The translations under genes were made by a program, and so were the position numbers. Under the pieces are notes generated by a model, which saw only the letters and a list, made by a program, of their open reading frames with translations, searched no databases and was not told the origin of the DNA. A stretch of 64,000 nt of DNA, taken from the NCBI RefSeq assembly GCF_030818485.1, contig NZ_JAUTAJ010000004.1, positions 248,001 to 312,000 on the forward strand. The letters run 5' to 3'. The stretch is from Pseudoroseomonas cervicalis. GTDB taxonomy: Bacteria > Pseudomonadota > Alphaproteobacteria > Acetobacterales > Acetobacteraceae. Each line of letters starts with the position of its first letter. Position 1 is the stretch's first letter. Shown piece by piece: positions 1 through 64,000 of this stretch.

Positions 1-482
1 CCACGCCGCCCACCAAGGACGGCGCCGCCAGCACCGCCCCGCAGCGCCATGCCGGGCCGGAGCGCGAGGCGGCGATCGCCGCGGCGCGCGACCTGCTGGA
101 GGCCAATGGCGCGCTGCAGCAGGCCGAGGCCGCCATGCAGCAGACGCTGCACCAGATGGCCGCCGGCGTCGCCCAGCAGAGCGGCCAGCCGGTGGCGCGG
201 GTGATCGAGATCTTCGACACGGTGCTGATGCCGGAATTCCGCGCCCGCCTGCCGGAGCTGGGCGAGGCCATGGCCACCTCCTGGGCCGGCCATCTGAGCG
301 CCGCCGATCTGCGCGCGCTGGCCGAATTCTACCGCTCGCCGCTCGGCCGGCGGCTGCGCGAGGCCACCAGCGCCGTCACCGCCGAGACCATGGAGTTCGG
401 CGCGCGCTGGGGCCAGCAGGTCGGGCTGGACGCCATCACCAAGCATCGCGAGGCGCTGCGCGCCCGCGGCCTCCGCATCTGA
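1..482 (+). CDS. DUF2059-type protein, 3' part (5' end outside window)
   Basis: The reading frame is open from the left edge of the window, so the true start lies upstream and only about 159 residues are seen. The visible part has a helix with the phrase ARDLLEANGALQQAEAAMQQ, then PEFRARLPELGEAMA and LSAADLRALAEFYRSPLGRR. This is the usual layout of the DUF2059 domain: a helical domain of secreted or periplasmic proteins with a conserved 'L..l..FY.SP.G..l' motif. The function of the family is not established. It ends 60 bp before gltB on the same strand, so cotranscription is possible but not shown. An internal ATG at 135 is unlikely to be the start because the domain extends upstream of it. 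Confidence 0.75.
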   Translation, partial: TPPTKDGAASTAPQRHAGPEREAAIAAARDLLEANGALQQAEAAMQQTLHQMAAGVAQQSGQPVARVIEIFDTVLMPEFRARLPELGEAMATSWAGHLSAADLRALAEFYRSPLGRRLREATSAVTAETMEFGARWGQQVGLDAITKHREALRARGLRI

Positions 483-542
483 ACCGAACCGAAAACCTCC
501 ACCCGGGCTCCCCGGCCCGGCCGCGACCAGAGGGATCGCACC

Positions 543-5081
<4,539 letters not shown>

Positions 5082-5087
5082 CGCCGG

Positions 5088-5126
5088 GGCGGGGAGGGGC
5101 GTCCAGCCCTTCCCCGCCAGGGGTTT
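5088..5126 (+). terminator. Rho-independent-type terminator after gltB
   Basis: A 12-bp GC stem (GGCGGGGAGGGG at 5088-5099 with CCCTTCCCCGCC at 5107-5118, one G-T pair) has a 7-nt loop. It is followed by a short T run at 5123-5126. It begins 7 bp after the gltB stop. Confidence 0.7.
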
Positions 5127-5258
5127 TCGCTGTCAGGCTGACGCTTCCTGGCCGCATCATGGAAGCGGCGTGAAAAAAACTTGGGGGGCGCTTGCCTAGC
5201 CCTGAGGGTGGCTGCATGCGATAAGCGGCCCCCTCTCTTCATGGTCCCGGCAGCGCGC

Positions 5259-5927
5259 ATGAGAATTCTCTACCACCAGCCCCTCTGCCCCTTTTCGCGC
5301 AAGGTGCGCCTCGTCCTGTCCGAGAAGCGCATCCCTTTCGAACTGCGCATCGAGCGGGTCTGGGAAAGGCGGGAGGAATTCCTCGAGATGAACCCGGCCG
5401 GTACCGTGCCCGTGCTGGTCGAGGAGAACGGGCTGTCGCTGGCCGACAGCTACGCCATCTGCGAATATCTGGACGAGGCCTATCCGGACCTGCCGCTGCT
5501 GGGCCGCACCCTTGGCGAGCGCGCCGAGGTGCGCCGGCTGGTCGCCTGGTTCGACGGCAAATTCGCCCGTGAGGTGACCGAGAATTTGCTGGTCGAGAAG
5601 CAGTGGAAGCGCCTGCTGGGCCGTGGCAATCCGGATGGGGCGGCGCTGCGCGCGGGCTATGCCAATCTGAAGCCGCATCTCGACTATCTGGGCTGGCTGG
5701 CGGAGACGCGGCTGTGGCTGGCCGGCAATTCCCTGTCGCTGGCCGATCTGGCGGCGGCGGCGCATCTCTCGGCGCTGGATTATATCGGCGATCTCGACTG
5801 GTCGCTGAACGACGCCGCCAAGGACTGGTATGCGCGGGTGAAGTCCCGCCCGGCCTTCCGCCCGCTGCTGGCCGACCGGGTCAGCGGCGTGAACCCGCCG
5901 CCGCATTACGCCGACCTGGATTTCTGA
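5259..5927 (+). CDS. fzlA: GST-fold protein resembling cell-division protein FzlA
   Basis: A 222-residue glutathione S-transferase-fold protein. The N-terminal thioredoxin-like half begins MRILYHQPLCPFSRKVR and contains the cis-Pro region NPAGTVPVL and the DSYAICEYLDE segment. The all-helical C-terminal half contains SLSLADLAAAAHLSALDYIG. Its length, the phrase REVTENLL and the extreme C-terminus PPPHYADLDF resemble FzlA, the alphaproteobacterial FtsZ-binding GST homologue that regulates constriction and whose C-terminal tail is functionally important. That link comes from family knowledge and memory of FzlA, not an alignment. The ATG at 5259 is chosen because the fold starts there; the frame is open further upstream to 5181. 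A generic GST is the alternative. Confidence 0.65.
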   Translation: MRILYHQPLCPFSRKVRLVLSEKRIPFELRIERVWERREEFLEMNPAGTVPVLVEENGLSLADSYAICEYLDEAYPDLPLLGRTLGERAEVRRLVAWFDGKFAREVTENLLVEKQWKRLLGRGNPDGAALRAGYANLKPHLDYLGWLAETRLWLAGNSLSLADLAAAAHLSALDYIGDLDWSLNDAAKDWYARVKSRPAFRPLLADRVSGVNPPPHYADLDF

Positions 5928-5937
5928 GACCTTGCGA

Positions 5938-5962
5938 GGCGGGGGCGCAACAGGCCCCCGCC
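5938..5962. terminator. Hairpin between convergent genes
   Basis: A perfect 9-bp stem (GGCGGGGGC / GCCCCCGCC) with a 7-nt loop lies in the 42-bp gap between the convergent fzlA-like and deacetylase genes. It has no T run, so its role as a bidirectional terminator is inferred from position. Confidence 0.5.
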
Positions 5963-5969
5963 CTCCGGC

Positions 5970-6860
5970 TCAGGGCACCAGCCCCTCCGGCATGGCGTGC
6001 ACATGGTCGCAGATCTGCCCGGCCGTGGTCAGCCAGACCGCGTCGCGCTGCTCGGCGATATGCGCCAGCGCCGCGCGCAGCGCCCGCATCCGGTAGGGCT
6101 GACCGACGATATAGGGGTGCAGCGCGATGCCCATCACCTGCGGCTTGCCATCGCCGCGGGTCTGGCGCCGCCTTTCCTCGAAATCCGCCACGATCATGTC
6201 GGCGAAGGTCTGGGCGCTGTCCTTGCGCGCGCCGATCGAGGGGATGTCGTTGACCTCCTGCGGGTAGGGGATGGCCAGCAGCCGCCCGGCGCGCGTCTGC
6301 ATCCAGATCGGCTGGTCGTCGGCGCACCAGTTCAGCGTGTAGCGGTAGCCGGCCTCGACCAGCAGGTCCGGGGTGTGCACCGTCTCGGCGATCCAGGGGG
6401 AGAGCCAGCCGCCGGGCGGCTTGCCCTCGGCCGCGGCGATGGCGGCGGTCGCCTCCTCGATCAGCGCGCGCTCCTCCTCCTCCGGCATCAGCGATTGCCG
6501 CTCGCTGTTGGTGCGGCCATGGCCGGCGATCTCGTCGCCGCGCTTGCGGTGCGCCGCCACCAGCTCCGGCGCGTGGTCGTAGATGGCGCTGTTCAGCAGC
6601 ACGGTGGCGGGCAGCTTCAGCTCGTCCAGCAGCTCCAGCAGCCGCCAGGCGCCGACGCGGTTGCCATAGTCGCGCCAGGCATAGTTCAGCACGTCCGGCT
6701 GCGGGCCGCCCGGGGCCAGCGACATGCCCAGGCCCTCGCCAAAGGCGAAATGCTCCAGGTTGACGCCGATATAGACGGCCAGCTTGGTGCCCATGGGCCA
6801 GCCATAGGCGGGCCGGCTCGGCCAGGGATTGTAGTCGTATCGGCCATGGGTCGGCAGCAT
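5970..6860 (-). CDS. Polysaccharide deacetylase family protein (PuuE/allantoinase-like)
   Basis: A 296-residue carbohydrate-esterase-4/NodB-like (beta/alpha) barrel protein. It starts MLPTHGRYDYNPWPSRP and has the YIGVNLEHFAFGEG strand. The region EIAGHGRTNSERQ corresponds to the metal-site histidine motif of the family, and ALHPYIVGQPYR lies near the end. This sub-branch, with the early 'RYDYxPWPxRP' sequence, includes PuuE-type allantoinases and uncharacterised deacetylases acting on small amides, so activity on a polysaccharide is not certain. The ATG at 6860 has GGAGAG 7 bp upstream; an in-frame ATG at 6875 lacks such a site. It is divergent from cydD with about 160 bp between starts. No signal peptide is seen, so it is probably cytoplasmic. 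Confidence 0.85.
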   Translation of the reverse strand: MLPTHGRYDYNPWPSRPAYGWPMGTKLAVYIGVNLEHFAFGEGLGMSLAPGGPQPDVLNYAWRDYGNRVGAWRLLELLDELKLPATVLLNSAIYDHAPELVAAHRKRGDEIAGHGRTNSERQSLMPEEEERALIEEATAAIAAAEGKPPGGWLSPWIAETVHTPDLLVEAGYRYTLNWCADDQPIWMQTRAGRLLAIPYPQEVNDIPSIGARKDSAQTFADMIVADFEERRRQTRGDGKPQVMGIALHPYIVGQPYRMRALRAALAHIAEQRDAVWLTTAGQICDHVHAMPEGLVP

Positions 6861-7020
6861 CGGCGTTCTCTCCATCCTGGCGCGGCCGCCTGCTGGCGGG
6901 CCGCATGGCTCCGCCCGCCGACGGCGCGGCGGGGCATACGGGTCGTGCGGCGTTAGCAAGCGGCAGGCCAGGTTGCTGCGCGGTTCCCGCGACACAGAAA
7001 AACCGCTAAGAAGCGCACCC

Positions 7021-8700
7021 ATGTCCAAGCCACCCCCGGCCGAGGCGGCGGCGGCCCGCGCCCTGCTTGCCGCCACCGCGCGAGAGGGGCGGTCGCGCCT
7101 GGCCCGCCCCATCCTGCTCGGCCTCGCCGCGATCGCCTGTGGCCTGGCCCAGGCCTGGTTCATGGCGCGCCTGCTGGCCGCGCTGCTCGGCCATGGTCCG
7201 CCGCAATGGCTGGATCTCGGCGCCGCCGCCGCGCTGGCGCTGCTCTCCATCAGCCTCGGCATGGCGCAGGAACGGGCGCAATCGGCGGCCGGTGCCGCCG
7301 CCCGCGCCAGCCTGCGCCGCCGCGCCTTCGCGCGCCTGCTCGCCCTCGGCCCGGCCGATGAGCGGCCGGTGGGCGAGCGCAGCGCGCTGGTGGTGGACCG
7401 GGTGGAGGCGCTGGACGGCTATTTCGCCCGCTGGCTGCCGGCCGCCATCCTGGCCGGGCTCGGCCCGCTGCTGATCGCCCTGGCGGTGGCCGCCGAGGAT
7501 GCGCTGAGCGGGCTGATCCTGCTGGTGGCGGGCGCGCTGGTGCCGGTCGGCATGGCGGTGACCGGCATCGGCGCGGCGCTGGCCAGCAAGCGGCAATTCG
7601 ACGCGCTGCAGGCGCTGTCGGGGCGGTTCCTGGACCGTATGCGCGGCCTGCCGCAGATCGTGCTGTTCCGCCGGCAGGAGGCGGAGGCGGCCTCGCTCGG
7701 CGCCGCCGCCGACGATCTGCGCCGCCGCACCATGAAGGTGCTGCGGGTGGCCTTCCTCTCCGGCCTGGTGCTGGAGGTGATCTTCGCCCTGGTGCTGGGC
7801 TGCCTGGCCTGGCGGCATGGCAATCTGCTGGTGGGCGGCCACCCCGACCCGCAGGCGGCGCTGTTCTGCCTGCTGATGGTGCCAGGCTTCTTCGCCCCGC
7901 TGCGCGGCTTCTCCGCCGCCTATCATGAGCGCATGGCCGCCCAGGGCGCCGCCGCCGCGCTGGCGCCGCTGCTGGAGGCGCCGGCCGAGCCCGAGGGGCT
8001 GCTGCTGGCCGAGATCCCGCCCAGCGTCGTCGTCACCTTCGAGGGTGTGGGCCTGACCTATGACGCCGCGCGCGGCGCGGCGCTGACCGACCTCTCCTTC
8101 CGGGTGATGCCGGGGGAGGCGCTGGTGCTGGCCGGGCCGTCGGGTTCGGGCAAGTCGTCGGTGCTCAGGCTGCTGATGGGCTTCCGCCGCCCCGATACCG
8201 GGCGCATCGCGCTGAACGGGCGGGACGCGACGGCGCTGCGGCCGGAGGAGCTGCGCCGTCTCTCCGCCTATGTCGGCCAGAAGGCGCATCTGTTCCGCGG
8301 CACGATCCGCGAGAACATCGCGCTGGCCCGCCCCGAGGCGAGCGCGGCCGAGATCGAGGCCGCCGCCCGCGCCGCCCGTGTCCTGGACTTCGCCGAGGCG
8401 CTGCCGCAGGGCCTGGACACCCCGGTGGGCGAGGGCGGGTTCGGCCTGTCGGGCGGCCAGGCGCAGCGCGTGGCCATTGCGCGCGCCTTCCTGCGCAATG
8501 CGCCGCTGGTGCTGCTGGACGAGCCGACGGCGCATCTGGACCCGACCACCGAGGCCGAGCTGATCGACAGCCTGCGCCGCTTGTGTGCCGGCCGCACCGC
8601 CATCATCGCCACGCATTCGGCGGCGCTGCGCGGCCGGTTCGGCCGGGTGATCGAGCTGGAGGTGGGCCGTGCGGGTGTGGCCCGCATGGCTGGCGAATGA
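7021..8700 (+). CDS. cydD: Thiol reductant ABC exporter subunit CydD
   Basis: One half of the heterodimeric CydDC ABC exporter, which moves reduced thiols (cysteine/glutathione) to the periplasm and is needed for cytochrome bd and c assembly in enteric bacteria. The 559-residue protein has an N-terminal six-helix membrane domain (about residues 20-310) and a C-terminal nucleotide-binding domain. The latter has Walker A GPSGSGKSS, signature LSGGQAQRVAIARA and Walker B LVLLDEPTAHLD. The start ATG at 7021 gives MSKPPPAEAAAARALL; the frame is open a little upstream. It is followed after 94 bp by cydC, but no cydAB oxidase genes are in the window. Confidence 0.9.
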   Translation: MSKPPPAEAAAARALLAATAREGRSRLARPILLGLAAIACGLAQAWFMARLLAALLGHGPPQWLDLGAAAALALLSISLGMAQERAQSAAGAAARASLRRRAFARLLALGPADERPVGERSALVVDRVEALDGYFARWLPAAILAGLGPLLIALAVAAEDALSGLILLVAGALVPVGMAVTGIGAALASKRQFDALQALSGRFLDRMRGLPQIVLFRRQEAEAASLGAAADDLRRRTMKVLRVAFLSGLVLEVIFALVLGCLAWRHGNLLVGGHPDPQAALFCLLMVPGFFAPLRGFSAAYHERMAAQGAAAALAPLLEAPAEPEGLLLAEIPPSVVVTFEGVGLTYDAARGAALTDLSFRVMPGEALVLAGPSGSGKSSVLRLLMGFRRPDTGRIALNGRDATALRPEELRRLSAYVGQKAHLFRGTIRENIALARPEASAAEIEAAARAARVLDFAEALPQGLDTPVGEGGFGLSGGQAQRVAIARAFLRNAPLVLLDEPTAHLDPTTEAELIDSLRRLCAGRTAIIATHSAALRGRFGRVIELEVGRAGVARMAGE

Positions 8701-8716
8701 GGATTTTTTCTCTGAA

Positions 8717-8748
8717 GGCGGGGTCCGGGGGGACCCTGTCCCCCCGGC
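8717..8748. repeat. 32-bp intergenic GC repeat, copy 1
   Basis: A 32-bp sequence starting GGCGGGGTCCGGGGGGACCC and ending in CCCCCCGGC lies between cydD and cydC. An identical copy occurs at 57588-57619. It holds overlapping palindromes (GGTCCGGGGGGACC, and GGGGGG pairing with CCCCCC across ACCCTGT), so it can fold into a strong hairpin. After it, GGCCCGGGGCGGAGCCCGGG extends the structure. It resembles a REP-type extragenic palindrome. Confidence 0.75.
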
Positions 8749-8794
8749 AGGGCCCGGGGCGGAGCCCGGGAACTTTCTATCTGAGTGCGATGCC

Positions 8795-10450
8795 ATGCTG
8801 ACCGACCTGTCCCGTGTCCTCGGCCTCTGGCATGCCCGCCGTTCCTGGCTGGTCGCGGGGGCGGCGATGGCGGTGCTGGCCACGCTGGCGGGCGTGGCGC
8901 TGCTGGGCTTCGCCGGCCGCGGCGTGTCGGAAGGGTTGCGCACCGGCGCGCTGACCGGCGTTGCCGTGGGTTCGCTGCTGCTGCTGCGCCCCTTGATGGC
9001 GGTGCGCCCGCTGGCCCGCTATGCCGAGCGGCTGGTGACCCATTCCGCCACCTTCCGGGCGCTCGCCGACACCCGCATCTGGTTCTTCCGCCGGCTGGCG
9101 GAGCGGCTGCCCGCGGGCCTCGGCCTGCGCCGCGCCGGCGACCTGCTGGGCCGGCTGGTGAGCGATGTGGAGGCGCTGGACGGGCTCTATCTGCGCGCGC
9201 TCGTCCCCGGCGTTGCCGCGCTGGCGGTGGTGCTGGCGGTCGGGCTGCTGCTGGGTCTGGCCGGGCCGGGCCTGGCCATCATCGTCGCCCTGCCGCTGGC
9301 GCTGGCGCTCGCCTTGCCGCCGCTGCTGGCGCCGGGCGCGGCGCGGGCCGCCGCCGCGGTGGCCGAGGCGCAGGGCCGGCTGCGCGCCGCGGCCGTGGAC
9401 CCGCTGCTGGGGCATGAGGATGTGCTGGCCGCCAATGCCGAGCCGCGCGCCCTGGCGCGGGTGGAGGCGGCGGCCGGGGAACTGGCCGCGACCCAGGCGC
9501 AGCTCTCGCGCCGCTCGGCCTGGGGCGGGGCGGCGGGGGCGCTGCTGGCGCAGGCGGCGCTGCTGGGCGCGCTGGGCTATGGGCTGGCGGGCGGGCCGGG
9601 GGCGGTGGGCGCCACCATCATCGGGCTGTTCCTGGCGCTGGCCGCCGGCGAGGCGCTGGCCGCCCTGCCGCGCGCCGGCACCGCGCTGGCCGCCGCCGGC
9701 GCCAGCGCGCGGCGGCTGTTCGAGGCCGCCGACACCCCGCCGCCGGTGGCCGAGCCGGCGCAGCCCGCCGCGCCGCCGCGCGGCCATGCGCTGCGGGCCG
9801 AGGGTGTGCGCTTCGCCTGGGCGGAGGATCGCGAGCCGGTCTTCGAGGAGCTTTCCTTCGAGCTGCCGGAAGGCGGGCGGCTGGCGCTGCTCGGGCCCTC
9901 GGGCGCCGGCAAGTCGACGCTGGCGACGCTGCTGCTGAAGCTGGCCGCGCCGCAGGCCGGGCGCTTCACCCTGGGCGGCGTGGACCTGGCCAGCCTGTCC
10001 GCCGACGCGGTGCGGGCCCGCATCGCCTGCCTGACGCAGGATGCGCGGCTGTTCGACGACAGCATCGCCGCCAATCTGCGCCTGGCCGCGCCCGAGGCCG
10101 ATGACGCCGCGCTGTGGCAGGCGCTGGAACGGGCCGGCATCGCCGGGGAGATCCGCGCCCTGCCGCAGGGGCTGGAGACCCCCTGCGGCGAGGGCGGCGC
10201 GCGCTTCTCGGGCGGGCAGGGGCGGCGCCTGGCGCTGGCCCGCGCGCTGCTGGCGCCGGCCGATATCCTGATCCTGGACGAGCCAGGGGCGGGGCTGGAC
10301 CCGCTGGCCGAGCGCGCCTTCCTGGAGACGCTGGAGGCGGCGACCGAGGGCCGCAGCGTCATCCTGATCGCGCACCGGCTGCTGGGCGTCGAGCGGCCGA
10401 CCCGCATCCTGCGGCTGGTGGGCGGCCGCGCCATGCCGGCCATGGGCTGA
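8795..10450 (+). CDS. cydC: Thiol reductant ABC exporter subunit CydC
   Basis: The partner of CydD. The 551-residue protein starts [19 protein letters not shown], with a membrane domain to about residue 300 and a C-terminal ATPase domain. The ATPase has Walker [10 protein letters not shown], signature [15 protein letters not shown] and Walker [13 protein letters not shown]. It lies after cydD in the order usual for this pair, with the 32-bp palindromic repeat between them. The ATG at 8795 is preferred because the membrane domain starts there, although the frame is open back to 8669 inside cydD. The assignment to cydC rather than another exporter half rests on pairing and gene order. Confidence 0.88.
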
Positions 10451-10560
10451 GCCGCCCCGCTCGCGCCGCGGGTCTGCAACGCGGCGCCGGCGGAAAAGGG
10501 TTAACGTCCCGTCAGCAAGCGCCCCGCATGCCGGACCGTCAGGCTTCGAGGGGGCAGAGC

Positions 10561-12639
10561 ATGCTGGGACGGATGTCGGTGCGGGGGATTCTGGGCAGCG
10601 TGATCGGGGCGCTCGGCGTGCTCGGCGTGGCCGGTGCGGCGCTGGACCTCAACGAGGCCTGGCAGGCGCGGCAGAAGGCGCAGCGCGTCGCCACCCTGTC
10701 GCGCATCGACAGCGCCCTGTTCGAGACGCTGAACGCCGCGCGGGTGGAGCGCGCCGCCATGCTGGCCGCGCTGGCCGCCCCGACCGCCGTGGAGCCCGCC
10801 GCGCGCGCCCGCATCGACGCGCTGCGCGGCCGTGCCAATGCCGCCTTCGACAGGGCGCAGCAGGCGATGGACGCGGCCGATCTGGACAGTGCGCTGACCG
10901 CGCCGCTGGGCGATGCGCAGCGCGCCATGACGGCGCTGCGCGACCGCATCGACACCGCCCTGGCCAGCCCGGCGCGGGAGGCGCCGCTGGCCGCCGCCGC
11001 GGGACGCGAGAGCCAGGCCTATCTGGACGCGCTGGGCCGCGCCGATGCGGCGCTGAGCGACCTGGTGCTCGGCATCAACCCGGCGATCGGGCAGCTCCTG
11101 GCGCTGAAGCAGTCGGTCTGGTCGGCGCGGCTGGCCGCCGGCGGCATTGGCGGCATGTCGGAGGTGCTGCTGGCCGCCAACCGCGCCCCCACCGCTGCCG
11201 AGCTGGCCACCGCCGCCGAGCTGCGCGGCCAGGTGGCGGCGCATTGGGGCCAGGTGCTGGCGATGGCGGGGCGGCCCGGCCTGCCGGACTCGCTGCGCCA
11301 GGCGATCGCCGCGCTGGAGGGGCGCTTCCCCGCCGGCTTCATGGCGCGCCAGCGCGCCGTGGCCGAGGATCTGGCGGCCGGCCGCCCAGCCATGCCGCTG
11401 CCGGAATTCCAGCGGCTGAGCGCCGGTGACGTCACCACGGTGGCCGAGGTCGCGATGCTGGCGCTGCGCGAGGTGATGGCGGAGGCGGATGCGCAGGCCG
11501 CCGCCGCCGGCACCAATCTGGCGCTGGCCGTGGCGCTGATGCTGGTGGCGCTGGCGCTGATGCTGGGCGGGCTGCTGCTGGTGCGCAGCCGGGTGACGCG
11601 GCCGATCGTCGCGATGACCGCCACCATGCAGATGCTGGCCGCCGGCGACCTGTCGGCGAGCATTCCGGGCCTCGGCCGCGGCGACGAGATCGGCCGCATG
11701 GCCGCCGCCACCGAGGTGTTCCGCAACGGGCTGCAAATGGCGGCCCGGCTGGCCGGGGAGCAGGCCGAGGAGCGCGCGGTGAAGGAGCGCCGCGCCACCG
11801 CCCTGGCGCGGCTGGTGCAGGGTTTCGAGGGCCGCGCCGGCGAGATGGTGGGCGTGCTGGCCGCGGCGGCGGCGCAGCTGGAATCCACCGCGCGCGGCAT
11901 GTCGAGCACCGCCGGCGCCACCGACCAGCAGGCCGGGCGCGTCGCCATGGCCGCGGGCGAATCCAGCCGCGGCGTGCAGACCGTGGCGGCGGCGGCCGAG
12001 GAGCTGTCGGCCTCGATCGGCGAGATCAGCCGGCAGGTGGCGCAGGCCAGCGGCGTGACCGCCCGCGCGGTCGAGGATGCGCGGCGCACCGATGCGGTGA
12101 TGCGCGCCTTGGCCGAGAATGCCCAGCGCATCGGCGAGGTGGTGGGGCTGATCAGCAGCATCGCCGGGCAGACCAATCTGCTGGCGCTGAACGCGACGAT
12201 CGAGGCCGCCCGCGCGGGCGAAGCGGGCAAGGGCTTCGCCGTCGTCGCCTCCGAGGTGAAGAACCTGGCCAGCCAGACCGGCAAGGCGACCGAGGAGATC
12301 GGCGCGCAGATCGCCGCCATGCAGGTGGCGACGCGGGAGGCGGTGGCGGCGCTGGAAGGCATCGCGGCGACCATCGGCGAGGTCAGCAGCACCACGGTGA
12401 GCATCGCCAGCGCGGTGGAGGAGCAGACGGCGGCCACCGCCGAGATCGCCCGCACCGTGCAGCAGACGGCGCAGGCGACGGAGGCGGTGACGGTGAACAT
12501 CGCCTCGGTCAGCGAGGGGGCGCAGCAGACCGGCGTCGCGGCGGGGGAGGTGCTGACCGCGGCCAGCGAACTCTCCGGCCAGTCGGAGCGGCTGCGCGCC
12601 GAGGTGGGCGATTTCGTCGCCCAGGTGCGGGCGGCTTAA
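10561..12639 (+). CDS. Methyl-accepting chemotaxis protein
   Basis: A 692-residue transmembrane chemoreceptor. A first membrane helix lies near residues 9-30, followed by a long helical periplasmic sensor of about 290 residues, rich in Ala/Arg/Asp. A second membrane helix lies near 320-340 ([20 protein letters not shown]). Then come a HAMP segment and a cytoplasmic signalling domain with the hairpin tip near residues 530-560 ([19 protein letters not shown]). The sensor start ([20 protein letters not shown]) resembles helical-bundle sensors such as the nitrate-sensing NIT type, but the ligand cannot be read. No CheB/CheR-binding pentapeptide is seen at the C-terminus, and no che genes are nearby, so it probably feeds into a cluster elsewhere. 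The ATG at 10561 places the first membrane helix at the N-terminus. Confidence 0.9.
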
Positions 12640-12695
12640 GGCGCGCCACCGGAGGCGGACCCGCCGGGCGGCACCGCCGCCCGGCCCCGAAAAAG

Positions 12696-13631
12696 CTAAG
12701 CGGTGAGGCGGCCGCCCTGTTTCACGCGGCCGGGCAGGGGGTGGCCGACCACCTCTTCCGCCAGCCGGCCGGCCTCGATCAGCGCCTCCAGGTCGAGACC
12801 CGTCTCGATGCCGCTCTCGGCGCAGAGCAGCGCCAGATCCTCGGTGCAGAGATTGCCGGCGGCGCCGGCATGCTTGGCGAAGGGGCAGCCGCCCAGCCCC
12901 GCGATGGCGGCGTCGAAACGGGTGACGCCGAGGCGCATGCCCTCCCAGGCATTGACCATGGCGAGCCCGCGCGTGTCGTGCAGGTGCAGCGACAGCTCGA
13001 GATCCGGCCATTTGTCGCGCACGGCGCCGACCACGGAGGCGATGCGGCGCGGTGTCGCCCAGGCCATGGTGTCGGCCAGCGACACCACCGGGCGCTGCAG
13101 CCCGGCGCCGCCGGCCAGGGCCAGGATGGCCTCGATGCGGTCCAGCACGGCGGAAACCGGCACCTCGCCCTGAAAATTGCAGCCGAAGGCGGCCATGATG
13201 GTGGCGCGGGCGAAGGGCACGCGATGCTCGGCATAGAGCGCCATCAGCGCCGCGGCGGCGGCCAGGTCCTGCTCGCGGTCGCGATTCTGGTTGCGCTTGC
13301 CGAACACCTCGGAGGCGGAGACCGAGACGCTGCCATCGATGGTCAGGTTCGGCGCCACCAGGGCGCGCAGGAAGCCCTTGGCGTTCAGCCAGAGCGCACC
13401 GAAGGCCACGCCCTCGACCACCGGCAGGCCCTGGCAGACCAGCTCGGCATCGGCCATGCCGGGCACCCGGCGCGGATCGACGAAGGAGACGGTCTGGATG
13501 CGCCTCAACCCCGTCCGCGCCAGCGCCTGGATCAGCGCCAGCTTGCGCTCGGTCGGGATTTCTTTCTGTTCGAACTGGAAGCCCTCGCGCGGGCCTTCCT
13601 CGCGGATCTCGATGCGGAAGGGCAGGCTCAT
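12696..13631 (-). CDS. Hydroxymethylglutaryl-CoA lyase-like protein
   Basis: A 311-residue TIM-barrel enzyme of the HMGL family, which cleaves 3-hydroxy-3-methylglutaryl-CoA-like thioesters in a retro-Claisen reaction. Seen are the metal-binding HLHDTRGLAMVNA motif and the C-terminal glycine/cysteine loop GLGGCPFAKHAGAAGN, which carries the catalytic Cys of the family. The N-terminal active-site motif reads EEGPREGFQFE where true HMG-CoA lyases have RDGLQ, so the conserved Asp is a Glu. That suggests a divergent subfamily and perhaps a different acyl-CoA substrate. It overlaps the upstream CoA-transferase gene by 4 bp (ATGA), so the two are translationally coupled and probably act in sequence: activate a hydroxy acid, then cleave it. 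Confidence 0.82.
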   Translation of the reverse strand: MSLPFRIEIREEGPREGFQFEQKEIPTERKLALIQALARTGLRRIQTVSFVDPRRVPGMADAELVCQGLPVVEGVAFGALWLNAKGFLRALVAPNLTIDGSVSVSASEVFGKRNQNRDREQDLAAAAALMALYAEHRVPFARATIMAAFGCNFQGEVPVSAVLDRIEAILALAGGAGLQRPVVSLADTMAWATPRRIASVVGAVRDKWPDLELSLHLHDTRGLAMVNAWEGMRLGVTRFDAAIAGLGGCPFAKHAGAAGNLCTEDLALLCAESGIETGLDLEALIEAGRLAEEVVGHPLPGRVKQGGRLTA

Positions 13632-14830
13632 GCGGCGGTCTCCGGCTCGGGCAAGGTGAGGATGCCGGCGGCGGCCAGCGCCGCCTGCTCCTCGGGCGGG
13701 ATGCCGATTTCTTCCAGCAGCCCGGCGGTGCCCTCGCCGACACGGGGCGGCTGGCGGCGCAGGGCCAGAGAGGAATTCTCGAAGTGCAAGGGGGTCATCG
13801 GCAGGGGTGCGGTCAGGCCGTCGCGCAGACGCGTCTCGCCCAGGATGCCGCTGGCCAGCAGATGCGGGTCGGTGAACAGGTCCTCGGGATGCGCAACGGG
13901 CGCGCAGGGGATGCGCACGGAGCGGCCGAGTTCCAGCACCTCGGCCACGCTCATACCAGCAAAAATACGCTCCAGCGCGGGCATGATGCGGTCGCGCCCG
14001 GCGACGCGCCCGGCATTGTCGGCCAGCGCCGGGTCAGCGGCGAGCGCCGTCAGCCCGAGATGCGCGGCCAGGCGCTGCCAGTGCTGGTCGCTGGTGACGC
14101 CGACGAAGACCTGGCCGTCGCGGGCGGCGAAGACGTCGTAGATCGCCCAGGTGATGCGGCGCGCCGTCATCGGCGGCACGCGCTCCCCGGCCATGGCGCC
14201 GGCGGCCATGTGCTGGCCGACCATGAAGGCCACGCTCTCGAACAGCGCCGATTGCACCTTCTGGCCCTGGCCGGTGGCCTCGCGCTGGCGCAGCGCCGCC
14301 AGGATGCCGACCACGCCGAACACCCCGCCCATGATGTCCACCACCGAGGTCCCGGCACGCAGCGGCCGCCCGGGCAGGCCGGTCATGTAGGCCAGGCCGC
14401 CCTGCATCTGCACCACCTCGTCCAGCGCCGGCAGATCCTCATAGGGGCCGGGGAGGAACCCCTTCAGCGCGCAATAGACCAGGCCGGGATTGATCGCCCG
14501 CAGCTGCTCCCAGCCCAGGCCGAGCCGCTCCATCGTGCCGGGGGCGTAGTTCTCGATCAGCACATCGGCGCCGGGGATCAGCTTCTCCAGCACCGCCTTG
14601 CCGCGCGGGTCCTTCAGGTCGAGCGCCAGGCTGGTCTTGTTGCGGTTGTAGGTGGCGAAGAAGCCGGTGCCGAAGCCGCCCAGGCGGCGCGTGCGGTCGC
14701 CCTCCGGCGGCTCGATGCGGATCACCTCGGCGCCGAGATCGGCCAGCACCACGCCGCAGGAGGGGCCCATCACCGTATGGCCGAAATCCAGCACGCGCAG
14801 GCCGGCGAGCGGCAGGGGGTTGGTTGACAC
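13628..14830 (-). CDS. CaiB/BaiF (class III) CoA-transferase
   Basis: A 400-residue class III CoA-transferase, which moves CoA between carboxylic acids. Family marks are LAGLRVLDFGHTVMGPSCG at the N-terminus, DLGAEVIRIEPPEGD, NRNKTSLALDLKD, the segment GTSVVDIMGG holding the conserved catalytic Asp, and a C-terminal domain with PCAPVAHPEDLFTDPHL. The start is a GTG at 14830 (VSTNPLPLAGLRV); no closer ATG fits. It is the first gene of a two-gene operon with the HMG-CoA-lyase-like gene and is divergent from an IclR regulator across 57 bp of palindromic DNA. Substrate unknown. Confidence 0.9.
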   Translation of the reverse strand: MSTNPLPLAGLRVLDFGHTVMGPSCGVVLADLGAEVIRIEPPEGDRTRRLGGFGTGFFATYNRNKTSLALDLKDPRGKAVLEKLIPGADVLIENYAPGTMERLGLGWEQLRAINPGLVYCALKGFLPGPYEDLPALDEVVQMQGGLAYMTGLPGRPLRAGTSVVDIMGGVFGVVGILAALRQREATGQGQKVQSALFESVAFMVGQHMAAGAMAGERVPPMTARRITWAIYDVFAARDGQVFVGVTSDQHWQRLAAHLGLTALAADPALADNAGRVAGRDRIMPALERIFAGMSVAEVLELGRSVRIPCAPVAHPEDLFTDPHLLASGILGETRLRDGLTAPLPMTPLHFENSSLALRRQPPRVGEGTAGLLEEIGIPPEEQAALAAAGILTLPEPETAA

Positions 14831-14842
14831 GGCACCGTTCCG

Positions 14843-14873
14843 TCTGACAGAATTTCTTTTCGTCAGACAGAAT
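14843..14873. promoter_or_regulatory. Probable IclR operator in divergent promoter
   Basis: In the 57-bp gap between the CoA-transferase and iclR-type starts, TCTGAC (14843-14848) and GTCAGA (14862-14867) form an inverted repeat. GACAGAAT is repeated directly at 14846-14853 and 14866-14873, exactly 20 bp apart. The site is AT-richer than its surroundings. That IclR binds here and controls both directions is inferred from position. Confidence 0.65.
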
Positions 14874-14887
14874 GGAGGAGCGCGCCC

Positions 14888-15541
14888 ATGGCCGTCAAGC
14901 CGCCCGCGCCGGAGCAGGGTGTCGGCGCGGTGGACCGGGCGCTGTCCATCCTCTTCGCCTTCCGGGCGGGGGAGGGGGCGCTGAGCCTGGCCGAGCTGTC
15001 GCGCCGCACCGGCCTGTACAAGAGCACGCTGCTGCGGCTGATGGCCTCGCTGGAGCGGGCGGGAATGCTGCTGCGCGAGGGCGGCGCGCCGGAATGGCGG
15101 CTGGGGCCGGCGCTGGTCGGGCTCGGCCTGCGCGCCGCGGCGCCCGAGGCGATGCTGGAGGCGGCCCTGCCGCCCCTGCTGCGGCGGCTGGCCGAGGAGA
15201 CCGGGGAGAGCGCCAGCTTCTACATCCGCCAGGGGGAGATGCGGCTCTGCCGCTTCCGGATCGAGGGGCGGCACGCGGTGCGCGACCACCTGCCGCCCGG
15301 CAGCCTGCTGCCCCTGGACCGGGGTGCCGCGGGCCATGTGCTGCGCGGCGCGGCGCTCACCGTCTCGATCGGGGAGCGCGACCCGGAGCTGGCGGCGGTG
15401 GCGGCGCCGCTGCGCGGGCGGGATGGCGCGCTGCTGGGGGCGCTGTGCCTGTCCGGCACCGCCACGCGCTTCGCCGAGCCGGGGCGGCTGGAGGCGCTGA
15501 AGGCGGCGGTGGCCCGCGCGGCGTCCGCCGCGCTTCCCTGA
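14888..15541 (+). CDS. IclR family transcriptional regulator
   Basis: A 217-residue regulator. The N-terminal winged helix-turn-helix (residues about 12-75) has AVDRALSILFAF and LAELSRRTGLYKSTLLRLMA. The C-terminal effector domain has the SASFYIRQGEMRLCRFRIEG and LDRGAAGHVL strands typical of IclR. It is shorter than the usual 250 residues, with a compact C-terminus. It probably controls the divergent CoA-transferase/lyase pair, sensing a related carboxylic acid. The ATG at 14888 has GGAGGAG about 9 bp upstream. Confidence 0.9.
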   Translation: MAVKPPAPEQGVGAVDRALSILFAFRAGEGALSLAELSRRTGLYKSTLLRLMASLERAGMLLREGGAPEWRLGPALVGLGLRAAAPEAMLEAALPPLLRRLAEETGESASFYIRQGEMRLCRFRIEGRHAVRDHLPPGSLLPLDRGAAGHVLRGAALTVSIGERDPELAAVAAPLRGRDGALLGALCLSGTATRFAEPGRLEALKAAVARAASAALP

Positions 15542-15583
15542 GCATGGCGGCGGCGGCCCTGCTGCCCTGAGCCACCCTTGCGG

Positions 15584-15603
15584 TGTAAAGCGATCGTTTT
15601 ACA
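15584..15603. promoter_or_regulatory. TetR-type operator palindrome
   Basis: The 20-bp near-perfect palindrome TGTAAAGCGATCGTTTTACA (one mismatched pair) ends 8 bp before the start of the TetR gene. Size, symmetry and position fit an autoregulatory TetR operator overlapping the promoter. Binding is inferred. Confidence 0.75.
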
Positions 15604-15611
15604 TAAGCTGC

Positions 15612-16160
15612 ATGGAGAAGCGCGCGGAGATCCTGGCGACCGCCGAGGCGGTGTTCGATGGCGGCGGCTTCCGCGGCACCGGCATCGATGCGGTGCTGGC
15701 GCCCGCCGGCGTCTCCACCCGGACGCTCTACAAGCATTTCGGCGCGCGCGACGCGCTGGTGCTGGCGGTGCTGGAGGCGCGGCATCGCCGCTTCCTGGCC
15801 TGGCTGGAGGATTCCTCCAAGGACGCCGATCCCGTCGCCGCGCTGTTCGACACGCTGCGCGACTGGCTGGCCGAGCGCGGCGCGCGGGGTTGCCTGCTGC
15901 TGCGGGCCCGCGCCGAATATGCCGGCGCCAATCCCGAGATTGTCTCCGCCGTTCGCCGCCAGAAGGCGGAGTTTCGCGCGATCATCGCCGACCGCGTGGC
16001 GGCGGCGCTGGGCCGCCGCGAGGACACGCTGGCCACCCAGATCTGGCTGCTGTTCGAGGGCGCGACGGCCGCCGCCAGCGTCGCCGACCTCACCGTGCTG
16101 GAGGCGGCGAAACAGGCCGCCGCCGCGCTGCTGCGCGCCGCGGGCCCGGCCGGGGCGTGA
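15612..16160 (+). CDS. TetR/AcrR family transcriptional regulator
   Basis: A 182-residue repressor. The N-terminal helix-turn-helix domain runs from EILATAEAVFDGGGFRGTGI to GVSTRTLYKHFGARDALV. It is followed by a helical ligand domain with DTLRDWLAERGARGCLLLRA. It is very likely the local repressor of the MFS gene that overlaps its stop codon by 3 bp (GTGA), so both would be released from the palindrome upstream when a ligand binds. The ATG at 15612 sits just after the operator; the 5' leader is very short. Confidence 0.92.
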   Translation: MEKRAEILATAEAVFDGGGFRGTGIDAVLAPAGVSTRTLYKHFGARDALVLAVLEARHRRFLAWLEDSSKDADPVAALFDTLRDWLAERGARGCLLLRARAEYAGANPEIVSAVRRQKAEFRAIIADRVAAALGRREDTLATQIWLLFEGATAAASVADLTVLEAAKQAAAALLRAAGPAGA

Positions 16161-17290
16161 GGGGGCACACCGCGCTGATCGGCGCCGGCTTCGCGCTGAC
16201 CGCCCTGGCCTATGGGCTGGCGCGTTTCGCCTATGGCCTGCTGCTGCCGCAGATCCGCCTCGAACTGGACCTCAGCGCCAGCGCCGCCGGCTGGATCGGC
16301 GGCGGCGCCTTCGCCGCCTATGGCCTCGGCATCGTCTATGCCGCGCTGGCCGGTGCCCGGCACGGGCCGCGAATCCTGGCGGTGCTGGCCGGGCTGGCGG
16401 CGGTGGCGGGCATGGCGCTGGTGGCCATCGCCCACAGCGCCCCCATGCTGGGCGCGGCGATCGCGCTGGCGGGCCTCAGCACCGGCCTGGCCTCGCCGCC
16501 TTTGGCCGCGGCCGTCGGGCGGCGTGTCGCGGCGCCGCTTCGGCCGCGCGCCAATGGGCTGATCAATGCCGGCACGGCGGCGGGCATCATCCTCTCCGGC
16601 CTCGCCGCACTCGGGTTTTCCCAGTCCTGGCGCGGGCTCTATGCGGGCTTCGCGCTGCTCGGCCTCGGTGTCACCGCCTGGCTGTGGGTCGCCCTGCCGG
16701 GGCGGGAGGAGACAGCGGCATCGCGCACCACTTTGTCCTGGCGGGCGCTGGCGGTGCCGGGGCTCAGCGGCCTTTGCGCGGCGGCGCTGCTGATGGGCGC
16801 CTCCAGCACCGCCATCTGGACCTTCGGCGCCGATCTGCTGCGCCGCCAGCCGGGCTTCGCGGGCGCCGGCATCCCGCTGGCCTGGATCACCCTCGGCCTG
16901 GGCGGGCTGGCGGGGGCGGCGACCGGATCGCTGGTGGGGCGTTTCGGGCTGGGCCGGGTGCATCGCGCGGCGCTGCTGGGGCTGGCGCTGGCCTATCTGC
17001 TGATGGCGGCGCTGGCCGCGCTGCCGGCGCTGGGTTTCGCGGCCATGGCGCTGTTCGGCGTGGCCTACATCGTCTCCAGCGGCGCGCTGCTGATCCGCGG
17101 CACGGCGCTGCTGGGCGAGCGGCCGGAGCTCGGCCTCGGCCTGCCCTTCCTGGCCATCGCCAGCGGGCAGATGCTCGGCGCGCCGCTCTTCGGCATGGCG
17201 CTGGAAGGGGCGGGCGCGGCGGTGGCGCTGTCGCTCTGCGCCGTTCTGGCCGGGTTGGCGATGGTCTGCGGGCTGGAGGAGCGCGCCTAG
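16157..17290 (+). CDS. MFS transporter, YbfB/YjiJ-like
   Basis: A 377-residue major facilitator permease with about 12 hydrophobic segments. The first reads ALTALAYGLARFAYGLLLP and is followed by LDLSASAAGWIGGGAFAAYG, as in the YbfB/YjiJ branch. A loop with RRVAAPLRPRANGLINAGTA follows helix 4. The start is GTG at 16157, overlapping the tetR stop (GTGA), so translation is coupled. Cotranscription with a TetR repressor suggests efflux of a toxic or signalling compound, but the substrate cannot be told. The 3' end overlaps the convergent permease gene by 4 bp. Confidence 0.85.
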   Translation: MRGHTALIGAGFALTALAYGLARFAYGLLLPQIRLELDLSASAAGWIGGGAFAAYGLGIVYAALAGARHGPRILAVLAGLAAVAGMALVAIAHSAPMLGAAIALAGLSTGLASPPLAAAVGRRVAAPLRPRANGLINAGTAAGIILSGLAALGFSQSWRGLYAGFALLGLGVTAWLWVALPGREETAASRTTLSWRALAVPGLSGLCAAALLMGASSTAIWTFGADLLRRQPGFAGAGIPLAWITLGLGGLAGAATGSLVGRFGLGRVHRAALLGLALAYLLMAALAALPALGFAAMALFGVAYIVSSGALLIRGTALLGERPELGLGLPFLAIASGQMLGAPLFGMALEGAGAAVALSLCAVLAGLAMVCGLEERA

Positions 17291-18108
17291 CGCTCCGCCA
17301 CCCCATCCGCCACCAGGGCGCAGCCGGCGACCGCGACCAGGATGGCCAGCCCCGGCCAGACCGCCGCCAGCGGGGCGGCGAAGACCGCCTCCTGCGCATT
17401 GGCCAGCATGTTGCCCCAGGAGGGGGCGGGCGGCTGGATGCCGAGGCCGAGGAAGCTCAGCACGCTCTCCGCCAGGATGGCGCCGGCGACCGAGAGCGCG
17501 CAGGCGATGGCGACCGGCGCGCGCAGCCCGGGCAGCACATGGCGCCAGAGCAGCCGCGCCTCCGACACGCCGAGCGCCCGCGCGGCGCGGACATAATCCT
17601 GCGCCAGGATCGACAGCGCCGCGGCGCGCGCCAGGCGTGCGACGCCGACCCAGCCGAACAGCACCAGGATGGCGATGATGCGCAGCATGTCGGTGGCGGC
17701 GTCACCGCGCGGCAGGCCGAGCCTGGCCGGGTCCACCGCCGCCAGCAGCACCAGGATGGGCAGGGCGGGCAGGGCCAGCAGCCCATCGGCCAGGCGCATC
17801 AGCACCGCATCCACCCAGCCGCCGCGCCAGGCCGCCAGCAGCCCGATGGCGGTGCCGAGCAGCGCCGCCGCCAGCGCCGCCGCCAGCCCGACGCCGAGCG
17901 AGATGCGCGCCCCATAGGCCAGCCGCAGCAGCAGGTCGCGCCCCAGCTCATCGGCGCCCAGCGGATAGTCCGGGCCGGGCGGGGCGTAGCGGGCGAAAAG
18001 GTCGGGGGCGAAGGCATCGCGCCCCAGCCATTGCGCCAGCCAGGGTGCCGCCAGCGCCGCCAGCGCCAGCACAGCGAGCAGGAAGAGGCCGAGCCGCAGC
18101 CTGGTCAT
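17287..18108 (-). CDS. Peptide/nickel-type ABC transporter permease (DppC-like)
   Basis: A 273-residue inner-membrane permease. An N-terminal helix is followed by a periplasmic part with PLGADELGRDLLLRLAYGAR, the hallmark of DppC/OppC proteins. The core permease domain has the EAA-type cytoplasmic loop DYVRAARALGVSEARLLWRH, and SVLSFLGLGIQPPAPSWGNM lies near the end. It is the third gene of an SBP-permease-permease operon, overlapping the upstream permease by 4 bp (ATGA). No ATPase genes follow, so this importer must borrow ATPases encoded elsewhere. Confidence 0.88.
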   Translation of the reverse strand: MTRLRLGLFLLAVLALAALAAPWLAQWLGRDAFAPDLFARYAPPGPDYPLGADELGRDLLLRLAYGARISLGVGLAAALAAALLGTAIGLLAAWRGGWVDAVLMRLADGLLALPALPILVLLAAVDPARLGLPRGDAATDMLRIIAILVLFGWVGVARLARAAALSILAQDYVRAARALGVSEARLLWRHVLPGLRAPVAIACALSVAGAILAESVLSFLGLGIQPPAPSWGNMLANAQEAVFAAPLAAVWPGLAILVAVAGCALVADGVAER

Positions 18109-19049
18109 CGCTCGCCGATCCGTGGATCGAGCCAGGCCTGGGCGATGTCGGCCGCCAGCGTCGCCAGCATGGTCACCAGCGCCACCAGCAGCAGCGCCAG
18201 CAGCGCCAGATTGTAGTCATTGCCCATCACCGCGTCGTAAAGCAGCTTGCCCATGCCGGGGCGGGCGAAGAGTGTCTCGGTCACCAGCGCGCCGGAGACC
18301 AGGGCGCCGGCATCCAGCGCCAGCAGGGTCAGCAGCGGCACGGCGGCATTCGGCAGGGCATGGCGCCACAGCACGCGCCCCTCGCCATTGCCGCGGGCGC
18401 GGGCGGCGGTGATGTGCGGCCGGGCCAGCTCCGCCTTCAGCGCCGCCGCGGCATGGCGGGCATAGGCGGCGAGCTGGCCGAAGGCGATGGTGGCCACCGG
18501 CAGCAGCAGGAAGCGCCAGGCCGGCTGGCCCTCGCCCGGCAAACCGCCGGCCGGCAGCCAGCCCAGCGTGACGGCGAACAGGATGATCAGCAGGATGCCG
18601 AGCCAGAAGGAGGGCATGGCCTGGCCGAGCAGCGCCACCGCCTGCACCAGCGGCGCGGCGCGGGGCTTCAGCGCCGCCAGCCCGCCCAGCGCCACGCCCA
18701 GCACCGCCGCCAGCGCCACCGCGCTGCCGACCAGCGCCAGGGTGGAGAGCAGCGCCGGCCAGAGCACGGCGCCGACCGGCTGGGCGAAGAGGCGGGAATA
18801 GCCGAACTCGCCCCGCAGCACGCCGCCGCCCCAGGCCAGGTAGCGGGCCAGCAGCGGCTGGTCGAGCCCGTGCAGCGCGCGCAGTCGCGCCACATCCTCC
18901 CCCGTCAGGCGGGGGTCGGAGATGATGGCGAGCGACACCGGATCCCCCGGCATCAGCCCGATGGCGAACCAGGCGGCCAGCGACAGCAGCAGCAGCGTCA
19001 CCGCGATCTGCGGCAGCCGCCAGGCGGCGAGCCTCAGCGCACCCGCCAT
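18105..19049 (-). CDS. Peptide/nickel-type ABC transporter permease (DppB-like)
   Basis: A 314-residue permease with six predicted membrane helices. The N-terminal part (MPGDPVSLAIISDPRLTG, LHGLDQPLLARYLAW, LRGEFGYSRLF) is typical of DppB/OppB. The cytoplasmic EAA-type loop is HITAARARGNGEGRVLWRHA, and ETLFARPGMGKLLYDAV lies near the C-terminus. The ATG at 19049 lies inside the 3' end of the substrate-binding gene (16-bp overlap), consistent with coupled translation. Confidence 0.88.
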   Translation of the reverse strand: MAGALRLAAWRLPQIAVTLLLLSLAAWFAIGLMPGDPVSLAIISDPRLTGEDVARLRALHGLDQPLLARYLAWGGGVLRGEFGYSRLFAQPVGAVLWPALLSTLALVGSAVALAAVLGVALGGLAALKPRAAPLVQAVALLGQAMPSFWLGILLIILFAVTLGWLPAGGLPGEGQPAWRFLLLPVATIAFGQLAAYARHAAAALKAELARPHITAARARGNGEGRVLWRHALPNAAVPLLTLLALDAGALVSGALVTETLFARPGMGKLLYDAVMGNDYNLALLALLLVALVTMLATLAADIAQAWLDPRIGER

Positions 19050-20716
19050 TCCGCCACCCAGAGCGAGGAATAGTTCTGGTGCCCGGTCGGCCGCACCCCC
19101 TCCAGCCAGCGCGGCCAGACATGCGCATCCGCGCGGTGCCAGAGCGGCAGGGCCGGCAAATCGGTGGCGATGCGGCGCTGCAGCTCGGACCAGAGCGGGC
19201 GGCGTTTCTCCGGGTCCAGCTCCAGCGGGATCGCCTCGATCAGCCGGTCGACCTCGGCATCGCGGTAGCCGGTGTAGTTCTGGCCGGAGAAATTGCGCTC
19301 GGGCCGCGGGATCTCGTCCGAGTGGAAGGTGGTGCGCGGCACATTCTCGGGGCTGCTGATCCAGGCGAACATCGCCATGCCCTCGAAGCGGCGGCGGCTG
19401 ACCGTCTCGCTGAAGAAGATGCGCGGCGGCTCGTTGCGGATGCGCGTCTCGACGCCGATGGCGCGCCACATGCCGGCCAGGATCTGCTGCACCTGCTCAC
19501 GCGCGCGGTTGCCGGCGGTGGTCATCAGCTCCAGCGCCAGGCGCTGGCCGGCGGCGTTGCGGCGGATGCCGTCAGGGCCGGGGCGCCAGCCGGCTTCCTC
19601 CAGCAGGGCGGCGGCGCGGGCCGGGTCGAAGGGATAGGCCGGGATGTCGGGGTCATACATGGCGTCGCGGGGATGCACGCCGCTCGCCGCCACCTCCTGC
19701 TTTCCGTCATAGAGCCGGGCCACGATCTGCGCCCGGTCGGCGCCCAGCAGCAGCGCCTGGCGCACCCGGCGATCGGCCAGGATCGGGTTGTCGAGGTTGA
19801 GGTCGATATGCTCGTAGGTCAGGCCGGGGGTGAAGGCGAAGCGGAAGCGATCCCCGGTGCGGCGCTGCAGCGCCACCGCCTGTTCCAGCGGCAGGCCGAG
19901 CTCGCCCGCCACCATGTCGAGCTGCCCGGCCAGCAGCTGCGCCTCCAGCGCCGCGGTGTTCTCCACCGTGCGGATGGCGATGCGCTGGAAGGCGGGGGCG
20001 GGGCCGGACCAATGCGCGTTGCGCTCCAGCGTCACGCCGGCGCCGGGCTGCACGGCGGTGACGCGGTAGGGGCCGTTCCACAGCGCCGGGTTGGTGGTGT
20101 CGGTGTCATAGGCGGTGCGGCTGCGGTAGTTGCGGCGGTCCGCCTCCCAGATCGGCCGCTCGATCCGCGCCGGCAGCGGCTGGAAATCGCCCAGCGCGGC
20201 GAACTGGTAGGTCACCTTGTCCAGCCGCAGCGTCACGGTGCGCGGGTCCACCACGATCAGCTCATAGGCGGAGCGGTAGAATTCGGCAGGGCCGAAGCCG
20301 GTCTCGAAGGCGCGGCCGGCCTCCCAGGCGAAGCGCAGATCCTCGGCCGAGACGGGGGTGCCATCGGCCCAGCGCTCGCCCTCGCGCAGGCGGTAGGTCA
20401 GGCGCAGGCCGGGCTTGCCGTCGGGCGTCGTCTCCAGCACCGCATCGCCATTCTCCAGCGTCGGCAGCCGCTCGCAGGAGAGGCAGGTGAGCTGCCACTC
20501 CGCGTCATAGGCGGTCATCGGGCGGCGCGCGAAGCCCAGAATGTAGGACTTCGCCGCCATGCTCTCGATATTCGGGTGGAAGGTCGAGGGGTACTGGTTG
20601 ATGCCGATGCTCAAGCTCTCCCGCGCCGCCGGCGGCAGCGGCGCCTGGGCCAGGGCAAGGCCGGGCGCGGCGCTCGCCAGCAAGGCGAGGAGGTGGCGGC
20701 GTGCGGCAGGACCCAT
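19034..20716 (-). CDS. ABC transporter substrate-binding protein, family 5
   Basis: A 560-residue periplasmic binding protein for peptides or similar solutes. A signal peptide (MGPAARRHLLALLASAAPGLALAQA) is followed by the SBP_bac_5 fold: SLSIGINQYPSTFHPNIES near the start, YRLREGERWADGTPVSAEDL and RIAIRTVENTAALEAQLLAG in the middle. It is the first gene of the operon with the two permeases. The ATG at 20716 is chosen because it sits right before the signal peptide. The ligand is unknown; family 5 covers peptides, nickel chelates and sugars. Confidence 0.9.
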   Translation of the reverse strand: MGPAARRHLLALLASAAPGLALAQAPLPPAARESLSIGINQYPSTFHPNIESMAAKSYILGFARRPMTAYDAEWQLTCLSCERLPTLENGDAVLETTPDGKPGLRLTYRLREGERWADGTPVSAEDLRFAWEAGRAFETGFGPAEFYRSAYELIVVDPRTVTLRLDKVTYQFAALGDFQPLPARIERPIWEADRRNYRSRTAYDTDTTNPALWNGPYRVTAVQPGAGVTLERNAHWSGPAPAFQRIAIRTVENTAALEAQLLAGQLDMVAGELGLPLEQAVALQRRTGDRFRFAFTPGLTYEHIDLNLDNPILADRRVRQALLLGADRAQIVARLYDGKQEVAASGVHPRDAMYDPDIPAYPFDPARAAALLEEAGWRPGPDGIRRNAAGQRLALELMTTAGNRAREQVQQILAGMWRAIGVETRIRNEPPRIFFSETVSRRRFEGMAMFAWISSPENVPRTTFHSDEIPRPERNFSGQNYTGYRDAEVDRLIEAIPLELDPEKRRPLWSELQRRIATDLPALPLWHRADAHVWPRWLEGVRPTGHQNYSSLWVAEWRVR

Positions 20717-20849
20717 GCGGTGTTCGCCCTCTACTGGCTGCGTGCGGCAACCCGCGCGCGGCGTCGCGGGTTGGAGCGTGACCCGCGCCGCGCGCGCGAA
20801 CCACCCTCCAGGCGATAGCGAAACCGCCGCCGCAACGCCAACAGGAACC

Positions 20850-21263
20850 ATGACACCATCGCTTCATCGCCGGCTGCTGCGCGCCGCCGTGGCCCTGGCG
20901 GCGCTGGTGCCGGTCTCGGCCGGGCTGGTGGGCGTGATGCTGGGGCCGGCCATGCTGCCCGGCGCCGCGCTGGGGCTTGAGGCCGCCGGCGCCCCGGCCG
21001 ACAGCCATTACCGCTACCTCTCCGGCCTGCTGCTGGGCATCGGCCTGGCCTTCTGGTGGATGCTGCCCGCCATCGAGCGGCAGGGAAAACGCTTCCGCCT
21101 GCTGGGCTTCGTCGTGGTGGTGGGGGGTGTGGGGCGGCTGATCGGCCTCGGCGTGCAGGGCGATCCGGGGCTGGCCGGCTGGCTGGCGCTGGCCATGGAG
21201 CTTGGCGTCACGCCGCTGCTCTGCCTGTGGCAATGGCATGTGGAGCGGGTGAGCGCGGCCTGA
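20850..21263 (+). CDS. DUF4345 membrane protein
   Basis: A 137-residue protein with four hydrophobic segments: VALAALVPVSAGLVGVMLGP, YLSGLLLGIGLAFWWMLP, LLGFVVVVGGVGRLIGLG and a final one. The pattern 'DSHYRYLSGLLLGIGLAFW..P.IE' is that of DUF4345, small inner-membrane proteins of unknown function. It is divergent from the substrate-binding gene; the two starts are 134 bp apart. Confidence 0.8.
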   Translation: MTPSLHRRLLRAAVALAALVPVSAGLVGVMLGPAMLPGAALGLEAAGAPADSHYRYLSGLLLGIGLAFWWMLPAIERQGKRFRLLGFVVVVGGVGRLIGLGVQGDPGLAGWLALAMELGVTPLLCLWQWHVERVSAA

Positions 21264-21384
21264 GCCGCGCCCAAGGTCCTCAGGCTGCCAGGGCAGGAAG
21301 GGGCGCCCCGCACCCCCGTTCCACCCTCGGGCAGCGCCCGTGGAGAGGCCCGCCTCCCCACCAGACGGCGGCAGCCTGACAAAA

Positions 21385-22095
21385 TTAAGAGGCGGTGATC
21401 TCTTCGGGGGAGCCGATGCCGCCATGCGCCTTGGACCAGCCCGTCGGGTCCTCCAGGAACTTGCGGACCTCCTTCAGCGCGTGCTCGGAGAAATAGGGCC
21501 GCTCGCGGCAGACCTCGAGCACATCCCACCAGGTGCAGAGATGCAGCAGGTTCAGGTTGATCTCCTTCAGCCGCTCCTGCCCGCCGGGGAAGACGCCGTA
21601 GAAGAACACCACGAAGGTGTGGTCGCAGATCGCGCCGGCATCGCGCAGCGCCTGGGCGAAGCGGATCTTGGAGGCGCCGTCGGTCGTCAGATCCTCGACC
21701 AGCAGGGTGCGCTTGCCCTCGGGCACGTCGCCCTCGATCTGCGCGTTGCGGCCGAAGCCCTTGGGCTTCTTCCGTACATAGGACATCGGCGCCATCATGC
21801 GGTCGGCGATCCAGGCGGCGTAGGGAATGCCGGCGGTCTCGCCACCGGTCACGGCCTCGATCGTCTCATAGCCGATATGCCGGCCGATCTTCTCCACCGC
21901 CAGGTCGCAGATGCGGTTGCGGGCGCGCGGGAAGGAGATGATCTTGCGGCAGTCGATATAGACCGGGCTCTTCCAGCCGCTGGTGAAGGTGTAGGGCTCT
22001 TCCGGGCGGAAGTTGACCGCCTTGATCTCCAGCAGGATGCGGGCGGTGGTCAGGGCCGCGTCGCGGTCCCAGTCGGAGGCATGGGTCGAAGGCAT
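21385..22095 (-). CDS. pyrE: Orotate phosphoribosyltransferase
   Basis: The enzyme joins orotate and PRPP to make orotidine 5'-phosphate in pyrimidine synthesis. The 236-residue protein has the type I PRTase fold. [16 protein letters not shown] forms the orotate side, [18 protein letters not shown] follows, and the PRPP loop reads [13 protein letters not shown]. This loop differs from the common VEDVxTTG form but is the one usual in many alphaproteobacteria. The extra C-terminal segment after residue 200 also fits that branch. The start is ATG at 22095, with AAGGAGA about 8 bp upstream. No other pyr genes are in the window. Confidence 0.93.
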
Positions 22096-22146
22096 GGCGG
22101 GGTCTCCTTTGGGGGCGGTTGGTAACGCCCTGGGCGTGGCGCGTCC

Positions 22147-23085
22147 ATGACGGATGCGGGGGATGCCGCCATCTGGGTGCTGGCCGACCCGCGCGCCGGC
22201 ACCGCCGCCCAGCCGCTGGGCATCGCCGAGCGGCTGGGCCTGCCCTTTGCCACGATCCCGCTGCGCTGGGGGGCGCTGGCGCGCATCCCCTGGCCGGTGC
22301 CCACCCTGGCCGGGGTGGAGGCCGGCGCCCGCCTGGCGATCCGCCCGCCCTGGCCGCGCCTGGTGCTCTCGGCCGGGCGGCGCTCGGCCCCCGTGGCGCG
22401 CTGGCTGGGGCGGCGGGGCGCCAGGCTGGTGCACGCCATGCGCCCGGGCTTCGGCGCGGCGGAGTTCGACCTGCTGGTGGTCGGCCGGCACGATTCGCCG
22501 CGCGGGGCGGCGAACCTCTTCCCCATCCTCGGCGCCTGCCACCGGATGAGCCCGGCGGCGCTGGCCGCCGCCCGCGCCGAATGGGCGGAACTCGGCGCGC
22601 TGCCGGGGCCGCGCGTGGCGCTGCTGCTGGGCGGCGCGGTGCGGGGGGAGGGGCTGGACCCCGATCTCGCCGCCGGCCTGGCGCGGCAGGCGGCGGGCAT
22701 GGGCGGCAGCGTGCTGGCCACCACCTCCCGCCGCAGCGGGGCGGCGGCGGCGGCCTCCGTGGCGGCGGCGCTGCAGGGCGTGCCGCATGTTCTGCATGGC
22801 TGGGGCAATGCCGGGCCCAACCCCTATGCCGGTTTCCTGGCCTGGGCGGATGCGGTGATCGCCACCGGCGACTCGGTCTCCATGCTGAGCGAGGCGCTGG
22901 CCACCGAGGCGCCGCTCTTCATCGCCGAAACCACCACGGCGCCGCGCCACCGGCGGCTGTGGCAGAGCCTGTACGAGGCCGGGCAGGCGCGGCCGCTCTC
23001 GGCCGGGGCGGCGCCCTTCAACCGCGTGCCGCTGGATGAGGCGGCGCGCGTGGCCACGGAGATCAAGGCAAGAGGCTGGATTTAA
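22147..23085 (+). CDS. ELM1/GtrOC1 family (DUF1022) protein
   Basis: A 312-residue protein of the 'mitochondrial fission ELM1' family (DUF1022), found in alphaproteobacteria and plant mitochondria and related in fold to GT-B glycosyltransferases. Seen are [22 protein letters not shown] at the N-terminus, [52 protein letters not shown], and [21 protein letters not shown] near the C-terminus. The last resembles the nucleotide-sugar half of GT-B enzymes. The molecular role is not settled. It is divergent from pyrE with 51 bp between starts. Confidence 0.85.
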
Positions 23086-23089
23086 GGAT

Positions 23090-23208
23090 CTTCTTTTTCT
23101 GAAGAAAAAGAAGCAAAAAGACTTCTTTCAGTTGGCGTCCCGCATATGGACATGAGCGGGACGCCAAACTGACAAAAGTTTTTTGGTTCTTTTTTTCAAA
23201 AAAGAACC
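23090..23208. repeat. Three-hairpin AT-rich element, copy A
   Basis: Three inverted repeats lie in a row. Hairpin 1 is 23090-23113 (CTTCTTTTTCT / AGAAAAAGAAG). Hairpin 2 is 23132-23167 (TTGGCGTCCCGC / GCGGGACGCCAA, 12-nt loop). Hairpin 3 is 23185-23208 (GGTTCTTTTTT / AAAAAAGAACC). The whole is the reverse complement of copy B at 27924-28041, with only the hairpin-2 loop and a few bases changed. It starts 4 bp after the ELM1-family stop, so it may act as a terminator. The A/T tracts stand out sharply in this GC-rich genome. Confidence 0.9.
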
Positions 23209-23279
23209 CTTTTCCCTTCCCCCTCTTGTCGTGCCGCCCATGCTGGCTACGCTCCGCCGGCCCGATCGGAGGAAAGCTC

Positions 23280-24350
23280 ATGTCCCGCAAATACCGCATC
23301 GCCGTCGTGCCCGGAGATGGCATCGGCAAGGAGACCGTGCCCGAGGGGCTGCGCGTGCTGGACGCCGCCGCCCGCCGCTTCGGCTTCGAGCTGGAGCTGG
23401 CGCATTACGACTGGTCCTGCGAGACCTATGCCCAGACCGGCCGCATGATGCCGGAGGATGGCATCGAGCGGCTGCGGCAGAGCGACAGCATTTTTCTCGG
23501 TGCCGTGGGCTGGCCGGGCGTGCCGGACCATGTCTCCCTCTGGGGCCTCTTGATCCCGATCCGCCGCGAGTTCGACCAGTATATCAGCCTGCGCCCCTGC
23601 AAGCTGATGCCCGGCGCCAAGACGCCGCTGGCCAACCGCACCCCGGCCGAGATCGATTTCTACGTGGTGCGCGAGAACACCGAGGGCGAGTATTCCTCCT
23701 CCGGCGGCAGGATGTTCGCCGGCACCGAGCGGGAATTCGTCACCCAGGACGCGGTCTTCACCCGCAAGGGTGTGGACCGGGTGATGAAATACGCCTTCGA
23801 GCTGGCCCAGACCCGGCCGCGCAAGAAGCTGACCAGCGCCACCAAGTCGAACGGCATCACCTTCACCATGCCCTACTGGGATGAGCGCTTCGCCGAGATG
23901 GCGAAGAGCTACCCGGATGTGACGACCGACCAGTTCCATATCGACATCCTCTGCGCGCATTTCGTGCAGCACCCGGACTGGTTCGACGTGGTGGTGGGCT
24001 CCAACCTGTTCGGCGACATCCTGTCGGATCTCGGCCCGGCGGTGGCGGGCTCGATCGGCATCGCGCCCTCGGCCAACATCAACCCGGAGAAGGCGCATCC
24101 CTCGATGTTCGAGCCGGTGCATGGTTCGGCCCCGGACATCGCCGGCAAGCATATCTGCAACCCGATCGGGCAGATCTGGTCGGGGGCCATGATGCTGGAG
24201 CATCTGGGGGAGAAGCAGGCGGCGGATGCCATCACCCGCAGCATCGAGACGCTGCTGGCCGAGGGCGGCCCGCGCACCCGCGACATGGGCGGCCAGGCCA
24301 ACACCTCCGATGTCGGCAAGGCCCTGGCCGAGGCGGTCGCCGCGGCCTGA
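23280..24350 (+). CDS. Tartrate dehydrogenase-like (isopropylmalate dehydrogenase family)
   Basis: A 356-residue beta-decarboxylating dehydrogenase. Seen are AVVPGDGIGKETVPEGLRVL, the substrate loop around FDQYISLRPCKLMPG, VRENTEGEYSSSGGRMFAGT, LTSATKSNGI, the metal-site DILCAHFVQHPDWFDVVVGS and NLFGDILSDLGPAVAGSIG, and the NAD-binding EPVHGSAPDIAGKHICNP. The words SSSGGRMFAGTEREFV and FVQHPDWFDVVV fit the tartrate dehydrogenase/D-malate dehydrogenase (TtuC/DmlA) branch rather than LeuB, and no leuACD genes are near. Those enzymes convert tartrate, D-malate or isopropylmalate with NAD+. The ATG at 23280 has GGAGGAAA 5 bp upstream. Confidence 0.85.
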   Translation: MSRKYRIAVVPGDGIGKETVPEGLRVLDAAARRFGFELELAHYDWSCETYAQTGRMMPEDGIERLRQSDSIFLGAVGWPGVPDHVSLWGLLIPIRREFDQYISLRPCKLMPGAKTPLANRTPAEIDFYVVRENTEGEYSSSGGRMFAGTEREFVTQDAVFTRKGVDRVMKYAFELAQTRPRKKLTSATKSNGITFTMPYWDERFAEMAKSYPDVTTDQFHIDILCAHFVQHPDWFDVVVGSNLFGDILSDLGPAVAGSIGIAPSANINPEKAHPSMFEPVHGSAPDIAGKHICNPIGQIWSGAMMLEHLGEKQAADAITRSIETLLAEGGPRTRDMGGQANTSDVGKALAEAVAAA

Positions 24351-24361
24351 GGCGGGGCGGC

Positions 24362-24383
24362 GGAGGGGCGTCCCCGCCCCTCC
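24362..24383 (+). terminator. Hairpin after the tartrate-dehydrogenase-like gene
   Basis: A perfect 9-bp GC stem (GGAGGGGCG / CGCCCCTCC) with a 4-nt loop lies 11 bp after the stop codon. It lacks a clear T run, so termination is inferred from position. Confidence 0.5.
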
Positions 24384-24433
24384 CGAGTCCCCCTTGCGAC
24401 CAGGGCATGGGCGGCTTCTGGCGCAGAGGAAAC

Positions 24434-24462
24434 TTGAACGCCCATTCAGATGAGCTTATAAA
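24434..24462 (+). promoter_or_regulatory. Sigma70-type promoter of the small gene at 24523
   Basis: TTGAAC (24434-24439) and TTATAA (24457-24462) are spaced by exactly 17 bp, the best match to a housekeeping promoter seen in this window. Transcription would start near 24469, just before the 32-bp inverted repeat. Confidence 0.7.
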
Positions 24463-24474
24463 AACGCCGGGACG

Positions 24475-24506
24475 AGTTGCGAGCCATTCTCAACTGGCTC
24501 GCAACT
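24475..24506. promoter_or_regulatory. Perfect 12-bp inverted repeat at the 5' end of the small-gene transcript
   Basis: AGTTGCGAGCCA (24475-24486) and TGGCTCGCAACT (24495-24506) are exact reverse complements around the 8-nt loop TTCTCAAC. The element lies between the predicted transcription start and the AGGAG ribosome site at 24509-24513. It could be a protein operator or a 5' RNA stem-loop controlling stability or translation. The half TTGCGAGCCATTCTCAA is faintly like a Fur/Irr-type box, which is speculative. Confidence 0.75.
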
Positions 24507-24522
24507 GCAGGAGTAAGAGCGG

Positions 24523-24762
24523 ATGGGCAACGACTTCAGCCACATCACCCGTCGGTGTGAGCGTGCTGTGGTGACCGCGTATCGTGAGCTGCGGGAGACC
24601 GGGAATGACGATCTGTCGTCCTTCCGGGCCTGCACGGCGCTGTACCGGATCCACCACCCGGAATCCTCGGTGAACGAGGCGCGCCGGCTGGTGTCGGAGT
24701 GGATCGACCACCACATCGTGCGCGGCGAATCCGGCCCGACCGATGGGTGCGAGTGCCCCTGA
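24523..24762 (+). CDS. Small hypothetical protein (79 aa) in its own transcription unit
   Basis: A 79-residue, mostly helical protein starting MGNDFSHITRRCERAVVTAY, with REARRLVSEWID-like helices (NEARRLVSEWIDHHIV) and a polar C-terminal tail ending TDGCECP. It has three cysteines (one in RRCER, two in the CEC near the end), no signal peptide and no membrane segment. I do not recognise the family. The gene is convincing because it has a good promoter, a 5' perfect inverted repeat, an AGGAG ribosome site 9 bp before the ATG, and a textbook terminator downstream. It therefore forms a monocistronic unit probably made at high level or under tight control. Confidence 0.8.
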   Translation: MGNDFSHITRRCERAVVTAYRELRETGNDDLSSFRACTALYRIHHPESSVNEARRLVSEWIDHHIVRGESGPTDGCECP

Positions 24763-24819
24763 CGGTTCTGCCCCGCGGGCAGTAGCGGGCGCGCGGCGCC
24801 CGACAGCCTGACCATAGGC

Positions 24820-24847
24820 CCCGGGGGATCGCTCCCCCGGGTTTTTT
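24820..24847 (+). terminator. Rho-independent terminator
   Basis: A perfect 9-bp stem (CCCGGGGGA at 24820-24828, TCCCCCGGG at 24833-24841) with the 4-nt loop TCGC is followed directly by six T at 24842-24847. It ends the small-gene transcript and lies 20 bp from the convergent gamma-glutamyltransferase stop. Confidence 0.9.
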
Positions 24848-24866
24848 GTTACAGGCGTTTCCTGTT

Positions 24867-26573
24867 TCAGGCCTTGGCCGCCCGCACCTCCGGGTCGAAG
24901 CGCACACCCGGCCGCGCCAGCCCGCCCGAGATGCCGACCGGCGTGCCATCGGCGCGCCAGCAGGCGGCGCCCTCGATCATGCCGTTCTCATGGAAGCGCA
25001 CGGCGCCCATGCCGCCGCCGATATGCTTCACCCGCTGCACCCGGTGGCCGATCGCGGCCAGCGCCGGGTCCAGCGTGGCGGCGATGGTCGGCTCCAGCTC
25101 CAGCGTGTGGCCATTGGTCCAGATGCGCGGCGCCTCCACCGCGTCCTGCAATTCCATGCCGTGGTCGATCAGGTTGATCACCGCCTGCATGGCCGAGCCG
25201 AAGATGCGCAGGCCCCCCGGCAGGCCGAGCGCGAAGCAGGGCTTGCCATCGCGCGCCACGATGGTCGGCGCCATCGAGGTGAAGACCCGCTTGCCCGGCG
25301 CCACCGACAGCGCCTTGCCCGGATGCGGGTCGAAATTGAACATGTAGTTGTTGGCGATCAGCCCGGTGCCGGGGATGGTGAAGCGCGCGCCGAACAGGCT
25401 GTTGATGGTCTGCGTCGTCGCCACGATGGTGCCGGCGGCATCCGCCACGGTGACATGCGTGGTGTTGGCGGATTCGGCCAGCACCTCCCCGGGCGGGATG
25501 CCGGGCGTCCAGTCCTGCGCCCGATCCTGGCGCAGCAGGGCGCGGCGCTCGGCGGCGTAGTCCTTGGCGGTCAGCCGCTCGACGGGGACGCGGATGAAGG
25601 CCGGGTCGGCGGTCGCCACGCCACGGTCGGCGAAGGCCATCTTCAGCGCCTCGGCCAGCAGGTGGACGGTGGCGGCGCTGCCGGAGCCCAGCGCGCCCAG
25701 GTCATAGCCCTCCAGCAGGTTCAGCATCTGCGTCACATGCACGCCCGCCGAGGAGGGCGGCGGCGGCGCCATCACCTGGTAGCCGCGATATTCGCCGGTG
25801 ATCGGGGCGCGCTCCACCACCCGGTATTCGGCCAGGTCGCGCTCGGTGATCAGCCCGCCGGAGGCCGCCATATGCGCCGCCAGGGCCCGGCCCAGCGCGC
25901 CGCCATAGAGCGCCGCCGGGCCCTCGCGCGCGATCAGCCGCAGCGACTCGGCCAGCTCCGGCTGGCGGATCAGCGCGCCCACCGCCGGCGGCGCGCCGCC
26001 GGGCAGGAAGGTCGCGGCCAGGCCCGGGTCCAGCGCCAGCTCATGCGCCGCATCGGCGATGGCGCCGGTCAGATAGGCGGTGGCACGGAAACCCTCCGCC
26101 GCGGCGCGGATCGCCGGGCGCAGCACTTCCTCCAGGGGCAGGCTGCCATGCTCGGCCAGCGCCCGGCACCAGCCGGCCAGCGCCCCCGGCACGCCCATGG
26201 CCAGCACGCCCAGCGCGTTCTTCCGCCCCGCCGTCTCCTGATAGTCGGGCAGGGTGTCGGAGAGCGGCTCATACATGTCCGGCCGCGCCGCGGCGGGGGC
26301 GGTGGAGAGCCCGTCCAGCACCACATGCCGCCCATCCGGCAGCCGCAGATGCGCCACACCGCCGCCCAGCGGCCCGACCATCATCGGCTCCACCACGGTC
26401 AGGGTGAACAGCGCGGCGATGGCGGCGTCCACCGCATTGCCGCCGGCCAGCAGCATCTCCGCCCCCGCCGCCGAGGCCACGGGGTGGTTGGTCACCACCA
26501 TGCCCTTGCTGGCCAGGGCCGGCTGCTTCTCGCGCAGAAACGGACTGCCGGCGCGGGTTTTCCAGTCACTCAT
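24867..26573 (-). CDS. ggt: Gamma-glutamyltransferase
   Basis: An Ntn-hydrolase that cleaves gamma-glutamyl bonds of glutathione and similar compounds and self-processes into two subunits. The 568-residue precursor has MVVTNHPVASAAGAEMLLAG at the N-terminus and GGNAVDAAIAALFTLTVVEP. The processing site is in ESANTTHVTVAD; Thr371 would become the N-terminal nucleophile. NSLFGARF and GLPGGLRIFGS follow. No signal peptide is visible, so unlike E. coli Ggt it may be cytoplasmic and could act in another gamma-glutamyl pathway (YwrD-type). The start overlaps the upstream amidotransferase gene by 4 bp (ATGA), suggesting the two enzymes work on related substrates. Confidence 0.9.
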   Translation of the reverse strand: MSDWKTRAGSPFLREKQPALASKGMVVTNHPVASAAGAEMLLAGGNAVDAAIAALFTLTVVEPMMVGPLGGGVAHLRLPDGRHVVLDGLSTAPAAARPDMYEPLSDTLPDYQETAGRKNALGVLAMGVPGALAGWCRALAEHGSLPLEEVLRPAIRAAAEGFRATAYLTGAIADAAHELALDPGLAATFLPGGAPPAVGALIRQPELAESLRLIAREGPAALYGGALGRALAAHMAASGGLITERDLAEYRVVERAPITGEYRGYQVMAPPPPSSAGVHVTQMLNLLEGYDLGALGSGSAATVHLLAEALKMAFADRGVATADPAFIRVPVERLTAKDYAAERRALLRQDRAQDWTPGIPPGEVLAESANTTHVTVADAAGTIVATTQTINSLFGARFTIPGTGLIANNYMFNFDPHPGKALSVAPGKRVFTSMAPTIVARDGKPCFALGLPGGLRIFGSAMQAVINLIDHGMELQDAVEAPRIWTNGHTLELEPTIAATLDPALAAIGHRVQRVKHIGGGMGAVRFHENGMIEGAACWRADGTPVGISGGLARPGVRFDPEVRAAKA

Positions 26574-27322
26574 GGGGCTACTCCCTGGCAGGCGGCGCCG
26601 AAGGCGCGGAAGAGGGCGGTGCTCGGCGCATCCTCGTGGAAGCGCCATTCGGGGTGCCATTGCACGGCCAGCTGGAAGCCGGTGGCGGCTTCGGGGCGCA
26701 GCGCCTCCACCGTGCCGTCGGGCGCCAGGGCGTCCACCGCCAAGCCGGGGGCGACGCGGTCCACACCCTGCATGTGCACGGAATTGACCAGGAAGCGCGC
26801 CTGGCCGGTCACCTGGCGCAGCAGCCCCTCGGCCGCCACATCGTGGCGCATGCGGTATCGCTCCGCGCTGCTGCTGCCCTGGCCGCGATGGTCGTCGCGC
26901 CCCGCCAGCAGATGCAGCCGGCTGTGCAGCGTGCCGCCGAAGGCGACATTCATCTCCTGCAGCCCGCGGCAGATGGCCAGCACCGGCAGGCCGCGCGCGA
27001 TGGCGGCGCGGAGCAGCGGCAGGCTGGTCGCGTCGCGGTCCGGATCCTCCAGCTCGCCCTCCGGCGCCGCGCCGCCGCCATAGAGCGCCGGCTGCACATT
27101 GCTGGGCGAGCCCGGCACCAGCAGCCCGTCCAGCCGCTCCAGGAAGCCTTCCGCGTCCAGCGCATCGGCCATGGGCGGGATCAGCACCGGGCGAACCCCG
27201 GCGCCCTCGGCCAGGGCGGTCATGTAGCGGGAGGGGGTGGCATGCTGCCAATGCCCGCCCAACTCGCGATGGCAGGCGGGCACGCCGACCCAGGGCCGGC
27301 GCGAGGTGTGAAGCGCGGTCAT
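26570..27322 (-). CDS. Gamma-glutamyl-gamma-aminobutyrate hydrolase family (PuuD-like) protein
   Basis: A 250-residue class I glutamine-amidotransferase-fold hydrolase, the family that includes PuuD, which hydrolyses gamma-glutamyl-GABA in putrescine breakdown. Seen are VGVPACHRELGGHWQHATPS, LIPPMADALD, LLVPGSPSNVQPALYGG, the nucleophile elbow LAICRGLQEMNVAFGGTLH (catalytic Cys) and the catalytic His in VQWHPEWRF. It is the first gene of a pair with ggt, both acting on gamma-glutamyl compounds. No other put/puu genes are present, so the exact substrate is open. The ATG at 27322 fits the start of the fold. Confidence 0.88.
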   Translation of the reverse strand: MTALHTSRRPWVGVPACHRELGGHWQHATPSRYMTALAEGAGVRPVLIPPMADALDAEGFLERLDGLLVPGSPSNVQPALYGGGAAPEGELEDPDRDATSLPLLRAAIARGLPVLAICRGLQEMNVAFGGTLHSRLHLLAGRDDHRGQGSSSAERYRMRHDVAAEGLLRQVTGQARFLVNSVHMQGVDRVAPGLAVDALAPDGTVEALRPEAATGFQLAVQWHPEWRFHEDAPSTALFRAFGAACQGVAP

Positions 27323-27422
27323 GCGGTCAGGCTCGCGCTGCGGCGCGGCCTTGTCCAGGCCACCCCTTCCCCAGCCCGCGCGCCCGGCCCCATATCGGCG
27401 GGGACAGACAGCAGGAGACGCC

Positions 27423-27920
27423 ATGACCCAGGATGATCCCGAGGCGCTGCGGGCGCTGGCCGAGAAGCTGTTCGACGCCGCCCGCGCCGGCGACACGGCC
27501 ACGCTCGCCCCGGCGCTGGAGCACGGGCTGCCGGCCGATCTGCGCAACGAGAAGGGCGACAGCCTGCTGATGCTGGCCGCCTATCACGGGCAGGAGGCGG
27601 CGGTGCGCCTGCTGCTGCAACGCGGCGCCAACCCGAACCTGGCCAATGACCGCGGCCAGCTGCCGCTGGCCGGGGCGGTGTTCAAGGGCGCCAGCGGCGT
27701 CGTCCAGGCCCTGCTGGAGCATGGTGCCGCGGTGGACGCCGCCGGGCCCGATGGCCGCACGCCCCTGATGATGGCGGCCATGTTCAACCGCGACGAAATG
27801 GTGGAGGCGCTGCTGCAGGCGGGTGCCAACCGGAACGCGCAGGACGCCGCGGGGGCCACGGCGGCGCAGATGGCGCGGGCGATGGGCGCGCGGAATGCCT
27901 TGAGTTTGCTGGAAGAGTAA
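27423..27920 (+). CDS. Ankyrin repeat protein
   Basis: A 165-residue cytoplasmic protein of about four ankyrin repeats. The helix-turn-helix-loop units are visible as KGDSLLMLAAYHGQEAAVRL / LLQRGANPNLANDRGQLPLA / ALLEHGAAVDAAGPDGRTPL / ALLQAGANRNAQDAAGATAA. Such proteins mediate protein-protein contacts; the partner is unknown. It is divergent from the PuuD-like gene; starts are 100 bp apart. The 3' side runs into the three-hairpin element copy B. Confidence 0.9.
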   Translation: MTQDDPEALRALAEKLFDAARAGDTATLAPALEHGLPADLRNEKGDSLLMLAAYHGQEAAVRLLLQRGANPNLANDRGQLPLAGAVFKGASGVVQALLEHGAAVDAAGPDGRTPLMMAAMFNRDEMVEALLQAGANRNAQDAAGATAAQMARAMGARNALSLLEE

Positions 27921-27923
27921 GAC

Positions 27924-28041
27924 GTTCTTTTTTGAAAAAAAGAACCAAAAAACTTTTGTCAGTTGGCGTCCCGCGTATGGCCTGAGGCGGGACGCCAAAC
28001 TGAAGAAAGTCTTTTTGCTTCTTTTTCTTCAGAAAAAGAAG
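27924..28041. repeat. Three-hairpin AT-rich element, copy B (inverted relative to copy A)
   Basis: The same three inverted repeats as copy A in reverse orientation: GTTCTTTTTTG... at 27924-27946, the GGCGTCCCGC / GCGGGACGCC hairpin at 27960-28002, and CTTCTTTTTCT / AGAAAAAGAAG at 28018-28041. The hairpin-2 loop differs from copy A and the single extra T/A has moved to the other arm, so pairing is kept while sequence changes. It sits between the convergent ankyrin and racemase genes, starting 3 bp after one stop and ending 1 bp before the other, as a bidirectional terminator would. Confidence 0.9.
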
Positions 28042-28042
28042 A

Positions 28043-28765
28043 TCACTTCCCTGCCCATTTCAACGCCGCCAGCGCCAGCGCATCGATCGTATCCACCAGC
28101 GGCAGACCGATCTCCGCCGAGGGCCCCGCCTGGATGCCGAGCGGGATTTCCGTGCAGCCCAGCACCACCGCCGCCGCGCCGCGCGCCTTCAGCCGCGCCG
28201 CCGCCTCAGCCAGCGGCGAATAGGCCTCGGCCACCCGGTTCGCCTTCACCAGCGCGATGCCGGGGGAGACGAGGTCGCGCATCTCCGCCTCGTCCGGGGT
28301 GATGACGCTGTAGCCGCGCGCCTCCAGCCGCGGCTGGTAGAGCCGCATGGCCAGCGTGCCCGCCGTCGCCAGCAGCCCGATGCGTCCCGAGGCGACGCCC
28401 TGCCGCGCCAGCTCCTCCGCCGCGGCGTCGACGATGTGCAGGATGGGCAGGGGGGTCGCCGCCTGCATCGCCTCGTACCAGCCATGGGCGGTGTTGCAGG
28501 GAATGGCGATGGCGCCGCAACCGGCGGATTCGAGCCCGGCGATGCCGCGCAGCAGCCAGGGCAGCGGGTCCTCGCCACCCGCCAGCCGCGCGGCGGTGCG
28601 GTCGGGGATGCGCGGGTCGGACCAGAGCAGCGCGGGCAGGTGGTCCTGGTCGCGCTCGGCCGGGGTCAGCAGCGTCAGCCGCAGCATGAACTGGGCGCTG
28701 GCCAGCGGCCCCATGCCGCCCAACACGCCCAAGAAGGGCACGCCCAGGAAGGGAGCGCCGCTCAC
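28043..28765 (-). CDS. Aspartate/glutamate racemase family protein
   Basis: A 240-residue protein of the cofactor-independent Asp/Glu racemase family (YgeA/RacD-like). The two catalytic cysteines lie in IAIPCNTAHGWYEAM and VVLGCTEIPLGIQ. The N-terminus GVLGGMGPLASAQFMLRL is the family start motif, and RIGLLATAGTLAMRLYQPRL forms the second lobe. It interconverts L- and D-amino acids; the exact substrate is not predictable. The start is GTG at 28765, overlapping the TauE-type gene stop (GTGA), so it is the second gene of a two-gene operon. Confidence 0.9.
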   Translation of the reverse strand: MSGAPFLGVPFLGVLGGMGPLASAQFMLRLTLLTPAERDQDHLPALLWSDPRIPDRTAARLAGGEDPLPWLLRGIAGLESAGCGAIAIPCNTAHGWYEAMQAATPLPILHIVDAAAEELARQGVASGRIGLLATAGTLAMRLYQPRLEARGYSVITPDEAEMRDLVSPGIALVKANRVAEAYSPLAEAAARLKARGAAAVVLGCTEIPLGIQAGPSAEIGLPLVDTIDALALAALKWAGK

Positions 28766-29523
28766 AGCCCGAGCCCATCCGCCACCAGCTTGATGCCGGT
28801 GGCCGCCAGAAGAACATGGATCACGCGGTAGAAGACCTTGTCGCTGATACGCCCCTGCAGCCAGACGCCGAGCCGCACGCCAATCGGCGCCAGCGGCAGC
28901 AGCACTAGGCTGGTGAGCAGATTGCCCGGGCTGAGCTGCCCGAGCGCCGCATAGGGCACCAGCTTGACGTAATTGACCACCCCGAAGAACACGACGGTGG
29001 TCGCCGCCAGCTGCGCCCGCTCCAGCCGCAGCGGGTAGAGATAGACCGCCAGCGGTGGCCCGCCCGCATGGGCGATGGTGCTGGTGAAGCCGGAGATGGC
29101 GGACCAGAACCCGCCTTTGATCCGGTTCGGCGCGGCGGGCGGCGGCGGCGTGCCATGCCGCGCCAGCCAGAGATTGCGCGCCAGGAAGGCCAGCGCGATG
29201 ACCCCCACCATCAGCTTGGTCATGCGGTCGCTCATCAGCCCGAAGGCCAGGCTGCCGAGCGCGATGCCGAGCAGCCCGCCCGGGATGATCGCCCGCATCT
29301 CCCGCAGGCTCCAGCGCCCCCACCAGGCGCGCAGGCCGGCGATGTCCATGGCGCAGAGCACCGGCAGCGAGATGGCCGCGGCCTGCGGCGCCGGCAGCAG
29401 CAGCGCCATGGCCGGCACCGAGAGATTGCCGCCGCCCGAGGCAAAGCCGCCCTTGCTGATACCGGTCACCAGCAGCGCGGGCACGGCCAGGGCGTAGAAC
29501 CAGGGATCGGTGATGAGGGGCAC
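28762..29523 (-). CDS. TauE/SafE family sulfite/anion exporter-like permease
   Basis: About 253 residues with eight hydrophobic segments. It contains LLVTGISKGGFASGGGNLSV and, in the second half, FWSAISGFTSTIAHAGGPPL, the duplicated glycine-rich motifs of the TauE/SafE (DUF81) family of anion permeases. The start is uncertain: a GTG at 29523 gives a protein starting at the membrane domain, while a TTG at 29592, preceded by GGAG, would add 23 residues. It is coupled to the racemase gene. It is divergent from a second TauE/SafE gene only about 10-70 bp away. Confidence 0.82.
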   Translation of the reverse strand: MPLITDPWFYALAVPALLVTGISKGGFASGGGNLSVPAMALLLPAPQAAAISLPVLCAMDIAGLRAWWGRWSLREMRAIIPGGLLGIALGSLAFGLMSDRMTKLMVGVIALAFLARNLWLARHGTPPPPAAPNRIKGGFWSAISGFTSTIAHAGGPPLAVYLYPLRLERAQLAATTVVFFGVVNYVKLVPYAALGQLSPGNLLTSLVLLPLAPIGVRLGVWLQGRISDKVFYRVIHVLLAATGIKLVADGLGL

Positions 29524-29594
29524 GGGCTGACGGAACCGGGGCAGGGGTGTAAGCACAGGGTGCAACGCCCCCTTCCTGCCGCCAAGGTCCAAGA

Positions 29595-30425
29595 ATGCTC
29601 CATATGTCCGACCCGCTCTGGCTCGCGGGCCTCGCCCTCGTCATGGCCGTGACCGGTCTCCTCTCCGGCACCCTGGCCGGGCTGCTCGGCGTTGGCGGCG
29701 GCATCGTCATCGTGCCGGTGCTGTTCAACGTCTTCCCGCTGCTCGGCATTCCGGAGACGGTGCAGATGAAGCTGGCGGTGGGCACCAGCCTCGCCACCAT
29801 CATCCCGACCTCGATCGTCTCGGCGCGCAAGCATCACGCCAAGGGCGCCATCGACACCGGGCTGCTGAAGGCGATCTGGCCGTCCATGATCATCGGCGTC
29901 GCCATCGGCACGGTGGCGGCGATCTGGCTGCATGGCGATGCGCTCTCGGCGGTGTTCGCCACCATCGCGCTGCTGGTGGCGATCAACATGGGCTTCACCG
30001 GCGTCGACTTCAAACTGCGCGACACCACGCCGCGCGGCCCCGGCCTGTGGGGCATTGGCGGCTTCATCGGCACCGTCTCGGCCATGATGGGCATTGGCGG
30101 CGGCACGGTGGGCGTGCCGATCCTGTCGATGTTCGGCACGCCGATCCGCTCGGCCGTCGCCACCTCCTCGGTCTTCGGGCTGATCATCTCGATCCCGGCC
30201 ACGGTGGGCTTCATCTATGGCGGCTGGGGCGCGCAGGACCTGCCGCCCTTCTCGCTGGGCTATGTGAACCTGATCGGCTTCGCGCTGATCGTGCCCAGCT
30301 CGATCCTGGCGACGCCCTGGGGCGTGCATCTGGCGCACACCATCCCGCCGCTGGCGCTGAAGCGCGCCTTCGCCGTGTTCCTGGCGGTCACCGCCATCCG
30401 CATGTTCTACGGGCTGATCTTCTGA
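29595..30425 (+). CDS. TauE/SafE family permease
   Basis: A 276-residue membrane protein with eight predicted helices. Both family repeats are visible: LLSGTLAGLLGVGGGIVIVP and GFIGTVSAMMGIGGGTVGVP. Members export sulfite, sulfoacetate or other small anions, but the substrate here is unknown. It is more canonical than the divergent neighbour. The start is ATG at 29595 or the in-frame ATG at 29604. Two different TauE/SafE genes head to head suggest a shared promoter region of very small size. Confidence 0.88.
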   Translation: MLHMSDPLWLAGLALVMAVTGLLSGTLAGLLGVGGGIVIVPVLFNVFPLLGIPETVQMKLAVGTSLATIIPTSIVSARKHHAKGAIDTGLLKAIWPSMIIGVAIGTVAAIWLHGDALSAVFATIALLVAINMGFTGVDFKLRDTTPRGPGLWGIGGFIGTVSAMMGIGGGTVGVPILSMFGTPIRSAVATSSVFGLIISIPATVGFIYGGWGAQDLPPFSLGYVNLIGFALIVPSSILATPWGVHLAHTIPPLALKRAFAVFLAVTAIRMFYGLIF

Positions 30426-30467
30426 CGCCGAGATGACCGGGCGCGGCCTCCGCCGCCGCGCCCGGCC

Positions 30468-31427
30468 ATGCTACAGCCCTCGCCGGAGCCGAAGCGGGCG
30501 AGGGAGGCGGCGTTGGCGAGTCGGGATGACGGAAGGGCGGAACGCAGGACCCTGATCGTCTCGATCCTGCTGACCATCCTGCTGGCGCTGGCCGGCATCG
30601 CCTGCGGCCTGCTGATCAATTCCAGCTCCATCCTGTTCGACGGCGTCTATTCGCTGGCCGATGCGGCGCTGACGCTGCTGGCGCTCGGCGTCTCCGTGCT
30701 GCTCGACCGCGGCGAGACGCGGCGCTTCCAGTTCGGCTTCTGGCATCTGGAGCCGATGCTGGTGCTGCTGAACTCCACCGTGCTGGCCATGTCCTGCGGC
30801 TATGCGCTGCTCGGCGCGGTGAACGACCTGCTGGGCGCCGGGCGCAGCGTCGCCTTCGGCCCCGGCCTCTGGTACGCCGCCGGCTCCGGCGCCGCCGCCC
30901 TGGCGCTGTTCCTGGTGATGCGCCGCCGCGCCCGCCGGCTCGGCTCCGAGCTGCTGGCGATGGATGCGCGGGGCTGGCTGGTCTCCGGCCTGCTCAGCCT
31001 GGCGCTGGGGGCGGGTTTCCTGGCGGCCGGCGCGCTGCAGGGCACGCGGCACGCGGCTCTGGTGCCCTATCTGGACCCCGCCGTGCTGGCGGCGCTGGGC
31101 CTCATGCTGCTGCCGGTGCCGCTCGGCGCCGCCTGGCGCGCCGGCAAGGAGATCCTGCAGCTGGCTCCGGCCGGGCTGGATGGCGAGGTGCGGGCCCTGG
31201 CCGCCGGCATCGCCGCGCGGCATGGCTTCGAGGCCTACACCACCCATGTCGCCAAGACCGGGCGGGTGCGCTTCGTCGACATCACCTTCCTGGCCGGCCC
31301 GGCGCTGGCGGCGAAGCCGCTGCGGGAATTCGAGGCGATCCGCGCCGAGATCGCCGCGGCGCTGGGGGCGGAGCCGCCCGGCCACTGGCTGAACATCGAC
31401 TTCACCACCGACCGGCGCTGGCTGTAG
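30468..31427 (+). CDS. Cation diffusion facilitator family transporter
   Basis: A 319-residue CDF/ZnT-type protein with about six membrane helices and a C-terminal cytoplasmic domain. Helix 2 holds the FDGVYSLADA motif (metal-site Asp pair). In helix 5 the usual HxxxD is replaced by MDARGWLVSG, so the metal site differs from Zn2+ transporters such as YiiP. The C-terminal part has FEAYTTHVAKTGRVRFVDIT, similar to the dimerisation domain. It may move Mn2+, Fe2+ or another cation, but this is inference. It lies 42 bp after the TauE/SafE gene on the same strand. Confidence 0.82.
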   Translation: MLQPSPEPKRAREAALASRDDGRAERRTLIVSILLTILLALAGIACGLLINSSSILFDGVYSLADAALTLLALGVSVLLDRGETRRFQFGFWHLEPMLVLLNSTVLAMSCGYALLGAVNDLLGAGRSVAFGPGLWYAAGSGAAALALFLVMRRRARRLGSELLAMDARGWLVSGLLSLALGAGFLAAGALQGTRHAALVPYLDPAVLAALGLMLLPVPLGAAWRAGKEILQLAPAGLDGEVRALAAGIAARHGFEAYTTHVAKTGRVRFVDITFLAGPALAAKPLREFEAIRAEIAAALGAEPPGHWLNIDFTTDRRWL

Positions 31428-31433
31428 CGCGCC

Positions 31434-33071
31434 TCAGGCGCCGGCCGGCGGCGCCTTCTCCTTCTCGCCCCAGCTTTCCCAGAATTTGCGGAAGCCTTCC
31501 TGCAGCTCGCTGCCCTCGGGCATGTGCCCGCGCGCGGCGTGGAAGCGGCAGAGATATTCGGTGAAGCCATAGCCGAGGCCATAGGTGGTGCTGCCGGCGA
31601 CGGCGGCGGTGATGGCGCCGCCGGCCAGGCTGCCGAGTCCCGGGATCAGCTTCAGCACCTGCCCCGCCACCATGCGCCCGCCGGCCGAGGTGGCCAGCGC
31701 GCCCGCCAGGCTCGCCGCCATGGCCAGCATGTTCTTCTGGTCCATGGTGACGCCCATCGCCACCGCGATGGCGGCCACCATGCCGACATTCACCGCGAAG
31801 ATGCCGGCGGCATCGGCCACCGGCACCGGCACGGCAGCCGCCGCCGCGGCCGAGGCGGCGGCGCCGGCGGCGAGCTTCAGGGCGCGCCGGCGCTTGCGCT
31901 CCACATCCACCTGCTGGGCGGCGATGAAGGCGGCCTGGCGCGCCTCGGGCAGCAGCGCCTCGGTGACGCGGATCAGCTCGTCCAGGCCGAAGGGCGGGCG
32001 GTCATCCCAGGGCTCGGCCAGCACGCGCACGATCTGCCGCGCCTCCGGGATCTCGGCGCGCACCGTGTCCTGGAAGGCGCGCGGGCCGATCGCCTTGGTC
32101 AGGATCGCCACCGTCGGGATGCCGTGCCGGGCGCAGAGCCTGGCCACCTGGCGCTCGCCCTCCTCGACCCGGGTGCCCGGCTCGCTGATGCACAGCCACA
32201 GGATGTGGATGCGCTGGTCGAACTGGCCGGTGGCGTTGGCGCGCTCGATCTCCGCCTCCAGCGCGGCCAGCGTCGCGTGGTAGGCCTCCATCTCCAGCCC
32301 CTTGGTGTCGCAGAGGCGCACCGGCAGGGCCGGGGGCTCATACCAGGCGATGTCCTGGGTGACGGGGCGGCCCATGCCGGTCAGCGCCACATTGTGGCCG
32401 AACACGGCGTTCACCAGCGTGCTCTTGCCCACCCCGGTCTTGCCGGCCAGCAGGATGTTCACCTTGCCCATGCGCTGCCTCTCCTCCTCCGCCCGCTTCT
32501 GGAAATCGGCGAGCAGCGGGGCGTTGCCGACGAACTGTCCGATGGTGGTGAACAGGTCCTGCACCAGGGGCGTGTCCTTTCGCGTCTTCGCCGTCCATAT
32601 GGGGGCGCGCAGCGGCAGGCGCATCCGCGCGGCGCGCGCCAGCAGCGGCGCGCGCAGCCGGGCGAGGGCCAGGGCCAGCCCGGCCAGGGGCGAAGGCTCG
32701 GCGAGCGATCCGGCCCGTTCCAGCAGCAGCGCCTCCAGCGCCGGCAGGGTGGCGGCGGCGGGCGGGGCGGCGCCGGCCTCGGCCAGGGCGGCGGCGGCGA
32801 GGTCGGCCTGCGCCTCGCCATACAAGGCGGGGGCGTGCTGGCGGGCGGCCTGCGCCACCGCCTCGGCCAGCAGCGGGGCCGGGCAGCCCAGCGGCGGCGG
32901 CGGCGGCCCCGCGGCCGGCAGCCGGCGCAACGCCGCCTCCAGGGGCGCGCGCGCGGCCGGCCTCACCGCCAGGAACAGCCCGGCCAGATCCAGCAGCCAG
33001 TCGGAATGCTCATCCGTAGAGGTGTCGGCGGGCGGGGCGGCGGTCGGGTCCATGCGGGGTCCGGCTTGCAT
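31434..33071 (-). CDS. GTPase with C-terminal DUF697 membrane domain
   Basis: A 545-residue protein. After an Ala/Pro-rich N-terminal region (about 190 residues) comes a dynamin/Era-like G domain: G1 LAGKTGVGKST, a threonine-containing switch region TGMGRPVTQDI, G3 CDTKG and G4 as AILTKAIG (TK without the usual NKxD Asp). The C-terminal part has VPVADAAGIFAVNVGMVAAI and LKLIPGLGSLAGGAITAAVA, hydrophobic segments of the DUF697 type found in YcjF-like and stress GTPases. It probably acts at the inner membrane; the process is unknown. It is divergent from a small membrane protein gene 46 bp away. Confidence 0.82.
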   Translation of the reverse strand: MQAGPRMDPTAAPPADTSTDEHSDWLLDLAGLFLAVRPAARAPLEAALRRLPAAGPPPPPLGCPAPLLAEAVAQAARQHAPALYGEAQADLAAAALAEAGAAPPAAATLPALEALLLERAGSLAEPSPLAGLALALARLRAPLLARAARMRLPLRAPIWTAKTRKDTPLVQDLFTTIGQFVGNAPLLADFQKRAEEERQRMGKVNILLAGKTGVGKSTLVNAVFGHNVALTGMGRPVTQDIAWYEPPALPVRLCDTKGLEMEAYHATLAALEAEIERANATGQFDQRIHILWLCISEPGTRVEEGERQVARLCARHGIPTVAILTKAIGPRAFQDTVRAEIPEARQIVRVLAEPWDDRPPFGLDELIRVTEALLPEARQAAFIAAQQVDVERKRRRALKLAAGAAASAAAAAAVPVPVADAAGIFAVNVGMVAAIAVAMGVTMDQKNMLAMAASLAGALATSAGGRMVAGQVLKLIPGLGSLAGGAITAAVAGSTTYGLGYGFTEYLCRFHAARGHMPEGSELQEGFRKFWESWGEKEKAPPAGA

Positions 33072-33117
33072 CGGGGGCAGAAGCTAACAAACTCCGCAGC
33101 GCGGTCGAGGGAGGCAG

Positions 33118-33888
33118 GTGGGCATGGCGGAAGGGCCGCTGGGGCGCGGGGCGGAGATGGCCGGGCGGCAGCTGGGCGACTGGGCGGCCGATCGCTGGGG
33201 CGCGCCGATCCGCGAGGCCTTCGAGAGCGGCAAGGGCCTGTCCGGCCCGCTGGCCCGCGCCCTGCTGGACGGGGTGGTGGTGGAGCAGGTGGTGGGCGCG
33301 GTCTGGCCCTCCTTCCTGGTGCTGGCGGCGCTGCTCGGCCTGCACGCGCTGGCGGTCTGGCTCGGCGCGCCGGAGCTGGAGCGGGTGATGACCGGCCTCG
33401 TGGTGTGCAGCGCCCTGCTCTGGACCGTCTATGGCGTCGTGGCAGGGCTGCGCGCCGCCATGCCCATGCTGCGGCTGTGGCTGGTGACGCGGCTCTCGCC
33501 GCTGGCCCAGGCGCGGCTGGTGCTGTTCCGGCTGATCCGCGCCGAGCATCGCCGCGCCCGCGCCCTGCTGCCGCAGGACGGGCTGGCCGGCGCCCTGCTG
33601 CGCGCCGCGCTGGCCGAGCTGGAGCGGCGGCTCGACCTCACCCCCGAGCGCGCCGCGCATGCGCTGGCCGAGCATCTGGCGCCGATGCTGCTGACGCATC
33701 TGCTGGGCCGGCTGGGGCTGCTGGTGGCGCCGGTGGCGGGCGCGCTGGTCTATTACCGCTTCGCCATCTATCCGGGGCTGCTGGCCATGGCCGGGGCGGG
33801 GCCCTGGGCGATCGCCCTCTACCCCTTCGCCGCGCTGTCGGACGCGCTGCTCGGCACCGGGCTGCGGGCGGCGCTGCTCGGCCTCTGA
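33118..33888 (+). CDS. Hypothetical membrane protein beside the DUF697 GTPase
   Basis: A 256-residue protein with hydrophobic segments around residues 60-82, 88-110 and 185-245, and a basic helical middle (RLIRAEHRRARALLPQDG). I do not recognise the family. The start is GTG at 33118 or the ATG two codons later, with GGAGGCAG upstream. Its head-to-head position with the GTPase, whose C-terminus is also hydrophobic, suggests the two act together at the membrane. That is only inference. Confidence 0.6.
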   Translation: MGMAEGPLGRGAEMAGRQLGDWAADRWGAPIREAFESGKGLSGPLARALLDGVVVEQVVGAVWPSFLVLAALLGLHALAVWLGAPELERVMTGLVVCSALLWTVYGVVAGLRAAMPMLRLWLVTRLSPLAQARLVLFRLIRAEHRRARALLPQDGLAGALLRAALAELERRLDLTPERAAHALAEHLAPMLLTHLLGRLGLLVAPVAGALVYYRFAIYPGLLAMAGAGPWAIALYPFAALSDALLGTGLRAALLGL

Positions 33889-33934
33889 CGCGGCGGGCCC
33901 GCCGCGCCGGCGACCGCCCTGCCTGTGCCGCGCC

Positions 33935-36481
33935 TCAGGCGGCGTCGCTGCGCGCCTCGCGCATGCGGCGGATGCGCTGCTTCACCGCCTGCAGCAGCAG
34001 CTCGGCCCCGTTGCGGTCCTTGACGATCCACTCATCGGCGACCGGGACCTGTGCCGGCCGGTCGTCGCGGGTGAAGACGATGGCATAGGGGCGCGGCCCG
34101 GCCCCGGCGCGGCCGGACAGGGCCAGGCCGTTGCCGTCGGGCAGGTTCACATCAATGATCAGGATGTCGAAATGCTCCTCGGCCAGCAGGCGCTGCGCCT
34201 CCTCCATGCCATGCGCCGAGCGCAGCACCACCTGCGGCGCCAGCAGCGAGGCCACGACGTGGCAGAGATCGCGGTCGTCATCGACATGCAGGGCGCGCGG
34301 CATCTCGCCCTGGCGCAGCACCGGCACCGGCTGCGGCACGCGCGGCCGCAGCAGCGGCAGGGTGATGGTGAAGACGGTGCCGCCGCCCTCGCGCGCCGCG
34401 AAGCCGATGCTGCCGGCATGGTGCTCGACCAGCGCCTTGGTGATGGCGAGGCCGAGGCCGGTGCCGCCCTTGGCGCGCCGGTCCGAGCCATCGGCCTGGG
34501 CGAAGCGGGAGAAGATGCGGCTGCGGAACTCGGCCGGGATGCCGGGGCCGCGATCGGCCACCGCGATGCGGGCGAGGCCCTCCTCCTCCAGCAGCGACAG
34601 GTGCAGCTCGACGCTCTGCCCGACGGGAGAGAATTTGATGGCGTTCGACATCAGGTTGCAGAGGATCTGCATCAGCCGGTTGGCGTCGCCATGGATCGGC
34701 GCCGGCACCAGGTCGCCATCCAGCTTCAGCTGGATGCCGAAGCTCGCCGCATAGCCCTCATTCGCCTCCAGCGAGCGCTGCAGGATGGTGGTGAGGTTCA
34801 GCTCCGTCCAGTCGAACTGGATGCGCCCGCTCTCGATCTTCTGCAGGTCGAGGATGTCGTTGACCAGCAGCACCAGCCGCTCGCTGTTGCTGAGCGCGAT
34901 GCCGACCAGCCGCGCCGCCGCATCCGGGATGGTGCCGAGCTTGCCGGCGGAGACCAGGCTCAGCGCGCCGCGGATCGAGGTCAGCGGCGTGCGCAGCTCA
35001 TGGCTGACGGTGGAGATGAATTCGTCCTTGGTGCGCTCCGCCTCCTTGCGCTGGGTGATGTCGACCATGCTGCAGAGCAGAGCGATCTGGCCGCGCTCAT
35101 GCACCGGGGTCAGGCTGCATTCGACGGCCACCAGCGTGCCGTCGGCGCGGCGCACCGGCAGCTCCTCCACCCGCGCCGGCAGCGCCGCGCCATCCTCCGC
35201 GGTGGCGGGCGCCTCCAGCTGGCGGGTGATCCAGGCCGGATCGGCCAGCAGCTCGCCCATCGGGCGGCCGCGCAGCTCGGCCTCGGCCAGGCCGAGCAGC
35301 TCCTGCGCCATGCGGTTGCAGGATTGCACCCGGCCCTCGCGGTCGAGGCCGAGAATCGCATAGGGCGAATGGTCGATGATGATACGGCGCTGCTCCGCCT
35401 CCGCCCCTAGCGCCTGCTGCGCGGCCTCGAGCGAGCGGGTGCGCTCGGCCACCTGCTGCTCCAGCCCGCGGCCGAGTGCGGCGAGCCGGCCCAGCATGCG
35501 GTCGAGGTCGCGCACCAGGTCGCCGATCTCGCCATGCCGCACCGCGGGCAGGGCGATGGCGGGCAGCGCCGCCTCGCCCTCGCCGGCGGCGACGCTGCGC
35601 ACCGCCTGGCTGATCTGCGCGATGGGCCGGGTGACGCGCCGCGCCATCCAGCCGCAGAGCAGGATCACCGGCGCCAGGGTCAGCGCCAGCAGCCACAGCG
35701 TGGTGTCGCGCTGCTCGCGCAGCACCGCCTCGCCGCCGCCGGCATCGCTGACCACCTGCACCGCCAGGTCGAGGCCACGGAACGGCCCTTCCTCGGCCAC
35801 CCGCAGGATGTGCTCCTGCCAGATCCTGGGCAGCCCGGCCTCGCCCAGCTGCGCCAGCCGCTGGCCGCCGGCCAGCAGGGTGATGGAGACGCTGCGCGGC
35901 GCCAGCAGCCCGCCACCCAGCAGCGGCTCGGGCAGGATGGCGGCGACCACGGCGCCCTCCACCCGGCCGCTGACCAGGCCGGTGACCGGCGTCACCAGCC
36001 AGAGCACGTCGCTGCCGGGCAGGCGCCGCGCGGTCTGGCCCTGCTCCAGCAGCCCCTCCAGCGCCAGGTGGGGGGGCAGCGGCTCGGGCTCGTCGCGGCT
36101 GGCCGCCAGCCGCGTGCCATCCTGCCCGTACAGGCCGAAGGCCGGGCCGATATGGTGCGCCTGGGCCAGGCTGCGGGTGCTGAGCTGCAGATAGGGGCCG
36201 GCGGCGGCGGCGTCCTGCATGCCGCTCTCCACCAGCGGCTCGCGCGCCACGCTGGAGAACAGCATGGCCAGCTCGGCCAGCTCGGCGCTGAGGCGGCGGG
36301 CGATGCCCGTGGCCTCATTCGCCAGATCGCGCTGCTGCGAGGCCTGCACGGCCATCTTCACATGCATGTAGCCGAGCATGGCCTGCAGCCCGATGCCGAT
36401 GATGGCGATCAGCCCGGCGGCCAGGGCGACCTGGGTGGAGAAGCGGCGGAAGGGCCGGACGCGGCGGTTCCACCAGGTCAC
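33935..36481 (-). CDS. Hybrid sensor histidine kinase with receiver domain
   Basis: An 848-residue protein with these domains in order. TM1 is near residues 18-40, a periplasmic sensor of about 215 residues follows, and TM2 is near 260-280 (LWLLALTLAPVILLCGWM). Then come HAMP, a coiled linker, PAS (about 365-480), HisKA with the phospho-His in FISTVSHELRTPLTSIRG (about 500), and HATPase_c with NLMSNAIKFS, DRGPGIP and GGTGLGLAI. A C-terminal receiver begins RALHVDDDRDLCHV, with the phospho-acceptor Asp in LIIDVNLPDGNGL (about residue 777). No separate response regulator or output domain is nearby, so phosphotransfer must continue elsewhere. The upstream Cache-type gene probably supplies a linked sensor. 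Confidence 0.92.
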   Translation of the reverse strand: MTWWNRRVRPFRRFSTQVALAAGLIAIIGIGLQAMLGYMHVKMAVQASQQRDLANEATGIARRLSAELAELAMLFSSVAREPLVESGMQDAAAAGPYLQLSTRSLAQAHHIGPAFGLYGQDGTRLAASRDEPEPLPPHLALEGLLEQGQTARRLPGSDVLWLVTPVTGLVSGRVEGAVVAAILPEPLLGGGLLAPRSVSITLLAGGQRLAQLGEAGLPRIWQEHILRVAEEGPFRGLDLAVQVVSDAGGGEAVLREQRDTTLWLLALTLAPVILLCGWMARRVTRPIAQISQAVRSVAAGEGEAALPAIALPAVRHGEIGDLVRDLDRMLGRLAALGRGLEQQVAERTRSLEAAQQALGAEAEQRRIIIDHSPYAILGLDREGRVQSCNRMAQELLGLAEAELRGRPMGELLADPAWITRQLEAPATAEDGAALPARVEELPVRRADGTLVAVECSLTPVHERGQIALLCSMVDITQRKEAERTKDEFISTVSHELRTPLTSIRGALSLVSAGKLGTIPDAAARLVGIALSNSERLVLLVNDILDLQKIESGRIQFDWTELNLTTILQRSLEANEGYAASFGIQLKLDGDLVPAPIHGDANRLMQILCNLMSNAIKFSPVGQSVELHLSLLEEEGLARIAVADRGPGIPAEFRSRIFSRFAQADGSDRRAKGGTGLGLAITKALVEHHAGSIGFAAREGGGTVFTITLPLLRPRVPQPVPVLRQGEMPRALHVDDDRDLCHVVASLLAPQVVLRSAHGMEEAQRLLAEEHFDILIIDVNLPDGNGLALSGRAGAGPRPYAIVFTRDDRPAQVPVADEWIVKDRNGAELLLQAVKQRIRRMREARSDAA

Positions 36482-36527
36482 GGCGCTTCCCCCGGCCGGG
36501 TGGCGGAGGCGGGCGGCGTGGGCGGGC

Positions 36528-37097
36528 TCATTCCCCGCCCCCGTAATAGCCGGCCAGGCAGAACAGGTCGGGGGCGAAGCGCAGCACGTAGCTGACCTTC
36601 TCCTCGAAGCGGCCGCTTTCCGGGTTCAGCCAGACATAGCTGACCCAGCCCTCGTCCCGCTCCAGCACCAGCCGGCGCATCTCCAGCGCGAAGGCGAAGC
36701 CATGCGCGTCGCGCAGCGCGCTGGCCTGGCGGCCGACCGTGGCCGGGTTGGCGCCGAAGGCCAGGATCTGCAGGTCCATGGTGGCGCAGGCGATGTAGTT
36801 CTGCCGGTCGCCGAAGCGGCCCTCCGCCCGGGTGAAATCGGCCATCGCCCGCTCCCGGCCGACGGTGCGGTAATGCGCCAGCGCGTCCTGCAGCAGGGCC
36901 TGCACGCGCTGCCGCGCGGCGCGGTCCTGCGGCGAGACGGGCGCCACAGCCGCGCCCTGCGCCGGCCGTTCGGCCGCCGCCGCCTGCGGCAGGGCCAGCG
37001 CCGCCAGCACGGACAGGGCGGGCAGGAGGGCCCGTGGCGCGGCGGGCAGGAGGGACAGGAGGGCGGCGGGCCAGGCGGGGCGGGCGGTGGGGCGCAT
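36528..37097 (-). CDS. Secreted Cache-type domain protein
   Basis: A 189-residue protein with a long signal peptide (to AAAAERPAQG) and a helical start VQALLQDALAHYRTVGRERA. It then has ADFTRAEGRFGDRQNYIACATMDLQILAFG and YVWLNPESGRFEEKVSYVLR near the end. The order 'help-DFt...f.d...Y....d...l.hg.np...G...W.nP.tg..e.K..yv' is that of single Cache/calcium-channel-type extracellular sensor domains. It lies 46 bp upstream of the sensor kinase gene on the same strand. It could bind a ligand in the periplasm and report to that kinase, which is inference from the gene pair. Confidence 0.75.
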   Translation of the reverse strand: MRPTARPAWPAALLSLLPAAPRALLPALSVLAALALPQAAAAERPAQGAAVAPVSPQDRAARQRVQALLQDALAHYRTVGRERAMADFTRAEGRFGDRQNYIACATMDLQILAFGANPATVGRQASALRDAHGFAFALEMRRLVLERDEGWVSYVWLNPESGRFEEKVSYVLRFAPDLFCLAGYYGGGE

Positions 37098-37253
37098 GCG
37101 GTCGACCTGCGGCAGGGGACGAGGCGTCCCGGACCGCGCCAGTCTTGCCGAGGAAAGTGAGCAAGCGGTGAAGCGGCGACGCCCGTCGCTGCATCGCCGC
37201 AACCACCGGGCCGCGCCGCCGCCCGGCCGCCCGGGGCGGCGGCGGCGCGTGGT

Positions 37254-37610
37254 TCAGACCGGGGCGGGCGGGCTGATGGCGGCGTAGGCGCCCAGCACGA
37301 CGATGGCCAGCGCCGCCAGCAGCAGCGGCACCGCCCAGTATTCCATGCGGATGAAGAAGAGGTCGTGCCGCGGCCGCAGCCGGATGCGCTCGCCGGTCTG
37401 CGCGTCGATCAGCTCGCGCCCCGGCGCGCCGTTCAGTTTGCGGCCCGACCACCAGACCAGCCAGGCCGACAGCAGCAGCCCGCCGGCCATGCAGGCCAGG
37501 GTGGCCGTGGTCGAGCGCGGCAGCACCAGATCCTGCACCGCGATCGCGGCGATGCCGCCGAGCAGCACGATGGGCAGCACCAGGATGCCCCAGCCGCGCC
37601 AGATGAGCAT
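37254..37610 (-). CDS. Small hypothetical membrane protein
   Basis: A 118-residue protein with three hydrophobic segments (ILVLPIVLLGGIAAIAVQDL, TLACMAGGLLLSAWLVWWSG, WAVPLLLAALAIVVLGAYAA). A hydrophilic stretch in between contains DAQTGERIRLRPRHDLFFIR. That phrase resembles membrane proteins annotated only as hypothetical. The ATG at 37610 has GAGGAG about 8 bp upstream. Function unknown. Confidence 0.7.
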   Translation of the reverse strand: MLIWRGWGILVLPIVLLGGIAAIAVQDLVLPRSTTATLACMAGGLLLSAWLVWWSGRKLNGAPGRELIDAQTGERIRLRPRHDLFFIRMEYWAVPLLLAALAIVVLGAYAAISPPAPV

Positions 37611-37795
37611 GATCGGTTCTCCTCGAAATCCTTCGCCCTTCCTTCGCGCCGCGCGCCGGGCCGCGTCACGCCCCGCGCCCGACACAAACCGGTGACGCCG
37701 CGCCTGGCGCGATCAAGGGCGTGCGAGGCGCGGGCCCGGGCGGTGGCTTGACCGGGCGGCGCGCCCCTCTAGCCTCCTGCCCGCAACGGAGCGGG

Positions 37796-39286
37796 ATGCG
37801 CGCGATGACACTGGCCATGGGGTGGGAGGAATGGGCGGCGCAGGACGCCACGGCGCTGGCGGAGCGCGTGCGGCGCGGCGAGATCAGCCCGGCCGAGCTG
37901 GCGGCCCAGGCCGCCGCCGGCATCGCCCGCACCGATCCGGCGCTGTCGGCCGTGGTCGAGCTGTTCGAGGATGTGGTGGCCGACCCGCTGGCCGATGGCA
38001 TGGACCCGCAAGGGCCCTTCGCCGGCGTGCCTTATCTGATGAAGGATCTGGGGCCCACCCTGAAGGGAAGGCTGCAGGAGATGGGCTCGCTGCTGATGCG
38101 CGGCAACCGCGCCACGGCGGACAGCTACCTGACGCGGCGGCTGCGCAAGGCGGGGCTCAACATCATCGGCCGCAGCACCACGCCGGAATTCGGCGTCTGC
38201 AGCTCGGCCGAGAACCCGGCCGTCTATGTCACCCGCAACCCCTGGGACACACGCTACACCACCTGCGGCTCCTCGGCCGGCAGCGCGGCGATGGTGGCCG
38301 CCGGCGCGCTGCCGATCTCGCATGCGACGGATGGCGGCGGCTCGATCCGCATCCCCGCCGGCGTCAACGGCATCATCGGGCTGAAGGCCTCGCGCGGCGT
38401 GTTCTCCATCGCGCCCGGCGCCTCCGACCTCACCGGCCTGGTCTCCACCCAGGGCTGCCTGACGCGCAGCGTGCGCGACATGGCGCTGTTCGTCGATTCC
38501 TGCCGTGGTGGCGCGCCGGGCGAGTTCATGCCCTACTGGACCGCGCCCGAGCCCTATACGACGCTGGTCCAGCGCGACCCGGGCCGGCTGCGCATCGCCC
38601 TGTCGCATGAATGGGGCGATTACCGCGCCACGCCGCAGCGGGTCGAGGAGCTGGCGCGCATCGGGCGCTTCCTGGAAGGCCTCGGCCATCATGTCGAATG
38701 GGCGCTGCCCAAGGTCGATTTCCGCGCCGCCTTCGCCGCGCAGACGCTGTGCTATGTCAGCAACTTCACCCAGACCATCAACACCATGCTGGCCCCCCTC
38801 GGCCTGGAGCGGCCGCCGGAGGACAAGGTGGAGCCGATCAATATCCGGCTCTGGGAGGCGGGGCGCGACATCTCCTATGCCGAGCGCTACCGCATGCAGG
38901 CGGCGTTCAACGCGACCGCGCGCGGCTTCGGCGAATTCTTCGAGGCATGGGACATCATCCTGACGCCGATCACCGCGCTGCCGACGCCGCTGATCGGCAC
39001 CACGGAATACCTGACCACCAGCGACAACCCGGATGTCTGGGACTGGTTCGAGAATCTGTGGCGCAATTTCGCCTACACGCCGCTGACCAATCTCTGCGGC
39101 ATCCCCGGCCTGTCGCTGCCGCTCGGCCGGCAGGACAACGGCTTGCCGCTCGGCATCCATTTCCAGGCGCGCCAGGCGAATGACGGGCTGCTGCTGCAGC
39201 TCGCCGCACAGATCGAGCGCGCCATCGAAGGGCGCTGGAATGAGGGAAGCCGCCCGGCCGTGCATGTGACCACGCCGGCCGCCTGA
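37796..39286 (+). CDS. Amidase (amidase-signature family)
   Basis: A 496-residue amidase-signature enzyme, which hydrolyses amide bonds with a Ser-Ser-Lys triad. The Lys is in VPYLMKDLGP, the cis-Ser in the glycine/serine-rich TTCGSSAGSAAMVAAGALP, and the nucleophilic Ser region is ATDGGGSIRIPAGVNGIIGL. The C-terminus NLCGIPGLSLPLG is also typical. The substrate is unknown. The ATG at 37796 has GGAG 4 bp upstream; ATG at 37805 is the alternative. It starts a run of plus-strand catabolic and transport genes that goes on to 52 kb. Confidence 0.92.
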   Translation: MRAMTLAMGWEEWAAQDATALAERVRRGEISPAELAAQAAAGIARTDPALSAVVELFEDVVADPLADGMDPQGPFAGVPYLMKDLGPTLKGRLQEMGSLLMRGNRATADSYLTRRLRKAGLNIIGRSTTPEFGVCSSAENPAVYVTRNPWDTRYTTCGSSAGSAAMVAAGALPISHATDGGGSIRIPAGVNGIIGLKASRGVFSIAPGASDLTGLVSTQGCLTRSVRDMALFVDSCRGGAPGEFMPYWTAPEPYTTLVQRDPGRLRIALSHEWGDYRATPQRVEELARIGRFLEGLGHHVEWALPKVDFRAAFAAQTLCYVSNFTQTINTMLAPLGLERPPEDKVEPINIRLWEAGRDISYAERYRMQAAFNATARGFGEFFEAWDIILTPITALPTPLIGTTEYLTTSDNPDVWDWFENLWRNFAYTPLTNLCGIPGLSLPLGRQDNGLPLGIHFQARQANDGLLLQLAAQIERAIEGRWNEGSRPAVHVTTPAA

Positions 39287-39468
39287 CGGGTGGGGCAGGC
39301 GGTGTCCGGCGCGCCCGCCTGCCCAAGCCTTGCGCAGCCCGGCCAATCCGGTGGCGATCAGCGGGCTGTCGCGGTGTTGCGGCGGCGGATCGGGCCGGCC
39401 CGCCCCCTGGACGGGGGTGACCGCGCCGGGCAGGCTCCCGCCGCTTCAGCTGAGGGACAGGCGGCAAG

Positions 39469-40410
39469 GTGGTGAAGATCCTGGTGAAGTCCGGCGGGCC
39501 GCAGGCCGTGCCGGAATGGCGTGACGGCTTCGCGGCGGTCGATCCGCGGCTTTCCGCCCATTGGTGGGAAGACGCATCGGTGCGGCCGGAGGAGGTCGAA
39601 TATGTGGTGGTGTGGGAGCCGAAGCCCGGCTGGCTGACCAGCCTGCCCAATCTGAAGATCGTTTTCTCGTCCGGCGCCGGGGTGGACCACATCACCGCCG
39701 ACCCGGCCTGGCCGCGCCATCTGCCGCTGGTGCGCATGGGCGGCGACGCGACCGCGCAGCGCATGGGCGAGTTCATCGCCTGGTCCTGCCTGTCGCTGCT
39801 GCGCGACACGCGGCATTTCGCGCTTGGCCAGGAGCGCCGCGAATGGGCGCAGAAGGAGGTGCCGCACACGGCGCGGGAGCGCCGTGTCGGCATCATGGGC
39901 CTGGGCAATCTCGGCAGCCAGGCGGCAAAGATGCTGCAGGGGCTGGGCTTTCCGGTGCAGGGCTGGGCGCGCTCGCGCAAGACGCTGCCGGGGGTGGTGA
40001 GCTTCGCCGGCCCCGCCGAGCTGCCGGCCTTCCTGGCCAGCACCGACATCCTGGTCTGCCTGCTGCCCTCGACCCCCGAGACCACCGGGCTGATCGATGC
40101 GGCTCTGCTGGCCCAGCTGCCGCGCGGCGCCGCGGTGGTCAATGCCGGGCGCGGCGCGCATCTGCGTGTGGCCGACCTGCTCTCGGCGCTGGAATCCGGC
40201 CAGATCTCGGGGGCCGTGCTGGATGTCTTCCCGGAGGAGCCGCTGCCCGCCGACAGCCCGCTCTGGACACATCCGAAGGTGATCGTCACGCCGCATATCG
40301 CCTCCCTGCCCAGCCGGGCGGAACGCGCGCGTTATGTCGCCGGCGCCATTGCCGCCCATGAGGCGGGGCTGCCCTTGCCCAATCTCTTCGACCCCGACCG
40401 AGGCTATTGA
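39469..40410 (+). CDS. Glyoxylate/hydroxypyruvate reductase-type D-2-hydroxyacid dehydrogenase
   Basis: A 313-residue NAD(P)-dependent dehydrogenase of the GhrA branch. The cofactor-binding Rossmann motif is IMGLGNLGSQAAKML. The catalytic Arg is in VVNAGRGAHLRV, the Glu in VLDVFPEEPLP and the His in VTPHIASLP. Such enzymes reduce glyoxylate, hydroxypyruvate or related 2-oxo acids. The start is a GTG at 39469 (a second GTG is next to it). Its stop overlaps the start of the class II aldolase gene (TGATG), so the two are translationally coupled and likely belong to one pathway. Confidence 0.9.
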   Translation: MVKILVKSGGPQAVPEWRDGFAAVDPRLSAHWWEDASVRPEEVEYVVVWEPKPGWLTSLPNLKIVFSSGAGVDHITADPAWPRHLPLVRMGGDATAQRMGEFIAWSCLSLLRDTRHFALGQERREWAQKEVPHTARERRVGIMGLGNLGSQAAKMLQGLGFPVQGWARSRKTLPGVVSFAGPAELPAFLASTDILVCLLPSTPETTGLIDAALLAQLPRGAAVVNAGRGAHLRVADLLSALESGQISGAVLDVFPEEPLPADSPLWTHPKVIVTPHIASLPSRAERARYVAGAIAAHEAGLPLPNLFDPDRGY

Positions 40411-41180
40411 TGCCACTGCCCCCGCCGCCGATCCGCCCCGACCCGAACCGCGAGCCGACCGAGCAGGAGCTGCGCGAGGATCTCGCCTGCGCCTACCGGC
40501 TGCTGGCGCATTTCGGCATGACGGATCTGGTCTACACCCATCTCTCGGTGCGCATCCCGGGCGAGGGGCACCGCTTCCTGGTCAATCCCTATGGCCTGCT
40601 GTTCGAGGAGATCACCGCCTCCTCCCTGGTTGCCGTCGATGCCGAGGGCGCGCCGCTGCAGGAGACGAGCTGGCCGGTGAACCCGGCGGGCTTCGTCATC
40701 CATTCCGCCGTGCACCGCGCCGTCGATCGCGCGCGCTGCGTCATGCACACCCACACTTTGGCGGGCATGACGGTCGCGGCGCAGCAGGGCGGGCTGCTGC
40801 CGCTGAACCAGATGAGCATGGAGCTGCATGACCGCGTCGCCATCCACGACTACGAGGGCATCGCGGCCGACGACAATCTCGGCGAGCGCGAGCGCATCGT
40901 GCGGGACCTCGGCGCCAGGCCCTGCCTGATCCTGCGCAATCACGGGCTGCTGACCATCGGCCGCACCGTGGGCGAGGCCTTCTACTGGATGTACTATCTG
41001 GAGCAGTCCTGCCGCATCCAGGTGGCGGCGCAATCGACCGGCGCGCCTCTCGCCATGCCGCCGCTCGAGATGGTGCAGCGCGTGCGCGAGCAGTCGACGG
41101 ATTCCCCGGTGAAGGGCTGGCTGCCCTGGCAGGCGCTGAAGCGCAAGATGGACCGCGAGCAGCCGGATTACCGGGACTGA
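40410..41180 (+). CDS. Class II aldolase/adducin family protein (paralogue 1)
   Basis: A 256-residue metal-dependent enzyme of the class II aldolase/adducin family (fuculose-phosphate aldolase-like). The zinc-site histidines are in FVIHSAVH, RCVMHTHTLAG and LRNHGLLTIG. LAHFGMTDLVYTHLSVRIPG and RFLVNPYGLLFEEITASSLV form the N-terminal part. It is strongly similar throughout to the second aldolase at 42532. The start overlaps the stop of the dehydrogenase gene. The substrate is unknown; some relatives act on aldonate-derived or aromatic compounds. Confidence 0.88.
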   Translation: MPLPPPPIRPDPNREPTEQELREDLACAYRLLAHFGMTDLVYTHLSVRIPGEGHRFLVNPYGLLFEEITASSLVAVDAEGAPLQETSWPVNPAGFVIHSAVHRAVDRARCVMHTHTLAGMTVAAQQGGLLPLNQMSMELHDRVAIHDYEGIAADDNLGERERIVRDLGARPCLILRNHGLLTIGRTVGEAFYWMYYLEQSCRIQVAAQSTGAPLAMPPLEMVQRVREQSTDSPVKGWLPWQALKRKMDREQPDYRD

Positions 41181-41184
41181 GCCG

Positions 41185-42264
41185 GTGCCGGGGCTGGATC
41201 TCTCCCTGCGCGGCCTGGGCAAGCGCTATGGCGGCCAGGAGGTGCTGCGCGACGTCTCGCTGGAGGTGCCGGAGGGCAGTTTCCTGACGCTGCTCGGCCC
41301 TTCCGGCTCGGGCAAGACAACGCTGCTGATGGCGATTGCCGGCTTCGTCGCCCCCGATGCCGGCCGCGTGCTGCTGGGCGGGCGCGACATCACGGCGCTG
41401 CCGCCGGAGCAGCGCGATTTCGGCATGGTCTTCCAGGGCTATGCGCTGTTCCCGCACATGACCGTGGCGGAGAATGTCGCCTTCCCCCTGCGCGCCCGCG
41501 GCCTCGGCCGCGCCGCGCAGGCGGAGAAGGTGCGCGGCGCGCTCGACCTCGTGCAGCTCTCGCGCTTCGCCGATCGCCGCCCGGCCGAGCTGTCGGGCGG
41601 GCAGCAGCAGCGCGTGGCGCTGGCCCGTGCCCTGGTCTTCGACCCGGCGCTGCTGCTGCTGGACGAGCCGCTCTCCGCCCTCGACCGCCAGCTGCGCGGC
41701 GAGCTGCAGGCGGAGCTGCGCGCGCTGCAGCGGCGCATCGGCCGCAGCTTCGTCAATGTCACGCATGACCAGGAGGAGGCGCTGGGCCTGTCGGATCGCA
41801 TCGCCATCCTGAACCAGGGCGTGCTGGTGCAGCAGGGCAGCCCGGCCGAGCTGTATGACGCGCCGCGCACCCGCTTCGTCGCCGGCTTCCTCGGCCGCAC
41901 GAATTTCCTGCGCGGCGTGGTGACGGCGCCGGGCGAGGTGGCCTGCGGCGAGACGCTGCTGCGCGTGGCGCGGGCGCCCTTCGCCGGGCCGGTGCTGCTG
42001 TCGCTGCGGCCGGAGCGCATCCGCCTGCTGGCGCCGGGCGAGGCGGCCGACAACATCCTGGCCGCGCGGATCGAGGCGGCGACCTATCTCGGCGGCAGCG
42101 CCGCGCTGCGGCTGCACTCGCCGCTCGGGCCGCTGCAGGTGGTGCGGCAGGGCGGCGGCGCCTTGCCGGCGGAGGGCGAGACGGTGTCGCTGGGCTGGGG
42201 GGCGGACGCCGCGCTGCCGGTGGTGGAGGATGCGGAAACGGTATCGCAGGGCGCGCCGGGCTGA
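41185..42264 (+). CDS. ABC transporter ATP-binding protein (PotA/FbpC type), orphan
   Basis: A 359-residue importer ATPase. The nucleotide-binding domain has Walker A LLGPSGSGKTT, Q-loop MVFQGYALFPHMTVAENVAF, signature LSGGQQQRVALARAL, Walker B LLLLDEPLSALD and switch His in VTHDQEEALGLSDR. A C-terminal TOBE domain with LSLRPERIRLLAPG is typical of polyamine, iron and thiosulfate importers. It follows the aldolase by 4 bp. No cognate permease or binding protein gene lies next to it; the following Dpp-type system has its own ATPases. It may energise a transporter encoded elsewhere. Confidence 0.9.
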   Translation: MPGLDLSLRGLGKRYGGQEVLRDVSLEVPEGSFLTLLGPSGSGKTTLLMAIAGFVAPDAGRVLLGGRDITALPPEQRDFGMVFQGYALFPHMTVAENVAFPLRARGLGRAAQAEKVRGALDLVQLSRFADRRPAELSGGQQQRVALARALVFDPALLLLDEPLSALDRQLRGELQAELRALQRRIGRSFVNVTHDQEEALGLSDRIAILNQGVLVQQGSPAELYDAPRTRFVAGFLGRTNFLRGVVTAPGEVACGETLLRVARAPFAGPVLLSLRPERIRLLAPGEAADNILAARIEAATYLGGSAALRLHSPLGPLQVVRQGGGALPAEGETVSLGWGADAALPVVEDAETVSQGAPG

Positions 42265-42289
42265 AGCCTGGCCGCGCTGCGACCGGTCC

Positions 42290-42446
42290 ACGGAAACCGT
42301 AACGGAGCCGTTGCGCTTTCGTTTTTCCCGGTCTATCCCATCATGGTATCGCATCGCGCATAGCGTGATCACGCTGCAATGCAGCGTATGCCCGTGCCCT
42401 GGGCGCAAAAGGCATGGATTTGCCTGGAGCGCAGGCAAACCTGTTT
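42290..42446. promoter_or_regulatory. Palindrome-rich regulatory region before the aldolase-Dpp operon
   Basis: The 267-bp gap 42265-42531 is the longest AT-rich gap in this part of the window and holds several inverted repeats. They are ACGG-AAA-CCGT (42290-42300), AACGG-AG-CCGTT (42301-42312), the 14-bp perfect palindrome AGCGTGATCACGCT (42362-42375), overlapping it ACGCTGCA-A-TGCAGCGT (42371-42387), and TTTGCCTG-GAGCG-CAGGCAAA (42419-42439). A weak promoter candidate is TTGCGC (42311) with TATCCC (42334), 17 bp apart. The sites probably bind more than one regulator. No regulator gene is adjacent. Confidence 0.65.
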
Positions 42447-42531
42447 GTGCTGCACTGCAAACCCCCTCACGACCGGTTGACGGGCTTCCGCACGGCTGAT
42501 GACATTCTCCCAACCTGAGGGAGTTGGGTTC

Positions 42532-43308
42532 ATGAATGTCGCCACCTCGCCCGCGCGGCTGGCCTGTTCCGAGGAAGAGTGGCGCATCCGCTGCGACCTT
42601 GCCGCGCTCTATCGCCTGGTCGCGCATTTCCGCATGACCGACTTCATCTACACCCATATCAGCGCGCGGCTGCCGGGGCCGGAGCACCATTTCCTCATCA
42701 ACAAGTATGGCGTGCTGTTCGATGAGATGCGCGCCTCCGACCTGGTGAAGATCGATCTCGACGGCAATGTCGTCGAGGAGGGCACGGATTCCAAGCCGGT
42801 GAACGCCGCGGGCTTCACCATCCATTCCGCGCTGCACATGGCGCGGGATGACGCGATGTGCGTGGTGCACACCCACACCGCCGCCGGCATCGCCGTCTCC
42901 GCGCAGAAGGACGGGCTGCTGCCGATCAGCCAGCACGCGCTGAAATTCTACGGCCATCTCGCCTATCACGGCTATGAGGGCGTCGCCCTCGACCTCGATG
43001 AGCGCGAGCGGCTGGTCGCCGATCTCGGCCAGCACCGCGCGATGATCCTGCGCAATCACGGCCTGCTGGTGGCCGGGCGCAGCATCCCCGAGGCCTTCAA
43101 CCTGATCTACTATCTGGAGCGCGCCTGCCAGGCGCAGGTGGCCGCGATGTCCGGCGGCGCCGAGCTGGTGCTGCCGCCCGAGGAGGTGCGCCGCAAGACC
43201 GCCGCGCAGTTCAATGGCGATCCGGAGCGCTCGCTGGCGCATAGCGAATGGGCCTGGGCCCCGGCGCTGCGGCTGATCGAGAATTCCCGGCTGGACTGGC
43301 GCCAATGA
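42532..43308 (+). CDS. Class II aldolase/adducin family protein (paralogue 2)
   Basis: A 258-residue paralogue of the protein at 40410. It has the same zinc-site segments (FTIHSALHMARDDAMCVVHT, LRNHGLLVAG) and the same N-terminal LVAHFRMTDFIYTHISARLPG. The ATG at 42532 has GAGGGAG about 11 bp upstream; an earlier in-frame ATG at 42499 lacks such a site. It opens an eight-gene operon through 52011, and its stop overlaps the next start (ATGA). Having two related aldolases about 1.3 kb apart points to duplication with separate control. Confidence 0.87.
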   Translation: MNVATSPARLACSEEEWRIRCDLAALYRLVAHFRMTDFIYTHISARLPGPEHHFLINKYGVLFDEMRASDLVKIDLDGNVVEEGTDSKPVNAAGFTIHSALHMARDDAMCVVHTHTAAGIAVSAQKDGLLPISQHALKFYGHLAYHGYEGVALDLDERERLVADLGQHRAMILRNHGLLVAGRSIPEAFNLIYYLERACQAQVAAMSGGAELVLPPEEVRRKTAAQFNGDPERSLAHSEWAWAPALRLIENSRLDWRQ

Positions 43309-44963
43309 GCGCCGAGCTGCTGATCGAGGGCCGCATCTTCCGCGGCCTGCAGAACGGCTTCGCCGAGGCCGTTGCCATCAAGGATGGCCGCGTGCTGGCC
43401 GTGGGCTCGCGCGACGAGGTCGCGGCGCAGGCCGGCCCCGCCACCCGGCGCATCGCGCTGGGCGAGCGCGTTGCCATCCCGGCCTTCAACGAAGCGCATA
43501 TGCATCTGCTGCCCTATGGCCTCGGCCTGTCGCAGGTGAATCTGCGCGCCGAGGAGGTGCGCAGCCTGGACGAGGTGCTGAGGCGCATCGCCGCCGCCGC
43601 CGCCACCACGCCGAAGGGCGAGTGGATCCTCGGCCGCGGCTACGACCATGGCGAGCTGGATATCGGCCGCCACCCGCTGGCCGAGGAGCTGGACCGCGCC
43701 GCCCCCGACCATCCGGTCATCATCACCCGCACCTGCGGCCATGTGGCGGTGGCCAACACCGCCGCGATGAAGCTCGCCGGGGTCAGCCACAACACCCCCG
43801 ACCCCGAGGGCGGCGCCATCGAGCGCAAGGGCGGCAAGCTGACCGGCCTGTTCCAGGAACGGGCGATGCGGCTGATCCGCGACATCATCCCGCCGCCCTC
43901 CGAGGCGCAGATGGTCGACGCCATCGAGGCCGCCGGGCGCAACCTGGCGGCGCTGGGCTTCGCCACCGCCAGCGACATGAATGTCGGCATGACCGCCGGC
44001 ATGGCCGAGATCGCCGCCTATCGCCGCGCCGCGGCCGAGGGGCGCCTGCTGCAGCGCATGTGGCAGGTGCTGGCCGGCAATCCGGAGGGCATCGCCGCCG
44101 CCGCCTGGGCGGAGGGCCTGCGCCCGAATGTCTGCGCCGGCGAGACGGCCGACGATCTGCTGGCCTGGGGCGCGGTGAAGGTGTTCGGCGACGGCTCCGC
44201 CGGCGGGCTGACCGCCGCCTTCTTCGACCCCTATCTGGACAGCGCCGGCGGCGGCACGGGCATCTTCTGCTTCCCCGAGGAGACGATGCACGCGCTGCTG
44301 AAGCGCTACCATGAGCAGGGCTGGCAGCTCGACATCCACGCCATCGGCGATGCGGCGATCGAGCAGGTGCTGGCCGGCATGGAGGCCGCCTCCAGCGAGG
44401 CGCAGCCGATCGCGGGCCGCCGCCACCGCATCGAGCATTGCGGCTTCCTCAACGCCGACCAGCGCCGCCGCATGCTGCGCCATGGCGTGCTGCCGGTGCC
44501 GCAGCCGGTCTTCATGTATGAGTTCGGCGATCTCTATGTGAAGAATCTCGGCCTGGCGCGCACGGAAGTGGCCTATCCGATGAAGACCTGGCTGCAGGAG
44601 GGCCATCACCCGGCGGCCTCCTCGGACAGCCCGGTCTGCACCGTGGACCCCTTCATCAACCTTTATGCCATGGTCACCCGCAGGACCAATCGCGGCACGG
44701 TGCTGGGGCCCGAGGAGGCGCTGACGCCGGAAGAGGCGGTGCATTGCTACAGCTGGTGCGGCGCCTACAGCCAGTTTGCCGAGACCGAGCGCGGCACGCT
44801 GGAGCCGGGCATGCAGGCCGACATCGCCATCCTCTCGCGCGACATCTTCACCTGCGCGCCGGAGGAGATCCTGACCACCCGGGCCGATCTCACCCTGCGC
44901 GGCGGCCAGGCCATTTTCGACCGGCATGGCGAGGCCGCCTCGCTCGCCGGAGCCGCGGACTGA
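43305..44963 (+). CDS. Amidohydrolase (YtcJ-like, amidohydrolase_3)
   Basis: A 552-residue metal-dependent hydrolase. The first metal motif is IPAFNEAHMHLLPYGLG. The second-half motifs are DIHAIGDAAIEQVL, RIEHCGFLN and AASSDSPVCTVDPF, as in YtcJ/ExxA-type amidohydrolases that act on amides, carbamates or cyclic imides. The N-terminal and C-terminal beta strands (SAELLIEGRIF, LEPGMQADIAILSRD) form the usual sandwich domain. The ATG at 43305 overlaps the aldolase stop. Its operon with a peptide-type importer suggests it processes the imported compound in the cytoplasm. Confidence 0.88.
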   Translation: MSAELLIEGRIFRGLQNGFAEAVAIKDGRVLAVGSRDEVAAQAGPATRRIALGERVAIPAFNEAHMHLLPYGLGLSQVNLRAEEVRSLDEVLRRIAAAAATTPKGEWILGRGYDHGELDIGRHPLAEELDRAAPDHPVIITRTCGHVAVANTAAMKLAGVSHNTPDPEGGAIERKGGKLTGLFQERAMRLIRDIIPPPSEAQMVDAIEAAGRNLAALGFATASDMNVGMTAGMAEIAAYRRAAAEGRLLQRMWQVLAGNPEGIAAAAWAEGLRPNVCAGETADDLLAWGAVKVFGDGSAGGLTAAFFDPYLDSAGGGTGIFCFPEETMHALLKRYHEQGWQLDIHAIGDAAIEQVLAGMEAASSEAQPIAGRRHRIEHCGFLNADQRRRMLRHGVLPVPQPVFMYEFGDLYVKNLGLARTEVAYPMKTWLQEGHHPAASSDSPVCTVDPFINLYAMVTRRTNRGTVLGPEEALTPEEAVHCYSWCGAYSQFAETERGTLEPGMQADIAILSRDIFTCAPEEILTTRADLTLRGGQAIFDRHGEAASLAGAAD

Positions 44964-44967
44964 TCCC

Positions 44968-45909
44968 ATGTTGCGTCATGTCTTCCAGCGCCTGCTGACC
45001 ACCATCCCCGTCATGTTCGGCGTGCTGCTGATCGGCTTCCTGCTGATGCAGGTGGTGCCGAACGACGCCGCCACGGTGCGCGCGGGCCCGACCGCGACCG
45101 CCGAGCTGGTGGAGGAGATCCGCCGCGAGCTGGGTCTCGACCAGCCGCTCTACATCCAGTTCGGCCTCTATCTCTGGCGGCTGCTGCAGGGCGATTTCGG
45201 CGTCTCCATCATCAACAACGTCTCGGTCACCGCCGAGCTGGCCGGCACCATCGGCCCGACGCTGGAGCTGATGTTCGCCTCGCTCTTCTGGTCGATCCCG
45301 ATCGGCATCGGCCTCGGCACCATCGCCGCCTATTGGCGCGGCTCGGTGCTGGACCGCGCGGTCACCGCCTTCTCGGTGGCCGGCGGCTCGGTGCCGGTGT
45401 TCTTCCTCGGCCTGATGCTGATCTGGTATGTCGGCTTCCAGTGGCAGCTGCTGCCCTTCACCGGCCGTGGCGGCCCGCTCTGGACGGTCGAGGGCTGGCA
45501 GGCCATCGCCCTGCCGGCGCTGACCCTGGGCGGCACCTTCATCGCGCCCGTCGCGCGCATGACGCGCACCGCCGTGCTCGAGGTGCTGGGGGCGGAGCAT
45601 GTCCGCACCGCCCGCGCCAAGGGCCTGGCCGAGCGCGCCGTGGTGCTGCACCACGCGCTGCGCAACGCGATGATCCCGGTCGTCACCCTGATCGGCCTGC
45701 AGATCGGTTTTCTTCTGGGTGGCGCGGTCGTCACCGAGACCGTCTTCTCCTGGCCCGGCGTGGGCCGGCTGGCAGTGGGCGCCATCCTCTCCTCCGACTT
45801 CCCGATGGCGCAGGGCACCATCATCGTGCTCTCGCTCGGCTTCATCATCGTCAATCTGGTGGTCGATGTGCTCTATGTGGCGCTCGATCCGCGCATGCGG
45901 GGGCATTGA
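44968..45909 (+). CDS. Dipeptide/oligopeptide-type ABC permease (DppB-like)
   Basis: A 313-residue permease with six helices. MLRHVFQRLLTTIPVMFGVL at the N-terminus, ELGLDQPLYIQFGLYLWRLL and GDFGVSIINN are DppB/OppB features. The EAA-type loop is HVRTARAKGLAERAVVLHHA, and ETVFSWPGVGRLAVGAI lies near the end. It is followed 2 bp later by the DppC-like gene. Confidence 0.93.
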   Translation: MLRHVFQRLLTTIPVMFGVLLIGFLLMQVVPNDAATVRAGPTATAELVEEIRRELGLDQPLYIQFGLYLWRLLQGDFGVSIINNVSVTAELAGTIGPTLELMFASLFWSIPIGIGLGTIAAYWRGSVLDRAVTAFSVAGGSVPVFFLGLMLIWYVGFQWQLLPFTGRGGPLWTVEGWQAIALPALTLGGTFIAPVARMTRTAVLEVLGAEHVRTARAKGLAERAVVLHHALRNAMIPVVTLIGLQIGFLLGGAVVTETVFSWPGVGRLAVGAILSSDFPMAQGTIIVLSLGFIIVNLVVDVLYVALDPRMRGH

Positions 45910-45911
45910 GC

Positions 45912-46805
45912 ATGGCCGCGACGCAATCCGTGGCCGCCCCCGGCACGCCTTCCGCCACCGTGCCGCCGCCGCGCCGCCCGGGCCTGCTGAAGCGCCTGCT
46001 GCGCGAGCCGGTGGCCGCCATCGCCTTCGCCCTGGTGGTGCTGCTGATCGCCGCGGCGGTCTTCGCGCCGCTGCTGGCGCCGACCGACCCCTATGACAAC
46101 AACCTGGCCGCCGCCATGGCGGTGCCGGGGACCGAGGGCCTGCCGCTCGGCGCCGACAGCCAGGGGCGCGACATGATCACGCGCCTGCTCTACGGGCTGC
46201 GCGTCACCATGCTGATGGGCCTCGCCTCGGTGCTGCTGGGCGGGCTGACCGGCGCGCTGATCGGCTTCTGCGCCGCCTATTACAGCCGCGTCGACGGGCT
46301 GCTGATGCGGCTGATGGATGTGCTGCTCTCCTTCCCCGCCATCCTGTTCGGCCTGGCCATCGCCGCCATCTTCGGCCCCGGCGTGCTGGCGGTGGTGCTG
46401 GCGCTCTCGGTCGCGACGGTGCCGCTGATGGCGCGCATCGTGCGCGGCGCCGCGCTGGTGGTGATGCGGCAGGACTATATCGAGGCGGCGCGCGCCACCG
46501 GCATGGGCGATGCGCGGCTGATCCTGCGGCATCTGGCGCCCAACTGCCTGTCGCCGATCTTCGTCTTCGCGACGCTGCGCTTCGGCCAGGTGATCCTGCT
46601 GGGCTCGGCGCTGTCCTTCCTCGGCCTCGGCGCGCAGCCGCCGGTGGCAGAGCTTGGCGCCATGGCCTCCGAGGGCCGCAACTTCCTGTTCTTCGCCCCG
46701 CATATCGCCGTCATCCCCTGCGTGCTGATCTTCGTGGTGGTGCTGGCCTTCAACGTGCTGGGCGACGCGCTGCGCGACGCGCTGGATCCGCGGCTGCGGG
46801 TCTGA
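45912..46805 (+). CDS. Dipeptide/oligopeptide-type ABC permease (DppC-like)
   Basis: A 297-residue permease. After a Pro-rich N-terminus come a first helix (AIAFALVVLLIAAAVFAPLL), PLGADSQGRDMITRLLYGLR, and the cytoplasmic loop DYIEAARATGMGDARLILRH. SALSFLGLGAQPPVAELGAM and LGDALRDALDPRLRV close the protein. All are DppC/OppC marks. It forms the channel with the DppB-like partner. Confidence 0.93.
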   Translation: MAATQSVAAPGTPSATVPPPRRPGLLKRLLREPVAAIAFALVVLLIAAAVFAPLLAPTDPYDNNLAAAMAVPGTEGLPLGADSQGRDMITRLLYGLRVTMLMGLASVLLGGLTGALIGFCAAYYSRVDGLLMRLMDVLLSFPAILFGLAIAAIFGPGVLAVVLALSVATVPLMARIVRGAALVVMRQDYIEAARATGMGDARLILRHLAPNCLSPIFVFATLRFGQVILLGSALSFLGLGAQPPVAELGAMASEGRNFLFFAPHIAVIPCVLIFVVVLAFNVLGDALRDALDPRLRV

Positions 46806-46895
46806 GCCGCTCCTGGATGATTTCGCGCCGGCCCTTCGCGCCGGCGCCGCATGACCGAACCGGGCCCGGCGAACGGGTCCATGGGAGACGAGTGG

Positions 46896-48488
46896 ATGAA
46901 GAAGACCCTGGGGGCCGCGCTGCTTTCGCTGGCCGCGACCATCCCGGCGCACAGCGCCTTCGCGCAGGCGGCGCCGCGCGACACGCTGGTGGTGCTGCGC
47001 GAATACGACGCCGACCGCTACGACCCGGCGCGCTCCACCGCGCGCAGCGCCGGCGAGGTCATCTACATGATGTCCGACACGCTGGTCTCGCTGGATTTCG
47101 ACCAGAAGACGGTGCGCCCGGGCCTGGCCGAGAGCTGGTCGGTCAGCGAGGACGGCAAGCTCTACACTTTCCGCCTGCGCCGCGACGTCACCTTCTGCGA
47201 CGGCAAGCGCATGACGGCGGCGGATGTCGTCTACTCGATCAACCGCTGGATCGCGCCGGAGACGCGCAGCCCGGTGCGCTGGCGCGCCGGCCCGGTGAAG
47301 GAGATCCGCGCGGTCGACGACTACACCGTCGAGTATGAGCTGACCGAGCCCTATGGCGAGCTGCTCTACCAGCTGACGCTGTTCTTCGCCTCCATCGTCG
47401 ACAAGGAGAGCGTCGAGCGGCTCGGCGCCAATTTCGGCGTGCAGGGCTTCAACGGCACCGGCCCCTATTGCTGGCAGTCCTGGACGCCGCGCCAGGATCT
47501 CGTGCTGACGCGCCACCCCAACTACAGCTGGGGCCCGCCGATGTACCAGAACCGCAGCCCGCAGATCGGCCGCGTGATCTGGCGCATCATCCCCGAGGCG
47601 AATACCCGCCTGGCCGCGCTGCAGACCGGGCAGGGCGACATCACCCAGTATGTGCCGCCCTTCGCGGTGGCGCAGCTGCAGCGCGTGCCGACGGTGCGCG
47701 TCTCCACCCAGCCGAACTATTTCTGGGACTACTTCCTGGGCTTCAAGGTCGACAAGCCCGTGGTGAACGACCCGGCGATCCGCCAAGCGGTCAACATGGC
47801 GGTCAACCGCGAGGCGCTGGTGCGCGCCGTGTTCTTCGGCGCCGCCGAGCCGGCCAATGGCTATGTCAACCCGAACACGCTGGGCTATGACGCCGAGGCG
47901 GCGCGGCTGGTGCCGGAATTCAACGTCGAGGCGGCGCGCAAGCTGCTGGACGAGGCCGGCTGGCGCCCGGGCGCCGATGGCATCCGCGAGAAGGATGGCC
48001 AGCGCGCCAGCTTCAACGTCTATGGCATCCAGAGCGCCGAATGGCGCCGCATGACCGAGGCGATGCAGGCCGATCTGCGCCGCGTCGGCATCGATCTGCG
48101 CATCCAGCTCTGGGACGCGACGGTGGCCTGGGGCAAGCTGGCGACGCAGGAATTCGACAGCTTCGTCATGTCCTATCCCTACATCTCGGCCACCGACGGC
48201 TTCGCGCTGTATTTCGACGGCGCCAACCGGCCGACGCCGAACCGCATGAACTGGAATGACGAAGAGACCAACCGCCTGCTGAACACGGCCAAGACCGCGC
48301 TCTCGGCCGAGGAGCGTGCGCGCGCCATCGCCGAGGTGCAGCGCATCGTGGCGCGCAACAATGTCTGGTTCCCGATCGCCCGCGAGAATCTCTACGTCGC
48401 CTCGGCGCAGCGGGTGGAGGGCGCGCGCGCCCATGGCATCTACGGGGCGGGCCTCTACAAGGGCCTCGACCTGCGCCTGACGCGCTGA
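46896..48488 (+). CDS. ABC transporter substrate-binding protein, family 5
   Basis: A 530-residue periplasmic binding protein. The signal peptide MKKTLGAALLSLAATIPAHS ends at AFA-QA. Then come LVVLREYDADRYDPARSTAR, LVSLDFDQKTVRPGLAESWS, YTFRLRRDVTFCDGKRMTAA and ENLYVASAQRVEGARAHGIY. The ATG at 46896 has GGGAG 8 bp upstream; ATG at 46881 would put five extra residues before the signal peptide. It supplies ligand specificity to the Dpp-type importer encoded around it. Confidence 0.92.
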   Translation: MKKTLGAALLSLAATIPAHSAFAQAAPRDTLVVLREYDADRYDPARSTARSAGEVIYMMSDTLVSLDFDQKTVRPGLAESWSVSEDGKLYTFRLRRDVTFCDGKRMTAADVVYSINRWIAPETRSPVRWRAGPVKEIRAVDDYTVEYELTEPYGELLYQLTLFFASIVDKESVERLGANFGVQGFNGTGPYCWQSWTPRQDLVLTRHPNYSWGPPMYQNRSPQIGRVIWRIIPEANTRLAALQTGQGDITQYVPPFAVAQLQRVPTVRVSTQPNYFWDYFLGFKVDKPVVNDPAIRQAVNMAVNREALVRAVFFGAAEPANGYVNPNTLGYDAEAARLVPEFNVEAARKLLDEAGWRPGADGIREKDGQRASFNVYGIQSAEWRRMTEAMQADLRRVGIDLRIQLWDATVAWGKLATQEFDSFVMSYPYISATDGFALYFDGANRPTPNRMNWNDEETNRLLNTAKTALSAEERARAIAEVQRIVARNNVWFPIARENLYVASAQRVEGARAHGIYGAGLYKGLDLRLTR

Positions 48489-48514
48489 CGAGAAGAAGGA
48501 AAAGGGCAGGGGAC

Positions 48515-49948
48515 ATGGCCACCACCGTCATCCGCAACGCCGACCTGGTGATCGCCTGGGACGCGTCCGAGCAGCAGCATATCTATCTCACGGATGCGGA
48601 GGTGGCCTACCGGGACGGCCAGATCACCTTCGTCGGCCGCGGCTATGACGGCCCGGCCGATGAGGTGATCGACGGCAAGGGCATGATGGTCATGCCCGGC
48701 CTGGTGAACATCCACTGCCACCCTTCCTCGGAGCCGATGAACAAGGGGCTGATCGACGAGATCGGCTCCCCCGGCCTCTACAATTCCTCCCTGTATGAAT
48801 ACATGCCGATCTTCCGGGCGGACGCGGAAGCGGTTCCCTCCTGCGTCCGCGTCGCCCTGTCGGAGCTGCTGCTCTCCGGCGTGACGACGGTGGCCGACCT
48901 CTCCATGGCGCATCCCGGCTGGCTCGATTTGCTGGGCGAGAGCGGCATGCGCGTCTGTGTCGCGCCGATGTTTCGCTCGGCGCGCTGGGCCACCAAGAAC
49001 GGGCCACACCGTCGAGTATGCCTGGGACGAGGCCGCCGGCGAGAAGTCGATGGAAGAGGCCTTCAGCCTGATCGAGCGCGCCGAGCAGCATTCCTCCGGC
49101 CGGCTCTTCGGCATGGTGGTGCCGGCGCAGATCGACACCTGCTCGGAAACCCTGCTCCGCGAGAGCTTCGAGGAGGCGGCGAAGCGGAACCTGTCCTGGC
49201 AGATCCACGCGGCGCAGAGCGTGCATGAGTTCCACGAGATCACCCGCCGCAGCGGCTTCACGCCGATCGGCTGGCTGGACAGCATGGGCCTGCTCTCCGA
49301 ACGCTCCATCATCGGCCATGGCATCTTTCTCGACGACCACCCGCGCACCAAGTGGCACACGGAGAACGATCTCGACCGGCTGGCCGCCACGGGGACGACG
49401 GTGGCGCATTGCCCGACGGTCTTCGCGCGCCGCGGCATCGCCATGCGCAGCTTCGGCCGCTACCGCAAGCGCGGCGTGAACATGGGGGTCGGCACCGACA
49501 CCTATCCGCACAACATGCTGGATGAGCTGCGGCTCGTTTCCTACCTGGCCCGCACCCAGTCCGAGGATCCGCGCAGCCTGAACTCGACGGATCTGTTCGA
49601 TGCGGCGACCATCGGCGGCGCCAAGGCGCTGAACCGCGACGATATCGGCCGGCTGGCCCCGGGCTGCCGCGCGGATTTCGTCATGGTCGATGTGACGCAT
49701 CCGCAGATGCGCCCCGCGCGCGACCCGATGCGCAGCCTGATCTACGCGGCGGGCGACCGCGCCATCCGCTCCGTCCATATCGACGGCCAGGCGGTGGTGC
49801 GCGACGGCAAGGTGCTGACCATGGATTATGAAGGCGCCGCCGCGCATCTCGATGAGGCCCAGAAGCGCATCATCGCGCGCGCGCCGCAGCAGGATTGGGC
49901 GCATCGCCCGGTCGACAAGATCTCCCCTCCGACCTTCCGCTGGGCCTG

Positions 49949-49949
<1 letters not shown>
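48515..49949 (+). pseudogene. Amidohydrolase (cytosine-deaminase/TrzN-like) with a single-base frameshift
   Basis: The sequence from 48515 (ATG) encodes an amidohydrolase with the metal motif MPGLVNIHCHPSSEP and continues to about 49000 in one frame (APMFRSARWATKNG). From about 49004 the homologous sequence continues in the +1 shifted frame (HTVEYAWDEAAGEKSMEEAF) to the stop at 49949, with IHAAQSVHEFHE, GHGIFLDDHP and GVGTDTYPHNM. Removing one base in gggcc at 49001-49005 would give a continuous 477-residue protein. The remainder is intact, with no other stops. Either a recent frameshift mutation or a sequencing error in a short G/C run explains it. The gene sits in the middle of the Dpp operon with TGATG coupling to dppD. 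Confidence 0.85.
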
Positions 49950-50943
<994 letters not shown>

Positions 50944-50947
<4 letters not shown>

Positions 50948-52011
50948 CCCGCCTGCTCGAGATCGAGGGCCTGGCCAAGCACTACCCGGTGAAGAAGGGT
51001 GTGGTGCTGCAGAAGCAGGTCGGCACGGTGCGCGCGGTGGATGGCGTGTCCTTCCATCTCGACCGCGGCGAGACGCTGGCGCTGGTGGGGGAGAGCGGCT
51101 GCGGCAAGTCGACCACGGCGCGGCTGGTGCTGCGGCTGATCGAGCCCTCGGCCGGCAGCATCCGCTTCGACGGCCAGGACGTGACGAAGGTGACGGGCGG
51201 CGCCATGCGGACGCTGCGCCGGCGCATGCAGATCGTCTTCCAGGATCCCTATGCCAGCCTCAACCCGCGGCTGACGGTGGGCGATGCCATCGCCGAGCCG
51301 ATGACGGTGCACAGGATCGGCGATTCCGCCAGCCGCCGCGCCAAGGTGCATGAGCTGCTGCGCCTGGTCGGGCTGCAGCCCTTCCATGCCGATCGCTACC
51401 CGCATGAATTCTCCGGCGGCCAGCGCCAGCGCATCGGCATCGCCCGCGCCCTGTCGGTCGAGCCCGATCTGGTGGTGTGCGACGAGCCGGTCTCGGCGCT
51501 CGACGTCTCGATCCAGGCGCAGGTGGTGAACCTGATGAAGGATCTGCAGGCGCGGCTCGGCCTGTCCTACCTGTTCATCGCGCATGACCTGGCCGTGGTG
51601 AAGCACATGGCCGACCGCATCGCCGTGATGTATCTGGGCGCGGTGATGGAGGTGGGGGGCAAGCACGCGCTCTTCGCCCGGCCGCTGCACCCCTATACGC
51701 GGGCGCTGCTGGCGGCGATCCCGCATCCGGACCCGGCGCGGCGCGGCCGCGTCACCCCGCTCGGCGGCGATCTGCCGAGCCCGATGGCGGTGCCGCCGGG
51801 CTGCCGCTTCCACACGCGCTGCCCCTTCGCCCAGGCGCGCTGCAAGGATGAGGTGCCGGCGCTGCGCCCGGTCGGGCCGGATGGCCAGCAGGTGGCCTGC
51901 CATTTCGCCGAGACGCTGCCGGATGCCGGGCTCGACTACACCGGCGGCCTGACCGAGGCGGCGACGCGGCGCCTCGCCCTCTACGACGCGGCGCGCCGCA
52001 AGGCGGCCTGA
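50944..52011 (+). CDS. Dipeptide/oligopeptide-type ABC ATPase (DppF-like)
   Basis: A 355-residue second ATPase. Walker A is [20 protein letters not shown], the Q-loop [20 protein letters not shown], the signature [15 protein letters not shown], the Walker [13 protein letters not shown], and the switch [14 protein letters not shown]. The C-terminal extension has [19 protein letters not shown] and a late VACHF. It overlaps dppD by 4 bp (ATGA) and ends the operon at an inverted repeat. Confidence 0.94.
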
Positions 52012-52022
52012 ACCCATCCCGG

Positions 52023-52056
52023 CCCCGGAGGCGCCGCCGGCGCCCCGCGGCCGGGG
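52023..52056. terminator. GC-rich inverted repeat between convergent genes
   Basis: Outer arms CCCCGG (52023-52028) and CCGGGG (52051-52056) and inner arms GGCGCC (52030-52035) and GGCGCC (52039-52044) form a hairpin in the 51-bp gap between the end of the Dpp operon and the convergent Nif11-like gene. There is no T run. Confidence 0.5.
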
Positions 52057-52062
52057 AATGCC

Positions 52063-52425
52063 TCAGCCGCCGCCCACCACCTGCCAGGCCACCGGCAGCG
52101 CGCCGCTCACCGGCTGGGTCGGCTTCTGGAACACCAGCAGCGGCGAGCCGCCGCCGCTGCCATTGGTGAAGGTCAGGGTGAGGCCGCCGGCCACATCGTC
52201 CAGCGCCGTGTCCGGCAGGGCGCCGCCCCCGCCGCCGCCGCCACCACCGCCCTCCGGCTGCGGGGTGCGCCATTGCAGCAGCTCCTGCGCGGTGACGTCG
52301 AAGCCGGCCTGGCGCAGCAGCGCCACGCGCTGTTCCAGCGTCAGACCGGGCTCGGCCAGGCGGTTGCGCAGCGCCGGATAGGGCTCCATGGCCTGCAGCA
52401 GGGGGATCCAGTTCTCAGGGGTCAT
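52063..52425 (-). CDS. Nif11-like leader peptide, putative RiPP precursor
   Basis: A 120-residue protein. Residues 1-52 resemble the Nif11 leader: MTPENWIPLLQAMEPYPALR, then LTLEQRVALLRQAGFDVTA and QELLQW. A run of ten glycines (about 59-68) leads to ALPDTALDDVAGG, a classic double-glycine leader cleavage motif ending at residue 81. The remaining 39 residues (LTLTFTNGSGGGSPLLVFQK... to VAWQVVGGG) would be the core. It has Ser/Thr but no Cys, so no lanthionine rings are expected. The ATG at 52425 has GAGG 5 bp upstream; an in-frame ATG at 52488 would add 21 Pro-rich residues and overlaps the stop of a short upstream ORF. No modifying enzyme or peptidase-type exporter is near. Confidence 0.65.
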   Translation of the reverse strand: MTPENWIPLLQAMEPYPALRNRLAEPGLTLEQRVALLRQAGFDVTAQELLQWRTPQPEGGGGGGGGGGALPDTALDDVAGGLTLTFTNGSGGGSPLLVFQKPTQPVSGALPVAWQVVGGG

Positions 52426-52484
52426 CGCATCCTCGGCCGTCGAGGGCCCGGGCGCCGGGCAGGCGGGGGCGGGGTTTTCGGGGA

Positions 52485-52598
52485 TCATGGGGTGATGGCC
52501 GCAATGCTGCCGGCGCCGCTGTCCGGCCCCGGCGCCGCCAGCGCGGCGCGCAGGGCGGGGCGCCTGGCCAGCGGGCGGGTCCGTTCGGCAGGGCTCAT
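52485..52598 (-). CDS. Short basic ORF (37 aa) coupled to the Nif11-like gene
   Basis: An ORF reading MSPAERTRPLARRPALRAAL then APGPDSGAGSIAAITP. It has GGAGG about 9 bp before the ATG at 52598 (an in-frame ATG at 52607 also exists). Its stop overlaps the 52488 ATG of the next frame (ATGA). The start regions of this ORF and of the Nif11-like gene are alike: both have GAGGATG shortly before GCGATGA. It may be a leader peptide for translational coupling, a degenerate second precursor, or chance. It is too short to judge from sequence alone. Confidence 0.3.
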   Translation of the reverse strand: MSPAERTRPLARRPALRAALAAPGPDSGAGSIAAITP

Positions 52599-52683
52599 CG
52601 CATCCATCCTCCGGCGCCGAAGGGCGGCGCCGCGATGCGGAGGCTAGGGCAGGGCGGGCCGGCGAGTCCCGGGAGGCACGTCT

Positions 52684-53850
52684 CTAATTCTGTGGAATCC
52701 GTCTCGGCAGCATCTCCAGCACGGCGGCGGCGGCGGCGGCGCTGGGGGTGCCCTCGGGCGGGCGCAGCCCGTCCATCACCCGGGCGAAGCCCTGGCGCTG
52801 CGCCTCGGCGGCCGCCGGGTCGGTCAGCAGGCGGTGCAGCCCGTCGGCCAGGCGCTCCGGCGTGCAATCCTGCTGCAGATATTCCGGGATGATGGGCGCA
52901 TCGGCCAGCAGGTTGACCAGGCTGACATACTTCACCTGGATCAGCCGCCGGGCGATGGCGGCGGTCAGCGGGTTGACCCGGTAGCCCACCACCATCGGCA
53001 CGCCGGCCAGCGCCACCTCCAGCGAGGAGGTGCCGGATTTGATCAGCCCCGCCCCGCCCTGCCGCGCCGCGGCATAGGCATCGTATTTCTCGGCCACGCC
53101 ACGCAGCAGCAGGGGCTGCACCGCCCAGCCGGCGACGCCCTGGCGCACCGCAGCCTCGACCGGGCCGGCCAGCGGCAGCACCGGGCGCAGCCCGGGGAGC
53201 CGCGCCGAGAGACGCTCCAGCGCCGCGCCGAAAATGGGCAGCAGCCGGGCGATCTCGCCGCCACGGCTGCCCGGCATCACCAGCAGCACACGCTCCTCCG
53301 CGCCGATCCCATGGGTGGCGCGGAAGCGCGCCGCATCGCCGCGCTCGGCGCCCGATTCCAGGATGGAATGGCCGACGAAGCGCACCGGGATGCCGGCCCG
53401 TTCGAAGAAGGGCGCCTCGAAGGGCAGCAGCGTCATCAGCCGGTCGACCTGGCGGGCGATCCGGCGCACCCGGCCCGGGCGCCAGGCCCAGATCTGCGGC
53501 GCCACATAGTGCAGCACCGGGATGCCCATGGCCCGCGCCCGCGCAGCGACGCGGAGCGTGAAGCCAGGGCTGTCGATGGTCACCACCAAAGCCGGGCGGC
53601 GCGCGGCGATGTCGGCGGTCACCTCGTCCAGCCGGCGCATCACCCGGCGCAGCTTCGGCAGCACCTCCAGGAAACCCATCAGCGCCAGCTCGCCCAGCGG
53701 GAACAGGCTGTGGAAACCCTGCTCCGCCATGCGCTCGCCGCCGAGGCCGGCGAAGTCCAGATCGGGCCGCGCCTGGCGCAGGGCGGCGATCAGCCGCCCG
53801 CCCAGCGCGTCGCCCGAGGCCTCGCCGGCGACCAGATAGACCAGCGTCAC
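52684..53850 (-). CDS. lpxB: Lipid-A-disaccharide synthase
   Basis: A 388-residue GT-B glycosyltransferase that joins UDP-2,3-diacylglucosamine and lipid X in lipid A synthesis. Seen are LVYLVAGEASGDALGGRLIA, PLGELALMGFLEVLPKLRRV, VTIDSPGFTLRVAARARAMG, VLHYVAPQIWAWRPGRVRRI, VRFVGHSILE, LLVMPGSRGGEIARLLPIFG and LIKSGTSSLEVALAGVPMVV. The start is GTG at 53850, overlapping the stop of the nitrilase-like gene (GTGA). The usual neighbours lpxA, lpxD, fabZ and lpxI are not beside it here. Confidence 0.95.
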   Translation of the reverse strand: MTLVYLVAGEASGDALGGRLIAALRQARPDLDFAGLGGERMAEQGFHSLFPLGELALMGFLEVLPKLRRVMRRLDEVTADIAARRPALVVTIDSPGFTLRVAARARAMGIPVLHYVAPQIWAWRPGRVRRIARQVDRLMTLLPFEAPFFERAGIPVRFVGHSILESGAERGDAARFRATHGIGAEERVLLVMPGSRGGEIARLLPIFGAALERLSARLPGLRPVLPLAGPVEAAVRQGVAGWAVQPLLLRGVAEKYDAYAAARQGGAGLIKSGTSSLEVALAGVPMVVGYRVNPLTAAIARRLIQVKYVSLVNLLADAPIIPEYLQQDCTPERLADGLHRLLTDPAAAEAQRQGFARVMDGLRPPEGTPSAAAAAAVLEMLPRRIPQN

Positions 53851-54734
53851 GCGAATTCCGCCGGCAGGGGCTGCGGGAAGCTCTGGCGCGGCCAGTCGCG
53901 ATGGTTCAGCACGGCGCCGTCGCGCCGCACCGCCGCGATCCGCGCCGGGTCGAGATCGGCATAGACCCATTGCCCATGGCCGGCCGTGCCCTCGGCGATC
54001 AGCCCATCCTCCGGGAAGCCGCGGTCGATCGGGCCATGGACGGAGGCGGTGCCCCGGTTCTGGTCGAGCGCCGCCGACCAGGGCGCATCGCCCACGGTGG
54101 GGGAGACGGCCACGAAGCACTGATTCTCCAGCGCCCGCGCGGCGGCCGAGAAGCGCACCCGGTTGAAGCCGTGCAGCGTGTCGGTGCAGGTGGGCACCAG
54201 CACCAGCCAGGCGCCGGCCTCGACCTGGGCGCGGACATGCTTTGGGAATTCGCTGTCATAGCAGATGGAGATGCCGATCCGCCCCCAGGGCGTGTCGAAC
54301 ACCCGCGGCCCCGCCCCGGCCGAGACGCCCCAGCGCTCGGTCTCGAAGCGGGTCATGGCGTGCTTGTCCTGGAAGGCCAGGCGCCCCTCCGGGGTGATCA
54401 GCGGCGCGCGGTTGCGGATGGCGCCATCCTCGTCGCGCATCGGCAGGCTGCCGGGCAGCAGCCACAGGCCGGCGCGCTGCGCGGCGCCGCGCATCGCTTC
54501 CAGGATCTCCGGCGCGGCGGCGACCATGGCGGAGAGCTCCTCCGCCTCGCTGGCCGGCGACAGGCCGGAGAGCGCCGAGCCCAGCTCGACACAGGCATAT
54601 TCCGGCATCACGGCGAGCTCCGCGCCATGGGCGCGGGCCTCGGCCAGCCAGCGATCCAGCTTGGCTTCCCAGGCGGCGATGCTTTCCGGCCGCTCCACCG
54701 GATACTGGTGCAAGGCGAGGCGCAGGGTGGTCAT
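53847..54734 (-). CDS. Carbon-nitrogen hydrolase (nitrilase superfamily)
   Basis: A 295-residue nitrilase-fold amidase. The catalytic triad is Glu45 (VMPEYACVE), Lys124 (AFQDKHAMTRFE) and Cys158 (GISICYDSEFP). Such enzymes hydrolyse C-N bonds of small amides; the substrate here is not known. The gene overlaps the upstream GNAT gene by 4 bp (ATGA) and the downstream lpxB by 4 bp, so the three form a tightly packed operon. Confidence 0.92.
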   Translation of the reverse strand: MTTLRLALHQYPVERPESIAAWEAKLDRWLAEARAHGAELAVMPEYACVELGSALSGLSPASEAEELSAMVAAAPEILEAMRGAAQRAGLWLLPGSLPMRDEDGAIRNRAPLITPEGRLAFQDKHAMTRFETERWGVSAGAGPRVFDTPWGRIGISICYDSEFPKHVRAQVEAGAWLVLVPTCTDTLHGFNRVRFSAAARALENQCFVAVSPTVGDAPWSAALDQNRGTASVHGPIDRGFPEDGLIAEGTAGHGQWVYADLDPARIAAVRRDGAVLNHRDWPRQSFPQPLPAEFA

Positions 54735-55345
54735 GGCAGGGGCGCCCCCTCCAGCGCGCGGATCCAGAAGGTCAGGCGGTGCGGGCTCTCCTCGGCCTGC
54801 CCGGGCTCGCGCCAGGTGAATTCGCAGGCGAGGTCGGGATAGGGCGTATAGCCGCGCCTGCGCCAGAATTCGTCGAGTGGCGTGTAGTCGGCCGGGCGGC
54901 GCGGATCGTCGGCCGCGCGCTGCACGGCGCAGAAGGTCGCGTAGTCGAGGCCGAGGCTGCGCGCGTGCGCCTCCCGGTGCCGGAAGAAGGCGACGCCCGC
55001 GCCACGGCCGCGCCAGGGGCGGCGCAGCACGCTCTCGCCGAAATAGCAGAAGCGCGCGGGGTCGAGCCCGGCCGCGGTGAAGGCCTGGCGCACCGTGGCG
55101 TGGGTCTCGGCCATCGGCTCGCAGGTGGCGGCGCCCACCGCCTCCGCGCCGTCGCGGCAGAGGATCACCGCCGCCCCCGGCGCCTCGGCATAGGCGCGCA
55201 TGTAGCGGGCCTCATAGGCCTCGTCGCCCTCGTAGAGATAGGGCCATTCGCGGAACACCTCGATGCGCAGCCGGGCCAGCGCCGGCAGCCAGGGGTGCAG
55301 CGCATCGCCGCGCAGGGTTTCGAAGGCGAGGGGGGAAACCGACAT
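54731..55345 (-). CDS. GNAT family N-acetyltransferase
   Basis: A 204-residue acetyltransferase-fold protein. The N-terminus (LARLRIEVFREWPYLYEGDE) and the acetyl-CoA-binding loop (ESVLRRPWRGRGAGVAFFRH, of the R-G-x-G-x-G/A type) are seen, followed by LDYATFCAVQRAADDPRRPA. It is the first gene of the operon with the nitrilase-like hydrolase and lpxB. GNAT and nitrilase-like genes side by side occur in other proteobacteria, where the pair may act on the same small amide or amine. The ATG at 55345 has no obvious strong ribosome site. Confidence 0.82.
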   Translation of the reverse strand: MSVSPLAFETLRGDALHPWLPALARLRIEVFREWPYLYEGDEAYEARYMRAYAEAPGAAVILCRDGAEAVGAATCEPMAETHATVRQAFTAAGLDPARFCYFGESVLRRPWRGRGAGVAFFRHREAHARSLGLDYATFCAVQRAADDPRRPADYTPLDEFWRRRGYTPYPDLACEFTWREPGQAEESPHRLTFWIRALEGAPLP

Positions 55346-55463
55346 GGGGGTTGGAAGTAGGATAGAACGTCTCCGGGAAAAAGCCTGGGATCCGGAAAAT
55401 CCCGGGCGGGCCCGGGCGTTGTGTGCGGATCGCCGCCCAGGCGGCGCAGCGGGAGAGCAAGGC

Positions 55464-55901
55464 ATGGAACAGCAGCGGAAGAAGCGGATCCGGGGTGGCG
55501 TGCTGGGGGCGGGGCTGCTGGCCCTGCTGGCCGGCTGCGCCAGCGGCTCGGGCGACATGGCCAGCCCGCTGGCCGGCAATTGGCGGCTGGAAAGCCTGGG
55601 CGGGGTCGGCATCCGCAATGAGGGGCCGCGCGCCGCGGCGGTGGAATTCGGGCCGCAGGGCCGGCTGATGGGCTCGGGCGGCTGCAACCGCATCGCCGGC
55701 AGCTACACCCAGTCGGGCAGCCGGCTGACCATCGGCCCGGTGGCGGCCACCCGCATGGCCTGCATCGACCCGGTGGCGACGCAGAACGAGACCGCCTTCC
55801 TGGCGGCGCTGCAGAATGTGGCGAGCTTCCGCTACGATGCCGGGCGGCTGTTCCTGCTGGATGCGCAGGGCCAGGCCCTGGCCAGCCTGACCGGGCCCTG
55901 A
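55464..55901 (+). CDS. META-domain lipoprotein (HslJ-like)
   Basis: A 145-residue outer-surface or periplasmic lipoprotein. The lipobox LLALLAGC marks the Cys, which becomes the lipidated first residue. The META domain follows: LAGNWRLESLGGVGI, VEFGPQGRLMGSGGCNRIAG, LTIGPVAATRMACIDPVATQ and LQNVASFRYDAGRLFLLDAQ. HslJ-type META proteins are linked to heat and antibiotic resistance in E. coli, with unclear mechanism. It is divergent from the GNAT gene across about 118 bp. Confidence 0.88.
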   Translation: MEQQRKKRIRGGVLGAGLLALLAGCASGSGDMASPLAGNWRLESLGGVGIRNEGPRAAAVEFGPQGRLMGSGGCNRIAGSYTQSGSRLTIGPVAATRMACIDPVATQNETAFLAALQNVASFRYDAGRLFLLDAQGQALASLTGP

Positions 55902-55968
55902 GGCCCGGCCGATGCGTGGCGCCGGGGCTGAGCCCCGGCCCCCTTGGGCCTGACAGGCGCGAGCCTGC

Positions 55969-57549
55969 TCAGGCGCTCTTCTCCATGTTCCAGAAGAACT
56001 GCACGGGGGAGAGCACCATGCCCTTCAGGCTGTTGCGATAGGCCATGGGCTGCTGCACCAGCCCACCCGGGGCATAGGGCACCACCTCGAAGGCGCGGCG
56101 CTCGATCCGCGCGGCGATCTCCTTCTGCCGCGCGGCATCGTCGGTGGCGATCCATTCGTCACGCAGCGTCTCGATCGTCGCATCCTCCGGCCAGCCGAAC
56201 CAGGCGGCGCTGCCATTGGCGCGGATCAGCGGGTGCAGCGCCGGGTTCAGCACATCGGCGCCCGACCACAGCGTGTGGAAGACCGACCAGCCGCCCTGGT
56301 CCGGCGCGCCGCGATTGGCGCGCTTGCCGATGAAGCTGGCCCAGTCGGTCGAGATGAACTCGACATTCATACCGAGATTCTTCAGCAGCTCCTGCGTCAC
56401 CAGCGACTGGTTGTAGGCGATGGGCTGGTCGGCCGGGGCCAGCAGCACGACCTTCTCATTGTTGTAGCCGGCCTCCTTCAGCATCGCCTTGGCGCGCTCC
56501 AGATCGGCGCGCATCGCCTCCGCCCCGCCGGCACCGGTCGACATGGGCGAGCCCGGGGTGAAGAAGGTCTTGGCCTCCTGGTAGTATTCCGCGCTGCCGA
56601 CGACGGATTGCATGTAGTCGTCCTGGCGCATCGCCATCATCACGGCGCGGCGGATGCCCGGATTGTTGAAGGGCGGCTGCTGGTGGTTGAAGCGCATCAG
56701 CAGGATCAGGCCGAGCGGCACGTTCTGGATGGTGATGTCGCGGTTGCGCTTCAGCACCGGCAGCAGATCGACCGGCGGCTGCTCATACCAGTCGACCTCG
56801 CCCTGCATCAGCGCGCCGGTGGCGGCCGAGGCCTCGGTCAGCGCCAGCCATTCGATGCGGTCGATCTTGGCGACCTTGCCGCCGGCCGCCCAGGAGGGCG
56901 CCTCCTCGCGCGGCACGTAGCGGTCGAAGCGGGTGTAGATGGCGTTCTGCCCCGGCACCCATTGCCGGCTCTCGAAGCGCCAGGGGCCGGAGCCGATGGC
57001 CTCCGAGATGGGCCGCGCCGCATCGGTCTGGGCGATGCGCTCCGGCATGATGAAGGGCACGTTGGAGGAGAGTTTTCCGAGCGCCGCCGGCAGCATGGGA
57101 AAGGGCTTCTTCAGGTCGATGCGGAAGGTGCGGGCATCGATGGCGGTGTAGCCGGCGGCGAAGCCGGCGAAGGTCTGGCCGAAGGCGTCGCGCTTCGACC
57201 AGCGCTGGATCGAGGCGATGCAGTCCGCGGCGGTGACCGGCGCGCCATCGTGGAAGACCAGCCCGTCGCGCAGATGGAAGGTCCAGGACAGCCCGTCCGG
57301 CGCGGTCTGCCATTCGGAGACCATTTGCGGCCGGATGTTGAACTGGGCGTCGGTGGCGAAGAGGGTGTCGTAGATCAGGTAGCCATGGTTGCGGATGACG
57401 TAGCTGGTGGCGACGATCGGGTCGAGCGAGGGCAGCGGCGTCGAGGGGATGAAGCGCAGCGTGGCGCTGCGCCCGCCCTGGGCGCGGGCGAAGGTGGGCG
57501 TGGCGAGGGCTGCGGCCCCGGCCAGCAGCTGGCGGCGGTTCAGCTTCAT
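55969..57549 (-). CDS. ABC transporter substrate-binding protein, family 5, without adjacent permeases
   Basis: A 526-residue periplasmic binding protein with a Tat-like signal peptide MKLNRRQLLAGAAALATPTF (an N-R-R pair before the hydrophobic stretch). The SBP_bac_5 body has LPSLDPIVATSYVIRNHGYL, SWTFHLRDGLVFHDGAPVTA, and PYAPGGLVQQPMAYRNSLKG near the end. It lies downstream of the dapA-type gene on the same strand, separated by 103 bp including a 32-bp GC repeat. No permease or ATPase genes are next to it. Confidence 0.9.
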   Translation of the reverse strand: MKLNRRQLLAGAAALATPTFARAQGGRSATLRFIPSTPLPSLDPIVATSYVIRNHGYLIYDTLFATDAQFNIRPQMVSEWQTAPDGLSWTFHLRDGLVFHDGAPVTAADCIASIQRWSKRDAFGQTFAGFAAGYTAIDARTFRIDLKKPFPMLPAALGKLSSNVPFIMPERIAQTDAARPISEAIGSGPWRFESRQWVPGQNAIYTRFDRYVPREEAPSWAAGGKVAKIDRIEWLALTEASAATGALMQGEVDWYEQPPVDLLPVLKRNRDITIQNVPLGLILLMRFNHQQPPFNNPGIRRAVMMAMRQDDYMQSVVGSAEYYQEAKTFFTPGSPMSTGAGGAEAMRADLERAKAMLKEAGYNNEKVVLLAPADQPIAYNQSLVTQELLKNLGMNVEFISTDWASFIGKRANRGAPDQGGWSVFHTLWSGADVLNPALHPLIRANGSAAWFGWPEDATIETLRDEWIATDDAARQKEIAARIERRAFEVVPYAPGGLVQQPMAYRNSLKGMVLSPVQFFWNMEKSA

Positions 57550-57587
57550 GACGAGCACTCCTGCGTCGGGGCGCGCAGCCCCCTGAT

Positions 57588-57619
57588 GGCGGGGTCCGGG
57601 GGGACCCTGTCCCCCCGGC
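57588..57619. repeat. 32-bp intergenic GC repeat, copy 2
   Basis: Identical over 32 bp to the copy between cydD and cydC (8717-8748). Here it lies between the DapA-type gene and the downstream binding-protein gene, both on the minus strand. It is followed by a further stem (GGGGGCGGCGCCCCC around 57628-57642). Two identical copies 49 kb apart in non-coding gaps suggest a dispersed palindromic repeat family. Confidence 0.8.
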
Positions 57620-57652
57620 GGGGGTGCGGGGGCGGCGCCCCCGCGCATCGGG

Positions 57653-58576
57653 TCAGGCGGCGCGCGCCAGCGCGGGCAGGGCCGGCCGGTTGGCCAGTGC
57701 CGCGGAAATCAGGATCTCCACCTCGGCGCGTTCCTCGGCCGAGAGGGCCAGGCGCGGCGGCCGGGTCAGCGCCGAGCCGCGGCCCATGATGTGCTCGCAC
57801 AGCTTGATGCACTGGACGAGGTCCGGCCGCGCATCGAGATGCAGCAGCGGCATGAACCAGTCATACAGCGCGCGCGCCTCGGCGTAGCGGCCGGCGCGGG
57901 CCAGGCGGAACAGCGCCTCGCCTTCCTCGGGGAAGACGTTGGACATGCCGGAGACCCAGCCCTCGGCGCCCAGCATGACGCTTTCCAGCACGGTGTCGTC
58001 GAGGCCGGCGAACATCAGGAAGCGCTCGCCCACCAGGTTGCGCAGATCGGTGAAGCGCCGGGAATCGCCCGAGGATTCCTTGAAGCAGACGATGGTGTCG
58101 CAATCGGAGAGGGACGCCAGGATCTGCGGCGTGACGTCGTTCTTGTAGATGGGCGGGTTGTTGTAGACCATCACCGGCAGGTCGGTGGCCGCCGCCACGC
58201 CGCGGAAATGCGCCGCCGTCTCCTGCGGCTTGGCCGAATAGACCAGGGCCGGCATCACCATCACCCCATCGACGCCGATGCGCGCCGCTTCCTTCGCCAT
58301 GGCGCTGGCGAAGGGGGTGGTGAATTCGGCGATGCCGGCGATGACCGGCACGCGGCCGCCGGCGGCGTCCTTCGCCGCCTCCATCACCGCCACCTTCTCG
58401 GCGGCCGAGAGCGAGCAATTCTCCCCCACCGTGCCGCAGACGATCAGGCCGGAGACGCCATCGGCCACCAGGGCGCGGATGACCCGCGCCGTGGCGTCGA
58501 GGTCGAGGCTGAAATCCTCGTGGAACTGGGTGGTGACGGCGGGGAAGACGCCGGACCAGGCGGGCTTCTGGGCCAT
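57653..58576 (-). CDS. Dihydrodipicolinate synthase/N-acetylneuraminate lyase family protein
   Basis: A 307-residue class I aldolase of the DapA family. The Schiff-base Lys166 is in VCFKESSGD, Tyr138 in VMVYNNPPIYKND. The loop at residue 48 is GTVGENCSL, in place of the GTTGE of lysine-biosynthetic DapA, so a catabolic role (lyase or dehydratase of a 2-keto acid) is more likely than lysine synthesis. It is divergent from a GntR-type gene with about 150 bp between, including a likely operator. It may act on a compound bound by the adjacent binding protein. Confidence 0.88.
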   Translation of the reverse strand: MAQKPAWSGVFPAVTTQFHEDFSLDLDATARVIRALVADGVSGLIVCGTVGENCSLSAAEKVAVMEAAKDAAGGRVPVIAGIAEFTTPFASAMAKEAARIGVDGVMVMPALVYSAKPQETAAHFRGVAAATDLPVMVYNNPPIYKNDVTPQILASLSDCDTIVCFKESSGDSRRFTDLRNLVGERFLMFAGLDDTVLESVMLGAEGWVSGMSNVFPEEGEALFRLARAGRYAEARALYDWFMPLLHLDARPDLVQCIKLCEHIMGRGSALTRPPRLALSAEERAEVEILISAALANRPALPALARAA

Positions 58577-58614
58577 GGGAAGCTCTCTCCGGATTGCGAT
58601 TTTGGATACGGTAG

Positions 58615-58626
58615 ATTTTATACAAT
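58615..58626. promoter_or_regulatory. Candidate GntR operator
   Basis: ATTTTATACAAT is a near-palindrome (10 of 12 bases symmetric). It resembles ATTGTATACAAT-type sites bound by FCD-group GntR regulators. It sits in an AT-rich stretch 39 bp upstream of the DapA-type start and 100 bp upstream of the GntR gene. Binding is inferred. Confidence 0.5.
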
Positions 58627-58725
58627 CGATGAGTCAACAATGCGCGGCTGGAAAAACCGCCGCATCCCGGCGATAGCCCGGCCCATGACGAAGCCCGGCC
58701 GCCCGGCCGGGCCAGAGGAGAGCGC

Positions 58726-59394
58726 ATGAGCACCGCCCTGAAGCACCGCACCGTCTCGGCCGCGCTGCTGGAGGAGATCCGCCGCCGCGTGCTGGACGGG
58801 CGCTATCCGGCCGGTGCCCAGCTGCGGCAGGACATGCTGGCCGAGGAGTTCGGCGTCAGCCGCATTCCCGTGCGCGAGGCGCTGTTCCAGCTGGAGGCCG
58901 AGGGGCTGGTGCGCATCTCGCCGCACAAGGGGGCGACGGTCGCCGAGCTGTCGCCCGAGGAGCTGGAAGAGGCTTTCGGCCTGCGCGCGCTGCTGGAGCC
59001 GCGGCTGCTGCGCGCCTCCGCGCCGCGCCTGACGGAGGCGGATTATGCCGGGCTGGAGCGCATCCTGGAGGATTACGCCCAGGCGATGCGGCAGGGCGAC
59101 ACCGCCCGCTGGGGGGAGCTGAACACGGCGCTGCATCTCGGCCTTTATGCGCGGGCCGGGCAGAAGCGCACGGCCGGGCTGGTGGCGGCGCTGCTGCAGG
59201 AATGCGACCGCTACACCCGGCTGCAGCTGACCACCGAGACGGAGGGCCTGGCGCGGGCCGATCGCGAGCATCGCGAGCTGGTGCGGCTGTGCCGGGCCGG
59301 TGCGGTGGAGGAGGCCGCCGCGCTGCTGGCCCGGCATGTCGAGCAGGTGGGCCAGGCGCTGCTGGATTTCCTGCGGGGGCGGCAGGCGGGGTAG
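58726..59394 (+). CDS. GntR family regulator (FCD group)
   Basis: A 222-residue regulator. The N-terminal winged helix (SAALLEEIRRRVLDGRYPAG through MLAEEFGVSRIPVREALFQL and LVRISPHKGATV) and the C-terminal helical FCD ligand domain (EAFGLRALLEPRLLRASAPR, and DREHRELVRLCRAGAVEEAA with a metal-site His) are clear. It probably represses the divergent DapA-type gene and binding-protein gene and responds to a carboxylate. The ATG at 58726 has GAGGAGA 6 bp upstream. Confidence 0.92.
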   Translation: MSTALKHRTVSAALLEEIRRRVLDGRYPAGAQLRQDMLAEEFGVSRIPVREALFQLEAEGLVRISPHKGATVAELSPEELEEAFGLRALLEPRLLRASAPRLTEADYAGLERILEDYAQAMRQGDTARWGELNTALHLGLYARAGQKRTAGLVAALLQECDRYTRLQLTTETEGLARADREHRELVRLCRAGAVEEAAALLARHVEQVGQALLDFLRGRQAG

Positions 59395-59579
59395 GGCCTG
59401 CCCGCCGGCGGTGCGTGCGGCGCGGTTGCCCGGCGGGGATGGGAAGGCGGGCCTGGCCCGGGCCGCTTCATCACGTCGCCATCGTATCGCAACACGGAAA
59501 CGTGAGTAACTCTCCCTGTCCGGCCCTTACGCCGTTTCCATTTCATATATATAACGATATTCCTGCCGGGGGGGACATC

Positions 59580-60455
59580 ATGGTTTCGATTTCGACCGAG
59601 TACAGAATTACTTTGGCGCGCCTGAGCGATAATGAATTCCAGGGCTATGGATTGTCCGGCAGCTATCTGCAGACGGAAGCGGTGGATGACGGCGTTTTCG
59701 AAATCGGCGAGACGGTCACCGTGACCTATCCGGGAGGGGATTTCGATTACGAGGTCCTCGGGACCTCGTCGGGGGGCTGGGTCGGATACTCCGCCAGACT
59801 TGGGGAGTATCACCTGTTTTCCGACAACCAGGATGCCTGGGGCGCGACGATCACCCTCACCCCGCAAAGCTTCACCACCTGCTTCCTGGAGGGCACGCGG
59901 ATCGCCACCCCCGGCGGCGAGGTGCCGATCGAGGCGCTGCGCATCGGCGACCTGGTGCTGACGGCGGACGGCAGGGCCTGCGCGCTGCGCTGGATCGGGC
60001 GGCAGAGCGTGGTCACGGTCTTCGCCGACCGCGCCCGCCAGTTTCCCATCCGCATCCAGGCCGGCGCGCTGGGCAGCGGGCTGCCGCGGCGCGACCTGCT
60101 CGTCTCGCCCGATCACGCGCTGTTCCTCGACGGGCTGCTGGTGCAGGCCGGCGCGCTGGTCAATGGCGGCAGCATCCGGCAGGTGGAGCGGCCCGCCGCG
60201 CGCTTCACCTATTTCCACCTGGAACTGGCGGAGCACGCGCTGGTGCTGGCCGAGGGCACGCCGGCGGAAAGCTTCGTCGACAACGTCACCCGCGCCCGCT
60301 TCGACAACCATGCCGAGTATGTCGCGCTGTATGGCGAGGCCGCTTCGCCCACCGGCGAGCTGCCGGCGCCGCGCGTCAAATCCGCCCGCCAGCTGCCGCA
60401 GCGCCTGCGCGCCCGGCTGGCCGAAGCGGCGGCGCCCGAGAGCGAAGCGGCCTGA
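59580..60455 (+). CDS. Hint-domain protein (Hedgehog/intein type)
   Basis: A 291-residue protein. Residues 1-98 form a non-conserved N-terminal part (MVSISTEYRITLARLSDNEF, VFEIGETVTVTYPGGDFDYE). The Hint domain starts at CFLEGTRIATPGGEVPIEAL with the conserved Cys, continues with RIGDLVLTADG and RDLLVSPDHALFLDGLLVQA, and ends with DNVTRARFDNHAEYVALYGE. This is the Hint_2 form common in secreted proteins of alphaproteobacteria; many family members self-cleave, but cleavage here is inferred. No signal peptide is visible. The gene has AT-rich DNA upstream (TTCATATATATAACGATATT at about 59542), which stands out and may be its promoter. Confidence 0.8.
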   Translation: MVSISTEYRITLARLSDNEFQGYGLSGSYLQTEAVDDGVFEIGETVTVTYPGGDFDYEVLGTSSGGWVGYSARLGEYHLFSDNQDAWGATITLTPQSFTTCFLEGTRIATPGGEVPIEALRIGDLVLTADGRACALRWIGRQSVVTVFADRARQFPIRIQAGALGSGLPRRDLLVSPDHALFLDGLLVQAGALVNGGSIRQVERPAARFTYFHLELAEHALVLAEGTPAESFVDNVTRARFDNHAEYVALYGEAASPTGELPAPRVKSARQLPQRLRARLAEAAAPESEAA

Positions 60456-60517
60456 CGGGGCAGGCGGGCCTCCGCCCCCCCCTTGGCAGGCCGCGCCGTC
60501 CGGCGCAGAAACCGGCC

Positions 60518-61546
60518 ATGGCGGCTTTCATCCCTGGCGACCTCCTGCCCCCGCTCTCCCTGCCGGATGCCTCCGGCACGGCGGTGGATCTGTTCCACCA
60601 GAGCCTGGCCGGGCTGTCCTGCGTGCTGCTGCTGGGCTTCGCGCCCGGGGCGGCGGCGCTGGAGGCGGCGCGGCAGCGGGCCGGGGCGCTGCAGGCGCGG
60701 CTGTTCCTGGTGGCGCGCGGCCGCCCGGATGGCGCGGCCGAGGGCGCCGTGCCGCGCCTGTTCGACCCGGAGGGCAAGGTCTTCGCCGCGCTCGGCGCCA
60801 GCGGCCCCGCGGTCGCGGTGATCTCGCCGCGCGGCCGGCTGGCCCTGCTGCGCCCCGGCGGGCCGGAGGCGCTGCAGGCGGTGCTGGAGACGCTGCCCGA
60901 GCCGCCCGCCGCCCCGCCCGAGATCCGCCGCGCCGGCGCCCCGGCGCTGATCGTGCCGGAGGTGCTGGAGCCCGCCTTCATCCAGGCGCTGCTGGCGCAT
61001 TGGGAGAAGGGGGAGAAGACGCGCGACCGCGTCGCCACCACCGCCGGCCAGGGCCAGGTGCAGAGCATCAAGCGCCGCACCGATGTCTGGCTGGACGATC
61101 AGGGCCTCTACGCCACCTATCGCCAGCGGCTGGAGCGGCGCGTGCTGCCGGAGCTGTGGCGCGCCTTCCGCTTCCGCGCGGCCAGCTTCGAGATGCCGCG
61201 CATCGGCTGCTACGAAGCGAGCGATGCCGGCGGCTTCGGCGCGCATCGCGACAACCGCACGCCCTTCACCGCGCATCGGCGCTTCGCCATGAGCCTGAAC
61301 CTGAACACCGGCGACTATGCGGGTGGCGCGCTGAATTTCCCGGAATTCGGGCCGGAGCTGTACGAGCCGCCGGCCGGCGGCGCCGTGCTGTTCTGCTGCG
61401 ACCTGCTGCATGAGGCGATGCCGGTGACCGCGGGCCGCCGCTTCGCCATCTTCACCTTCCTGACCGACGCGGCCGGGGCGGAGCAGGAGAAGCGGCTGAT
61501 CGCCGAGCGCCAGGCGGCGGGCGAGCGCGGCGTGGCGCTGCGCTGA
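60518..61546 (+). CDS. Redoxin-like/2OG-Fe(II) oxygenase fusion
   Basis: A 342-residue protein. Residues 1-130 resemble an AhpC/TSA-type thioredoxin fold (FIPGDLLPPLSLPDASGTAV, RLFDPEGKVFAALGASGPAV). The peroxidatic CxxC/TxxC site is absent, since the loop reads LLLGFAPGAAALEAA. Residues 150-330 are a prolyl-4-hydroxylase-type oxygenase: iron ligands His243 and Asp245 (FGAHRDNRTP) and His298 (CDLLHEAMPV), with the 2OG-binding Arg in GRRFAIFTFL. The pairing suggests a redox-inactive redoxin as a protein-binding module. Substrate unknown. Confidence 0.85.
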   Translation: MAAFIPGDLLPPLSLPDASGTAVDLFHQSLAGLSCVLLLGFAPGAAALEAARQRAGALQARLFLVARGRPDGAAEGAVPRLFDPEGKVFAALGASGPAVAVISPRGRLALLRPGGPEALQAVLETLPEPPAAPPEIRRAGAPALIVPEVLEPAFIQALLAHWEKGEKTRDRVATTAGQGQVQSIKRRTDVWLDDQGLYATYRQRLERRVLPELWRAFRFRAASFEMPRIGCYEASDAGGFGAHRDNRTPFTAHRRFAMSLNLNTGDYAGGALNFPEFGPELYEPPAGGAVLFCCDLLHEAMPVTAGRRFAIFTFLTDAAGAEQEKRLIAERQAAGERGVALR

Positions 61547-61549
61547 GCG

Positions 61550-62269
61550 CTACTCGGCGTAGATCATCTTGCGGGTCATCCCGCCATCGGAGACGAAATC
61601 GGCGCCGGTGACGAAGCCGGCATCGGGCCCGACCAGCCAGGCCGCCAGGCTGGCGATGTCATCCACCCGCCCGACGCGCCCGGCCGGGTGCTGGGCATGG
61701 TCCTCGGGGCGCAGCGCCTCGCCCTCGACATCGATCCAGCCCGGGCTGATGCAGTTGGCGCGCACCTCCGGCCCCAGGCTGATGGCCAGCGAATGGGTCA
61801 GGGCGACGATGCCGCCCTTGCTGGCCGAATAGGATTCGGTGTTCGCCTCCGACATGCGGGCGCGGGTCGAGGCGATGGTGACGATGCTGCCGCGCGCCGC
61901 CTTCAGCAGCGGATGCGCGGCGCGGGCCAGCAGGAAGGTGCTGGTCAGGTTGGTGTCGAGCACCCGGCGCCATTCCGCCAGGGACAGCTCGACGATCGGC
62001 TTGCGGATCATGATGCCGGCATTGCAGACCAGCGCGTCCAGCCGGCCCTCCTGCGCGGCCACGCCCTGGACCAGCGCGGTGACGGCGCCCTCATCCGCGA
62101 TATCGGCGATGACGTGGCGGCTGCCGGCCGCGCCCGGCTTCAGATCGGCGGTGACGACGTGCCAGCCCTCGCGCTGCAGCCGCGCGGCGATGCCGGCGCC
62201 GATGCCATGCGCCGCCCCGGTGACGAGGGCGACACGGGAGGGGGAAGGGGAAGCAGGGCTGTCTGACAT
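61550..62269 (-). CDS. SDR family oxidoreductase
   Basis: A 239-residue classical short-chain dehydrogenase/reductase. The cofactor motif is ALVTGAAHGIGAGIA, with LVCNAGIMIRKPIV. The active-site Ser lies in IVTIASTRARMSEANTES and the Tyr-Lys pair in YSASKGGIVALTHSLA. The C-terminus GADFVSDGGMTRKMIYAE follows the family rule. The subfamily (glucose-1-dehydrogenase or 3-oxoacyl reductase-like) cannot be fixed. It is convergent with the oxygenase gene, with only 3 bp between the stops. Confidence 0.92.
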   Translation of the reverse strand: MSDSPASPSPSRVALVTGAAHGIGAGIAARLQREGWHVVTADLKPGAAGSRHVIADIADEGAVTALVQGVAAQEGRLDALVCNAGIMIRKPIVELSLAEWRRVLDTNLTSTFLLARAAHPLLKAARGSIVTIASTRARMSEANTESYSASKGGIVALTHSLAISLGPEVRANCISPGWIDVEGEALRPEDHAQHPAGRVGRVDDIASLAAWLVGPDAGFVTGADFVSDGGMTRKMIYAE

Positions 62270-62321
62270 GTCGGGCAGTGCAACGTGCCCGTCAGGGGCG
62301 GGTTGCCGCCATCAGGCATCC

Positions 62322-62460
62322 GTGAAGGCCAAGGGGGCGTGAGGCCAGGGGCGCGAAGGCCAGGGAGCGTGAAGGCCAGCGGGCGTGAAGGCCAGGGGCG
62401 CGAAAGCTAGCGGGGGTGAAGGCCAGCGGGCGTGAAGGCCTGGCGGGCGCAAAGGCAGGC
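62322..62460. repeat. Degenerate tandem repeat (about 16-bp unit, 8-9 copies)
   Basis: A run of imperfect units like GTGAAGGCCAGCGGGC, 14-17 bp each, fills most of the 304-bp gap between the SDR and GOLPH3-like genes. Units vary in length and sequence (GCGAAGGCCAGGGAGC, GTGAAGGCCAGGGGC and so on). An incidental minus-strand frame over it reads LAF-P repeats and is not taken as a gene. The rest of the gap (62461-62546) shows nothing but GC-rich sequence. Confidence 0.85.
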
Positions 62461-62546
62461 AGCGCTGGCGGGCGCGCAGTGCGGCGGGGGCGCTGACCGG
62501 CACCCCGGCGGGCCGGGCGGCAGGACCGCCCGGCGAGGGGGAAGGG

Positions 62547-62569
62547 GCGGGAGGGGCAGGCCCTCCCGC
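62547..62569 (-). terminator. Hairpin after the GOLPH3-like gene
   Basis: GCGGGAGGG (62547-62555) and CCCTCCCGC (62561-62569) form a perfect 9-bp stem with a 5-nt loop, 4 bp beyond the stop of the minus-strand gene. There is no T run. Confidence 0.5.
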
Positions 62570-62573
62570 GCCC

Positions 62574-63224
62574 TCACATCATCGGCGCGTAGCGGGCGAC
62601 CTCGGTGAAGATGTCGCGCACCGCGTCGGAGAGGGTGCGGTTCAGCTCCTCCAGATTGGCCACCTGGTCGATGCGCGGCTGGGCGCGGTCCAGCTCGGCC
62701 GGGGCCAGCAGCAGCGGGAACAGGCCGGCGGCGCGGGTCAGGCCGATCAGCAGCGAATCGCGCGGGTCGGGGATCTCGTCATTGAAGATCACCGCCATCA
62801 GGCGCGCCTTCACCTCGCGCTCCTCCTTGTCCGAGATCACCGGGTAGCGGCGCTCGGAGAAGAACCACAGGAAGCGGCCTTCCTCGCGCTTCAGCACGCC
62901 GCGCTGCACCAGCCGCTCGAAATAGACGTCGCGATACTTGTCGGCATCGCGCGCCAGGGTCTCGATCCACCAGCGGCTGTCATGCGGCTCGGGCTCGGCC
63001 ATGATCTGCTGCACCACGCCGTCCAGCACCTGGTCGCCGGTGGGCTTGGTGTCGCCGACGAAGAGGCGCTTGGGGTCGGTGTCGATGCGGCCGGCCAGCG
63101 CCAGCTCCGCCAGGATGGCGCCGGCCAGCGCGTAGTCGCCGGACGGCGCCGCGCGGTCGATCAGCCGGCCCGTCTCGTCATCGAGCATGAGGAGCAGGAT
63201 CTCCTCCGGCATGGTCAGCGACAT
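62574..63224 (-). CDS. GOLPH3/VPS74 family (GPP34) protein
   Basis: A 216-residue, mostly helical protein of the GPP34 domain family. The N-terminal LTMPEEILLLMLDDETGRLI, then YALAGAILAELALAGRIDTD, LVQRGVLKREEGRFLWFFSE and RRYPVISDKEEREVKARLMA follow the eukaryotic Golgi phosphoprotein 3 pattern. There the protein binds PI4P and retains glycosyltransferases in the Golgi. Bacterial homologues are known in actinobacteria and some proteobacteria, but their role is unclear. Membrane binding is inference. Confidence 0.85.
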   Translation of the reverse strand: MSLTMPEEILLLMLDDETGRLIDRAAPSGDYALAGAILAELALAGRIDTDPKRLFVGDTKPTGDQVLDGVVQQIMAEPEPHDSRWWIETLARDADKYRDVYFERLVQRGVLKREEGRFLWFFSERRYPVISDKEEREVKARLMAVIFNDEIPDPRDSLLIGLTRAAGLFPLLLAPAELDRAQPRIDQVANLEELNRTLSDAVRDIFTEVARYAPMM

Positions 63225-63308
63225 TCTGGGCGCGCTCCGGTCATCAAAGGGTGGTTGCCGGGCTGAAAGGAAGCGCGTGGGGGGGCGCGCGTCAATTGCT
63301 CGTTCAGC

Positions 63309-64000
63309 TCAGGCCGTCTCGGAGCCTGTGCGCGTGGCCTCGACGAAGGCGGCGAGGCCTTCTTCCACCACCGCGCGCGGCAGGTCGCGCAGGATAAAGA
63401 CGAGGCGGGAGCGGCGCTTTTCCCCCTCCGGCCAGGCCGGCAGCAGGGTCGGGCGGTGCCAGACGCTCTGCACGCCATGGATGGCGACGGGCCGCTCCTG
63501 GCCTTCGAGGTCGAGGATGCCCTTCACCCGCAGCACCGAATCGCCGCGCGTGGCGGAGAGCATCTCCAGCCAGGTGGCCAGCCCCTCCCAGGGGAGGGGG
63601 GTGTCATAGGTCAGGCAGAAGGCGTGGATGCGCGAATCGTGGCGGTTCGGGTCATGGGCGTGGTGCGCATGGCCGTGGTGACCGTCGTGATGGTGATGGT
63701 CGTGATGGTGATGGTCGTGGTGGTGATGGTCGTGGTGGGGATGCGCCTCGGCCGGCGCCAGCTCGGCCAGCCAGCGGGCGACATCCTCGCCGCGCGCGGC
63801 CGGGTCGAAGGGGCCGCAGGCCAGCAGCGCCGCGGGGTCGGCCTTGCCATGCGCCACCTCCAGCATCGGCGCGGCGGGGTTCAGCGCGCGCAGCCGGCCG
63901 CGCAGCGCCGCCAGGGCGTCGGGCGCGGCAAGGTCGGTCTTGCTCAGCAGCAGCCGGTCGGCGACCGCCGCCTGGCGCCGCGCCTCGACCTGGCTGTCCA
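63309..64000 (-). CDS. CobW/G3E GTPase, C-terminal part (5' end outside window)
   Basis: The reading frame is open to the right edge, so the N-terminal P-loop and most of the GTPase domain are outside. The visible 230 residues begin with the G4-type motif ADRLLLSKTDLAAP. A loop very rich in His follows (repeats of HHHHD around 63660-63750 on the plus strand). The CobW C-terminal domain comes next: DSRIHAFCLTYDTPLPWEGL, LRVKGILDLEGQERPVAIHG, QSVWHRPTLLPAWP and RLVFILRDL. These proteins insert or deliver metal ions such as Zn2+ or Co2+. The His loop is likely a metal-binding store. Confidence 0.9.
   Translation of the reverse strand, partial: DSQVEARRQAAVADRLLLSKTDLAAPDALAALRGRLRALNPAAPMLEVAHGKADPAALLACGPFDPAARGEDVARWLAELAPAEAHPHHDHHHHDHHHHDHHHHDGHHGHAHHAHDPNRHDSRIHAFCLTYDTPLPWEGLATWLEMLSATRGDSVLRVKGILDLEGQERPVAIHGVQSVWHRPTLLPAWPEGEKRRSRLVFILRDLPRAVVEEGLAAFVEATRTGSETA

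Follow-up and report, generated by a model that had tools for sequence, protein, structure and literature searches.

A Nif11-leader, double-glycine precursor gene behind lpxB in Pseudoroseomonas cervicalis: a candidate secreted peptide and the likeness of its core to RhiA

What kind of product is made by a short gene behind lpxB that joins a Nif11-like leader to a run of glycines and a double-glycine (GG) site is the question raised by this locus. An earlier note had proposed either a solo RiPP precursor, modified by enzymes elsewhere, or a Nif11-derived protein with another role, from the window, by which is meant the whole stretch of 64,000 nucleotides analyzed (C4:248001-312000; genome size 4.89 Mb, assembly 95% complete). 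The reading favored here, to which we assign a probability of roughly 0.6, is that the gene encodes a secreted peptide of the Nif11/NHLM kind that would be exported without modification, and whose core may have descended from a RhiA-type domain.

The precursor gene (52063..52425, minus strand) is an open reading frame of 120 aa that exceeds the gathering cut-off of the Pfam Nif11 family (PF07862; 30.2 against 23.8 bits), which bears out the Nif11-like leader recognized earlier. With TIGR03798, the profile that had been named as a check, an aligned match was obtained (24.5 bits, E 2.4e-5, aligned over 9-68 of 68), although its score lies under the curated cut-off of 32.3 bits. The leader domain (residues 1-52; 52270..52425, -) is followed by a Gly-rich linker (residues 53-68; 52222..52269, -), delimited by pLDDT and by alignment to the database relatives P0001-P0003, in which ten Gly in a row start at residue 59. 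Linker length and letters vary among P0001-P0003, as expected of a spacer. The GG-site recognition segment ALPDTALDDVAGG (residues 69-81; 52183..52221, -) ends in the GG at residues 80-81 and carries hydrophobic Val, Leu, and Leu at -4, -7, and -12, positions also named for LahT substrates in the portion of PMC6363468 drawn upon here. The core (residues 82-120; 52066..52182, -) bears the RhiA-like family pattern TxTFxN..FQKP..P.AWQV and comprises 39 aa with no Cys, seven Ser/Thr, and one Lys, so that the ten-Gly spacer and the Cys-free core behind lpxB are as they had been described. In the structure model, four helices form the leader and a short helix lies ahead of the GG; block means of pLDDT are 64-83 for residues 1-50, values fall below 50 for residues 54-74 and for the core, and, as mean pLDDT is 58.3, no fold is claimed from the model. 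An alternative, longer ATG at 52488 would yield a 141-aa product; however, 52425 is the likelier start, because the context GAGGATG..CG-ATG is common to the starts at 52598 and 52425 and absent at 52488. The GAGG preceding the 52425 start was located in the sequence at 52431..52434 (-). Upstream on the same strand lies lpxB (52684..53850, -; GTG start at 53850, stop at 52684), assigned by LpxB relatives that are 40-96% identical at the named loci, among others, and regarded as context only, not as part of the system. Further upstream of lpxB, at 53847-55693 (-), are ORFs that by eye resemble a carbon-nitrogen hydrolase and a GNAT acetyltransferase. The interval 51900-53000 was scanned for Rfam families, promoters, and terminators, with no match.

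A protein search with the precursor returned five proteins at E<=0.01 (P0001-P0005), of which P0003, P0004, and P0005 belong to P. cervicalis. Both leader and core are kept in P0001-P0003, with leaders 69-98% identical to that of the precursor; in P0004 and P0005 leader identity over 52 residues is 81% and 79%, and the cores align at negative scores. A kept leader with swapped cores is the behavior of precursor families, and the uniform conservation of core and spacer that would have spoken for a folded domain is thus contradicted by two of the five relatives, although in one group the core is itself conserved. P0003 and P0005 both lie on one 3670418-base contig of P. cervicalis under the NCBI name toxin-antitoxin system protein, which is likely a misnomer.

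The gene is not solitary, as had been supposed. A profile built from 18 leaders, 11 of them from the same genome, was used at E<=0.001 and gave 15 matches there, dispersed over the genome, of which 13 extend to the GG end. The 12 tabulated cores are 8-39 aa in length and none contains Cys; the thirteenth, at C4:1268058, is likewise free of Cys. Hydrophobic residues at -4/-7/-12 together with GG or GA were seen in all 12 of the genome's leaders checked, and the hydrophobic pattern in 22 of the 24 leaders checked overall, the misses being P0002 (Ala at -4) and a Tistrella leader in which the spacing is absent. Within the genus, and with weak matches included in these counts, five leader matches were found in Roseomonas sp. 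GC11 (G006), six each in P. cervicalis ATCC 49957 (G010) and P. deserti (G011), and eight in Roseomonas sp. 18066 (G012). The profile matched once or twice, weakly, in each of G003, G005, G013, and G016, and four of these matches are, by eye, parts of longer ORFs that resemble methyltransferases. Scanning named sequences with the leader alignment led to no confirmed match.

The genes behind lpxB in relatives also bear on the 37-aa mini-ORF (52485..52598, -; 40 aa if read from 52607), whose stop overlaps the longer ATG of the precursor at 52488 in the sequence ATGA, as had been reported. Among the best 80 of 187 named lpxB loci, Nif11 genes adjoin lpxB in four: P. cervicalis ATCC 49957, GC11, P. 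deserti, and 18066. The last three each carry two Nif11 genes behind lpxB (genes A and B), a two-gene cassette that again speaks against a solo precursor, and in ATCC 49957 the first cassette gene runs into 460 N. The GC11 pair overlaps by 4 bases (L059 9754-10047 and 9449-9757), an arrangement repeated here by the mini-ORF and the start at 52488. Alignment of the mini-ORF product with the start of P. cervicalis gene A scored 70 (shuffle mean 26), which none of 1000 shuffles reached; for gene A of GC11 taken whole, the score was reached in 19 of 1000 shuffles. The mini-ORF tail alone, chosen post hoc, gave 0 of 1000 against the last part of the gene A core of GC11 and 20 of 1000 against the core of P0005. 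Because of these start and tail alignments, the mini-ORF appears to retain the first part of gene A, without the middle, and probably the last part, and the most plausible reading is of a first precursor gene reduced to a remnant by internal deletion. The look-alike start region noted earlier follows from its homology with the cassette's first gene. The locus would once have held the pair, gene A having since shrunk to this remnant. In P0005, a gene-B-type leader is joined to a gene-A-type core (GGWQLG...APGP...ATIT; compared with L059 9754-10047), a make-up that suggests that leaders and cores have recombined within the gene pair.

No peptidase-exporter is encoded in the window, as first noted: the genome has four C39-peptidase matches, one of them weak (25.2 bits), and all lie outside it. 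The genome-wide search for peptidase-ABC genes that the earlier note had called for did locate three NHLM-type export loci outside the window, at C4:1.98 Mb, C4:3.61 Mb, and C3:0.11 Mb. At all three the NHLM HlyD (TIGR03794) is above cut-off and a C39-ABC gene adjoins it. Both ABC proteins exceed their cut-offs at the C3 locus; those at C4:3.61 Mb score 834.6 against 853.3 and 591.3 against 709.4 bits, and the second ABC at C4:1.98 Mb scores 460 bits, also under cut-off, leaving ABC2 above its cut-off at one of the genome's own loci and under it at two. Directly upstream of hlyD at the C3 locus lies a 103-aa GG precursor that matched neither the NCBIfam families nor the leader profile; its orthologs in the same position in 18066 and P. 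deserti do match the leader profile (E 2.5e-5 and 3.3e-4, respectively) and have one Cys each in the core. In 18066, a further Nif11 precursor (19.4 bits with TIGR03798) follows an HlyD-like ORF. Such Nif11-type precursors beside NHLM exporters support, with the hydrophobic -4/-7/-12 residues and the core swapping, both the GG site and the precursor nature that had been proposed. Among the matches listed for 17 genomes of the genus, ABC2 is above cut-off in four, all of which are within the five genomes that have at least five leader matches (Fisher one-sided 0.0021, with kinship ignored and groups set post hoc); taking ABC2 above 440 bits instead (six genomes, four with leaders) gives 0.028 under the same limits. 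P. cervicalis ATCC 49957, with its six leader matches, has no ABC2 above cut-off among the matches listed, and G001 and G004 yielded ABC2-like matches (637 and 475 bits) yet no leader match. An NHLM_ABC2 gene above cut-off was found in G101, a Tistrella-type genome. Searches of the genome for LanC-like, SPASM radical SAM, and YcaO proteins gave no match at E<=0.01; in 14 control genomes the same classes were found in 2, 10, and 5, respectively. Modification by enzymes elsewhere is thus left without support as regards these three classes. The exporter loci L056, L242, and L244 hold precursor, HlyD-like, and ABC genes and no recognized modifying enzyme, most of the neighbors having been judged by eye.

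The core was followed separately from the leader. A whole-protein search of 118 relatives gave matches at E<=0.01 in 14 genomes, and those in G101, GC11, P. deserti, and 18066 were used; several others were rejected as unrelated frames or as containing stops. In G101 it picked up a core that does not sit behind a Nif11 leader. When proteins were searched with the core by itself, the sole match was the near-identical P0001, and a core profile matched six of 385 genomes of the class, strongly in the source genome, G101, G230, and G328 and weakly in two (E 7e-4 and 0.009). Outside the source genome, the strong matches are of Tistrella type and have leaders of 30-38 aa that end in ALPDEALDQAGG. 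A database search with seven core rows retrieved 12 proteins, namely six Tistrella-type, four Nif11-type, and P0013 and P0014, whose NHLP leaders are above cut-off (72 against 50.9 bits) and whose cores are 60 and 59 aa. The core family is small and occurs behind three leader types: Nif11, NHLP, and the short Tistrella leader. PF27136, the label on P0006, P0008, P0013, and P0014, gave no match in the Pfam search, and no paper on it was found.

It is the NHLP-borne forms that lead to RhiA. P0013 and P0014 match RhiA-family proteins of Rhizobium over 57-58 columns at E 9e-10 and 4e-7 (single-comparison E-values), and tblastn of P0013 against plasmids returned leader matches and weak Rhizobium core matches (E 0.06 to 1), one of them annotated rhiA. 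In a profile comparison of 12 cores with eight RhiA sequences the probability was 97.1, and with the NHLP forms removed (10 cores) it was 92.8; in neither set did any of 100 column shuffles reach the score. When 9151 ORFs and the eight RhiA sequences were searched by hmmsearch with the full core profile, three RhiA came next behind the family itself (best E 5e-4), with the remainder at or under noise; with the short cores, RhiA was not significant (E 0.7-1.7), and one unrelated ORF scored better. RhiA aligns with the core family over its N-terminal 35-57 residues or so. By profile, then, RhiA and the core family appear related, the likeness lying in the N-terminal strands of RhiA and resting on the NHLP forms; the core has about 39 residues and not the full RhiA domain of about 200. 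The PDB added no homolog of the core: the best core-profile match (E 0.42) was rejected, the nitrile hydratases, thiocyanate hydrolases, and two NHLP entries matched by P0013 all align over its leader, and antibody light chains matched by its core (E 0.17 and worse) were taken as chance. The founding RhiA paper is said to be that of Cubo and colleagues of 1992. RhiA of Rhizobium, of 202 residues or longer, is described in the part of PMC2275737 used here as a protein that is abundant in the cytoplasm and has no known function, whereas the core here is 39 aa behind a leader. Within the open-licence literature, no paper joining RhiA with Nif11 or NHLP was found.

Taken as a whole, these observations can be assembled into a working model. 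The Nif11 leader and the ALPDTALDDVAGG segment would bring the precursor to a C39-peptidase ABC exporter whose genes lie at another place in the genome, with the Gly linker giving the GG site reach; the peptidase would then cut after the GG and remove the leader, and the 39-residue core could leave unmodified via HlyD and the paired ABC subunit. That core may derive from a RhiA-type domain, of which it would represent the N-terminal strands. As for function, the peptides might act between bacteria or in signaling, as a bacteriocin or a signal, a role inferred because they are short, variable, and many per genome, with an exporter present. Weighing against the model are the distance of the exporter from the precursor gene, the TIGR03798 score under cut-off, the six leader matches of ATCC 49957 without a listed ABC2 above cut-off, the ABC2-like matches of G001 and G004 without a leader match, the C3 precursor that the leader profile misses and the Cys in the cores of its orthologs, the weak short-core result for RhiA, and the exceptions of P0002 and the Tistrella leaders at -4/-7/-12. 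A bolder extension, which is tentative and in our view somewhat doubtful, is that the first strands of a RhiA-type domain were captured behind three leaders and are exported unmodified, in some species as half of an overlapping-gene peptide pair, that they may act on RhiA-type proteins or partners in neighboring cells, and that new cores arise by domain capture and leader exchange, not only by drift of the tail.

The model meets several competing explanations. The likeness of the core to RhiA might be chance or convergence of short beta-strand sequences, with the rest of the model left standing; the short-core hmmsearch and the low pLDDT of the core (below 50) are in keeping with this. However, the pairwise matches of the longer NHLP-leader members and the column shuffles, none of which reached the score in either set, make such a coincidence fairly unlikely. 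It is also conceivable, if unlikely, that the precursor is modified by a distant enzyme outside the tested classes (a radical SAM protein without SPASM, a GNAT acyltransferase, an arginase, or other) before it is cut and exported. Nif11 and NHLP leaders are known to guide several enzyme types (Haft et al. 2010; PMC2887384), the core has its seven Ser/Thr and one Lys, and a GNAT-looking ORF, judged by eye, lies at 54731-55693; yet the LanC-like, SPASM, and YcaO searches of the genome gave no match, no modifying enzyme was recognized, mostly by eye, at L056, L242, or L244, and 13 of 13 of the genome's cores are without Cys.

Export itself would fall away if the product were an intracellular Nif11-domain protein with an unprocessed GG and tail, a reading in line with the lack of an exporter inside the window and with the description of RhiA as cytoplasmic in the part of PMC2275737 cited above. 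That the -4/-7/-12 and GG/GA pattern holds in 12 of 12 of the genome's leaders checked, that the core is swapped behind a kept leader, and that precursors adjoin exporters render it improbable. The NCBI name of P0003 and P0005 and the two overlapping genes (ATGA) behind lpxB in GC11 might instead suggest a toxin-antitoxin pair. However, both members of the pair carry Nif11-type leaders and GG sites, Pfam shows no toxin domain, and PADLOC returned no match at E<=1 for four of the five proteins, the fifth, P0005, matching PD-T4-9_B at E 0.053; a toxin-antitoxin pair is therefore very hard to credit. The unmodified, exported peptide of the Nif11/NHLM kind is thus retained as the preferred reading.

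Prochlorosins, which have Nif11 leaders, one LanM, and many scattered precursors, resemble the present system in serving many dispersed Nif11 precursors with one machinery, but here no LanC-like domain was found and the genome's own cores have no Cys. Class II microcins and class II bacteriocins are unmodified peptides with a GG leader and a C39 exporter, and would be alike in their working, except that the leader here is a Nif11 domain, that no immunity gene was recognized, and that the present system is known from its genes alone. In family terms, the closest relatives are the N11P precursors (PF07862, TIGR03798) with the NHLM exporter (TIGR03794, 03796, 03797), which, in the parts of Haft et al. 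(2010; PMC2887384) drawn upon, share the Nif11 leader, the GG site, variable cores, large paralog sets, and a three-gene exporter; here, however, no enzyme of the tested classes accompanies them, the precursors are scattered, and the TIGR03798 cut-off is not reached. Cyanobacterial bacteriocin clusters are alike in their N11P/NHLP GG precursors, C39-ABC, second ABC without peptidase, and HlyD, but in the sections of PMC3140520 used their precursors adjoin HlyD and C39-ABC and their cores are said to be rich in Gly, Cys, Ser, and Thr, whereas the window gene is far from an exporter. A family-wide survey that names RiPP clusters for a handful of non-acetous Acetobacteraceae does not include Roseomonas cervicalis among those named, as far as the portion seen extends (PMC8776678). 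The system thus looks like a known family in an unusual setting, with no enzyme of a tested class, dispersed precursors, and a three-leader core that looks descended from a protein domain. Since Nif11 and NHLP precursors are often sought via nearby modification enzymes, a genome with scattered precursors, three exporters, and none of three main enzyme classes would be missed. A core common to three leaders would make the origin of a RiPP-type core traceable, and RhiA would thereby gain small, exportable, and testable relatives.

Several further observations were made on the leaders and exporters. Five tandem Nif11-type genes lie at L013 7637-9479 (G000:C4, about 2.9786-2.9805 Mb), the last with a leader and without a GG site; two of their cores (GLFDILSSVASKAVPFLK... 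and GLWDILNSVAAKAVPFLK...) start like the frog-skin aurein and citropin peptides. In an amphipathic-helix test of nine cores, the shuffle fractions were 0.007, 0.045, and 0.05 for three and above 0.08 for the other six, and no membrane-peptide claim is therefore made. At L055 13788-14225 (-), a 145-aa ORF with a GG-like site (DALEQVHGG) lies convergent to the C4:3.61 Mb exporter and scores 27.3 bits, under the cut-off of 37, with a type III translocon model, perhaps driven by composition. A lone short Nif11-like ORF, which looks like a decayed leader, occurs at L206 (G007:C95:32871-33041) in a genome of the same genus without ABC2 above cut-off. In the Tistrella-type genome G101, a Nif11-type precursor (L207, G101:C35:11664-11819) has a core with three Cys (GSPWCMFTNGCYCIFTK), unlike the cores of the source genome. 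A GG precursor heads the NHLM exporter operon in three species (L056 7664-7975, L242 11327-11641, and L244 14632-14946), and its core is conserved (..LMLS.LGQ..), unlike the variable cores of the dispersed precursors.
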